This document shows, piece after piece, positions 1-43,794 of a DNA stretch of 43,794 nt. A model generated the notes under the pieces. The model was not told the DNA's origin. It saw nothing but the letters and a program-made list of their open reading frames with translations, and made no database searches. The stretch covers positions 1-43,794 of the forward strand of contig CAISPV010000034.1 of NCBI GenBank assembly GCA_903887485.1, in the 5' to 3' direction. Numbering within the stretch: the first letter of the stretch is position 1; every line of letters starts with the position of its first letter. The DNA comes from an uncultured Desulfobulbaceae bacterium (GTDB taxonomy: Bacteria; Desulfobacterota; Desulfobulbia; Desulfobulbales; Desulfocapsaceae). The position numbers and the translations under genes are program-made.

Positions 1-92
1 CTCTTGAAGATCACTTGTCAGCATCATTATTAAAAATGGAACAAAACCATCAGTTGGTGCATTCTATAGTCGCTTGGCCTTGGATAATAAAT

Positions 93-713
93 TCACTTTA
101 GATTTAGAAATGGAATAAGATGTTCAAAATGGCTTGCCGCCATCTCTCTCTCCCCTGTACTTTTGGGGCCAATAAGAGCATGGGTGGTAATCCGATTCAA
201 GGGGTCAAACATCTGAGAGAGATACTGGCCATGTGAACAGGAGCGCCTTGCCGAGGATTCTATGCGCCAAAATGTTGTAATCTCAGGATGGTCCGGCAAT
301 TTAATTGTGGAACCGTCCACGGCTTTCAAAAAGAATCCGTGCCAGGTTTTGGGGGAAAAGTTTTGGTTAAAATATGTGATGGACTGTTCATTGATGGCGG
401 TAAGCGCCTGATATTTAAGTTTCTTTCTGGCCTTACATAAAGCGGCCTTGGAAACAACTTTTTTAGCAATCACAGAATCAGAAAGGGCCTTGAAGAACTT
501 GTTGAGTTCTGCTTGGTAGGAACTTTTGAGGAAATTACAATAGAAGAGAACGAGGATAACAAAAGGCAATTTTCTCTGCCTGCAAAATTCGGTGTTTTTT
601 TGTCGGCTTTGTTCGAGAAACTCCTGAGAAGAAATAAAAGTTTTAAGAAAATCAAGCAGATTGGCACAGGTTTTGGGAAGCAGGTTCCATGCCAGTTTAA
701 CAATTCTTTTCAA
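93..713 (-). pseudogene. IS4-type transposase, N-terminal fragment
   Basis: The 206-residue product reads as the N-terminal half of an IS4-family DDE transposase. It has a basic helical N-terminal region (about 1-110) and the first catalytic Asp in a DGSTIKLPD motif (residues 133-141), as in IS4 transposases. Such enzymes usually run to 350-450 residues with two more acidic residues, so this copy is cut short by a TGA at 93-95. Past that stop, another frame stays open to the window edge for about 30 codons, but I could not recognise a transposase C-terminus there. It is a frameshifted or truncated relic, or is interrupted at the window edge. No clear terminal inverted repeat was found. The AT-rich composition differs from the housekeeping genes downstream. 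Confidence 0.75.
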
Positions 714-720
714 GAAAATT

Positions 721-1011
721 AGCCATTCTGTCCTCCTTTGAAAAATGGCTTGTTACAATTAAACAGCATGGCTATATATAACATGAACATGCTGTAATTA
801 CAATAAGTTGATTTGTTTTTGAGGTGTTAAGTTAATGACATTGTATTATAAAAGTCATTTTTCTGCAAAACGTGTATTGCGAAATATATTACTATTTCAA
901 TATGTTACAATATATTTTTTCTCACAGCTTAACGCATTGATTTCACATTATATTTTTGACGAGCAGGCTGGGCCTGTTTAATTCTAACGCTGCCGGTTTT
1001 ATGAAAGCGGG
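721..1011. other. AT-rich noncoding stretch with an inverted repeat
   Basis: This gap lies between the divergent transposase remnant and the YkgJ-type gene. It holds an imperfect inverted repeat (757-770 against 788-799, AATTAAACAGCATG facing CATGCTGTAATT), which could be an insertion-element edge or an operator. No convincing sigma70 promoter stands out, although one must serve the downstream gene. Confidence 0.35.
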
Positions 1012-1824
1012 ATGAAAGAACGGGAAACTTCAGTTATCAATGATACTTTGATTAAAAAGATGAACAGCAATAAAGAATTTCCTGAGGGCATGGTACCATT
1101 GGGGACAGAAAAATTTCAGTTTTCATGTCATGCCGGGGTTGAATGTTTCATGTCCTGTTGTAAAAATGTAGATATGTTTCTCTATCCTTATGACATTGTT
1201 CGTTTAAAAAATTGTTTGCGGATAGATTCCGAGACGTTTATGCGTCAGCATACACGACTTGTTAAGGGAACCAATCCGTATTTCCCTGCTGTTATGTTGA
1301 AGCTCAATGATGATGTAGAGAAATCCTGTTCCTTTCTGGGAGAAAGTGGGTGTTCAGTGTATCATGACCGGCCATCTTCTTGTCGGACATATCCGCTTGA
1401 GCGAGCAGTAGATCGAACGCTAGCTCAAGGTCGTAGCCAGGATTATTATTTTTTAACGGATCATGGTTACTGCTTGGGTCATCAGGAAAATAATTTTTAT
1501 TCTGTTACACAATGGATACGAGAGCAGAACCTTGACGAATATAACAGAATGAATGATCGTTGGGCTGTGATTGACACCCTCTTTTCGACGAATCCTTGGA
1601 GAGGTGAGGGGAGTGGTGGGCCTAAACAACAAATGGCATTTATGGTTTGTTATGATGTTGATGGCTTCAGGAAATTTGCGCTTAGGGAACAGATATTTGA
1701 TCAATTTCGCCTTTCGAGAGAGCAAAAAAGAAGTGTTCAGACAGATGATGTCGCATTACTGCTTTTTGGTTTTGATTGGTTAAAATTGTTTTTAACCGGG
1801 AATTCGTCTTTAGTGCGGCGCTAA
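1012..1824 (+). CDS. YkgJ family cysteine cluster protein
   Basis: The 270-residue protein has the YkgJ/CxxCxxCC-type layout. An early cluster, C-x5-C-x3-CC (about residues 39-51, with FMSCC at its end), is followed by a second set with CSFLGESGCSVY and RPSSCRTYP. In this family the cysteines are thought to bind a metal or Fe-S cluster; the biochemical role is unknown. After the cysteine core come about 130 residues without a recognised domain. The start at 1012 follows a weak GCGGG; a second ATG at 1060 would remove 16 residues and is possible. The gene stands alone, followed by 334 bases before rpsB. I am confident of the family and cannot name a function. Confidence 0.8.
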   Translation: MKERETSVINDTLIKKMNSNKEFPEGMVPLGTEKFQFSCHAGVECFMSCCKNVDMFLYPYDIVRLKNCLRIDSETFMRQHTRLVKGTNPYFPAVMLKLNDDVEKSCSFLGESGCSVYHDRPSSCRTYPLERAVDRTLAQGRSQDYYFLTDHGYCLGHQENNFYSVTQWIREQNLDEYNRMNDRWAVIDTLFSTNPWRGEGSGGPKQQMAFMVCYDVDGFRKFALREQIFDQFRLSREQKRSVQTDDVALLLFGFDWLKLFLTGNSSLVRR

Positions 1825-2158
1825 ACTTTTTGTATTTTTAGAGAGTCTTGTTTGTGATTTTGATAAGTTGCAAAAAAAAGTCTCTCGTGGTATTAAATAA
1901 TGTTTTGTGATTGTGGATATTTTTTAAGAAAGTTGTATGAGGAGAAGGAAAGTCGTTTCATTTTTACATCAAAATGAAAGTGTCAAGGCAAGTGAGCGGC
2001 GACGTGTTGCACAATGTGTCTGATCAATGAAATGTTTGATTGAGAAATGGAATAAAATACACACACCCCTTTGTGTTCCTGGTGTTACAATGAGCCTTGT
2101 TAAGGGCCAAAAGTAATAAATTTGGGGGTGGAGGTTAAACCAGAAAACGGAGATAAAA
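1825..2158 (+). promoter_or_regulatory. Noncoding leader upstream of rpsB
   Basis: This 334-base gap must hold the promoter and mRNA leader of the rpsB operon. A 9-bp perfect hairpin (1956-1964 with 1971-1979, TTTCATTTT/AAAATGAAA) lies in it without a T-run, so it is more likely leader structure than a terminator. A TAAAAT at about 2052 could be a -10 box, but no -35 sits at proper spacing. S2 operons are often autoregulated through leader RNA; I cannot show that here. A GGAG ribosome site precedes the rpsB ATG. Confidence 0.35.
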
Positions 2159-2932
2159 ATGTCATTTGCTACAGTTAAAGAAATGCTTCAGGCCGGATTG
2201 CATTTTGGTCATCAGACACGTCGTTGGAATCCAAAGATGAAACCTTATATCTATGGGCCACGTAATGGTATCTATATTATTAATCTTGATAAGACCAAAC
2301 GCATGTTTGATTCTGCCTGTGATTTTCTCACCAAGGAAATTGCTCGCGGGGGATCGGTTCTGTTTGTTGGGACGAAAAGGCAGGCTCAGGTCATTGTGCA
2401 AGATGAGGCTAAACGATGTAATATGTATTATGTTGATCATCGTTGGCTTGGTGGAATGATGACTAATTTCCAAACTATTAAAAATAGTGTTGATCGTCTG
2501 AAGTTGATTGAGTCCATGCAGGAAGATGGTTCTATTAATCGTTTTCCTAAAAAAGAAATTGGCCTCATGGAAAAAGAAAGGACGAAGTTGGAGCGTAATG
2601 TTGGCGGTATCAAGAATATGAGAAAATTGCCTACTGTTCTTTTTATCGTTGATCCTAAAAAAGAGTCTATTGCGGTCAGTGAGGCTCAAAAATTGAACAT
2701 CCCTGTTGTTGCCCTTGCTGATACCAACTGTGATCCAGATGGCATCGACTTCATGATTCCTGGTAACGATGATTCCTTGCGCTCACTCAGGCTTGTTGTC
2801 TCTTGTATTGCTGAGGCCGTTCTTGCTGGTCAGGCAAGACTTGATGGTGATGCCGCATCTGATGATGCTTTGGCTGCTGCTATGGGTGATGCTGGTTCGG
2901 AAATGGGACAAATTGTTGAAACTGAACAATAA
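2159..2932 (+). CDS. rpsB: 30S ribosomal protein S2
   Basis: A 257-residue S2 of normal length. The start is canonical ([20 protein letters not shown]), followed by [27 protein letters not shown] and [13 protein letters not shown], all S2 hallmarks. The acidic Ala-rich tail (about residues 225-257) is a variable extension common in this family. S2 binds 16S rRNA helices near the junction of head and body of the small subunit. A GGAG sits upstream of the ATG. A terminator-like hairpin follows, so tsf may be made partly from read-through, the usual rpsB-tsf arrangement. Confidence 0.98.
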
Positions 2933-2936
2933 ATAA

Positions 2937-2978
2937 AAAAATGGTTCCTTGGTGGGGACCATTTTTATTGGTTTTTTG
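2937..2978 (+). terminator. Hairpin terminator or attenuator after rpsB
   Basis: A 12-bp stem with one G-U pair (2937-2948 with 2955-2966) closes a 6-base loop and is followed by a T-rich tract. It starts four bases after the rpsB stop codon. It probably ends part of the rpsB transcript and lowers tsf expression relative to rpsB. Confidence 0.7.
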
Positions 2979-3110
2979 AAGGGGCTGTCTCTTGACTGCC
3001 CCTTTGCTTTATCAGACATGGGTGTTTGTATCCCCTGTGTCTCTGGGATTTTGTTTTGTTAATAATGAAATTGGAATAATGCTTCAAGATTGAATATAAG
3101 GAGGTTTATA

Positions 3111-3704
3111 GTGAACATTACAAGTCAGATGGTAAAAGACCTGCGTGATAAAACAGGTGCCGGAATGATGGATTGCAAAAAGGCCTTGAGCGAGAATGCT
3201 GGTGATATGGAAAAGGCCATTGATTTCTTGCGTCAGAAGGGACTTGCGGTTGCCGCTAAACGAGCTGGACGTGCTACCAGCGAAGGTGTTATTGAAACCT
3301 ATATCCATGCCGGTGGTAAATTGGGGGTTATGGTAGAATTGAACTGCGAAACCGATTTTGTTGCTAAAACCGATGACTTTCGCGAGTTTGCCCGTGATGT
3401 TGCCATGCATGTTGCCGCTGCCAATCCTGTTTCTCTGAGTAGAGAACAGGTGCCGGCAGATATCGTGGAAAGAGAACGTCAGATTTATGTGCAGCAGGCC
3501 CTTGATTCTGGAAAACCCGCAAATATTGTTGAAAAAATGGTTGTGGGTAAGATTGATCGCTATCTTTCAGAAATTTGTTTGCTTGAACAGCAATTTGTGA
3601 AGAATCCAGAGAAGAGTATTCAGGATATGTTGACTGAGCTTATTGGGAAAATGGGAGAAAATGTTTCTATCAGGCGTTTTGTTCGTTTTCAAGTTGGTGT
3701 ATAA
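3111..3704 (+). CDS. tsf: Translation elongation factor Ts
   Basis: EF-Ts exchanges GDP for GTP on EF-Tu. The N-terminal UBA-like domain (MVKDLRDKTGAGMMDCKKAL) and the core motif LGVMVELNCETDFVAKTDDF are diagnostic. I place the start at GTG 3111 because an AAGGAGG box lies six bases upstream and the next residues match the family start. A longer reading from TTG 3090 would begin upstream of that ribosome site. The product is 197 residues, a short-form EF-Ts lacking much of the C-terminal region of the roughly 280-residue E. coli protein, a form seen in many deltaproteobacterial and thermophile lineages. The gene lies between rpsB and pyrH in the classic order. Confidence 0.97.
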   Translation: MNITSQMVKDLRDKTGAGMMDCKKALSENAGDMEKAIDFLRQKGLAVAAKRAGRATSEGVIETYIHAGGKLGVMVELNCETDFVAKTDDFREFARDVAMHVAAANPVSLSREQVPADIVERERQIYVQQALDSGKPANIVEKMVVGKIDRYLSEICLLEQQFVKNPEKSIQDMLTELIGKMGENVSIRRFVRFQVGV

Positions 3705-3720
3705 GTAGTCAGTTGTACTG

Positions 3721-3752
3721 TGATCAATAAAAGTTTTGTCTTTTATTGATCA
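3721..3752 (+). terminator. Perfect 13-bp hairpin between tsf and pyrH
   Basis: A perfect 13-bp stem (3721-3733 with 3740-3752, TGATCAATAAAAG) closes a 6-base loop. The downstream tract (GCTTCCTTTTGG) is only mildly T-rich, so it may be a weak terminator, an attenuator or an mRNA processing or stability element. Confidence 0.5.
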
Positions 3753-3845
3753 GCTTCCTTTTGGATAATGGCCTTGATCTTTTTAAGGTCTGTTTTTTCC
3801 TCCCATGTCTCTTCGTGCATTTATTGGAATGCAAAGGTACTCATC

Positions 3846-4559
3846 ATGCAGATACACTATAAAAGAATTTTGCTGAAACTGAGTGGTGAGGCCCTGATGG
3901 GTGAAGATGCCTTTGGTATTAATACAAGTGTTATTAGTTATGTGGCGGGTGAGATAAAAGAACTTGTGTCACTAGGGGTTGAGCCTGGGGTGGTGATTGG
4001 TGCTGGCAATATTTTTAGGGGTGTTGCCGGGGCAAGCAAGGGAATGGATCGGAGCACGGCTGATAATATGGGAATGTTGGCAACGGTTATTAATAGTTTG
4101 GCCCTGCAGGATGCCCTCGAGAGGGTTGGGGTTGTTACCAGAGTAATGTCGGCCATTCCCATGCCGTCAGTTTGTGAATCATATATCAGACGCAGGGCCA
4201 CCCGGCATCTTGAGAAAGGTCGGGTGGTTATTTTTGCTGGAGGTACTGGTAATCCTTATTTTACTACAGATTCAGCAGGTGTGCTCAGGGCCTTGGAGAT
4301 TGATGCTGATATTGTGATCAAGGCCACCAAGGTCGATGGTATCTATGATAAAGATCCGGTTGGATCATCTGATGCTGTTAAATTTGACCGTTTGACTTAT
4401 GATGATGTGTTGCAGAAGGGGTTGCGGGTTATGGATGCTGCCGGTATTGCCCTGGCTCGAGATGATAAAAAACCAATTTTGGTGTTGAATATGAATAAAC
4501 CAGGGAATATCCTGAAGGCCATTTGTGGAGAACAAGTAGGAACCTTGGTTACAGTTTGA
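3846..4559 (+). CDS. pyrH: UMP kinase (uridylate kinase)
   Basis: This is the bacterial hexameric UMP kinase of the amino-acid-kinase fold, phosphorylating UMP to UDP with ATP for nucleic acid and sugar-nucleotide synthesis. Recognised segments are [14 protein letters not shown] at the N-terminus, IGAGNIFRG, the [15 protein letters not shown] helix, [16 protein letters not shown], and the ATP-site region [13 protein letters not shown]. The ATG at 3846 gives the normal 237-residue length; an in-frame upstream extension to 3768 has no family resemblance. An AAAGG precedes the chosen start. It lies between tsf and frr as in most bacteria. Confidence 0.97.
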
Positions 4560-4607
4560 GCTGATATCGGAGTAAGTATCAAGCGATATTATGCGGGAGA
4601 AAAGCTG

Positions 4608-5162
4608 ATGAGTGATGTGTTAGTGGAAATGGATGACAAGATAGAAAAAAGCATCGAGGCCTTGAGGCATGAGCTGTCAAAAGTGCGTACGGGTCGAGCC
4701 TCTCTCGCTTTGCTGGAAGGGATTTCGGTGAATGCGTATGGCAGTGTCATGCCTTTGAATCAAGTTGGTTCCATGACCATCCCTGAAAGTCGCATGATTG
4801 TTATCGCTCCCTGGGATCCTCAGATGCTGCCCGCAATCGAAAAAGCCATTCTCAAGTCTGATGTTGGCTTGACACCGGCTAATGATGGTAAGATGATTCG
4901 TCTTTCTATCCCGCAGCTTACCGAGGAACGAAGGAAGGATCTGGTTAAACTGGTCAAGAAGATTGCTGAAGAAATTCGTGTTGCTGTTCGCAATATTCGT
5001 CGTGAGGCTATTGAAGTTCTGAAAAAAAAGAAAAAAGATAAAGAAATATCTGAAGATGACCTGTTTAAGTTTCAGGACGAGGCTCAACAGAAGACAGATG
5101 TTTCTATGAAATTAATTGATACGATTACCGCTGCCAAGGAAAAAGAGGTGTTGGAGGTGTAG
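4608..5162 (+). CDS. frr: Ribosome recycling factor
   Basis: RRF splits post-termination ribosomes together with EF-G. The 184-residue product has the expected length and typical motifs: MSKxxEAL-like LRHELSKVRTGRASLALL near the N-terminus, the hinge-flanking PLNQVGSMTIPESRM, and the long C-terminal helical arm with LTEERRKDLVKLVKK and VRNIRREA. GGGAG precedes the ATG. It is 48 bases downstream of pyrH on the same strand. Confidence 0.97.
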   Translation: MSDVLVEMDDKIEKSIEALRHELSKVRTGRASLALLEGISVNAYGSVMPLNQVGSMTIPESRMIVIAPWDPQMLPAIEKAILKSDVGLTPANDGKMIRLSIPQLTEERRKDLVKLVKKIAEEIRVAVRNIRREAIEVLKKKKKDKEISEDDLFKFQDEAQQKTDVSMKLIDTITAAKEKEVLEV

Positions 5163-5271
5163 TTGCTGGAATATCCAATGGTAAAAGGATGAATGTCCTT
5201 TTTGCTGATTTCTACCGCGTTCTGTCGTCTTTTACTGCCATCCTTGTTCCCTCAATGTCTGCTGATTTTTT

Positions 5272-6018
5272 ATGTCTCAACGTCCAGTTATTGATCCTGC
5301 TCGTATTCCTCGTCATGTGGCCATTATTATGGATGGAAATGGCCGCTGGGCCCAGCGACGTCATCAACCGCGTCTTTTTGGACATAAGGCCGGGGTCGAA
5401 TCGGTTCGGAATGTGGTGGAAACTGCCAGGGAGATTGGGGTTGAGATCCTGACCCTGTATGCCTTTTCTTCAGAAAACTGGAAACGGCCCATCAGTGAAG
5501 TCAGTGGCCTGATGTCGTTTTTGAAGTCTTATGTCCAGTCTGAACTGTCCAGGATGTTACAGAATAATATTCGGTTTACCTGTATTGGTGAACTGGAACG
5601 ACTTCCGCTAGAGGTCCGTGAGGTGCTTGATCATGCCAGGGCTGAGACAGCATGTAACGATAAACTGGTTCTGAACCTTGCCTTGAGTTATGGCTCACGC
5701 TCTGAATTGACCAGGGCGATGAGAAAGATTGCGGCTGATTGCATGGCAGGGGATCTCAGTGTCGAAGAAATAGATGAATCGTTAATCAGTAATTATCTGG
5801 ATACCGCCGGGATGGTTGATCCTGACCTGTTGATTCGTACTGGCGGAGAAGCACGGCTGTCAAATTTTTTACTTTGGCAGGCATCTTATAGCGAGATCTA
5901 TTTTACTGATGTGATGTGGCCAGATTTTCGAAGAGATACTTTTCTTCAAGCAATTGCCGATTTCCAGCAACGTGAGCGGCGTTTTGGCATGATCAGCGCT
6001 CAAGTGCATAATGATTAA
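5272..6018 (+). CDS. uppS: Isoprenyl transferase (undecaprenyl diphosphate synthase)
   Basis: A cis-prenyltransferase that builds undecaprenyl diphosphate from FPP and IPP, the lipid carrier for peptidoglycan, O-antigen and L-Ara4N. Conserved region I, RHVAIIMDGNGRWAQRR (catalytic Asp in MDGNGRW), is intact, followed by TLYAFSSENWKRP and the C-terminal DLLIRTGGEARLSNFLLWQ. The family usually reads GGExRxSNFLLWQ, so the site is complete. Length of 248 residues is typical. No good ribosome site is visible before the ATG at 5272, but the N-terminus matches the family. About 108 noncoding bases separate it from frr. Confidence 0.96.
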   Translation: MSQRPVIDPARIPRHVAIIMDGNGRWAQRRHQPRLFGHKAGVESVRNVVETAREIGVEILTLYAFSSENWKRPISEVSGLMSFLKSYVQSELSRMLQNNIRFTCIGELERLPLEVREVLDHARAETACNDKLVLNLALSYGSRSELTRAMRKIAADCMAGDLSVEEIDESLISNYLDTAGMVDPDLLIRTGGEARLSNFLLWQASYSEIYFTDVMWPDFRRDTFLQAIADFQQRERRFGMISAQVHND

Positions 6019-6102
6019 CAGTCGTGCCGGACATCCGGCGCATTCCAGGATGAAGGTTCTGGCCGGATTGACTGCTTCTGGTCTGTGCTTTCAGAAAAAA
6101 AT

Positions 6103-6915
6103 ATGAGTCGATTGATTCCAGGTCTGGCCCTTGCTGCCTGTTGGTTGCTGTTACTTCTTTTTGGCCCTTTTCTGTTGTTTTTTTTGGTTATGGCCCTGGT
6201 GATTTTGATTGGTGCCCAGGAATATGCCAGGATGGCCTTTCCTGGAGAGAGTATCTCTTTCCGAGCTTTTTTTGTCGCACTTGCACTGCTTCCCTCCTTG
6301 TGTGTTGGATTTGTTCCGTCTCTTGGCCTTACTGGTGGTCTCCTCCTTTCTTTTCTTCTGCTGACAACCTATATCCTTTATCGTTACAGCCAGTTGCAGG
6401 ATGCGTTGTTGTTTTTCAGCAGAGCTTTCTTTGGCCTGAGTTATGTCGGATTTTTGGGGGCTCATCTGGTATTGCTCCATCAATTACCTGAGGGCAGCAG
6501 TTGGATTCTGGTGCTTACGGCGATTACTGCCGGCTCGGATTCAGGTGCCTATTACAGCGGTCGAGCCTTAGGGAAACACAAACTTTGTCCACGGGTAAGC
6601 CCCAATAAAACCGTGGAGGGGGCAATTGGCGGGCTGATGGCAGGTGTTGTTGTGGCGGCGCTTATGACCCTGTTGCTGCGCTTGCAAGTGAGCTGGTTTT
6701 TCCTGGTGCCCGCGACAATTCTGCTGACTGGTGTCGGGATTGTTGGGGATCTCACTGAATCAATTATTAAAAGGGCAACGGGGACTAAAGATTCCGGGAC
6801 CCTGTTAGGTGGCCATGGCGGTGTTCTTGATCGGGTGGATTCGCTTCTCTTTGCCGCTCCTGTCCTCTATTATCTGTTGTTTGTCTATCATGGTGTTTCC
6901 GTGGTGAGCCCATGA
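6103..6915 (+). CDS. cdsA: Phosphatidate cytidylyltransferase (CDP-diglyceride synthase)
   Basis: An integral membrane enzyme converting phosphatidic acid and CTP to CDP-diacylglycerol, the branch point of phospholipid synthesis. About seven to eight hydrophobic segments are present. The family signature is intact near the C-terminus: [20 protein letters not shown] followed by GVLDRVDS, with the metal-binding KD and DR-D residues. I chose ATG 6103 (270 residues); an in-frame GTG at 6085 would add six residues, and neither has a strong ribosome site. The stop codon overlaps the dxr start by four bases, indicating translational coupling. Confidence 0.95.
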
Positions 6916-8075
6916 AGACCCTGGCACTTTTGGGATCGACCGGTTCCATTGGCACGGGGGTGCTTGATGTAGTCCGGCAGTTTTCTGGTCAGTATACGAT
7001 AGTCGGGCTTGCAGCCGGTAGGAATGTTGATCTGTTAAGCCGACAGGTATTGGAATTTTCCCCAGAACTGGTTTCCGTGCTTGATGAAGAACATGCCGGT
7101 TTACTCAAGGCTCTTTTGCCAGCGAGCTACCATGGACGGATTGTGTGGGGAACAGAGGGTACTGTTCAGGTGGCAACCCTTGATTCAGCGGCCATGACCA
7201 TTTCGGCCATTGTCGGTGCCGCTGGATTGCTGCCGACTCTGGCTGCAATCGAGGCGGGGAAAGACATCGGGCTTGCCAACAAGGAAACTCTGGTCATGGC
7301 CGGCAAACTGGTTATGTCGGCTGCCAGGCGCAAGGGAATTCAGCTCTTGCCTGTGGACTCGGAGCACAGTGCTATTTTTCAGGCTCTGGAGGCTGGGCGT
7401 AAGGAGGATGTGGCCAAGATTATCCTTACTGCCTCTGGTGGCCCGTTTCTGCATAAAAAAGCAGAGGAACTCCAGCAGGTCACCCCCGATCAGGCCCTTG
7501 CCCATCCAAACTGGAGTATGGGGAGAAAGATTTCTATCGACTCTGCAACCCTGATGAACAAAGGACTTGAAGTCATTGAGGCCAGATGGCTCTTTGATGT
7601 TTCGGTTGACTCTATCGAGGTAGTCGTGCATCCGCAATCTATCGTTCATTCCCTGGTGGAATTTCAGGATGGCTCGGTTGTGGCCCAACTGGGGATTCCG
7701 GACATGCGGATCCCTATTGCCTATGCCCTTTCCTATCCTAAACGGCTGCCTCTGGCCCTTAAGCCTCTGCAACTTTCCCAATGTGGAAATCTGCAATTCC
7801 TGGATCCCGATTATGCCCGTTTTCCGGCCCTGGCCTTGGCCTTTGATGCCCTGCGGCAGGGGGGCGTGATGCCCGCGGTCCTGAATGCTGCTAATGAAGT
7901 GGCGGTAGAGGCCTTTCTTGCTGGCAGGCTTCCCTTTCCTGGCATTGTTGCAACTGTTGCCAAAGTTCTGGAGAAGGTGCATGGCGGCAGTGAAGATTCT
8001 TTAGCAGATATTCTGGCCGCAGATACCAACGCCCGAACCGAGGCCGAACGCCTTGTTTCTCAATTCAACCAATAA
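6912..8075 (+). CDS. dxr: 1-deoxy-D-xylulose-5-phosphate reductoisomerase
   Basis: The second MEP-pathway enzyme, which rearranges and reduces DXP to MEP with NADPH. The N-terminal NADPH loop [15 protein letters not shown], the [13 protein letters not shown] segment, the metal-site [13 protein letters not shown], the substrate-loop LTASGGPF, and [20 protein letters not shown] with GLEVIEA are all complete. The 387 residues match the family. ATG overlaps the cdsA TGA by four bases, and rseP begins 15 bases downstream, the common dxr-rseP pairing. With ispG nearby, it supplies isoprenoid precursors for UppS. Confidence 0.97.
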
Positions 8076-8090
8076 GGAACTGTTCCTGCA

Positions 8091-9167
8091 ATGAATACTG
8101 TGGTCTCTTTTATTATTGTCCTTGGCCTGCTGATTTTTGTCCATGAGCTCGGTCATTTTCTCTTTGCCAAGTTGTTCAAAGTAAAGGTGCTCAAATTCTC
8201 TCTGGGGTTTGGCCCGAAACTCATTGGCAAAACCTATGGTGAGACGGAATATCTGATCAGCGCCTTTCCGCTCGGTGGATATGTGAAGATGTTAGGGGAA
8301 AATCCGGATGAACAGGATGTCGCCAATGACGATCAGCATGGCTCTTTTGCCCATAAGTCGGTGTGGAAACGTTTTTTTATAGTCCTGGCCGGTCCGATAT
8401 TTAACCTGTTGTTTACCTTGGTCTTGTTTTGTGGTCTCTTTATTGCTGTCGGTGTTCCTGACGCCAAGGATACGACCGCCATCGGCCAGGTGAGCCAGAA
8501 ATCACCGGCAGCACAAGCGGGTCTTCTGGTCGGGGATACCATTGAACAGATCAATGGCCATCCCATGACTGGGTGGCTTGATGTTTTGAGCGGTGTCAAG
8601 GAGAGTGGCGGAAAACCGCTCACCATCCTGATCAAACGCGGGACGGAACAGATCAGTGTTATCGTTACCCCGGCCATTGACAGCGTGAAAAATGTCTTTG
8701 GCGAGGTCACCGAGAAGCGCTATATGATCGGGGTGGTCAAGGCCGAGGCCGTGGTGTATGAGAAGGTTGGGGTGGTTGCGGCCATCCAGGCTGCATTCGC
8801 CCAGACCTGGATGTATATCTCGTTGACCGTCATGGGATTTGTGAAGATCATTCAGCGGGTGGTCCCGATGTCGGAACTTGGCGGTCCTATTCTCATTGCC
8901 CAGCTTGCCGGGCAGCAGATGGCCGCGGGCTGGATTCATCTGGTCTTTTTTATGGGGCTGCTCAGTGTTAACCTAGGCATCCTGAATCTGTTGCCCGTGC
9001 CCGTGCTGGATGGCGGTCATCTCATGTTCCTGGGTATAGAGGCGGTGCGGCGTAAGCCTGTGTCCGAACGGGTACAGATAGTTGCCCAGCAGATTGGTAT
9101 GGCCCTACTCGGCTCGCTCATGCTTTTTGTCTTCTATAATGATCTGTTCCGGATATTTACCAAATGA
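8091..9167 (+). CDS. rseP: Site-2 intramembrane zinc protease RseP
   Basis: An inner-membrane zinc metalloprotease that cleaves transmembrane substrates, classically anti-sigma factor RseA after first-site cleavage. The first membrane helix carries HELGH (residues 18-22), a single PDZ domain lies in the middle (about 120-200, with SPAAQAGLLVGDTIEQING), and the C-terminal helix has NLLPVPVLDGGHL, whose LDG Asp is the third zinc ligand. At 358 residues it is the one-PDZ form rather than the two-PDZ E. coli form of about 450. An anti-sigma partner is not in the window. Confidence 0.95.
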   Translation: MNTVVSFIIVLGLLIFVHELGHFLFAKLFKVKVLKFSLGFGPKLIGKTYGETEYLISAFPLGGYVKMLGENPDEQDVANDDQHGSFAHKSVWKRFFIVLAGPIFNLLFTLVLFCGLFIAVGVPDAKDTTAIGQVSQKSPAAQAGLLVGDTIEQINGHPMTGWLDVLSGVKESGGKPLTILIKRGTEQISVIVTPAIDSVKNVFGEVTEKRYMIGVVKAEAVVYEKVGVVAAIQAAFAQTWMYISLTVMGFVKIIQRVVPMSELGGPILIAQLAGQQMAAGWIHLVFFMGLLSVNLGILNLLPVPVLDGGHLMFLGIEAVRRKPVSERVQIVAQQIGMALLGSLMLFVFYNDLFRIFTK

Positions 9168-9883
9168 GCGGTGGTGAGTTGCCCCTGATCCTGTCTCTGG
9201 ACACGGCCAGCAGTTGCAGTTCAGTGGCCTTGACTCGTGGCAGTGTGACTGACGGACAGGTGCTGGCCTCACTTTCCTTGAACAGCAATATAACCCACTC
9301 CCGGCGTCTGCTGACTGCCATTGACTGGTTGCTGGCCGAGACTGAAACGGATTGGCAGGCCGTCGCCGGCCTTGCTGTCAGTCTTGGTCCTGGGAGCTTT
9401 ACCGGGCTGCGTATCGGTATGGCTACGGTCAAGGGATTGGCCACAGCCATTCATAAGCCTTTACTGGGAGTCTCGTCCCTTGATGCCCTGGCCCTTAACT
9501 GTGCCGGTGAGAAATTGATCTGTGCTGTACTTGATGCCCGCAAAAAAGAGGTCTATACTTGCTTTTATCGTTCTGATCTGCAGGGGGTTCCCCGCCGGAT
9601 GGGCGCGATTCGGGTGGTTACCCCGCAGAGCTTAGTCGCTGATATTGAGCAACCCGTGTTGTTTGTCGGTGATGCCGTCATGGTCTATGGAGATTTCTGG
9701 CAGGAATCTCTTGGTGTGAGGTTTGTAAGTGCCCCCAGGACGCTGCATTATCCGAGCGCGAGTGCCATTGGTCTGCTGGCAGGTGAGATGCTGCAACAAG
9801 ATCAGTGTTTGGAGCTTACCACGGTAGCACCTTTGTATGTGCGGGCATCAGATGCGGAGTTGAGCTTGGGGATTGGGAAATAA
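9164..9883 (+). CDS. tsaB: tRNA threonylcarbamoyladenosine synthesis protein TsaB
   Basis: TsaB is the scaffold partner of TsaD in making t6A37 on ANN-reading tRNAs. The N-terminus ILSLDTASSCSSVAL and the motif SLGPGSFTGLRIGMATVKGL are the family signature in the ASKHA fold; 239 residues is the usual size. The start overlaps the rseP stop by four bases, so the two are probably translationally coupled. A later RimI-like acetyltransferase, sometimes fused or adjacent in other genomes, is not seen here. Confidence 0.94.
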   Translation: MSGGELPLILSLDTASSCSSVALTRGSVTDGQVLASLSLNSNITHSRRLLTAIDWLLAETETDWQAVAGLAVSLGPGSFTGLRIGMATVKGLATAIHKPLLGVSSLDALALNCAGEKLICAVLDARKKEVYTCFYRSDLQGVPRRMGAIRVVTPQSLVADIEQPVLFVGDAVMVYGDFWQESLGVRFVSAPRTLHYPSASAIGLLAGEMLQQDQCLELTTVAPLYVRASDAELSLGIGK

Positions 9884-9922
9884 GCAGGCAGATAAAGAGC
9901 TGAACCAGCAGGGGGCAGGATT

Positions 9923-10996
9923 ATGATTGTGCGGCGGCAGACCCGGAAAATAGAGATTGGCAAGGTGCCTGTGGGCGGCGGTAGTCCCATTGCGGTGCAG
10001 TCCATGACCAATACTGATACCCGTGATGTCGCCGCAACTGTTGCCCAGATCCACGCCCTTGAGCAGGCGGGCTGTGAGCTGATCCGGGTGGCAGTCCTGG
10101 ATCTTGCGGCGGCGGCTGCCCTCGCTCAGATTCGCGCGGCGATCTCCATTCCCCTGATCGCCGATATCCATTTTGATCATCGTCTGGCCGTGGCCGCCAT
10201 GGAAAATGGCGCCCAGGCCATCCGCATCAATCCCGGTAATCTTGGCGGCCCGGCCAAACTGGCCCGGGTCGTCGATGCGGCCAAGCTCCACCAAGTTCCG
10301 ATCCGGGTGGGGGTCAACAGCGGCTCCATTGAAAAGGATCTGCTCAAGATCCACGGCTATCCCACTCCGGAAAATCCCACCGCCCTCATCGAGAGCGCCC
10401 TGCGTAATGTCCGTCTGCTGGAAGATCTGGGGTTTTATGAGATCAAGATCTCGATTAAATCCTCCGATACCCTGACCACGGTGAGTGGGTACCAAACCCT
10501 GGCCCAAAAAACCGACTATCCCCTGCATCTTGGGGTCACAGAGGCTGGCGGGCTAATCGCCGGGACTGTAAAATCCAGCGTCGCCCTTGGTATCCTGCTC
10601 TATCAGGGGATTGGGGACACCTTCCGCATTTCCCTGACCCGGGATCCGGTGGAAGAGATTCGGGTGGGTTTTGAGCTGCTGCGATCGCTGAAGATCCGTG
10701 AACGCGGCCCGGAACTCATCTCCTGCCCCACCTGCGGCCGTACCCAGATTGATCTTTTTACCCTGGCCGAGGCGGTCGAACGTTATGTGCAGACCATGAA
10801 GAAACCGATCAAGGTGGCGGTCATGGGATGTGTGGTCAATGGCCCAGGCGAGGCCAAAGAGGCGGATATCGGCGTTGCTGGCGGCAACGGTGTGGGAATT
10901 ATTTTCAAGAAAGGGAAGCTCTACAAGAAGGTAAAAGAGGAAGAACTGCTTGCGGTCTTTCTTCAGGAATTAAAAATTATAGAAGAAGAGATATAG
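9923..10996 (+). CDS. ispG: 4-hydroxy-3-methylbut-2-enyl diphosphate synthase IspG
   Basis: The penultimate MEP-pathway enzyme, a [4Fe-4S] protein converting MEcPP to HMBPP. Residues RRQTRKIEIGKVPVGGGSPI, VQSMTNTDTRD, the TIM-barrel segments PLIADIHFDH and IRINPGNLG are typical. The Fe-S cysteines lie in SCPTCGRTQID and MGCVVNGPGEAKEADIG. At 357 residues it is the two-domain bacterial form. AGGGGG precedes the ATG. It abuts proS directly, and dxr lies 2 kb upstream in the same run, so two steps of the pathway are likely co-expressed. Confidence 0.97.
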   Translation: MIVRRQTRKIEIGKVPVGGGSPIAVQSMTNTDTRDVAATVAQIHALEQAGCELIRVAVLDLAAAAALAQIRAAISIPLIADIHFDHRLAVAAMENGAQAIRINPGNLGGPAKLARVVDAAKLHQVPIRVGVNSGSIEKDLLKIHGYPTPENPTALIESALRNVRLLEDLGFYEIKISIKSSDTLTTVSGYQTLAQKTDYPLHLGVTEAGGLIAGTVKSSVALGILLYQGIGDTFRISLTRDPVEEIRVGFELLRSLKIRERGPELISCPTCGRTQIDLFTLAEAVERYVQTMKKPIKVAVMGCVVNGPGEAKEADIGVAGGNGVGIIFKKGKLYKKVKEEELLAVFLQELKIIEEEI

Positions 10997-12739
10997 ATGC
11001 GTTACTCACAGACTTTTGTCCCCACACTCAAGGAAACACCGGCCGAGGCCGAGGTGGTCAGCCACCGGTTGATGCTGCGGGCTGGCTATATTCGTAAACT
11101 GTCGGCTGGCGTTTACACCTATCTGCCCTTTGGTCTGGCCGCCATCCGCAAGGTGGAGCGGATTGTCCGCGAGGAGATGAATCGCGCCGGGGCCCAAGAG
11201 CTGCTGATGCCAATGGTCCAGCCGGCCGATCTGTGGCGGGAGACCGGGCGCTATGAGAAGTACGGGCCGGAACTGCTCAGGTTCAAGGATCGCCATGACC
11301 GGGAGTCGTGTCTGGGGCCGACCCATGAAGAGGTGATCACCGACCTGGTGCGGGGTGAGGTGCGCTCCTATCGGCAACTGCCGCTGAATCTCTATCAGAT
11401 CCAGAGCAAGTTCCGCGATGAGATCAGGCCCCGGTTTGGACTCATGCGCGGCCGTGAGTTTATCATGAAAGATGCCTATTCCTTTGATGTTGATGATGAG
11501 CAGGCGAATATCGCCTATAAGAAGATGTATGATGCCTATCAGCGTATCTTTACCCGTTGCGGCCTCCAGTTTCGGGCGGTGGAGGCAGACAGCGGCAGCA
11601 TCGGCGGCAGTTTCTCCCACGAGTTCATGGTCCTTGCCAAGACTGGCGAGGATACGTTGGTGGTATGCAAGTCTTGTGACTATGCGGCCAATGTGGAAAA
11701 GGCGGCGATCAAGGCCCGGCCAGGGGAGAATAAGGAACCCCTGCTGGCCCTTGAAAAGGTTGAGACTCCAGGCAAACGCAAGGTTGCGGCTGTCTGTGAG
11801 TTTTTGGGAATTGGGCCGGAGTTGCTGGTTAAGACCCTGATCTACAAGGTGACAGGTGGGCAGGGGCAACAGGGGTATCCGGTTGCGGTTCTGGTGCGGG
11901 GTGATCGGGAGGTGCAGGAGGTTAAGCTCAAAAACCTTTTGCAGGCGGCTGATCTGGAATTGGCTGAGGATAAGGAGGTTTTTGATGTCACCGGTGTGCC
12001 CACCGGTTATCTCGGCCCTATTGGTCTGACCATAAAGGTGGTCGCTGACCATGAAGTGGCGGCCATGCGTAATTTCGTGGTGGGTGCAGGTGAAAAGAAC
12101 TACCATTTGCGGCATGTCAATATGGGCCGTGATTTTGAGGTGGCAACCATTGCCGATCTGCGGCAGATAGCAGACGACGATCCCTGTCCGCACTGTGGCG
12201 GCAAGCTGGGTCAGATTGAGGGTATTGAGGTCGGTCACATCTTCAAGCTGGGAACGGTTTACTCAGCGGCCATGCGGGCCGTGTTCCAAGATCAGGATGG
12301 CCATGAGAAACCTATGATCATGGGTTGTTATGGAATCGGTGTCAGTCGTATTGTTGCTGCAGCCATTGAACAGAATCATGACGAGAACGGGATTATTTTT
12401 CCGGTGGCCATTGCCCCGGTCCAGGTAATCATCCTCAACCTTGGGCTCAAAGATGCGGTGATAACTGTGGCGGCAGAGTTGCTGTACACGCAGTTGCAGG
12501 CACAAGGAGTAGAGGTGCTTCTTGATGATCGAGATGAACGGCCTGGCGCCAAGTTCAAAGATGCTGATCTGCTGGGTATTCCTTTTAGGGTAACGGTTGG
12601 CGCTCGTCTGGGCAAAGAGGGCGTGGTCGAGATCCGTCATCGCCGTGATGGCTTGACCGTGGAACTCGCCCCGGATCAGGTTGTGGCTTATCTGCTGAAT
12701 CAGATTGCTGTGGCTGGTAGCGCAGCGCAGGAGCGATAG
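10997..12739 (+). CDS. proS: Prolyl-tRNA synthetase (bacterial type, with editing domain)
   Basis: A class II synthetase charging tRNA-Pro. Motif 1 (residues about 60-80), motif 2 ([25 protein letters not shown]) and motif 3 ([17 protein letters not shown]) are intact. The roughly 180-residue insertion between motifs 2 and 3 is the YbaK-like editing domain that clears Ala-tRNA-Pro. The C-terminal anticodon-binding domain ([21 protein letters not shown]) is complete. Length of 580 residues fits the bacterial type. ATG begins directly after the ispG stop with a GAAGAAGAG purine tract upstream. The next gene starts seven bases after its stop. Confidence 0.97.
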
Positions 12740-12746
12740 GATTGTC

Positions 12747-14924
12747 ATGACTGCATCCATGCCGGGTATTAACGGTCTTAAGACTATTGCCAAGGGATAT
12801 CTCCACGATGTCGATCTGGAGCCCATTGACAAGGCATGGGACCTTGCGGTCAAGGTGCACACGGACAAAAAGCATTTTTCAGGTGAACCGTATCTGGAGC
12901 ATGTCCTGGAGGTGGCCTCCACCCTTGCCTCCATGCACCTTGACCTTGACACGGTCCTTGCCGGTCTGTTGCATGGTGTCCTCAAGGAGGGGGTCACGGT
13001 TGAGCAACTGGGCAAGGAATTTGGCAGGAGTGTGGCTGAGATTGTTGATGGCTGTACCCGGATTACCAGTGTTCACTATAACAGCCAGTTGGCGCATCAG
13101 GCAGAGAATGTTCGCAAGATGTTATTGGCCATTGCCGCCGATATCCGCGTGCTTCTGGTTAAGCTGGCCGACCGTCTCCAGGATATGTGTTCCCTGGAGA
13201 CGATGGACAGCGACTATCAGCGTGAGATAGCACGTGAAACCATGGATCTGTACGCACCCCTGGCCAGCAGGTTGGGTATTGACTGGTTGAAACGTGAACT
13301 CGAAGATCAGTCGTTCCGCTATCTCCACCCGGAGGAGTATCTTGAGCTCACAGCCAAGCTGGAGAGCTCTTTTGCGGAGCGCCAGAAGTATGTTGAGGAA
13401 GTAATCAATATTATTCAGGAAAAACTTGCTGAGAATAAGATTTTTCCAGTTCGTATTATTGGCCGCCCCAAGCATATCTATTCCATTTATAAAAAACTTC
13501 TGGCCCAGAAGATCCCTTTGGAACGGGTCTATGACAAGGTGGCCTTTCGCATCATTGTCAATACGGTGGATGAGTGTTATGCGGCGCTCGGGGTGGTGCA
13601 TGAGAACTGGGCGCCTGTTCCTGGCCGGATAAAGGACTTTATCTCTGCTCCCAAGGCCAATAATTATCAGTCGATGCATACGACGGTAGTGGGGCCGCAG
13701 AATAATTTTATCGAGGTCCAGATTCGGACCGAGAAGATGGATCGGATTGCCCAGGAGGGTGTGGCCGCGCACTGGGCCTATAAGGAAGGGCAAAAGATTG
13801 GCGGCAATGATGCCAAGCTCTTCCGGGAACTGAAAAAACTGGTGAACTCGCTGCAGGAGGTTGAAGATCCTCGGGAGTTTCTGGAAAATGTCCGGGGAGA
13901 ACTCTATACCCCTGAGGTCTATGCCTTGACGCCGGGCGGTGAGGTCAAGGAATTCCCCCTGGGGAGTTGCCCCATTGACTTTGCCTACGCCATCCATACC
14001 GAGGTGGGGGGTCGCTGTGTGGGGGCCAAGGTCAATGACCGTCTCGTGCCATTGAAATATGAAATGCAGAATGGTGATATCGTTGAGATTATTACCTCAA
14101 AGACTCAGCATCCCCGACGGGGTTGGCTGAGTCTGGTCAAGACCAGCCGTGCCCGTGCCCGGATTCGTTGCTGGCTGCGTCGGGAAGAGAAGGAACAGGC
14201 CGTGCATCTTGGCCGGGAGATCTGTGAGCGGGAGTTGAAGCAGTATGAGACCACCCTGAAAAAGATGGTCAAGAGTGGTCATATTAAATTGCTGCTGAAG
14301 GAGCTGCGCTGCAATTCTCTCGATGACCTGCTGGCGAAGGTGGGGAGCGGGGTTGTGACGGTGCAGGGTCTGGTTAAGGCGCTCCAGCCTCCTGAATTTC
14401 GGAGCGAGAAGGATCATCCCGGTAAACCGACTCCCCAGGAAGTTGCCGCCCTGATGGTGAGTCAGCAGAAGTCCGGCGGTCAGGCGGGAGATTCTGTTAT
14501 CAGTATTGATGGGATTGATGATATGCTGGTGAAAATAAGCCAGTGTTGCCATCCGGTGCCCGGAGATGCTATTATCGGCTTTATCACCACTGGTCGAGGT
14601 ATCTCGGTGCATAAGGCAAGCTGTGAAAATCTGTTGACCACTGATCCGCGGCGCTGGATAGCAGTATCCTGGTCTGGTACCCAGACCATCCAGCACCGGG
14701 TGGAGATTCTGGTGAGCGCGGAAAACAGGCGGGGCATTGTGGCAACCATCAGCGCCGCAATCAATGCTGATGATGCCAATATTCTCGGAATTCCCACGCG
14801 GATCACTCCCTCTGGTATCGTTGAGCTGCAGATAACCCTGGAGGTTGCCGATCTGGAACATCTGCAGATCTTGTTGCAACATCTGCGGCAATTGGAGTCG
14901 GTGATCTCGGTGCGAAGGGTGTAA
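12747..14924 (+). CDS. RelA/SpoT family (p)ppGpp synthetase with degenerate hydrolase site
   Basis: A long RSH protein of 725 residues: HD hydrolase-like domain (about 30-180), synthetase domain (about 225-370), TGS (about 390-450) and C-terminal ACT (about 650-725). The synthetase looks active: RIKD in PGRIKDFISAPK, YQSMHTT and EVQIRT are present, and RxKD is the version found in bifunctional enzymes. In the HD domain, H52, H76 and D142 remain, but the HD pair is H76-G77. The usual ED catalytic pair is K80-E81, and the usual HN of ADRLHNM is QD. I therefore expect ppGpp synthesis without hydrolysis. I chose ATG 12747, with an AGGAG upstream; a TTG at 12705 would overlap proS. A second, hydrolase-competent RSH elsewhere is expected. 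Confidence 0.93.
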   Translation: MTASMPGINGLKTIAKGYLHDVDLEPIDKAWDLAVKVHTDKKHFSGEPYLEHVLEVASTLASMHLDLDTVLAGLLHGVLKEGVTVEQLGKEFGRSVAEIVDGCTRITSVHYNSQLAHQAENVRKMLLAIAADIRVLLVKLADRLQDMCSLETMDSDYQREIARETMDLYAPLASRLGIDWLKRELEDQSFRYLHPEEYLELTAKLESSFAERQKYVEEVINIIQEKLAENKIFPVRIIGRPKHIYSIYKKLLAQKIPLERVYDKVAFRIIVNTVDECYAALGVVHENWAPVPGRIKDFISAPKANNYQSMHTTVVGPQNNFIEVQIRTEKMDRIAQEGVAAHWAYKEGQKIGGNDAKLFRELKKLVNSLQEVEDPREFLENVRGELYTPEVYALTPGGEVKEFPLGSCPIDFAYAIHTEVGGRCVGAKVNDRLVPLKYEMQNGDIVEIITSKTQHPRRGWLSLVKTSRARARIRCWLRREEKEQAVHLGREICERELKQYETTLKKMVKSGHIKLLLKELRCNSLDDLLAKVGSGVVTVQGLVKALQPPEFRSEKDHPGKPTPQEVAALMVSQQKSGGQAGDSVISIDGIDDMLVKISQCCHPVPGDAIIGFITTGRGISVHKASCENLLTTDPRRWIAVSWSGTQTIQHRVEILVSAENRRGIVATISAAINADDANILGIPTRITPSGIVELQITLEVADLEHLQILLQHLRQLESVISVRRV

Positions 14925-14926
14925 GT

Positions 14927-15388
14927 GTGGCGCCTGATATGAACCTTTGTCCGGTCTGTGGCAATGATATCGTTCATGGTCTGCTGATCTGTCCATTCTG
15001 TGGGGGGAAACAGGACCACCAGCCAGGAGTAGTCGCTGCTGCTGGCATTTTTCATAAGGTGGTCAATCTGGAATTGGGTAAGCCTCTTGTTGAGAGCGCT
15101 TTGCGGAAATTGCAGATGGAACTCGAAGGTGGCCGTCAGCAGAACCTGCGTGTCCTGACAGTGATTCATGGTTACGGTTCCAGTGGCAAAGGTGGTGCTA
15201 TTGGCGCCGAGTGCAGGAAGGTGTTGGCATATCTCAAAGAGAATGGTGCGATTACTACTTTTATTCCTGGCGAAGAATTCAGGTCGAAATCAGGGCCAAC
15301 CCGAGATCTGTTGCGCCGGTTTCCGCAACTGGCAACCAATGTCAATCTCAATAAAGGAAATCGGGGGATTACGCTGGTTGTTTTGTAA
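14927..15388 (+). CDS. Zinc-ribbon plus Smr domain protein
   Basis: A 153-residue protein with a zinc ribbon at the N-terminus (CPVC and CPFC, 14 residues apart) and a C-terminal Smr domain (from about residue 70). The Smr signature LTVIHGYGSSGKGGAIG resembles the HGxG loop of MutS2 and stand-alone Smr nucleases. Smr domains nick or cut nucleic acids and some act on stalled-ribosome mRNA; the function here is unknown. GTG 14927 has a GAAGGG about eight bases upstream; ATG 14939 is the alternative. It begins two bases after the RSH gene, so it is probably co-transcribed. It is the last gene of the long run. Confidence 0.75.
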   Translation: MAPDMNLCPVCGNDIVHGLLICPFCGGKQDHQPGVVAAAGIFHKVVNLELGKPLVESALRKLQMELEGGRQQNLRVLTVIHGYGSSGKGGAIGAECRKVLAYLKENGAITTFIPGEEFRSKSGPTRDLLRRFPQLATNVNLNKGNRGITLVVL

Positions 15389-15531
15389 TTTCGGGTAACT
15401 TGAAAAATTGTCTATTGCAAGAGAGTGCGTGCTGAAGTACAAAGAATGTTTACCAGTGTTTGCTTAAGTAGGTAGGTAGTAGGTAGGCAGATCATGTTGT
15501 TGAGATAAAATTTTGAAAGGAGATGATGGTA

Positions 15532-16350
15532 ATGGTAATGAACAGATTGATGGTATTTGCTTTGATGACCCTTTTGTTGTTTCCGGCCTTGGGATTGGCA
15601 GCTGACAAGGATAAACCTGCGGCTGCTGAACTGAAGACTTTTCAGGATAAGCTCAGCTACAGTATGGGGCTGGATGTAGGAACCTACTTTAAGGGTATGA
15701 AGGATGAAATTAATTTTGATCGTCTGGTCCAGGGGTTTACCGATTCCTTTAAAGGAAATAAACAACTGATAACTCCTGAAGAAGTGGCCCAGGTGCAAAA
15801 AGAGTTTTCGACCAAGATGCAGGCAAAACAGGCCGCCCAGTTAAAAGAGATGCAGGAAAAAAACAAGAAGACTGGTGATGAGTATCTTGCCAAGAATAAA
15901 GAGAAAAAAGGAGTTGTTGTCACCAAGAGTGGCCTGCAGTATGAAGAAGTGAAAAAAGGCACCGGTGAGAAGGTAAAGGATGGAGCGCAGGTTAAGGTGC
16001 ATTATACCGGGACTTTTATTGATGGTAAGGTTTTCGACGATTCCCGTAAACGGGGTGAGCCTGCTGTCTTTGGTGTGGATCAGGTGATTCCTGGCTGGAG
16101 CGAGGCCATGAAGCTGATGACTGTCGGTTCCCAGTACAAGCTTGCTATACCCGCCAATCTTGCCTATGGTGAGCAGGGAGCGCCACCAATGATTGAGCCT
16201 AATTCAGTCCTTCTTTTTGATGTGGAGTTGATCTCTATTGAAAAGAAAGAAGCCGCTCCAGCCCCTGCTGCAGCCGTAAAGAAAGAAGCAGCTCCAGCCC
16301 CTGCAGCCGCATCTGCCCCGGCATCTGCCAAGGCTTCGGAAAAAAAATAG
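15532..16350 (+). CDS. Exported FKBP-type peptidyl-prolyl isomerase (Mip/FkpA-like)
   Basis: A periplasmic prolyl isomerase of about 272 residues. A signal peptide (NRLMVFALMTLLLFPALGLA) ends with an AlaAla-type cleavage site near residue 24. A helical N-terminal dimerisation region with DKLSYSMGLDVG follows, as in Mip, FkpA and FklB. The FKBP domain (about 125-235) has GAQVKVHYTGTFIDGKVFDDS-like sequence, VIPGWSEAM and LAIPANLAYGEQG. The tail is a low-complexity Ala/Pro/Lys stretch with a KKEAAPAPAAA repeat. Several ATGs are in frame (15523, 15526, 15532, 15538); the AAAGGAG ends at 15522, so 15532 or 15538 has better spacing. About 130 noncoding bases with a short TAGG-type repeat precede it. 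Confidence 0.92.
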   Translation: MVMNRLMVFALMTLLLFPALGLAADKDKPAAAELKTFQDKLSYSMGLDVGTYFKGMKDEINFDRLVQGFTDSFKGNKQLITPEEVAQVQKEFSTKMQAKQAAQLKEMQEKNKKTGDEYLAKNKEKKGVVVTKSGLQYEEVKKGTGEKVKDGAQVKVHYTGTFIDGKVFDDSRKRGEPAVFGVDQVIPGWSEAMKLMTVGSQYKLAIPANLAYGEQGAPPMIEPNSVLLFDVELISIEKKEAAPAPAAAVKKEAAPAPAAASAPASAKASEKK

Positions 16351-16365
16351 TTATGAGGTCTGAAA

Positions 16366-16548
16366 ATGGGTGATGCTAAAAAGATGAAGAAACAATGTTG
16401 TCATAAGTTTGAAAAAAAAGGCAATCATTGTTCCAGTTGTCCGTTGCCTGTTGAGGATGAGGGTAAAAAACTGAAAAAAGAAAAGAAGAGCGACAAGGAA
16501 AAGACCAAGAAGAAAGAGAAAAAGCAGGATGGTAAAGGAAAAGAATAG
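16366..16548 (+). CDS. Small Lys-rich cysteine protein of unknown function
   Basis: A 60-residue product with a cysteine-histidine group near the N-terminus (CCHKF, then HCSSCPLP, residues about 10-27) and a C-terminal half almost wholly Lys, Glu and Asp. The spacing suggests a small metal site; the tail could bind nucleic acid or phosphate. Similar short CC...CxxCP proteins with lysine tails occur in deltaproteobacteria, by memory only. GAGG lies upstream of the ATG, and the gene starts 15 bases after the FKBP gene, so it is likely co-transcribed. A strong terminator follows. No function is claimed. Confidence 0.6.
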   Translation: MGDAKKMKKQCCHKFEKKGNHCSSCPLPVEDEGKKLKKEKKSDKEKTKKKEKKQDGKGKE

Positions 16549-16608
16549 ATTCTCGATGGATAAGAGGATCGCCTGCTGACTGGTCAGTATCTTGAAGTTC
16601 GGACTTTG

Positions 16609-16647
16609 AAAAAAAGGTTCAGGAGGGTTTCCTCCTGAACCTTTTTT
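16609..16647. terminator. Strong bidirectional intrinsic terminator
   Basis: A perfect 11-bp GC-containing stem (16616-16626 with 16631-16641, GGTTCAGGAGG/CCTCCTGAACC) has a 4-base loop, an A-tract on the left and TTTTTT on the right. The A-tract gives a T-run on the minus strand, so it can end both the FKBP transcript and the opposing arn operon. Confidence 0.92.
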
Positions 16648-16729
16648 GCTTTCTGGTTTCTATGCGTCTGATTTTGAACAGGTGGTGCTAAAAGAGGTTG
16701 CGCGCGGTTTGGTTGATGGGCCATTTGTC

Positions 16730-17626
16730 TCAAAGCAGTTGAAAGAGCAGGGGCAGGGTGAGAAAAGAGAGAAGGATGCCGACCCCAACCATGGCGGCGG
16801 TGAGTTCCGGGGAAAGCCCTGCCATGATCGCCAGGGCCCCGGCTGAGACCATGGGCGGCATTCCCGCTTCAAAGATGGCAACACGGACTGCCAGGCTGTT
16901 GAGTCCCACGAGATGGCAGAAGAGCAGCGCCAGGAGCGGGGCCACGATCAGCTTGATCGAGAGTCCGACCAGTAGGGGTGACAGCACCTCAGGACGGAGG
17001 CGCAGGGTGAGCTGGTAGCCGACCGCGATCATGACCACCGGTACCAGGGTTGCAGCCAGGCTGTCGAACAGGGTGAGCACCGGGGCCGGTAATGCGATCC
17101 CGCGACCGGCCAAGGCCAGGAGAAGGGCCAGAAAAGGGGGGAAGGTGATGACCTTTTTCGCAATCAAAGCCATTCTTGGCCTTTCTCCACTGCCATAGAG
17201 GGCGAGAATCACCGTGCCGTAGGTCGCCAGGGCCAGAAAAGATCCGAGCTGATCATAGAGAACGGCGTAGGGAATACCGGCCTCATCGAAAAAGGCCCGT
17301 ACCATGGGGATGCCGAGAAAAGAGGTGTTGCCCAGAGGGATCAGGAGCAAGAGGGCGCCGGTTATTTCCCGGCCCCAGTTGCGGAGTTTGGCCATAAGCA
17401 GGATGATGGCGGCGGAGACTGCCAGCATGGCCCAGGGCATAATGACCGGGGCCAGGATATCCCGGGAAAAGGTCAGTTGTGGGACTTTGAGCAAAATCAG
17501 GGCGGGCAGGGATACATGGATGACAAACAGGTTGAGCACCTGGGCAGTCTCTTTGGGAAAGCGGGGGAGACGGCGCAGTCCCATGCCGATGAGAAGAAAG
17601 GCGATGGTGAGGATGAAGTTTTCCAT
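16730..17626 (-). CDS. AEC (auxin efflux carrier) family transporter
   Basis: A 298-residue membrane protein with about ten hydrophobic segments. The AEC/BART-type fold is suggested by NLFVIHVSLPALILLKVP near the N-terminus, PLGNTSFLGIPMVRAFFDE in the middle, and EAGMPPMVSAGALAIMAG in the second half. Bacterial AEC carriers export or import small organic acids such as malate. It starts 36 bases after the arnD stop on the same strand and so is probably the last gene of the arn operon. A lipid A role would be a guess. The opposing gene set is separated from it by the terminator at 16609-16647. Confidence 0.88.
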   Translation of the reverse strand: MENFILTIAFLLIGMGLRRLPRFPKETAQVLNLFVIHVSLPALILLKVPQLTFSRDILAPVIMPWAMLAVSAAIILLMAKLRNWGREITGALLLLIPLGNTSFLGIPMVRAFFDEAGIPYAVLYDQLGSFLALATYGTVILALYGSGERPRMALIAKKVITFPPFLALLLALAGRGIALPAPVLTLFDSLAATLVPVVMIAVGYQLTLRLRPEVLSPLLVGLSIKLIVAPLLALLFCHLVGLNSLAVRVAIFEAGMPPMVSAGALAIMAGLSPELTAAMVGVGILLSFLTLPLLFQLL

Positions 17627-17662
17627 GGAGTCTGTGTTAAGGGGTAACCTTCATAAACCTCC

Positions 17663-18574
17663 TCACCGCGTGTGATTCGGCGCTATCGAATGCTGAACAG
17701 AGATCCACCCCTCTCTTCCGGGTATGATCTGCTCTTGAATAGAGGTGATGACCATATTCTCTTTTTTCTCTCCGCGAACGATCTCGCCAAGGGGGACAAA
17801 AGAGCAGCCCCTCTCTTTGGCAATTTTGATAAAATCGGCAAACATGGCCTTGTGGACAATCCCTTCCACTTCCGCGTGAATGGTGAGAATATTGAGTCGG
17901 TCAGGGTGGAGAGCGGAGAAAAGATGCTCGTTGTAATTTGCCTCAGTGACACCCTGTTGGCCGATCAATTCATCATAGGTCGGCAGGGTCGTCGGCACCT
18001 GTGGGGTCTGGAGGATTTTTCCTGAGACCTGCGGGTAAAAGACGCTCTCTCCCCGGCAATCGGAGTTATAGAGAAATGCAAACTTCTCTTTTTCCAGCAA
18101 GGCGGCATCCGTGCTGCGCCATGCCGGGGCAGCGGAACAGGTTGGATTCTTACCGGTTAATAATCTGAGCGCCTCGGTACCTTGACTCAACAAGGAATGA
18201 AGACGGGATGCCGGCATATCTTTAATTCCTGCCTGCCAGCCATGATGATCCCAGGCATGTAACCCGATCTCATGTCCATCTCTGGCTGCTTGCTGAATGG
18301 CTTGTCCTGCTTTTCCGGCAATGGACGGCCCCGGCCAGAATGTGCCTTTCAGCAGGATATCCCAGCCATAAAGACTGGCGGCCTTGGTGCGCATCATCTT
18401 CAGCAGAAAGGCAGGGCGCAGCAGCCGCCACAGATGGCGTCCCATATTATCCGGCCCGACAGAGAAGAAAAATGAGGCATGGATCTCATTTTCCTTGAGG
18501 ATCCGGCACAGCTCAGGGACACCAAGCCGGGTTCCGCGCAGGGTATCCACATCAATGCGCAATCCTATTTGCAT
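17663..18574 (-). CDS. arnD: 4-deoxy-4-formamido-L-arabinose-phosphoundecaprenol deformylase
   Basis: ArnD removes the formyl group from undecaprenyl-phosphate-Ara4FN, making the step irreversible. It has a NodB-type polysaccharide deacetylase domain. The N-terminus MQIGLRIDVDTLRGTRLGVP, FFFSVGPDNMGRHLWRL, AASLYGWDILLKGTFWPG and EIGLHAWDHHGWQ closely follow the enterobacterial protein. DVD supplies catalytic and metal Asp residues, and H in LHAWDHH the metal ligands. The 303 residues match the family. It follows arnA by 54 bases and is followed by the AEC gene. Only the short-chain ArnD family carries this combination, so the call is firm. Confidence 0.95.
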   Translation of the reverse strand: MQIGLRIDVDTLRGTRLGVPELCRILKENEIHASFFFSVGPDNMGRHLWRLLRPAFLLKMMRTKAASLYGWDILLKGTFWPGPSIAGKAGQAIQQAARDGHEIGLHAWDHHGWQAGIKDMPASRLHSLLSQGTEALRLLTGKNPTCSAAPAWRSTDAALLEKEKFAFLYNSDCRGESVFYPQVSGKILQTPQVPTTLPTYDELIGQQGVTEANYNEHLFSALHPDRLNILTIHAEVEGIVHKAMFADFIKIAKERGCSFVPLGEIVRGEKKENMVITSIQEQIIPGREGWISVQHSIAPNHTR

Positions 18575-18628
18575 ACTTTCACAATAAAAATCTGCTTATC
18601 TTTTTCCCCATGCTGTCCAGGATATTTC

Positions 18629-20641
18629 TTAACAAAAATCATCCTGATGATGGATCTCAAATTCCCCTGTTTCGACTGCCTGTTTCAGGAAAAAATCGAG
18701 GGTCTCTTCCACCGACTGCTCCAGGGTTATTTTTGGTTTCCAGCCCAGTAATTTTTCGGCCTTGCGAATACTTGGTTTGCGGAAACTCACATCTTCATAC
18801 CCCTTGCCATAGAAAGTCCGACTCTCGATATCTCGCATCCCGGCAAAAGGAGGAAATTTCTGGGACAGGGGATGTTGCTTGAATTTTGCCACGAGGATTT
18901 CAGCCAGCTCGCGAATGGAGGCCTCATTGTAGGGGTTGCCGATGTTGAATATATTGGACTCACAGACATTGTCTTTATTCTCAATGATGCGGAACAGGCA
19001 ATCAAGACCATCTTTTACGTCGGTAAAACACCGCTTTTGCTGGCCGCCATCCACCAGTTGGATGGGAGTGCCTTCCGCCAGATTGAGAATCAACTGGGTG
19101 ATGACCCTAGATGAACCGATACGCGCCGATGCCAGGCTGTCGAGTCGTGATCCCACCCAGTTGAAGGGGCGAAACAGGGTGAACTGTAATCCCCGGGTGG
19201 CGCCATAGGCCCAGATCACCCGGTCGAGCATCTGTTTGGAGCAGGAGTAGATCCAGCGTTGTTTGTGAATAGGGCCAAGGACCAGTTGCGAGCTGTCTTC
19301 ATCAAAGACACTGTCCTGGCACATACCATAGACCTCGGAGGTGGAAGGGAAGAGGATCCGTTTTCCGTACTTGGCACAATAGCGCACCACCCGGAGATTT
19401 TCCTCAAAATCGAGTTCAAAGACCCGTAAGGGGTTGCGGGTATATTCAGCAGGGGTGGCAATGGCCACGAGCGGCAGGATGATATCGCACCGGCGGACAT
19501 GGTATTCGATCCATTCCCGCTGGATGGAGATATCGCCTTCCGCAAAATGAAAATTCGGATTGTCCCCAAGGTGTTTGATGTACCGGGAACCAAGATCCAT
19601 GCCATGCACTTCATAGCGTCCGCTGTCCAGTAGATGCTCGGAAAGATGGCTGCCGATAAAACCGTCCGCGCCGAGGATCAGGACTGATTTCTTGCGCTTC
19701 TGGGCAAGGGTCTTTTTTACATCCGGCCCAAAATGCATCCCTTGCACCAGCGCGAGCTCAGTGACTAAGCGGTTGGCGCTGAGAAAGAGTCCTTTTTCGG
19801 TCTGTCCAGTCTTGATTTCAACGGCGCCCTGGCTGCAACTGATGACAAAAGGATGCTCGGAGATAACGGTGCCGGGTTTTGCGCCCTTGTTCTCAATCAG
19901 GGTCTCGACCTGCCAGAAGATCACCTTGCGATTTCCCAGAAAGCTGAAGGCCCCTGGATAGGGTTTTGTGACTGCCCGGACCAGGTTGCGGATCTCGTCT
20001 GCATCTTTGGTCCAGTCAATCTCACCATCTGTTGGTTTCCTGCCGCCATAATAGGAGGCAAGGCTCTTGTCCTGGGCGATTCGTGGCGCTGTGCCCTGGG
20101 CAATCTTGGGGAGCATCTCATCAAGAAGGGTTGCGCTTGCCGCCGCCATTTTGGTGTGGAGGGTGAGGGCGGTATCCTGGGAATCGATTGCTACCTTGCA
20201 CTGACCGACAATATCGCCGTCATCAGGCCGGGGTGTCATGTAATGCAGGCTGACGCCGGTCTCCTTCTCTCCATTGACCAGGGCCCAGTTGACAGGACAT
20301 CGGCCCCGGTAGCGGGGAAGCAGCGATCCATGCAGGTTCAGACATCCGGAGGCCGGAATGTCGAGAATCTCTTTGCCTATCAGATTACGATAGTAAAAGG
20401 AGAAGAGGATATCAGGCTGCATGGCCTGAATTTTTTCAATCCATAAGGGATGATTCAGGTTCTCCGGGGCATAGACCGGGATGTCATGTTGGGCGGCGAG
20501 CTCGGCTACTGAGCGAAACCAGATGTTTTCATCAGGGGCGTCGGCATGGGTGAAAATTGCAGATATCTCAAATCCGGATGCCAGAAGTTTTTCAATACCA
20601 ACGCAACCAATCGTATGATAGGCAAGGACAATAGTTTTCAT
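18629..20641 (-). CDS. arnA: Bifunctional UDP-Ara4N formyltransferase / UDP-glucuronate decarboxylase
   Basis: ArnA oxidatively decarboxylates UDP-glucuronate to the UDP-4-keto sugar and N-formylates UDP-Ara4N. The N-terminal formyltransferase (about 1-300) has [20 protein letters not shown] and the PDDGDIVGQ Asp. The C-terminal short-chain dehydrogenase (about 315-665) begins with the [15 protein letters not shown] nucleotide loop. It also has the [10 protein letters not shown] Ser/Glu pair and the [10 protein letters not shown] Tyr-x3-Lys pair. Both active sites look complete. At 670 residues it is near the 660 of E. coli. It sits between arnC and arnD in the standard order. UDP-glucuronate must come from a Ugd enzyme not encoded in this window. 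Confidence 0.97.
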
Positions 20642-20755
20642 GTTTGTTCCAGTAAAAGTATTTTGAATGAAGACTGCTTCTTGAGTCTTTATAGTCTATT
20701 GGACTGAAGTCTGTTAACAAAAAAATGCAATGAAGAATATTTGGGATGCAGTAAA

Positions 20756-21706
20756 TTATCCATCTTTCTTCCGTCCGGTGACTTCCTGAATGAAATATCG
20801 GGGTCTGTCCCTTACGTCATGATAAATGCGGCCAATATATTCCCCCAAAAGGCCCATGGCGATAAACTGGGCGCCGATAAAAAAATAAACGAGGGCAAAC
20901 AGAGTGAAAACACCATTGGCTGCCCATTCAGCGCCATGGATAAACCGCAGAATCAGGATCAATATCCCAAATCCAAAGCCGGTAGCCGAAATGATCCCGC
21001 CGACAATCGACAGCAGGCGCAATGGATAGGTGGTCATGGTGGTAACCAGATCAAACATCAGGGAAAGCAGTTTGCCAAAGCTGTACTTGGATTCGCCCAA
21101 GGTGCGCGCGGCATGTTCCACTTCAACCTCTGTGGTTGTCCGGGCAAAACTGTTGGCCAGCACCGGAATAAAGGTGGAGCGCTCATGACACATGAGCATG
21201 GCCTCCACAATATGCCGCTTGTACACCCTGAGCATGCAGCCATAATCGTGCATCATGACCCCGGTTGCCTTCTGCACCGCGCGGTTGATAATGGCCGATG
21301 AGGTTTTACGAAAGAAGGAATCGCTCCGCCTGGCCCGGATCGTGCCGACTACATCATAGTCCATGGCAATGGCGACCAGACGGGGGATCTCTTCCGGTGG
21401 ATTCTGGAGATCGGCATCAAGGGTGACGATCCAGTCGCCGCGGACATGCGAGAATCCGGCCATAATTGCGTTGTGCTGGCCATAGTTGCGATTGAGCAGG
21501 ACGCCAACGATCTCATCGGGGTTATCAGCGGCGGCCTTGCGGATGATCGCTGCCGATTGATCTTTTGAGCCGTCATCAATAAAGATAATCTCAAATGATC
21601 TGGCCATCTGCCGGCAACTGGCCAGGGTTCGAGGGATCAACTCACCCAGACAGGCCTCTTCATTGTACACAGGGATAACAATAGATATTTGCGGATTTTC
21701 TTTCAT
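20756..21706 (-). CDS. arnC: Undecaprenyl-phosphate Ara4FN transferase
   Basis: ArnC is a GT2 membrane glycosyltransferase that moves Ara4FN from UDP to undecaprenyl phosphate on the cytoplasmic face. The nucleotide-sugar motifs are [29 protein letters not shown] and [16 protein letters not shown]. Two C-terminal membrane segments (about 225-250 and 260-290) and the stretch [18 protein letters not shown] are typical of ArnC. The 316 residues agree with the family (about 322). It lies 34 bases downstream of arnB. The roughly 114 bases before arnA are larger than usual for this cluster and show no clear structure. Confidence 0.96.
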
Positions 21707-21740
21707 AACAGCATCCTGCCCTCCCCAGAAATTACTCTTG

Positions 21741-22895
21741 TTATCCTTTCAGGAGACAATCCTTGATTGCCTCGACCACATCAGTCACATCGCTTTCAGT
21801 CATGTCAGGGAACAGTGGCAGCGAGCAGATGCGTTCAGAATTCCACTCGGTGTTGGGCAACATCCCTTCCCGCATCCCCATCTCTTCCCGATAATATTTC
21901 TGGAGGTGGATGGCACGAAAGTGGAGGCCGGTTCCGATATTCCTTTGTTTCAGCCCTTCCATGAACTGATCCCGCCCGAACCCGGTTTTTTTGCTCTGGA
22001 CACGAACTATAAAAAGGTGCCAGCTATGGACATGCGGATAATCGGGAATCGCCAGCGGCGTGAGTTCATCAATGTCTGCAAGCGCCTGTTGATAAAGGGC
22101 TGCCAGTTCGGTTCGCCGTTTATTCAAGGCCGCCACTCTTTCCAGTTGTTTAACGCCAAGGACGGCGAGCATATCAGGAAGATTGTATTTATAGCCGGGC
22201 GCCACGACCTGCGCCTGGGGAGAACGGCCCTGGCTCGAGCGGTCATGGGCATCGACTCCAAGACCATGAAATTTCAGACTGCGTACCTTGGCCAGCAGTG
22301 TGGGATCATCGGAACAGACCATTCCTCCCTCGCCGCTGGTGATGTTTTTTATGGGATGAAAGGAGAAAATCGCGGTTCCTGTCCTGCCGATGGGTTCATC
22401 CCCGTATGCAGTGCCGATGGCATGGGCGGCGTCTTCAATAAGCGGGATGGCGTACTGGGCGGCGAGTTGCCGCAGCGGGGTCAGATCCACCGGGGCCCCT
22501 GCGTAGTGGACCGGAATAATCGCCTTGGTCCGTTCGGTGATTTTCTCGCGAACAGCAGCGGCGTTCATCATCAGGGTGTTGCGGTCAACATCAACAAAGA
22601 TCGGTGTCGCTCCGGCCAGGACAATCAGATTGACGGTGGAAACCCAGGTCATGGACGGGGTGATGACTTCATCACCAGGCCCGATATTTAAAGCCTTGAG
22701 CACCACGTGCATGCCGGCGGTTGCGGAGGTCAGGGCAACTGCGCCCTGGCAGCCGGTATATTCGCAGATCCGTTGTTCAAACAAGGCGTTCCAGGGGCCA
22801 GTGGTGATCCAACCTGAACGCATGACCTCGGCCACGGCGGCAATATCTTCTTCGGTAATCGAGGGTCTGGAAAAGGGAAGAAAATCTGTACGCAT
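21741..22895 (-). CDS. arnB: UDP-Ara4N:oxoglutarate aminotransferase
   Basis: ArnB is a PLP enzyme that transaminates the UDP-4-keto-pentose made by ArnA, with glutamate as donor. [28 protein letters not shown], the PLP-phosphate [12 protein letters not shown] and the Schiff-base lysine K183 in [17 protein letters not shown] are conserved. N-terminal [18 protein letters not shown] matches ArnB. At 384 residues it is full length. It is 156 bases downstream of arnT, and that gap holds two perfect hairpins. In enterobacteria arnB heads the operon; here arnT and the two-component genes precede it, an unusual order. Confidence 0.96.
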
Positions 22896-22948
22896 GGGAT
22901 TTGTTGGCTCCTGGTATGTTTATTGGCTTATGTTATTTGCCGGACGCC

Positions 22949-23043
22949 GCATCCAAGAGACAGCCGGAACAGATTGGCTGTCTCTTGGATGCGTCATAAG
23001 AATCCGTAAAATCAGTGAGCAAGAAAAGCTTTGCTCACTGATT
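22949..23043 (-). promoter_or_regulatory. Two perfect hairpins between arnT and arnB
   Basis: A 13-bp perfect stem (23010-23022 with 23031-23043, 8-base loop) is followed in the transcribed direction by a 17-bp perfect stem (22976-22992 with 22949-22965, 10-base loop). Neither is followed by a T-run on the minus strand, so they are not ordinary terminators. They may tune mRNA stability or separate arnT expression from the arnBCAD part. Confidence 0.75.
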
Positions 23044-23051
23044 AACGGTTT

Positions 23052-24800
23052 CTAAAATGTAGCGAAAATATAGCCGTCTTGGCCGCTTTCATCAATGGTT
23101 TTCGGGTTAGGCAGTTGCGGTATCCATTGACGATAATTTCTGGCCCTGGCGATCAGGATTGTCTTTCCTTGATGGGCAAGGATCTTGGCCCTGAGTTGAC
23201 TCAGATGAAGCAAGCGGCCCTCAGCATCTTTATAGCCAAGGCCATAGGTGACTTCGCCGGCATCATGGACCAGCAGGATATCCGCCCGTTGCAGGTACCA
23301 GCAGACTGCCCGCAGTGATTCTTCATCGGAGAGAATGATCGTGTCAGCGTTGACTGCCTTTTTATGTGCAAGCAACAGAGCGCCCGGCGATTTTTTTTCG
23401 ATGGTCTGATCGGGCATCAGAAAGGGGACCATGCAGAGGAGTAAGGCTGGAGCCAGACCAAACAGGATAACTTTTTTGTTCCAGTTTTGTGTCCGACCGG
23501 CAGCCAGCGGCAACAGGGCCATGATCAGAAGACCGGCCAAGGCAGCCAGTCCTTGCCAGGTCTTGGTGTAGGGAGCCTCGATACCGTTTATGCCGATAAA
23601 TTGGATCAGGAAGAAGGCCAGGGGTAAAAGGCCAAAGATGAAGACTGCTACTCCGGCGCCGATCTGAAATGGACGGAACCGGTTCGCCCGCAACAGAGAA
23701 AGGAGGCCGATACTGACCAGGATGGCAAAGGGCGGAAAGCAGGGCAGGATATAGGTCAAGAGTTTGCCCGAGGAGATCGAAAAAAAGAGAAAGGGCAGGC
23801 AGAACCAGGCCAGGCAAAAGTGCACGAGCTGCCTGGTCTCGTGGCCTTGGGTGCTCCTGCGTAAACCGATCCCGGCGGCAGGGAGCAAAAAAGTCCAAGG
23901 CAGGAACATGACAGGAGCGGTTATAAAAAAGAACCAGAATGGTTCGGAGTGCTGGGCCTCTTGAGCCCCCCCCAGAAAACGGCGGACATGCTCATGCCAG
24001 AAAAAGAAATTCCAGAAATCCGGTTCCTGGTGGTGAATAGCCAGGCTCCAGGGCAGGGCAGTAAGGAAGGCGATGATGAGCGGCAACCAGGCGAGGCCTA
24101 CGAGATCGCGCCAGCGCCGCTGCCAGACAAGATAAGCACCCATGGTCAGGGCTGGCACGACCAGGGCCAGAAAGCCCTTGATCAGGAAGGCGAGACCGCA
24201 ACCGAGACCGGCTGCGACCAGAAACCACCGCTGGCGGGAAGAGCCACGCGTGGCCTGGCTGGCCAGGAAGAAACAGACCATGGTCAAGGTGAGAGCGGTG
24301 GCGAGCATGGAATCGAGGACGCCGAAGGTGCCAATCACGGGCACCTCGATACTGGTGAGGAAGACCAGGGCGGCAATGGGCCCGGCCCATATTTCATCGC
24401 GGGGGCAGGCCTGGCGGATCAGCAGCATGATGAGCAGGGCGCTGAGCCCGACACTCAAGGCTGAGGGCAGACGAATGGCAAACTCGTTTTCGCCGAATGC
24501 CAGGATCGAGGCACTGTTAAGCCAGTAACCCAAGGGTGGCTTCTCAAAATAGCGCAGACCATTGAGATGGGGGCTGATCCAGTTGCCGGTAGAGATCATC
24601 TCCCGAGGGATGGCACCGTAGCGGGTTTCATCCGGCTCCATGAGCGGCCTGATCCCTAACGGCAGCAGGTAGATACAGAGAAAGAGGCCCAGTAAGAAGA
24701 TATAGAGTTTGCGTTGTGTGGTCATAAATAATGGGGAAGTGAAATCGTTTTGTTGGCAGGGATTCAAGGCGATTCTGTTGTCTGGAAGGTCCTGTTTCAT
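23052..24800 (-). CDS. arnT: Undecaprenyl-phosphate-Ara4N:lipid A transferase
   Basis: ArnT is a GT83-type inner-membrane transferase that puts L-Ara4N on lipid A phosphates at the periplasmic face, lowering negative charge and giving cationic peptide resistance. About 12 membrane helices are present. The first periplasmic loop PLMEPDETRYGAIPREMI, with the catalytic-type DETRY, and HLNGLRYFEKPPLGYWLN match the family. ATG 24800 overlaps the sensor-kinase stop by four bases and has GAGG upstream, so I use it (582 residues). ATG 24725 (557 residues) is nearer the usual 550 but lacks a ribosome site. The long C-terminal periplasmic part is complete. Confidence 0.93.
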   Translation of the reverse strand: MKQDLPDNRIALNPCQQNDFTSPLFMTTQRKLYIFLLGLFLCIYLLPLGIRPLMEPDETRYGAIPREMISTGNWISPHLNGLRYFEKPPLGYWLNSASILAFGENEFAIRLPSALSVGLSALLIMLLIRQACPRDEIWAGPIAALVFLTSIEVPVIGTFGVLDSMLATALTLTMVCFFLASQATRGSSRQRWFLVAAGLGCGLAFLIKGFLALVVPALTMGAYLVWQRRWRDLVGLAWLPLIIAFLTALPWSLAIHHQEPDFWNFFFWHEHVRRFLGGAQEAQHSEPFWFFFITAPVMFLPWTFLLPAAGIGLRRSTQGHETRQLVHFCLAWFCLPFLFFSISSGKLLTYILPCFPPFAILVSIGLLSLLRANRFRPFQIGAGVAVFIFGLLPLAFFLIQFIGINGIEAPYTKTWQGLAALAGLLIMALLPLAAGRTQNWNKKVILFGLAPALLLCMVPFLMPDQTIEKKSPGALLLAHKKAVNADTIILSDEESLRAVCWYLQRADILLVHDAGEVTYGLGYKDAEGRLLHLSQLRAKILAHQGKTILIARARNYRQWIPQLPNPKTIDESGQDGYIFATF

Positions 24801-26236
24801 GACAGATCGGCCTCAGTGAAAGAAAAATGTGATGGACATCTTTCTTGTTGCTGTTCGGGAAGACAGATGCGGAAGGCACTGCCTTGACCCGGTGCGCTTA
24901 CAAGCTCGATATGTCCACCGTGGATCGTGACCGCCCACTTGGCAATGGCCAGGCCCAGACCTGAGCTGCCTGTGTCCCGGGAGCGGACCTTGTCCACCCG
25001 GTAAAAACGGTCGAAGATCCGTTCCTGGTGTTCCGGGGCGATACCCGGCCCTGAGTCGGAAATCTCTATAAAACAACCCTGTTGATCCTTGTCAACCAGG
25101 ATCTGGATGGCTCCTTTCTCCGGGGAGTATTGAATAGCGTTATAGAGGATATTGGCAAAGGCCTGACGGAAGATGTCCCGGTCAAGACAGACATGGCAGG
25201 ATTGTTTGATCGTCAAGGATAGTTCCTGTTTTTTTTCTTCGGCAAGCACTTCGAGCCGTGCTGTCTCGTCCTGGATGACTCCGCCGAGTTCCAGTTTTGC
25301 AAGCGCCGGATGAATCATGTCGCTATCGGATCGGGCCAGGGCCAGAAGGTCACTTACCAGACGACTCATCTTGTCCACCTCTTCAAGCATGCTGGCAATG
25401 GTTTCCTGGTAGTCGTGGACGTTCATGGGGGTGCGCAGGGCCATTTCACCGACACTGTGCATGGCTGACAAGGGGGTGCGCAGTTCATGGGAGGCATCGT
25501 CGGTAAACTGGCGCATCTGCTTGAAAGAGTGGTCGAGTTTGCCGAGGAGATGGTTAAAGGCCAGGGAAAGATGCCCCAGCTCATCGTTGACGTTTTCCAC
25601 CGGCAGCCGTTCATGGAGACGATCTGCAGAGATGGTCTTCATCCGGGTGATGATCTTCTGCAGTGGCGACAGTACCCGTCCTGCCATAAAATAACCGCCA
25701 GCCCAGGCCAGCAGAAGAACCAGGGGGAAACAAAGGGTCTGGATCAGCAGCAGGTGCCACATCTCTTTGGCGAAATGTTCGGTGGTGCGGCCCACCCTGA
25801 TCACCACATCCACTCCTTCGATCTGCCGGACTTCCTGCATCATCAGCAGTTTTCGGCCATCTGTCAGTTGCAGGGTATGAAACGTCCGTGCTTTATCGAC
25901 CGGCGTCAGGGATGCCGACGGCAGGCTGAAATCCGTCTGGGTAAAGTTCCGGTAAATCAGGACGCCATCCAGATGGGAGGCGGCAATCCAGTAGTTCTGT
26001 TTGGTGCTTCCCTGATGTCCTCTCCATACAAAATGGCCATCCGGGGCCAGTTTCAGAAAAATCTTGACCACCTCTTCGGCCTCTTCCTGCAGATTGGTCT
26101 TGAGTTCAACGGTGAGCTGGCGCCACAGGAACATCTGCGTGGAAAGAATGTAGGCGCCAAGGGTGAACACCAGGACACCGAGATGCCACAGGGTGATCCG
26201 GGTGCGGATCGACTGGGTGATGTGGCGCAGGGTCAT
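24797..26236 (-). CDS. Sensor histidine kinase of the arn operon (PmrB-like)
   Basis: A 479-residue membrane kinase. TM1 spans about 15-38, a periplasmic sensor about 39-158 and TM2 about 161-186. These are followed by HAMP (about 187-240), HisKA with phospho-acceptor His250 in DASHELRTPLSAM, and a HATPase domain with NILYNAIQYSP, DSGPGIAPEHQERIF and GSSGLGLAIAKW. The layout is that of PmrB, QseC and CusS relatives. The sensor contains no obvious ExxE iron motif as in Salmonella PmrB. Start and stop overlap the regulator and arnT by four bases each, so kinase and arnT are translationally coupled. The stimulus is unknown. Confidence 0.93.
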   Translation of the reverse strand: MTLRHITQSIRTRITLWHLGVLVFTLGAYILSTQMFLWRQLTVELKTNLQEEAEEVVKIFLKLAPDGHFVWRGHQGSTKQNYWIAASHLDGVLIYRNFTQTDFSLPSASLTPVDKARTFHTLQLTDGRKLLMMQEVRQIEGVDVVIRVGRTTEHFAKEMWHLLLIQTLCFPLVLLLAWAGGYFMAGRVLSPLQKIITRMKTISADRLHERLPVENVNDELGHLSLAFNHLLGKLDHSFKQMRQFTDDASHELRTPLSAMHSVGEMALRTPMNVHDYQETIASMLEEVDKMSRLVSDLLALARSDSDMIHPALAKLELGGVIQDETARLEVLAEEKKQELSLTIKQSCHVCLDRDIFRQAFANILYNAIQYSPEKGAIQILVDKDQQGCFIEISDSGPGIAPEHQERIFDRFYRVDKVRSRDTGSSGLGLAIAKWAVTIHGGHIELVSAPGQGSAFRICLPEQQQERCPSHFSFTEADLS

Positions 26237-26919
26237 GATTCTTCTCTTTTCATGATGAAACCAACGCCGCGGATGGTATGGATGAGTTTTTCAGGAAAAT
26301 CCTTGTCAATCTTTCGGCGCAGGCGTGCCATGTGGACATCAATGACGTTGTCCAGTGGAGTTGCCCGCGTGGTTTCCTGCCAGAGATCGCGGGCGATCAT
26401 CCCCCTGGTGACAAACCGGCCCTGATGGCGCACCAGATAGGTCAGCAGGTCGAATTCCTTGGAGGTCAACTCCAGGGCCTGTCCATCGCGATGGGCCTCG
26501 CGGGTCACCAGATCCAGATCCAGGCCGCCAAACTGGAGATTGAAGATCTGTTCGCTCCTGCCGCGGCGGAGCAGGACCCGGATGCGGGCCAGGAGTTCGC
26601 TGGTGGCAAAGGGCTTGATCATGTAGTCGTCGGCGCCGCCGTCGAGCCCTGTAATCCGGTCTTCGACTGTGTCCCGGGCGGTAAGGATCAGGACCAGGGT
26701 CTGTTTGTCGCGGCGGCGCAGTGCTTCGAGAATTTCCAGGCCACTGCGCCCTGGCAGCATAAGATCGAGGATCACCACATCAAAGACCTCGGTGTTGATC
26801 AGGAAAAATCCCTCTTCACCGGTCACGACCGCATCAACGCTGTACCCTTCCTCTTCCAGGATCTGTTTCAGGGAGTGGGCAATTTTTATCTCATCTTCGA
26901 TGATTAAAATTTTATGCAT
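26233..26919 (-). CDS. OmpR-family response regulator of the arn operon (PmrA-like)
   Basis: A 228-residue regulator. The receiver domain (1-115) has acidic D9, phospho-acceptor D52 in ILDLMLPGRSG, and the switch Lys in MIKPFATSELLARI. The C-terminal winged helix (about 128-225) ends with VDVHMARLRRKIDKD and IRGVGFIMKR. I choose ATG 26919 because AAGAAGG lies upstream and MHKILIIEDE is the usual start; the in-frame ATG at 26958 adds 13 unlike residues. It is first in the operon, so it is probably autoregulated. A 16-bp palindrome 50 bases upstream is a candidate operator. Confidence 0.94.
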   Translation of the reverse strand: MHKILIIEDEIKIAHSLKQILEEEGYSVDAVVTGEEGFFLINTEVFDVVILDLMLPGRSGLEILEALRRRDKQTLVLILTARDTVEDRITGLDGGADDYMIKPFATSELLARIRVLLRRGRSEQIFNLQFGGLDLDLVTREAHRDGQALELTSKEFDLLTYLVRHQGRFVTRGMIARDLWQETTRATPLDNVIDVHMARLRRKIDKDFPEKLIHTIRGVGFIMKREES

Positions 26920-26969
26920 GGTGCCTTCTTTGGTAACGGAATGGGTGGAGGAGGACAACTGACGTCTTT

Positions 26970-26985
26970 CTGAAGATATCTTCAG
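26970..26985. promoter_or_regulatory. 16-bp perfect palindrome in the divergent promoter region
   Basis: CTGAAGATATCTTCAG reads identically on both strands. It lies 50 bases before the regulator start and 166 bases before uppP. It fits a dimeric repressor or regulator site. PmrA boxes are usually direct repeats, so its owner is uncertain. Confidence 0.5.
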
Positions 26986-27062
26986 GTTGTTGTATTTTAT
27001 CTTGAGACTGACAGATTACCGTATGGAGATGGTTCGGTAAAGAAACATGATAGGAAAGAGGG

Positions 27063-27090
27063 TTGACTTGTTCTCGTTTTCGGATAGTGT
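27063..27090 (+). promoter_or_regulatory. Possible promoter for uppP
   Basis: TTGACT (27063-27068), a 16-base spacer and a poor TAGTGT (27085-27090) lie about 60 bases upstream of uppP. The -35 is good and the -10 weak, so this is tentative. The rest of the 26920-27150 gap is AT-rich without a better candidate. Confidence 0.3.
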
Positions 27091-27150
27091 CATGTTTTTA
27101 TATGTGGGTATTGGAAAATTTTCTCTATTTTAAGGAAGGAAACTGTTGAT

Positions 27151-28149
27151 ATGGAAAAGCAGAAGAGGTCTTTCCGCTGGTTTGTTGTCGTCCTGCTGGG
27201 ATTTGTGGTCGTTATCAGTGTGATGGCCGTGCCGGCTGTTTATTGTGGCAATAATAAAGACGTCCCTGGCGCGCTCGCTGCAGGAATATCGGCGCGTCCC
27301 CTCAGCCTTTGGGACGCCGCAATCCTGGGGGTGGTGGAAGGCGTCACCGAATATCTGCCGGTGAGCTCCACCGGCCATCTGCTCCTGACCGAGCACATCC
27401 TGGGCCTTGCCCACGATCCTGCAAGCAAACGGGTGGCCAACGCCTATGCCATTGTTATTCAGGCCGGGGCGATTCTGGCCGTGCTGGGACTCTATCGAAA
27501 TCGGATCAGGCAGATGCTTTTGGGGTTGCTTGGTAAGGATGCCAAAGGGCTCGCCCTGGTCTGGAATCTGGTGATTGCTTTTTTGCCGGCGGTCGTGATC
27601 GGACTGTTGCTTGAGGATGTGATCAAGGGACGATTATTCGGGATTTGGCCGGTGACCGCGGCCTGGCTTGCAGGGGGGATATTTATCCTTTTTCTGGACA
27701 AGAAGCGCCCGCATGAATTATCCGGTGACGGCCGGATCGGTTTGTCGATTGAGAGTTTTGGGTGGCGGCAGGCATTAGGGATTGGTCTGATGCAATGCGC
27801 GGCCCTGTGGCCTGGGGTCAGCCGTAGTCTGGCGACGATTGCCGGGGGATTGCTTATGGGCGCGGAACTGACAGCGGCAGTGGAGTTCAGCTTTTTACTG
27901 GGACTGATGACCCTGGGCGCGGCCACCATGTATGAAGCATACAAGAACGGCCATATGATTGTGGCAAGTTTTGGCTTGATTGGGCCGTTGCTGGGGTTTT
28001 TCTGCGCCTTTGTCTCCGCCTGGATCTCGATCAAATGGATGGTCAGTTTTCTGCAACGGCGGGGGTTCGCGCTGTTTGGCTGGTATCGGATTGTCCTGGC
28101 CCTGGTTGTGGCCGTAGTGCTGCTGTCTGGACTTGGCTTGCAGTCCTGA
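27151..28149 (+). CDS. uppP: Undecaprenyl-diphosphatase UppP (BacA) with N-terminal extension
   Basis: UppP dephosphorylates undecaprenyl diphosphate to recycle the lipid carrier. The catalytic motifs are EGVTEYLPVSSTGHLLL (about residues 65-81) and PGVSRSLAT (Arg in the second motif), with about eight membrane helices. The 332 residues exceed the usual 265-275. The extra 50 or so at the N-terminus contain a hydrophobic helix (about 8-30) ending near AVPAVYCG, then a short polar linker. This resembles a signal peptide or additional membrane anchor. AAGGAAGG precedes the ATG. It is divergent from the arn operon, which uses the same carrier, so co-regulation is plausible. Confidence 0.93.
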   Translation: MEKQKRSFRWFVVVLLGFVVVISVMAVPAVYCGNNKDVPGALAAGISARPLSLWDAAILGVVEGVTEYLPVSSTGHLLLTEHILGLAHDPASKRVANAYAIVIQAGAILAVLGLYRNRIRQMLLGLLGKDAKGLALVWNLVIAFLPAVVIGLLLEDVIKGRLFGIWPVTAAWLAGGIFILFLDKKRPHELSGDGRIGLSIESFGWRQALGIGLMQCAALWPGVSRSLATIAGGLLMGAELTAAVEFSFLLGLMTLGAATMYEAYKNGHMIVASFGLIGPLLGFFCAFVSAWISIKWMVSFLQRRGFALFGWYRIVLALVVAVVLLSGLGLQS

Positions 28150-28181
28150 CCGTGACTTTTCTCTGAAGGAGGGTGTTGCCC

Positions 28182-28985
28182 ATGTTTCACTGGCTCCGCG
28201 ATCATCGCCGTGACGAGGCGCGAAAACGCCTGTTCCCTCCCGAGTGGGAAACTTTTGCGCGTGCGAACGTGGCCCACTACTGCGTGCTCGATGATGCCGA
28301 GCGCGCCGAGTTGCGCGCGATGATGCAGGTCTTCCTGGAGGAAAAAAACTGGGAGGGGTGCGGCGGACTCGACCTCACCGATGAGATTCGTGTTACCATT
28401 GCGGCCCAGGCATGTCTGCTGCAACTGGGACTCCCCCACGACTACTATCGCAACGTGGAGTCGATTCTCGTCTACCCCTCCACCGTTGTCCCCCCCGAGC
28501 ACCACCCCGGCTTCTTCGAGCGCGTGGGCGGTCCGGTGGAGACCTCAGTTCCCCTCTTGGGTCAGGCCTTCAACCAAGGGGGGCCGGTGATCCTCGTGTG
28601 GGATGCCGTTCTTCACGGCGCGCGTCACCCCGAGCAAGGTCATAACGTGGTCTACCACGAGTTTGCCCACAAGCTCGACATGCTCGACGGAGCCGCCGAC
28701 GGCACCCCGCCCCTTGCCGACCACGATCAGTTCGCCGAATGGGTGGCCGTGTGCTCCCGCGAATTCCAGCGGCTGCGCCGCCTCGCCGAGAAGGGTCACA
28801 AAACTTTTCTCGATGCCTACGGTGCGAAGAACGAGGCCGAGTTCTTCGCCGTGGCCACTGAGACATTCTTCGACCGACCACTCGCTCTCCAGAGGCATGC
28901 CCCTGACCTCTACGGTGTCCTCAGCGCCTACTATCACCAGGATCCGGCAGGGCGCGTGAACCGCACCTGCCCTGTGGAAAAGTGA
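28182..28985 (+). CDS. mtfA: MtfA-like M90 zinc metallopeptidase
   Basis: M90 peptidases such as MtfA are zinc aminopeptidases; in E. coli MtfA binds the Mlc repressor and affects glucose uptake. The zinc motif HEFAH (residues 139-143) followed by KLDMLDG is intact, as are DEIRVTIAAQACLLQLG and SILVYPSTVV. Length of 267 residues matches E. coli MtfA (265). AAGGAGGG ends nine bases before ATG 28182, supporting that start over GTG 28173. Codon use is heavily GC-rich (GCC, CGC, CTC), more so than flanking genes, a hint of transfer, and it sits 32 bases after uppP. No Mlc homologue is in the window. Confidence 0.88.
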   Translation: MFHWLRDHRRDEARKRLFPPEWETFARANVAHYCVLDDAERAELRAMMQVFLEEKNWEGCGGLDLTDEIRVTIAAQACLLQLGLPHDYYRNVESILVYPSTVVPPEHHPGFFERVGGPVETSVPLLGQAFNQGGPVILVWDAVLHGARHPEQGHNVVYHEFAHKLDMLDGAADGTPPLADHDQFAEWVAVCSREFQRLRRLAEKGHKTFLDAYGAKNEAEFFAVATETFFDRPLALQRHAPDLYGVLSAYYHQDPAGRVNRTCPVEK

Positions 28986-29154
28986 GCGGGGTCCATGCGG
29001 TTGTTAATAGCTGCAGGGGCACGGTTTTTCAGCGCGGTCACAACCTGAATCTCTTCTGGCGATAGGCTTTTTTTGTTACTCGTTTCGAATCTGCTTCAGC
29101 GGCAATGCGTCTTTTTTGAGCCCAGTGTCACAGGGTTGGAGTGTGTCCGGGCAC

Positions 29155-30093
29155 TCAGTGAAGACTCGTATCGATCTGCCGCTGAAGTATAACCTGGTTC
29201 GCCTGCTCTTTTGTCTTGGAAGCGAGATAGTCATTCTTGTCCAGATCCAGAAGCTGCTTCCCGTAGCGGCTCGTAAGAGAGTACCACTCGTTGATTCTCA
29301 TGCTGAAACGGTTTTCTTCGGGAGAGCGCAACGTATTCATAAAGGACTGGATTGCGAAATAGAACCGGACCGCAGTGCGCTCGACCGCGCCGCGCGGTCC
29401 GCCGATATAGATGGGTTTGCTGTTTCTGTCTGTTCCGATCACCGTGAACCCTACCTTGCCCCGACCGAGCGTCGCAAAATAGATCTTTATCACAAGGCGA
29501 AGCGCAGTACTGTCGCTGTAGGCATAACTGACGTGCACAAAAGTCTTTCCACCGTCAAGGGGCAGGGCCTCGAACCTCATCCTGTGGTCCCGCGTGCCGT
29601 AAGGGCCGGCATCGGCATTGAGGATGATATCCAGATATTCCTGTTGCTGAACAACGTTCCGGTAATGGAACTTGACTTGACGCGTGTCTTCCGGAGGTTG
29701 GTAGGTTTTGTTGCCAAGGTAAAAGGTAAGCAGCCATGCGCCAGCCAGTTCCCTGTTGGTGCATGCCTTGATATTGGGATGGAGGGATACGATATCGCAC
29801 CAGTTTGCCGGAACCTTGAGCGCTGTGGTAACGCTGCTGAAGGGATAATCAAAGATCCCGTAGACATCCACATGCACTGTGTCGTCTCGTTCAAAAGACT
29901 CCACAACGAGAGGGGGGCCGAAACTGGTTGTCTCCAATCTGGCCATGTTCCGGTGATAGGTGTCGAGCAGAATTTCTGCGTTCTGGCGAGGACTTTCGAG
30001 AGCTGAAGCGGAACCGGCAGCAAGAATAATCGTAGCTGCGATCAACAACCGGAATAATTTGGGAAGATTTCTGATCTTATACATTTGATTCAC
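29155..30093 (-). CDS. Exported START-like protein of unknown function
   Basis: A 312-residue product with a signal peptide (about 1-32, ending SASALES) and no other membrane segment. The stretch VYGIFDYPFSSVTTALKV with PANWCDIVSLHPNIKAC recalls START/SRPBCC lipid-binding domains, where such a region follows the first helix; this is by eye and unproven. The paired Cys residues could form a disulphide in the periplasm. It begins 33 bases after the phospholipase D gene stop on the same strand, so the two probably form an operon acting on lipids outside the cytoplasm. The 165-base stretch between its end and mtfA shows no clear terminator. Confidence 0.6.
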   Translation of the reverse strand: MNQMYKIRNLPKLFRLLIAATIILAAGSASALESPRQNAEILLDTYHRNMARLETTSFGPPLVVESFERDDTVHVDVYGIFDYPFSSVTTALKVPANWCDIVSLHPNIKACTNRELAGAWLLTFYLGNKTYQPPEDTRQVKFHYRNVVQQQEYLDIILNADAGPYGTRDHRMRFEALPLDGGKTFVHVSYAYSDSTALRLVIKIYFATLGRGKVGFTVIGTDRNSKPIYIGGPRGAVERTAVRFYFAIQSFMNTLRSPEENRFSMRINEWYSLTSRYGKQLLDLDKNDYLASKTKEQANQVILQRQIDTSLH

Positions 30094-30126
30094 TGTTACT
30101 GTAATGAAGCCATTGTTGACGCAACG

Positions 30127-31518
30127 TTACAACCAGCGGACAAATAAATGCACAAACCATTCCCTGACCCTGGGCAACAAAGGTCTTTCCCTCCATTCAT
30201 CCCATTGAATCTGCCTGGAATCCGCAAGGTCCATGACAAACATCTTCTCCATTTCGATGGCAAATTCGTGACTGAGGATAACCGCATTCACCTCGTCATT
30301 TTTTAATAAACTCAAGAAATCTATGTTGGTTGAACCGACTGTTGACCAGACCTTGTCAATCACTGCGGTTTTCGCGTGCAGGAGAGCGGTGTTGCGCTCG
30401 TATACCTTCACTCCCGACTGCAAAAGCTCGGAATAATGATACCTCTGTGCATGCAATGCCAACTGAGAATCGGAAATTCCGGGGAGAATGATCTTAACGT
30501 CAACACCGCGCGCCGCAGCATCGGTCAGGGCCTTGACTATCTGATCGTCAGGAATGAAATAGGAATTCGTCATGTGAATCGAATGCTCGGCAAAGGAGAT
30601 GGCCGACACATAGACGATAAATGGGATCCTGTTGGTCTCTCCCGGGGTGCTGCCGACCACACGCACCAAGGAGTTACCCTCTTCTTTCAGGACTGGGAAA
30701 TAGTTCCGTTCGGAAAGTTTCGGTCCCTTCTGCTTCAGCCAGGTATCAAGAAAGAGCTTCTGGAATTCAGCCACGGTCGGGCCTTCAATTTGAACGTCTG
30801 TGTCACGCCAGTGAATGGGGGCCTTTTCGTTTTGTTTTTGTTTGAGAGGGTTGCTTGAATACACCTTGCTGATGTTGATGCCCCCGATAATGGCGACTTT
30901 GCCATCGACTATTAAAATCTTGCGGTGGTCCCGGTGGGTCAGGTCCCATTCCTCGCCGTCTTCCAGTGGATTGAGCGGATTGAATCCGACAATCTGAATT
31001 CCACCATCGCTCAGGTGCTGGAAAAAAGAAGCGGGAGTATTCATACTGCCGACGCTGTCATAAATGAGATTTACCTGGACGCCTTCCGCCTGTTTTTGCA
31101 GCAACAGCTCGGCAAATTTGCGGCCTGTTTCATCATCTTCAATGATAAAAGTTTCCAGGTTGATATGGTCTCTGGCCTTCTCTATCGCCTTGAACATTGC
31201 GGCATAGGCAGCCTGACCATCGGCGAGCAGAGTGACTTTGTTCCCCTTTGTCAGCGGGCTGTCGGTGATCGATTCTACCACGGCAGTGTGGTGTTCCAGA
31301 ATGTCCGTCTGATCGACAGATTTCTTCAGCCGTTCCATGATAGCCTTGCTTTTTTGGGGAGAGAGCAGCCCTTTGGACGAAAGGATTTGACGAGGTTTCT
31401 GGGCAGTCGGCGCCTCGTCAATCATTTCAGAGACGTTCGGCAAGGTCGCACATTCATTGCAGATGCTCAAAACGGATACAAGCAGACAGAACAGAAAGAA
31501 AGGTTTGGCGATTTTCAT
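30127..31518 (-). CDS. Phospholipase D family protein, cardiolipin synthase-like
   Basis: A 463-residue PLD-superfamily protein. Two HKD motifs are intact: HRKILIVDGKVAIIGGIN (about residue 220) and HAKTAVIDKVWSTVGSTN (about residue 390). Two-motif architecture with a hydrophobic N-terminus fits cardiolipin synthase B/C-type enzymes, which join phosphatidylglycerol with another phospholipid. I start at ATG 31518, giving a signal-like segment (KIAKPFFLFCLLVSVLSI); the upstream in-frame extension to 31626 is unlike the family, although no ribosome site is visible at 31518. No proper lipobox is present. It shares an operon with the START-like gene downstream. Confidence 0.85.
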   Translation of the reverse strand: MKIAKPFFLFCLLVSVLSICNECATLPNVSEMIDEAPTAQKPRQILSSKGLLSPQKSKAIMERLKKSVDQTDILEHHTAVVESITDSPLTKGNKVTLLADGQAAYAAMFKAIEKARDHINLETFIIEDDETGRKFAELLLQKQAEGVQVNLIYDSVGSMNTPASFFQHLSDGGIQIVGFNPLNPLEDGEEWDLTHRDHRKILIVDGKVAIIGGINISKVYSSNPLKQKQNEKAPIHWRDTDVQIEGPTVAEFQKLFLDTWLKQKGPKLSERNYFPVLKEEGNSLVRVVGSTPGETNRIPFIVYVSAISFAEHSIHMTNSYFIPDDQIVKALTDAAARGVDVKIILPGISDSQLALHAQRYHYSELLQSGVKVYERNTALLHAKTAVIDKVWSTVGSTNIDFLSLLKNDEVNAVILSHEFAIEMEKMFVMDLADSRQIQWDEWRERPLLPRVREWFVHLFVRWL

Positions 31519-31682
31519 ATATTTATTTTTTAACTGAATGCGTGACGATTTTTGAGACAAGGGGTCAGGGCGCCGGATTGTGGTGAAATTGCGTACCGGC
31601 CTTGTCTGTCTTGCTCTTGCTGCCATTCAGGATGGGGCTTATGGTTCCATCTCCCCTTTGCTCCGTGAAAATCAGGTGTTAT

Positions 31683-32336
31683 TCAGGAGTATCTCTGTCC
31701 GTCATACGTGGCTTTCAGTCCCTGCAGAAGGACAAAGCGTCCCAGGCATATCACCTTACAAGGGAATGAGGCTACAAATAAGGGGTTGTGGCAGAGTCCA
31801 CCGGAGAGGTAAACAGTTTCAGGGCTTCCCGCAAAGTTGTAGGCATTCAGGGCAATCCCTTTGACAAATTTGGCAACTGCCTCCGCCTCGCTTGTGCCGC
31901 CCACTACCGCATCAAAGATATGACTCATCCCAAGAACCCCGCAGGTCACTGAAAACGAGCTGTCAGGGACCTGCATGGTGCTGAAGTCAAGGTTGTAGTA
32001 CCTTTCCAGAAGTTCAATGGTAAAGCCCATGGAGGCGCCACATTCCGTGTTCCAACCCATGTTTTTTATCTTGCCCTGATCGGAACGGATGAATTTGATA
32101 TCCCGGCTGCCGCAATCGAGCAGGGTGTAACTGGCGGCCTCGATCAGGGCGCTGCCGCCCCTGGCCAGGGCGGTGAGTTCATTGATATAATGGGTGGCAT
32201 GCCGCTTGCCGTTATGGCCCGTGGCGAGATCAACCTTCAGCTCCTGGTCTATTTCCTTGGTGGGGATGAGCAGAGGAGTAACGGTAGTCGTGTCCCAAAG
32301 CTTGCAGTATGAGGTTCCGAAGTCAGCAAGCAGCAT
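31683..32336 (-). CDS. BcrAD/BadFG/HgdC-type Fe-S ATPase (small activase)
   Basis: A 217-residue ASKHA ATPase of the family that activates 2-hydroxyacyl-CoA dehydratases and benzoyl-CoA reductases by ATP-driven electron transfer. Phosphate-1 loop LLADFGTSYCKLWD begins the protein, LLDCGSRDIKFI is the phosphate-2 segment, and VYLSGGLCHNP the adenosine motif. Both cysteines expected to hold the shared [4Fe-4S] cluster of the dimer are present, in NTECGASMGF and TCGVLGMSH. It is shorter than the usual 255-270. ATG 32336 starts one base after the upstream stop; a 161-residue in-frame extension is not protein-like. Its target is unknown; no dehydratase subunits are nearby. Confidence 0.85.
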   Translation of the reverse strand: MLLADFGTSYCKLWDTTTVTPLLIPTKEIDQELKVDLATGHNGKRHATHYINELTALARGGSALIEAASYTLLDCGSRDIKFIRSDQGKIKNMGWNTECGASMGFTIELLERYYNLDFSTMQVPDSSFSVTCGVLGMSHIFDAVVGGTSEAEAVAKFVKGIALNAYNFAGSPETVYLSGGLCHNPLFVASFPCKVICLGRFVLLQGLKATYDGQRYS

Positions 32337-32337
32337 C

Positions 32338-33165
32338 TTAAAAGGTCGGCAGGCCGGAGGAAAGGAGACAGAATTCCGGCTTTTGCATTCCGGACGCTGG
32401 GTTTTGCGGGGTCGAAAGTTCCAGAAAGGCCTGGATCTTTGCCTTGGCGCTGTTACCGGCGGTGACATCGCAGTCCACATAGAGTCCATGCGGGTGCTTG
32501 CCGGCCAGGTGTCTGGCCAGCGCGGTTTTGGCGCAGAAGGACTGGGCAAAAAAGACCGTGGGGATATCCGGGTTGACCAGCTCCTCCAGTTGCTGATTGT
32601 CAGGGGTCTTGTTCTCCATACAGCGGGTCCAGCCATAGACATGGGTGGTCTCCGGGAAGAGGCTGAGTAGGGAAAAATCACGGGGCGGCACACCCCAGAA
32701 TCCGGCGGTGGGGACGCAGGCAGGCAGATTCGGGTAGGGCCTGGCCGATTGCACGGATCTGGTGATGGCGCTGAGTTTGTCAAGAAGAGGCATCCTTGCA
32801 GTGCAGAGTGGCGTGCCAAAATCGATTTGGTCCTGATTTCTGGTCTTGATCACCGTGGTCCCGGGAAGGATATCCGCAAGGATGGTGGCGGTATGCAGGG
32901 CGCAGTCGCATTTTCCCGGACCGACGTCAATATAGATAGAATCGAGCTGCAGGCTGAGGGCGTTGACAACCGCAGTGCGCAGGATGGCGCAAAAGACCCG
33001 GGGCAGAAAGGATGAGGCCAGCTCAATATTCGTTTTAACAAGAGGTTCGTCCAGGTCAAAGATCGTATCGCCATTCGCTTCGAGGTCTTTGATGATTGCC
33101 AGCGGTGGGATGCCGATAATGCCAATTCGTTTGCCGATCTGTGTTTTCTGCGGGCAATTGCTCAT
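32338..33165 (-). CDS. Unrecognised Cys-containing partner of the activase
   Basis: A 275-residue protein I cannot assign. It starts MSNCPQKTQIGKRIGIIGIP, has an alpha/beta pattern and cysteines in GKCDCAL, TARMPLL-preceding PLC, NLPAC, WTRCM, QSFCAKTALARHLAG and VDCDV. Several could ligate an Fe-S cluster. The C-terminal part resembles a thioredoxin-like or CoA-dehydratase-like fold only in outline. It begins seven bases after lptG and ends one base before the activase, so translation is surely coupled to the latter. I infer that it is the protein the activase works on. The start at ATG 33165 avoids a long extension over lptG. Confidence 0.7.
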   Translation of the reverse strand: MSNCPQKTQIGKRIGIIGIPPLAIIKDLEANGDTIFDLDEPLVKTNIELASSFLPRVFCAILRTAVVNALSLQLDSIYIDVGPGKCDCALHTATILADILPGTTVIKTRNQDQIDFGTPLCTARMPLLDKLSAITRSVQSARPYPNLPACVPTAGFWGVPPRDFSLLSLFPETTHVYGWTRCMENKTPDNQQLEELVNPDIPTVFFAQSFCAKTALARHLAGKHPHGLYVDCDVTAGNSAKAKIQAFLELSTPQNPASGMQKPEFCLLSSGLPTF

Positions 33166-33172
33166 GTCGGGA

Positions 33173-34255
33173 TCAGTTATTCTGTTTGTGCAGGAGAAAA
33201 AGTCCGGCGCCGCCAAAAAGAAGATGGACAATGACCGCCGCCAGCAAGGGATTGATGTAATCGGCCCGGGCCAGCGATTGTAAGGCTCCCCAGAGGCCCC
33301 AGGCAACAAAGGCCAGTCCGCAGCTTGCGGGAATGGCAATGGAGAGATCGCGCCCCCATTTTTGATAGGAGATGAGGAGCACCGGCAGACCAAGCAGCAG
33401 CAGGGGCAGGCCGAGCAGGGTATAGGAAATGCGGCTGTAAAAGTCTGCCCATGCCTTGACCTTATCTTCCTGCATTCGTTGCTTGTGGATTCGTTGATAG
33501 AGGGCGGTGATCGAAAGTTCAGAGGCCTCATATTCCGGGACAAAAAAATCAGCGGGAGTCTCGGTCAGGGAAATTTTTTTCTCGGTAAAGAGGGTGGTCT
33601 GGTAGGAATTTCCCTCGGTGCGAACCTGGGTCTGGCCGTTATGGAGGACCCATTGCTGATCTTTCCATTCGGCAGATTCGGCGCTGATTAAGGTGTTCAG
33701 GCCGTATGGTTCCGTCCAGCTTGAGTAGGAAAAGTTGAGAAAGACAGACTGGCGTGGATTGGGTCTGGCAAAGGAGTAGAAGCCCTCATGGCCTTTGTAG
33801 TAGTAGCGGCCGTTGCGGAAAATCCCCAATGGAACCATGCCTTTTACATTTTCGTACCAGATCGTATTGGTGCTGGAAATGGTTGCCGGCAACACCCATT
33901 GGGCCATGATGAGAAAAAGCAGGGTGCAGAGCATCCCTCCGGTGAGCACCGGCTTGATAATGGCACGGAGGGGGATGCCGCCGGCCTTGAGAGCGGTCAA
34001 TTCATGGTGATGATTGAGCAGGCCTATGGTAATAACCCCTGAGAGCAGGATGAGCACCGGGCCCAGTTGATCAATGATAAAGGGGATGCTGAGGAGGAAA
34101 AATTGAAAGACCAGGCTCAACGGCTTGCCGGCCTCCATGAATTTGTCTATCTTCTCAAAAAAATCGATAAGGATATAGATGGCGGCAAAGCCTGCGGCAA
34201 CGGTGCTAAAGATTCTGATAAACTGGGTCAGTATGTAGCGGTTTAATAACAACAA
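33173..34255 (-). CDS. lptG: LPS export permease LptG
   Basis: LptG pairs with LptF as the membrane half of the LptB2FG transporter that drives lipopolysaccharide from the inner membrane to the cell surface. Six membrane helices (three at each end, about 10-110 and 270-355) flank a periplasmic beta-jellyroll (about 125-255). N-terminal MLLLNRYILTQFIRIFSTV and ALKAGGIPLRAIIKPVL match the YjgP/YjgQ family; 360 residues is standard. LptF is not in the window. It leads the operon with the unknown Cys protein and activase, an unusual neighbourhood for an Lpt gene. Confidence 0.93.
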   Translation of the reverse strand: MLLLNRYILTQFIRIFSTVAAGFAAIYILIDFFEKIDKFMEAGKPLSLVFQFFLLSIPFIIDQLGPVLILLSGVITIGLLNHHHELTALKAGGIPLRAIIKPVLTGGMLCTLLFLIMAQWVLPATISSTNTIWYENVKGMVPLGIFRNGRYYYKGHEGFYSFARPNPRQSVFLNFSYSSWTEPYGLNTLISAESAEWKDQQWVLHNGQTQVRTEGNSYQTTLFTEKKISLTETPADFFVPEYEASELSITALYQRIHKQRMQEDKVKAWADFYSRISYTLLGLPLLLLGLPVLLISYQKWGRDLSIAIPASCGLAFVAWGLWGALQSLARADYINPLLAAVIVHLLFGGAGLFLLHKQNN

Positions 34256-34399
34256 GATCAGATCCTATTTTGCCAGATATCCATTATATAATACTCTCTT
34301 CTTTGTTGATATTAGGTACCATCATCCAGGGTTCTCGTCAAGGAGAAGGCAGGGATTGACCTGTGAGTTTTTAGCAATAAGAGAAAGAAGGAAAACAGT

Positions 34400-36040
34400 A
34401 TGCCCACAAGACAAATGACCTCCTTTGTGCTTCCTGTCCCGGTGACGGCGGAGAAGCCCAGTCTCCAGGATAATACGGCTGATCTTGATCGTCTGCGCCA
34501 TGCCCTCAGGGGGCGACTGCCCGATGCGCGGCCGCTGGAAATCCCCTTTGCCAGGATTGTGCCATTGTGCAGGCGTTTTCGTCAGGCGGGATTCTCCGGG
34601 GTCGCTTTGGTCAACGATCTCCCGGATAGATGGGTGCTGGCCGATTTTTTGCCTGAATGGCCAGCTCAGCTTCCAGCCATGGCCCTGGATCTGGGTACCA
34701 CCCATCTGGAAGCGACCCTGGTGGATCTGTTGACCGGTCAGGTTCTTTTTGCCGCCGGGTGCGAAAACAGCCAGATTGAGTATGGGGCCGATATCCTCAG
34801 CCGTATCCATCAGGCCACCAGCGTCAGGAGGCAGGTGCACGAGGTGGTGGATCCCTCCTTCATCGATCCTGGCCTTGCCGTCCTGCGGCACAGTATCGTT
34901 GCCTGTATCAATGGTCTGATAGCTGAACTTGCCTCCGGCAGCGGGGTGGCGGCCTCCGATATCCGGGCCTTGTCCGTATCCGGCAATACCACCATGGCCC
35001 ATCTTCTTCTGGGCCTTGATCCTTTTCATATCTGCCGGGAGCCCTATATCCCCATGGTCAATGTCGTGGAGCCCATGGAGGGACGGGAACTTGGGCTGAT
35101 CCTGCACGAGGCCGCTCCGGTGTGGATTATGCCTTCCATTGGCAGCTATTTTGGCGGTGATTTGATCTCCGGGATTCTGGCCTCGGGCCTGGCGGCAACT
35201 GAGCAGACCCGGATGCTGATTGACGTGGGCACCAATGCCGAGGTGGTGCTGGGAAATCGCGATTGGCTGATTGCCTGTGCCGGGGCGGCCGGTCCGGCGC
35301 TTGAAGGCGGGGTGGCCCGGATGGGGATGCGGGCCGCGCCTGGGGCCATTGATTTTGTTGCTCTTGATCCTGAAACCTATGTCCTGGAGGTGCGAACCAT
35401 TGGCGGCGCCCCGGCGCTTGGCCTCTGCGGCTCCGGCCTGATTGATCTCGTAGCCTCGCTTTATCTAGCCAGGATCATTGATATCCGGGGGAAATTCAGG
35501 GACCCGGATCAGGAAAGCGATCCGGGGCGGGCGGCCTTCATGCGGGAGCGGCTTGTGGTGCGCGATGGCCAGCGGGCCTTTGTCGTGGTGACGGCCTCCG
35601 AGGCTGGTGCGGATGACGAGGTGCTACTGGAGCAGATTGATCTGGATGCCATGATTCGCTCCAAGGCCGCCATGTATGCGGTCCTGGCCACTCTGGTAGG
35701 TCAGGTGGGTCTGGCTTTCTCTGATTTAACCGAGATCTGTGTGGCCGGCGCCTTCGGCAATCATATTAATCCCCAGCGGGCCATAACCCTGGGGATGCTT
35801 CCGGATCTCGATCTGTCGGTCTATCGGGCCATTGGCAACAGTTCGCTCCAGGGGGCCGAGCAGGTATTGCTGTCGCGCTCAGCCCGACAGGAGTGTCTGG
35901 ATATTGTCTCGAAAATCACCTATGTCGAGTTGAATGTGAACCAGGACTTCATGATCCGCTTTTCCGGAGCCCGCTTTATTCCTCATACTGATCCCTCACT
36001 TTTCCCTTCTGTTCCGGTGTTTGCGGAAGAAAAAGGGTAG
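34400..36040 (+). CDS. RACo-like corrinoid-activating ATPase (DUF4445), no ferredoxin domain
   Basis: A 546-residue protein of the RACo family, ATP-dependent activators that reduce cobalt in corrinoid proteins. The ASKHA-type core starts at MALDLGTTHLEATLVDLLTG (about residue 94); SVSGNTTMAHLLLGLDP, MPSIGSYFGGDLISGI, MLIDVGTNAEVVLGN, CAGAAGPALEGGVARMGM and VAGAFGNHINP are the conserved blocks. The usual N-terminal [2Fe-2S] ferredoxin domain with four Cys is missing. Only the linker-like domain (about 1-90) remains, so electrons must come from another protein. AAGGAA lies upstream. It is divergent from lptG across a 144-base gap containing TATAAT at 34287-34292. No corrinoid methyltransferase is adjacent. 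Confidence 0.87.
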   Translation: MPTRQMTSFVLPVPVTAEKPSLQDNTADLDRLRHALRGRLPDARPLEIPFARIVPLCRRFRQAGFSGVALVNDLPDRWVLADFLPEWPAQLPAMALDLGTTHLEATLVDLLTGQVLFAAGCENSQIEYGADILSRIHQATSVRRQVHEVVDPSFIDPGLAVLRHSIVACINGLIAELASGSGVAASDIRALSVSGNTTMAHLLLGLDPFHICREPYIPMVNVVEPMEGRELGLILHEAAPVWIMPSIGSYFGGDLISGILASGLAATEQTRMLIDVGTNAEVVLGNRDWLIACAGAAGPALEGGVARMGMRAAPGAIDFVALDPETYVLEVRTIGGAPALGLCGSGLIDLVASLYLARIIDIRGKFRDPDQESDPGRAAFMRERLVVRDGQRAFVVVTASEAGADDEVLLEQIDLDAMIRSKAAMYAVLATLVGQVGLAFSDLTEICVAGAFGNHINPQRAITLGMLPDLDLSVYRAIGNSSLQGAEQVLLSRSARQECLDIVSKITYVELNVNQDFMIRFSGARFIPHTDPSLFPSVPVFAEEKG

Positions 36041-36287
36041 TAGTAATAAGGCTCGGTGCCCAGGGTTGCGAGGTTGGACGCGTGTGCCGGACTTGCGTTC
36101 CTGCTTGGCGATATGCTATAGTTCTAAATGCATCTGTTGCTTTTTATCCGAGTGACATTGGAAGGTAAGCGAGGTGAAACCAAGACTCCGGCCATGTTTT
36201 GTGACGGCTCCCAATGACAGTAGGATGGATTGAATGACTTATAACCTGCATGAAAAATCACAGTCTCCAGAGGCTGGATATATATAA

Positions 36288-37310
36288 ATGGCGATAAAAC
36301 AAAAAAATGGTGCCTCTGTTTCTGCGGTGAGCATCTGTCACCGAACAGCCAAAGAACGTTTACAGGGATTCTGGAATGTTTTTGGAAAAGAGGATGATGT
36401 CCTTATCTGTATTAATGCCGATCCCGATGCCCTGGCCTGTGCCATGGCGATTAAACAGTTGCTCCGTTACCGGGTGAAAACAGTTGTGATCGCCCATCCC
36501 AATGAGATCCGGCGTCTGAATAATATCGCCATGGTGCAACGGTTGAAGATCCCTCTGGAGCGGTGGAACAATATCAAACTCGATGCCTTCAGTAAAAAGG
36601 TGCTGGTTGATTCGCAACCGGCGCATCTCCCCTGCTTTGAGAAGCTCAAATTTGATGCCGTGATTGATCATCATCCTTTTGCCGGCGAGTGTCAGGCTGG
36701 TTTTGTTGATATCCGTCCCGATTACGGCGCGGCCTCTTCCATGCTGGTGGAGTATCTGCGGGCGGCCGGCATCAAACCCACTGTGGCCACGGCCACCGCT
36801 CTTTTTTACGGGATCAAGGTCGATACCCGAAACTTTGAGAAACAATCCCGTCTCTCTGATGGGATCTCGTTTCGTTATCTCTTTACCCTGGCCAATCGTG
36901 ACCTGGTCAGAAAAATAGAGCTTACTGATCTTCGGCGCTCTGAACTTAAATACTTTTTTGCCGGTCTGGCAGAGCTGAAATATTCAAAACGGCGCTTATA
37001 TACCCATGTCGGCAAGGTTCGCAGTCCTGATGTCCTGGTGATGATTGCTGATTTTCTCAATCATGTTGATGAGGTGGACTGGGTTTTTGTCTCGGGAATC
37101 CATGGTGAGCGCCTGATTGTGATCTTTCGTTGTGACGGCTATCGAAAAAATGCGGGAAAACTGGCCACGCGTATCTTTGGCACATTGGGGTCAGCAGGCG
37201 GGCATAAAGAGGCGGCTCGGGCAGAGGTCCCATTGAAGAATCTGGCGATAGAAGACCAGGAGTTTACCTCTCTGACCCTCAAGCGCTTGACCACTCGTCA
37301 TATGAAGTAG
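36288..37310 (+). CDS. DHH-family phosphoesterase (NrnA-like)
   Basis: A 340-residue DHH-DHHA1 protein. Motif I NADPDAL, motif II VDSQP, motif III DHHPFAG, motif IV VDTRNF, and the C-terminal GGHKEAAR of DHHA1 are all present, so the two-metal site should be active. The set resembles NrnA-type oligoribonuclease/pAp phosphatase and exopolyphosphatase relatives that clear nanoRNA or cyclic dinucleotide products. Which substrate is used cannot be told. The start ATG 36288 follows no clear ribosome site. It is 247 bases after the RACo-like gene and 33 before the first GlgC-like gene. No promoter is clear in the gap. Confidence 0.88.
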   Translation: MAIKQKNGASVSAVSICHRTAKERLQGFWNVFGKEDDVLICINADPDALACAMAIKQLLRYRVKTVVIAHPNEIRRLNNIAMVQRLKIPLERWNNIKLDAFSKKVLVDSQPAHLPCFEKLKFDAVIDHHPFAGECQAGFVDIRPDYGAASSMLVEYLRAAGIKPTVATATALFYGIKVDTRNFEKQSRLSDGISFRYLFTLANRDLVRKIELTDLRRSELKYFFAGLAELKYSKRRLYTHVGKVRSPDVLVMIADFLNHVDEVDWVFVSGIHGERLIVIFRCDGYRKNAGKLATRIFGTLGSAGGHKEAARAEVPLKNLAIEDQEFTSLTLKRLTTRHMK

Positions 37311-37343
37311 ATCGTAAATGCTTCTTTTTCTCAGGGGATACCT

Positions 37344-38585
37344 ATGAATGCACCTTCCACTCTGGCGATGATTCTGGCGGGTAGCCGGGTTGATGAGTTG
37401 GACGTCCTGACCTGTTATCGTCCGAAATCAGCCGTGCCCTTTGGCGGATTCTGCCGGGTCATCGACTTTGCCCTGAGCAATCTGATGAACTCCGGGATCG
37501 AGCGGATTGCCATCCTCAGTCAATATCGCAGTTTTTCCCTGATCAATCATATCGGCACCGGAGCGGCATGGGATATGATCGGCCGTTATCGGGGCATCTC
37601 CATTCTCCCTCCCTTCAAGGACATGGACAGCGCCGACTGGTATCTGGGATCGGCTGATGCTGTGTACAAGAATCTTGATTTTATCCGTTACCATCAGCCC
37701 GAAGAGATCCTGATCCTGTCAGGAGATCATATCTACAACATGGATTACCGGAAGATGATCGCCTATCACCATGAAAAAAAGGCTGATCTGACGCTTGGCT
37801 TTATTCAGGTGCCTTTGGAAACGGCCCATCGTTTTGGGGTGGCGGCACTCGACGACGAAGACGGAGAGCGGGGAGGAAGGATGCTGGCCTACTGGGAAAA
37901 ACCTGAAAAGCCTCAGTCCCGTTGGGTTTCACTCACGGTCTTGTGCTTCCGGCCCGAGGTTCTGTATCGTGCCCTGGAGGAAAATCATGGCAAGGATTCC
38001 TATGAATTCGGGCGGGATATTATTCCCATGCTCATGGCGCAGAACTGCCGGGTTTATGGCTATAAACATCAGGGCTATTGGGGCTATACCCGCACCGTCG
38101 AAGAGTACTGGCAGTCCAATATGGATCTTTTGGGTGAAAATCCCAAGATTGATATGGAAAAATGGGGGGTGCGAACCAACCTTGCCCATCGCGGAATCTG
38201 TGATCACCAGCCCACTTTGATAGGGGAAGAGGCCACGGTGCAAAACAGCATGATCTATAATGGCTGTGTGGTGGAGGGAACAGTGCGGAATTCGATCCTG
38301 TTTCCCGGGGTGCATGTGCAGAAAGGGGCGGTGGTGGAGTTTTCCGTTCTGTTTTTTAATAACATGATCGAGGAGGATTGCCGTCTGAACAAGGTCGTGG
38401 CCGATGTCAACAGTGTCTTTGGCGCTGGGTCCTGCGTTGGTCAGGAGGCGGGAGCGGTGACGGTGATTGGTTGGAATAATCAGATCCCCGCGCACACGGT
38501 CATTGGCGAAGGAGCGACTATTGATCCCCATCTGCCCGCTGAGCAGTGGAAACAGAAGGTGGCGCCTGGAGAGGTGATGCGATGA
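37344..38585 (+). CDS. GlgC-like protein, likely regulatory or degenerate subunit
   Basis: A 413-residue paralogue of ADP-glucose pyrophosphorylase. The nucleotidyltransferase domain (1-280) and left-handed beta-helix tail (about 290-405) are present. The nucleotide loop of the family, LAGGxGSRL, is altered to LAGSRVDEL, and the sugar-binding segment (SMGIYVF in the neighbour) is SLTVLCF. KSAVPFGGFCRVIDFALSNL, SGDHIYNMDY and WEKP remain. It may bind ligand without efficient catalysis, as the regulatory GlgD or plant large subunits do. AGGGGA precedes the ATG. Its last bases overlap the next gene by four, so the two are coupled. Confidence 0.85.
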   Translation: MNAPSTLAMILAGSRVDELDVLTCYRPKSAVPFGGFCRVIDFALSNLMNSGIERIAILSQYRSFSLINHIGTGAAWDMIGRYRGISILPPFKDMDSADWYLGSADAVYKNLDFIRYHQPEEILILSGDHIYNMDYRKMIAYHHEKKADLTLGFIQVPLETAHRFGVAALDDEDGERGGRMLAYWEKPEKPQSRWVSLTVLCFRPEVLYRALEENHGKDSYEFGRDIIPMLMAQNCRVYGYKHQGYWGYTRTVEEYWQSNMDLLGENPKIDMEKWGVRTNLAHRGICDHQPTLIGEEATVQNSMIYNGCVVEGTVRNSILFPGVHVQKGAVVEFSVLFFNNMIEEDCRLNKVVADVNSVFGAGSCVGQEAGAVTVIGWNNQIPAHTVIGEGATIDPHLPAEQWKQKVAPGEVMR

Positions 38586-39847
38586 GTCGGAAAAAAGACG
38601 CCCTGGTTCTGCTGCTGGCCGGTGGGGTTGGCAGCCGCTTAAACATCCTGGTGCAGAGCCGGGCCAAACCGGCCGTGCCCTTTGGCGGCCTGTACCGGAT
38701 CATTGATTTCAGTCTCAGCAATGTTATGAACTCCGGGCTGACAAAGGTCGGGGTCCTGACCCAGTATAAACCCCTTTCCCTGATGAAGCATATCGGCACA
38801 GGTGATGCCTGGGATTTTACCGGCCGCAGTCGCGGGGTGAAGATCCTGCCGCCGCACACCGGTTTTAAGGATTCTGACTGGTACAAGGGCACGGCGGATG
38901 CGGTGCGGCAGAATATTGATTTTCTGGAGGTAAATCCGGCCGATGAGGTGATTCTGCTCTCTGGTGATCATATCTATCAAATGGATTTCCATGCCATGCT
39001 TGAGTATCATCGTTATAAAAAGGCGGATGTGACCGTGGCCATGATGGTGGTCCCCAGAAGTGAGATTCACCAGTTCGGCGCCGGGATCATCGATGGTCAG
39101 AACCGGATTATTGACTGGGAAGAAAAACCGAAACATCCCCGGACCAATCTGGCTTCCATGGGGATTTATGTCTTTAACCGGCGGTATCTGCTGGATACCT
39201 TGGCCAGAGATCGTGATGAGGTTGATTTCGGCATGCATATCCTGCCGTGGGCTATTAATAATGATAACGTCTTCGCCTATCCCTTTTATGGGTATTGGCG
39301 GGATGTGGGGACGGTCCAGTCTTATTGGGAGGCCAATATGGATCTCCTCAAGCCGGGGAGCGGGATTTCGCCGGAAAAATGGAGGATCCGAACCAATGTG
39401 GAGGCCGAAGAGCGGCGGGCTGACCGGGCGCCGGCCCGTTACGGGGCCGAGGCCGTGGTTAAAGGCTCCATGATCTCTGCCGGCTGTACCATTCAAGGAA
39501 CCGTGATCAATTCAGTGCTGGCCCCAGGAGTGGTGGTTGAAAAAGGGGCGGTGGTCAAGGATTCCATCCTTTTTGTCGATTGTGTGGTCGAGACTGGCGC
39601 CTCCGTTGATCTGGCCATTCTTGATAAACTGGTCCATGTGGGGGCCGGGGCCGTGATCGGGGCGGGGAGTAATCACCATATTCCCAATCGCAAGCAGCCA
39701 ACCCATCTCTATACCGGGATCACCCTGGTCGGCAAAGAGGCAGCGGTTCCCCAGGGCCTGGTGGTGGGACGAAATTGCATTATCAATTCTCATACCCATT
39801 ATGGCGCCTATCATGGCAATGAGGTGCCGGATGGCGAGTCGGTGTAA
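38582..39847 (+). CDS. glgC: Glucose-1-phosphate adenylyltransferase
   Basis: GlgC makes ADP-glucose from ATP and glucose-1-phosphate, the first committed step of glycogen synthesis. The nucleotide loop LLLAGGVGSRLNIL, AKPAVPFGGLYRIIDFSLSN, WYKGTADAVRQN, catalytic-Asp SGDHIYQMDF, and EEKPKHPRTNLASMGIYVF are intact; the beta-helix tail begins near residue 290. I start at ATG 38582 (421 residues), overlapping the previous stop by four bases; an upstream reading to 38546 would lie inside the earlier gene. It pairs with the degenerate paralogue, perhaps as a heterotetramer. No other glg genes are in view. Confidence 0.94.
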   Translation: MSRKKDALVLLLAGGVGSRLNILVQSRAKPAVPFGGLYRIIDFSLSNVMNSGLTKVGVLTQYKPLSLMKHIGTGDAWDFTGRSRGVKILPPHTGFKDSDWYKGTADAVRQNIDFLEVNPADEVILLSGDHIYQMDFHAMLEYHRYKKADVTVAMMVVPRSEIHQFGAGIIDGQNRIIDWEEKPKHPRTNLASMGIYVFNRRYLLDTLARDRDEVDFGMHILPWAINNDNVFAYPFYGYWRDVGTVQSYWEANMDLLKPGSGISPEKWRIRTNVEAEERRADRAPARYGAEAVVKGSMISAGCTIQGTVINSVLAPGVVVEKGAVVKDSILFVDCVVETGASVDLAILDKLVHVGAGAVIGAGSNHHIPNRKQPTHLYTGITLVGKEAAVPQGLVVGRNCIINSHTHYGAYHGNEVPDGESV

Positions 39848-39890
39848 ACAAGGCAGAGGGCCATGTCTTCTGCCTTGATCCTGAAAGATA

Positions 39891-39918
39891 TTGCGTTTTC
39901 ATTCAACTCAAGTATTAT
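39891..39918 (+). promoter_or_regulatory. Promoter of tRNA-Arg
   Basis: TTGCGT (39891-39896), a 16-base spacer and TATTAT (39913-39918) stand 25 bases before the tRNA gene. An 8-bp hairpin (39850-39876 region) after glgC precedes it without a T-run. Confidence 0.6.
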
Positions 39919-39943
39919 GCCTCCTGCTTGCAAAGAGCATCCT

Positions 39944-40019
39944 GCCCGCGTAGCTCAGGGGATAGAGCACTGGATTCCTAATCCAGGTGTCGCGCGTTCG
40001 ATTCGCGCCGTGGGCACCA
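39944..40019 (+). tRNA. tRNA-Arg (anticodon CCU)
   Basis: A 76-base cloverleaf. Acceptor GCCCGCG pairs with CGTGGGC (one G-U), the D arm is GCTC/GAGC, and anticodon stem CTGGA/TCCAG encloses TTCCTAA with anticodon CCT. The T arm GCGCG/CGCGC carries TTCGATT. Discriminator A and CCA are encoded. The CCU anticodon reads AGG. The integron remnant and MITE start just beyond it. Confidence 0.97.
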
Positions 40020-40056
40020 TTTGAAAGTTTAATACAGTCCGAAGAAGTACATTGAG

Positions 40057-40087
40057 CCCGCAGCCAGATAAGGTTTGCGGGTTTTTT
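40057..40087 (+). terminator. Terminator of tRNA-Arg
   Basis: CCCGCA (40057-40062) pairs with TGCGGG (40076-40081), extended by a further CC/GG pair past an internal mismatch, and TTTTTT follows. It fits a rho-independent terminator 37 bases after the tRNA. Confidence 0.85.
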
Positions 40088-40176
40088 GTTGTCCGTCAAG
40101 GTTCGGGGGAAGCTATTGCCATCCAGCTCTTTGATGGGTAAAATTATGGGTAGAAAGTTACTCTGAAAAATCTTTA

Positions 40177-40352
40177 CCCATGAGGCTCTTGCAAAAGTAC
40201 CATTAAATTCCCTCCCCACTGGAGGGGGAGGGTTAGGGTGGGGGGGGAAGTAGCCATGAAATTATCATGTTGCATGCTTCACCCTCCCCCTAACCCCCCT
40301 CCCGTCAAGGGAGGGGGGCATATCTGGAAGAGTATTGCAAGAGCCTCCCATG
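40177..40352. mobile_element. MITE-like element with 6-bp target duplication
   Basis: The element proper is 40183-40346 (164 bp). It has perfect 12-bp terminal inverted repeats, AGGCTCTTGCAA at 40183-40194 and TTGCAAGAGCCT at 40335-40346. The direct repeat CCCATG flanks it on both sides (40177-40182 and 40347-40352). Inside are opposed C-rich and G-rich blocks (about 40208-40248 and 40281-40318) that could fold strongly. It has no coding capacity, so it must have been moved by a transposase elsewhere. It lies inside the tail of the decayed integrase gene. Confidence 0.85.
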
Positions 40353-41157
40353 TAAGAGGTATTCACATCCTGCACCCGCAGTCGCAATAGCTCCATGAGC
40401 CACAGACCGGCGCCGTACATGAGCTGGGTCATGAGCCGGTTGGTGCCGGACAGTTGGGCAAACAGCGCCTGGCACTCCCGCTGACTGGGCACGGCTGGTA
40501 TCCGTTTACTGAGGCGATCGGGACGGAAGCCGGAAAAATCTCCGTGATCGCGGCCTAAGGCCTCCCTCTGGAGAAAGACCAGCGCATTCAAGGCCCCTGC
40601 CGCCGGGTGCCGGCCGAGACCTTTCTGGCCACAGCCAGGTGGTCGAGAAAACTACGGATCTCTTCAGCTCCCGCCTCTGTAACGGGTCGCTCTCCCAGCC
40701 AGGCGGCAAAGCGATGGGTCCATCCCCGATAGGTCTGCTCGGTACGCCACTGCAGATGTCTTCAGCGAATGACCGTCACCAGAAGCTGCTCCCATGGCAG
40801 CCCTCCCTTGTCCTCCCGCTCGACCTTGATCACCTCTTCCCGTATCACCGGCGCAGAAGAATCTGGGCCCTCATCTCCTCGCTGGATGGATGCGGCCTTG
40901 AAAAACCAGCGCAGGGAAGAGCGGGCGGAATCCGTCCTTTTACCCTTTTCCTCCAGGGTGCGCAGATAGTCCAGCACCGAGTCCACCGAGGCCCGGCGGT
41001 GTGCGGCCTTGAGAAACTTCAGCCAGGCAAAGATTTCCTGTTCCCGTGTGCGGAGCTCGGCAGGATCGGGGCATTCCGATTGCAGGACTTCCCGCCACCG
41101 GGGAAACGAGACGGGGGTATTGATAGGCGTGCCGACTTTGTCTTTTGACTTGTGCAT
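40353..41157 (-). pseudogene. Integron integrase (IntI-like tyrosine recombinase), inactivated
   Basis: Reading from ATG 41157, a core-binding-type domain (SFPRWREVLQSEC to SSLRWFFKAA) runs to a stop at 40762-40764. The same frame then continues with a second such domain, WRTEQTYRGWTHRFAAWLGE to SAGTRRQ, until another stop near 40594. A shifted frame carries LNALVFLQREALG, QALFAQLSGTNRLMTQLMYG and AGLWLMELLRLRVQDV, the start of the catalytic domain as in integron integrases. Box I Arg (AGLRLME in relatives) is Trp. Box II, the catalytic Tyr and the integron-specific patch are lost at the MITE side. So four lesions are present. The divergent orientation to the cassette array is classical for integrons. 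Confidence 0.82.
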
Positions 41158-41284
41158 ATTGTCAAAACAGCAAATTCAGTTGCCGAGCTCAAGTCCTCTG
41201 ATGCCTTTGAGCGGTGAGGCGTCAGGCTGTGCTCAATCTGTCATAATTAGCTGACAATGTTAAAAAATACCTGAAACATTTTCC

Positions 41285-41314
41285 TTGACTCCCGGATTGT
41301 GATCAGCCTATGAT
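41285..41314 (+). promoter_or_regulatory. Candidate cassette promoter (Pc-like)
   Basis: TTGACT (41285-41290), an 18-base spacer and TATGAT (41309-41314) face the cassettes from between the integrase remnant and the first cassette junction. Integron Pc promoters sit in this place. It would drive all cassettes, which have their own ribosome sites but no clear promoters. Confidence 0.6.
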
Positions 41315-41370
41315 GCTATTGATTTACTGATTTTTAACTGGCCCTGCTTTCCGATGCGAAGACAGGCCTA

Positions 41371-41385
41371 ATAATACTGTTAGGT
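41371..41385 (+). other. Candidate attI recombination site and first cassette junction
   Basis: The core GTTAGGT (41379-41385) matches GTTRRRY apart from one base. Its complement ACCTAAC is the R'' box of attC1 (41873-41879), which shows that the first cassette starts at 41380, between G and TTAGGT. The upstream AATAATACT would be the attI side. The left limit of attI is not defined. Confidence 0.7.
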
Positions 41386-41497
41386 TTGAAAACAGAAAAT
41401 ATCGTCATGTATAAAATTACACCTTGAATTCTTTTTCGACATGCAATATGTTGCTTCTCGAAAGGTTGTTGTTAAACTCAATTCAAGGAGAAAAACT

Positions 41498-41878
41498 ATG
41501 AAACTAGTAACAGTAAACCAGTCAATAAATCAGCCTGATATTTCAGATTACAAGTCAAGTTATCCCAAAATGCCGTGCAATACTGATAAAAAAGAAATTT
41601 TGTTTGGCATTATCACACAACCAAAGAATATTTATTCTGCATTAATAATTGCAGAAACAACAGGTTATTCCCCTGTATTTTTTTATGAAAAACAAATCCA
41701 AGCTGCTATTCATTCTGGGAAACTTACTCCTTTAGATCCTCATGAAAAACAATTTGTTGGTACCGCAACTTGTGTTGTAATGGAAAGTAATGGCTGGAAA
41801 AAAACAGGAAAAAAACAACGCTATTCAAAAGGCATCTTCTCAAGTGCTGAAATATACACAAAAAAAATAACAACCTAA
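41498..41878 (+). CDS. Cassette 1 protein, unknown
   Basis: A 126-residue product I do not recognise. It has no signal peptide or membrane segment. Features are a Lys-rich C-terminal half (GWKKTGKKQRYSKGIF) and a central hydrophobic stretch (EILFGIITQPKNIYSALIIA). AAGGAG precedes ATG 41498; an in-frame ATG at 41441 lacks a ribosome site and is only 60 bases from the junction. The stop codon lies within attC1, typical of cassette genes. Base composition is AT-rich, unlike the chromosome genes to the left, as expected for a captured cassette. Confidence 0.65.
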   Translation: MKLVTVNQSINQPDISDYKSSYPKMPCNTDKKEILFGIITQPKNIYSALIIAETTGYSPVFFYEKQIQAAIHSGKLTPLDPHEKQFVGTATCVVMESNGWKKTGKKQRYSKGIFSSAEIYTKKITT

Positions 41879-41937
41879 CCAGACGTTTGAGTCGGATTGC
41901 GGGAACAGCTCCGCAACCGCTCAACTCTACGTTAGAT
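41873..41937 (+). other. attC site 1
   Basis: R'' ACCTAAC (41873-41879) and R' GTTAGAT (41931-41937) bound a 65-base element. The arms GTTTGAG/CTCAAC and CGGATTGCGG/CCGCAACCG pair with an unpaired base between, around an 8-base loop. This is the folded single-strand form used by integron integrases. The cassette joins between 41931 and 41932. Confidence 0.92.
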
Positions 41938-41996
41938 GCTCCATAGTAAAAAATACTATGAGATTTACACCCAGATTTTCACAGAGGGAAAACTCA

Positions 41997-42593
41997 ATGA
42001 AGCTTGATCAGGATGACTATGAGAATATTTTTCTTCGGGTCAGAGAAAGGCTATTTTTCCAGATATTTGCTTTTTTCACGCTTCTATTCTCGATCATTGG
42101 AATTACAACGTGGTTTTCCGCTAAAACGAAAATTGAAAAGATAACCGAATCCGCAGTCAATAAGTACGTTCAATCGGATGAATTCAAGAAGACCGTTGTA
42201 GCTTCTTATCAAGAAAAGCTGGCTCGGCTTGAAAGCCAAACTGCTGAAATAACCAAGACGATATCCGATCAACAACAAAGAGCTGCGCAACTATCCGAAA
42301 TTCCGATTCTCATCGATCAGAACGGCTTAACCCTCGTCAACAAGACTGGCCAACAATTTCGGATTGAAATGGGTAGTGCCAATAGTGGCGCGAAGGTTTG
42401 GTTTAAAGCCCCCTATAAGGCAGAACCAACTGTTCTTCTTAGCATAGACAGCAACAAACTTGATGGGATTGCACTTCACCGAATGCAGGTGAAGGGAACG
42501 ACAGCACTTTCGGCGAGTTCTACTTCATTCGGGTTTGAGATACCACCGTCAGTATATCCAATAAATTATCGCTGGGTTGCGCTTGGGCAATAG
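41997..42593 (+). CDS. Cassette 2 membrane protein with H-type lectin-like C-terminus
   Basis: A 198-residue product. One membrane helix (about 20-40, FQIFAFFTLLFSIIGITTWF) is followed by a coiled-coil stretch (about 45-100, Lys/Glu/Gln-rich with heptad-like Leu and Ile) and a beta-rich C-terminal domain (about 115-197). The pattern VWFKAPYKAEPTVLLSID, then HRMQVKG, SFGFEIPPS and RWVALGQ resembles the H-type lectin fold seen in phage tail fibres and snail lectins, by eye. Topology would place the lectin-like head outside. GAGGG precedes ATG 41997; ATG 41958 is an alternative adding 13 residues. It ends six bases before attC2. Confidence 0.65.
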   Translation: MKLDQDDYENIFLRVRERLFFQIFAFFTLLFSIIGITTWFSAKTKIEKITESAVNKYVQSDEFKKTVVASYQEKLARLESQTAEITKTISDQQQRAAQLSEIPILIDQNGLTLVNKTGQQFRIEMGSANSGAKVWFKAPYKAEPTVLLSIDSNKLDGIALHRMQVKGTTALSASSTSFGFEIPPSVYPINYRWVALGQ

Positions 42594-42598
42594 ACCGC

Positions 42599-42662
42599 AT
42601 CTAACCCGTCGTTCAAGCGGGACGCCGTAAAAGCGCGGCGCCCCCTTAACTCTACGTTATGC
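42599..42662 (+). other. attC site 2
   Basis: R'' ATCTAAC (42599-42605) is complementary to the TTAGAT start of this cassette at 41932, which proves the pairing. R' is GTTATGC (42656-42662). Arms CGTCGTTCAAG/CTTAAC and GGGACGCCG/CGGCGCCCC form the stem around GTAAAAGCG. Cassette 2 spans 41932-42656. Confidence 0.93.
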
Positions 42663-42677
42663 ATAAAAGGAGAACAT

Positions 42678-43181
42678 ATGAGTGTATTTGGTACTTTTCC
42701 AAACGAAGATGCACGGGTAGAAAAAAAGGATGGTTCAGTGGCTGGACCTTATAAAGCAATCTTTGCTGGTACTTCTATCATTGTTCCAGATGCTCATGCT
42801 GACATAGAAGAAGGGGATGTAATTCTAAGAAAATTGCCGAGTGGTAAAGACGAGCGCAGCATTGCTACCCAAGTAACATTTTTTCAAAAAATGCATTCGA
42901 TACCCTCCCATTACCAAATTAAATTTAAAAAAGGGAGTTTACATAAGATGCAAGACAAACCATCGCATAACATCACTATTAACGGTGCCCAGTCTGTGCA
43001 AATAGGAGATTTTAATACACAAAATGTAATTAACTCGTTTCAAGCATTAAAAAATCAAATCGAATCATCGTCTGCCACTGCGGCTGATAAAGAAGAAGCA
43101 CAATCTTTACTCTCTAAACTATTTAGCCATCCATTGGTAACATCAATCTTGGGTGCCGCTGCCGGAGTAGTTTTAGGGTAA
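42678..43181 (+). CDS. Cassette 3 gene A: beta domain, RHIM-like motif, hydrophobic tail
   Basis: A 167-residue product. Residues 1-90 form a beta-rich domain (GPYKAIFAGTSIIV, IEEGDVILRKLPSGKDER, PSHYQIKFKKG) of a type I recall in many proteobacterial hypotheticals. Residues 98-116 carry NITINGAQSVQIGDFNTQN, whose VQIGDxN core matches the RHIM amyloid motif (I/V-Q-I/V/L-G-x-x-N). After a helical stretch (120-148), the protein ends in a Gly/Ala-rich hydrophobic segment HPLVTSILGAAAGVVLG that could insert in a membrane. AAAGGAG precedes the ATG. Function is unknown; signalling by amyloid templating with gene B is my inference. Confidence 0.72.
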   Translation: MSVFGTFPNEDARVEKKDGSVAGPYKAIFAGTSIIVPDAHADIEEGDVILRKLPSGKDERSIATQVTFFQKMHSIPSHYQIKFKKGSLHKMQDKPSHNITINGAQSVQIGDFNTQNVINSFQALKNQIESSSATAADKEEAQSLLSKLFSHPLVTSILGAAAGVVLG

Positions 43182-43268
43182 ATCGCAGCTGTTTTTTGCT
43201 ATCAATTGTTTGATTTTATGTTTTGTGCATAACATCTAAAAATTCTTTATAGCTAGGTTTTGTTAATA

Positions 43269-43640
43269 ATGGCCAATCCAAAAATAATTTACAATTTAGA
43301 AAAAATTATACACCAACAGATAACCAAATTGCCTTTAAATAAACGATTGGTGTCGTCTGATTTAATAAGAGATGTTGTATTATTCTATATTAATACACTT
43401 AATGATAAATCTGATACATGGAAAAACGACCTAAATTTTGTTCTTGATCAACTTGTCAAAAATAATTTTGTTATCATTGTTGATGAGCCAAGAAGCCCTT
43501 TTTTTACTATTGGGCGTGGTTTGGATTTCGATGATTGGAGTAATAAAATTAGAAGTAGCATCACGTCAGGTGCAATAAACATCAATGTAACTGCTAACAG
43601 TGTGCAAATAGGTGACAATAATAAGCAAGCCCTGAAGTAA
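43269..43640 (+). CDS. Cassette 3 gene B: small helical domain with the same RHIM-like motif
   Basis: A 123-residue product. Residues 1-95 look alpha-helical with a winged-helix-like end (LNFVLDQLVKNNFVIIVDEP, RSPFFTIGRGLDF). The C-terminal tail (103-120) has INVTANSVQIGDNNKQ, repeating the VQIGDxN core of gene A in an Asn-rich setting, and the protein stops three residues later. ATG 43269 is chosen; a TTG nine bases upstream is possible, and no strong ribosome site is visible. It lies 87 bases after gene A in the same cassette. The shared motif suggests that the products interact. I do not know the family. Confidence 0.7.
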   Translation: MANPKIIYNLEKIIHQQITKLPLNKRLVSSDLIRDVVLFYINTLNDKSDTWKNDLNFVLDQLVKNNFVIIVDEPRSPFFTIGRGLDFDDWSNKIRSSITSGAININVTANSVQIGDNNKQALK

Positions 43641-43653
43641 AATAAATGCAACC

Positions 43654-43715
43654 GCATAACGAATAAGGATAGATTGTGAGCGCGCAGCGATCCACAATCT
43701 TATCCATGGTTGAAC
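43654..43715 (+). other. attC site 3
   Basis: R'' GCATAAC (43654-43660) complements GTTATGC at the start of this cassette (42656-42662), so cassette 3 is 42657-43709 and holds both genes. R' is GTTGAAC (43709-43715). The stem GGATAGATTGTG/CCACAATCTTATCC is strong, with loop AGCGCGCAGCGAT. Confidence 0.85.
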
Positions 43716-43794
43716 AAGCCCGGGGTAATAACAAGGAAATATCTTTTTCAAAGGATTCTGTCAGAAGTGCTATCGAATGATATGCACTTTTCTC
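43710..43794 (+). other. Start of cassette 4, cut by the window end
   Basis: After the R' of attC3 the next cassette begins with TTGAAC. Only 85 bases are visible and no gene start can be supported. Its attC should begin with GTTCAAC if it is intact. Confidence 0.6.

Follow-up and report, generated by a model that had tools for sequence, protein, structure and literature searches.

The window, by which we mean the whole stretch of DNA analyzed here (43,794 nucleotides), is an entire contig (C34) of a 3.19-Mb genome in 124 contigs. At its right end there is a split recombinase remnant, followed by three cassettes separated by attC-like hairpins, and the last cassette carries two short genes, A and B (Table 1). 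The two ORFs of the remnant make weak matches to Phage_integrase and Phage_int_SAM_1 that lie under the Pfam cut-off, and judged by eye the remnant is probably IntI. Re-reading of the sequence confirmed the ORFs of A and B, their coordinates and the motif in each as described in the first-pass annotation.

Table 1. Features at the right end of the contig.
Feature	Position	Strand	Details
Tyrosine recombinase remnant, probably integron integrase, in at least 2 frames	40265..41157	-	ORFs 40265-40591, 40762-41157
attC-like element closing cassette 1 (cassette start 41380)	41873..41937	.	boxes ACCTAAC / GTTAGAT
attC-like element separating cassette 2 from the A-B cassette	42599..42662	.	boxes ATCTAAC / GTTATGC
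A-B cassette	42657..43709	+	begins with TTATGC, which can pair with the cassette's R'' box GCATAAC at 43654
Gene A, 167 aa, phrog_16834 member	42678..43181	+	profile E 2.5e-33, residues 4-164
A head (residues 1-90), beta barrel, predicted phage-neck-like fold	42678..42947	+	AF2 model, VIA-align
A RHIM-like motif (residues 98-115)	42969..43022	+	core VQIGDFN, residues 107-113, 42996-43016
Effector-like tail of A (residues 116-167), helical with a Gly/Ala-rich hydrophobic terminus	43023..43178	+	
Gene B, 123 aa, head of no assigned family and C-terminal motif	43269..43640	+	ATG 43269
B RHIM-like motif	43575..43628	+	core VQIGDNN at 43602-43622
attC-like element closing the A-B cassette	43654..43715	.	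R'' GCATAAC, R' GTTGAAC

Each of the three consecutive cassettes has an R'' box whose complement stands at that cassette's own start, the pairs being GTTAGGT at 41379 with ACCTAAC at 41873, GTTAGAT at 41931 with ATCTAAC at 42599, and GTTATGC at 42656 with GCATAAC at 43654. The element behind B folds into a hairpin (43656-43717, z = -3.4) that none of 200 shuffles equaled. The bottom strand of the element closing cassette 1 also folds (z = -3.4), and the element in front of A gives z = -2.15, with 3 of 200 shuffles equally good. The A-B cassette thus shows the mark of an integron cassette, an attC-like site whose boxes can pair with the beginning of the cassette. From this complementarity, together with the hairpin behind B, it follows that A and B lie in one cassette, as had been claimed. 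Its G+C content is 35%, against 51% for the window. A possible relic of cassette fusion between the two genes, seen as R''-box letters at 43227, was dropped; the same letters occur inside gene A, and the stretch does not fold. The two cassettes upstream (41441-42593) hold ORFs of 145 aa, with no family match, and of 198-211 aa, with none above cut-off; by eye, the longer one has a single hydrophobic segment near its N-terminus and a coiled coil.

Genes A and B share the motif S-VQIGD-x-N and are otherwise unrelated; the local alignment of the two proteins is confined to the motif (A 98-115, B 104-120; 18 of 1000 shuffles reach its score). Searched with any codons, VQIGDxN occurs twice in the 3.19-Mb genome, both times in the A-B cassette, where 0.037 matches per genome are expected by chance and the control gave none. 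A profile built from 11 relatives, leaving out A and B, picked out only A (E = 4.4e-5) and B (E = 0.064; best domain 0.17) among the 1222 frames of the window, with E values scaled to the whole genome; scaled to the window, the value for B becomes about 9e-4 (0.064 x 1222/89111). The motif is real and more than a chance resemblance. Taken by itself, the motif of B is moderately significant, given the E value that it reaches in a profile free of A and B, and is thus supported, not overwhelmingly.

The first-pass annotation had called this motif RHIM-like, and the comparison with animal proteins bears this out. Both sequences have the core [IV]-Q-[IVL]-G-x-x-N lying in a beta segment, and the core with a beta segment upstream is also what is found in the RHIM amyloids of the RIPK1/RIPK3 necrosome. 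We constructed a profile of 26 positions from A, B and 11 bacterial relatives (13 chosen representatives), without animal sequences, and searched it against 177,635 distinct PDB sequences. Nine of the 14 hits, and the nine best, are five RIPK1 chains (E = 2.6e-5 to 0.015), three RIPK3 chains (E = 0.027 to 0.04) and one chain of PDB 12kl (E = 0.027). The last is named ribonucleotide-reductase-like, and the other chain in that entry is RIPK3; ribonucleotide-reductase-like proteins are known as viral carriers of RHIMs. The next hit, LpxD, has an E value of 0.61. The Pfam RHIM family PF12721, with its cut-off of 20 bits, is not reached by A (12.7 bits) or B (11.8 bits) and is passed by two relatives (22.2 and 23.4 bits). 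It was listed for 8 of the 16 proteins scanned (A, B and 14 relatives, with E limits of 1 or 0.2), twice above the cut-off and six times below, A and B included. By profile, then, the motif is RHIM-like. In contrast to RIPK1 and RIPK3, A and B are bacterial and mobile and have no kinase or death domain, and A has the effector-like tail in the same chain as the motif.

Gene A is a full-length member of phrog_16834 (positions 2-171 of 192 are matched), a phage protein family whose function is listed as unknown in the library; A differs from it in lying in an integron cassette shared with B. A relative in a genome of the same genus has 38% identity. Another is found in Cronobacter phage ENT39118 (protein ADZ13605, 66% identical to family member L020, through which it was found), and virus contigs of IMG/VR gave two overlapping sets of 18 and 46 loci. 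Where the host of a relative is named, it belongs to Enterobacterales, Methylobacterium, Phaeobacter or the deltaproteobacteria, the last including Electronema, a cable bacterium that grows as filaments. Of the 46 virus-contig relatives, 45 have the core Q[IVL]G[DN]xN, and of 20 non-redundant relatives 18 retain it. Among these 20 members the best conserved columns are I128, A141 and G159, followed by G110, N113, column 142 (mostly K) and Q108, which puts three core residues (Q, G and N) within the seven most conserved; the 20 were retained by a 62% identity filter from 57 sequences that include repeat fetches of the same contigs, and the set is partly motif-selected, as most relatives were found with motif-containing profiles and one found with the whole of A (L004, on a plasmid) has no motif. 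The family alignment contains A and 15 of 23 loci, leaving aside seven with other heads and one fragment (L033).

The Gly/Ala-rich hydrophobic tail noted earlier at the end of A is present and conserved, and is preceded by a conserved helix. It is only moderately hydrophobic, with a maximal 19-residue Kyte-Doolittle mean of 1.72; a maximum of at least 1.6 is reached by 3 of the 24 proteins listed, including A. The helix at residues 120-147 gives weak Pfam matches to T4_RIIA1 in A and three relatives (E = 0.09-0.19).

The module of motif, helix and tail also occurs behind heads other than the DGxRxGPYK head of A (L011/L012/L017, L014, L015, L038 and L111), and these heads look helical by eye. 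The hosts are Mangrovibacter (L011), Erwinia (L012), an Enterobacter plasmid (L005), Candidatus Electronema (L014) and Methylobacterium (L015). The module by itself aligns across two of the non-A head types at E = 1e-16, and the module of A aligns with that of the Enterobacter plasmid at E = 3e-11. Since the same module follows different heads, the head and the RHIM-effector module appear to be exchangeable. The motif seems to be exchangeable too, judging from a Phaeobacter plasmid protein (L004:4001-4579) in which the head of A is kept while an Asn-rich segment replaces the RHIM core and the tail is a different one. A different beta segment also takes the place of the motif in two module proteins (L014 and L112). 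Judged from sequence, motif and tail are normally in one chain in this family, and head, motif and effector-like tail can all share a single chain.

We modeled A with AF2 using an alignment of 16 rows. Residues 11-80 form a confident beta barrel (block pLDDT 83-93), the motif region at residues 87-110 has a pLDDT under 50, and helices follow from residue 111 on (blocks 59-90, mostly 65-90). The motif stretch is predicted to be disordered and the tail to be helical. The low pLDDT of the motif is as expected for a RHIM, which is described as disordered in its monomeric state in the passages cited (PMC12133306).

Among PDB chains, the closest match to the barrel in VIA-align is the phage Chi protein recorded as 'Neck 2' (8vhx_F), with Z = 9.9 over 83 residues and an rmsd of 2.4. 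It is followed by the Douge connector, the phiXacJX1 connector, the Pam3 neck and phage 7-7-1. Six of the eight rows with Z of at least 8 are phage neck or connector chains, and the other two (2kz4 and 2pp6) we take to be gpFII-like prophage proteins. A lambda neck chain, presumably gpFII, matches with Z = 7.8 and an rmsd of 5.7, and at Z about 7 further connector chains are interspersed with barrels of the PilZ and chymotrypsin types; a Z of 7 to 8 is usual for models that lack a clear match. The best E value for the barrel in Foldseek is 0.015. On the model, therefore, the head of A is predicted to have the fold of a phage neck protein. At the level of sequence no similarity was detected when 21 heads (drawn from 37 distinct heads, reduced to 27 by similarity) were compared by hhalign with six Chi Neck 2 and three lambda FII sequences (E = 0.17 and 0.12), a test of little power since a positive-control pair of neck families reached only 0.023. 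Phage_H_T_join_2 was matched by one of the 21 heads (E = 0.049) and the head-tail adaptor phrog_615 by two (best E = 0.1), in neither case better than unrelated families; phrog_615 was found in none of the 23 virus records carrying the family of A. Searching PDB sequences with the heads (hmmsearch) produced just two hits, of no use at a best E of 0.97. While the predicted fold is shared with phage neck and stopper proteins such as Chi Neck 2 and the lambda neck chain, A differs from these in lying outside any structural gene cluster and in having its head fused to a RHIM-like motif and tail.

In ENT39118 the relative of A lies alone on the plus strand amid minus-strand genes, between the antitermination genes and those on the lysis side. 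Among 16 loci that we inspected, the gene is opposed to its larger neighbors in eight (one of which, L100, is probably ENT39118 itself), lies one or two genes after a repressor-like gene in five, and has no clear placement in three; labels of neighboring genes were assigned by eye except in ENT39118, and mechanical ORF calls add small plus-strand frames at some loci. The position after a repressor-like gene is close to that of rexAB in phage lambda. We infer that both prophage positions are sites of genes expressed in the lysogen, and the occurrence of the family in prophages fits a role in phage conflict.

Translation of gene B from an alternative start (TTG at 43260) would give 126 aa. Only four residues follow the core, so that the motif forms the C-terminal end and there is no effector tail, and Pfam finds no NLR domain. 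The first-pass annotation had described the head of B as winged-helix-like, a fold that is at most putative. A structure model from the single sequence had a mean pLDDT of 41, too low to be used for the fold. Comparison of the head with those of three relatives with other heads gave E = 0.077 (hhalign). No relatives of B were found in plasmids, and of 13 pattern stretches in virus contigs none was confirmed. There was no convincing relative in 249 related genomes, which gave one weak match besides B itself (E = 0.005), nor in 321 genomes from the class of Erwinia, where 12 matched at E of 0.05 or less (best 0.002), a number that we attribute to chance in view of how many genomes were searched.

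It had been proposed that the two genes exemplify a general pairing of receptor and effector, and that their families would be found together elsewhere. This was not borne out in the samples searched. Among 395 genomes of the phylum, no other has two good matches to the motif profile. In that set 39 genomes match at E of 0.5 or less, the only matches better than 1e-3 are the two of the window and one relative of A (L038), several of the remainder are NosL-like or curlin-like by eye, and one genome (G563) has two weak matches (E = 0.034 and 0.32). Nor does any of the 321 genomes from the class of Erwinia have two matches; six match at E of 0.02 or less, once each, and the clear relatives are L113 (in the centre genome itself) and L114. 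As no other examined genome has two good matches, relatives of A are generally without B, and the claim of A-B pairing rests on a single cassette.

Taken together, these observations suggest that the cassette may encode an amyloid-triggered suicide defense. In what we regard as the best reading, A would be a sensor, RHIM and effector of phage conflict in one chain, and B a RHIM adaptor or regulator. The head of A, shaped like a subunit of the head-tail connector or neck, would bind a structural protein of the incoming phage that forms rings, or assemble together with it. Clustering of the heads would gather the RHIM-like segments, predicted to be disordered, and so nucleate a RHIM-type amyloid; the helical, Gly/Ala-rich tails, clustered in turn, would damage the membrane before the phage progeny have matured. 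B would enter the same amyloid through its own motif, either as a second sensor or adaptor or as a regulator. We assign a probability of about 0.4 to this scheme, in which A is a one-chain abortive-infection protein with a neck-like head that triggers the amyloid and B joins through its motif. A bolder version, which we consider unlikely, is that prophages and integrons carry a switch of this one-chain kind that resembles necroptosis: a decoy neck subunit would sense virion parts of a competing phage and the RHIM amyloid would kill the cell, with B making the cassette a two-protein, NLR-free bacterial necrosome.

An alternative is that A is a RHIM-driven toxin and B its antidote, a tail-less RHIM that caps or poisons the amyloid of A in the way of viral decoy RHIMs. 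B does have the motif and no tail, the genes stand in the order A-B within one cassette, and viral RHIM proteins that block necroptosis are described in the sections cited of two papers (PMC12133306, PMC7375649). In the stretches fetched around 46 virus-contig relatives of A, however, we found neither a B nor a second ORF with the core motif, so that A does not generally need an antidote of the B type. In 18 whole virus records, moreover, a looser pattern matched exactly once in 14, with none in the control; of the four records without a match, one contains a fragment, and the relatives in the other three have a core that escapes the pattern. We think an antidote role for B rather unlikely.

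The motif might instead be a structural beta element, such as a solenoid turn or a trimer core, that has nothing to do with amyloid signaling and is shared by chance or through a small duplication. Bare VQIGDNN is not diagnostic, for among the matches listed in virus contigs (80 loci, one of them without an ORF, hence 79 in-frame ORFs) 61 ORFs are a single unrelated beta-repeat protein, four belong to the family of A and 14 are others. This protein, with GTGDVNLGADTVQIGDNNANATLTTQGTGD-type repeats (virus contigs L138-L217), is the main source of VQIGDNN among those matches, and the pattern misses most of the family of A, which has HN in place of NN. Similar stretches, SVQVGDFNT and SIQVGDYNT, occur in proteins that we take to be NosL-like (L044, L047 and L059), in our view by chance resemblance. 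B has a weak Pfam match to a beta-helical trimerization domain (E = 0.016, below cut-off), LpxD is the next hit in the PDB, and no direct DNA repeat detected in the cassette is longer than the one formed by the two motif stretches (28 nt, 79%). Against this, the best RIPK1 hit is more than four orders of magnitude better than LpxD and the best RIPK3 hit about one, and the model has low confidence around the motif of A, as would be seen for a disordered stretch. A purely structural element seems improbable to us. Least probable, in our judgment, is that A jams the connectors of competing phages during virion assembly, with motif and tail merely aggregating the complex and no cell death; the neck-like predicted fold of the head and the moron-type positions of the relatives in prophages would agree with this, but it leaves unexplained the retention of both RHIM core and tail when the head is an unrelated one.

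Among the nearest known systems is BASS3, a RHIM-like bacterial amyloid motif of NLR-Bell gene pairs that forms amyloids, with a precedent for cross-seeding with RHIM; as presented in the passages cited (PMC7889193, PMC8086366, PMC7885112), the killing role of these pairs is still a hypothesis, and most of the BASS pairs reported come from actinobacteria and cyanobacteria. Like BASS3, the A-B cassette has a RHIM-like motif common to two adjacent genes, one of them with a putative membrane effector. The architecture is different, however. The NLR partner in BASS3 pairs carries the motif at its N-terminus, whereas B is a protein of 123 aa with the motif at the C-terminus and no NLR; and the BASS3 effector has the motif at the C-terminus of the Bell domain, whereas that of A is central, with the helical tail behind it. 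Unlike BASS3, moreover, the family of A is carried by prophages, a plasmid and an integron. PADLOC models gave no match for A or B in the 2023 library, from which absence does not exclude a role in defense. Integron cassettes are presented as a reservoir of phage defense genes in Vibrio in the portion cited of one study (PMC12409362), and another, likewise cited in part, has the TIR protein SpbK protecting against phage SPbeta and interacting with the YonE protein of that phage (PMC12847820). Among the matches listed from open-licence PubMed Central, no title or abstract start tied a bacterial RHIM to phage defense or to prophages.

RHIM amyloids drive necroptosis in animals, and the RHIM-like BASS3 motifs of bacteria have been tied to NLR-Bell gene pairs. 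Here a RHIM-like motif is found in small mobile genes that lack an NLR and are carried by prophages and an integron, and it is joined to a head predicted to fold like a component of the virion; in the best reading this would be a new, mobile, NLR-free variant of RHIM-type amyloid signaling. If that is correct, amyloid signaling of the necroptosis type would be linked directly to conflicts between phages, with phage structural proteins turned into sensors, and the genes would provide a very small system for studies of RHIM nucleation in E. coli. The family phrog_16834 gains a testable candidate function.

Two further observations concern neighbors of A relatives in prophage contigs. A gene two places upstream of the relative (L103:1770-2255 and L105:1816-2229) encodes membrane-like segments and the stretch TIKIKGNRG[HQ]INLGH[QH]T, possibly a divergent RHIM-like sequence, which gave no alignment with A above shuffles. 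In two other contigs with an A relative, a beta-like segment VGQ..G..N..G is shared by the C-terminal tail of a repressor-like protein and the N-terminus of the next, membrane-ended protein (L107:1237-1752 and 1727-2350; L108:1189-1704 and 1679-2302), with 15 and 14 of 1000 shuffles, respectively, equally good. From their sequences these may constitute a second amyloid-like pair in the same operon.
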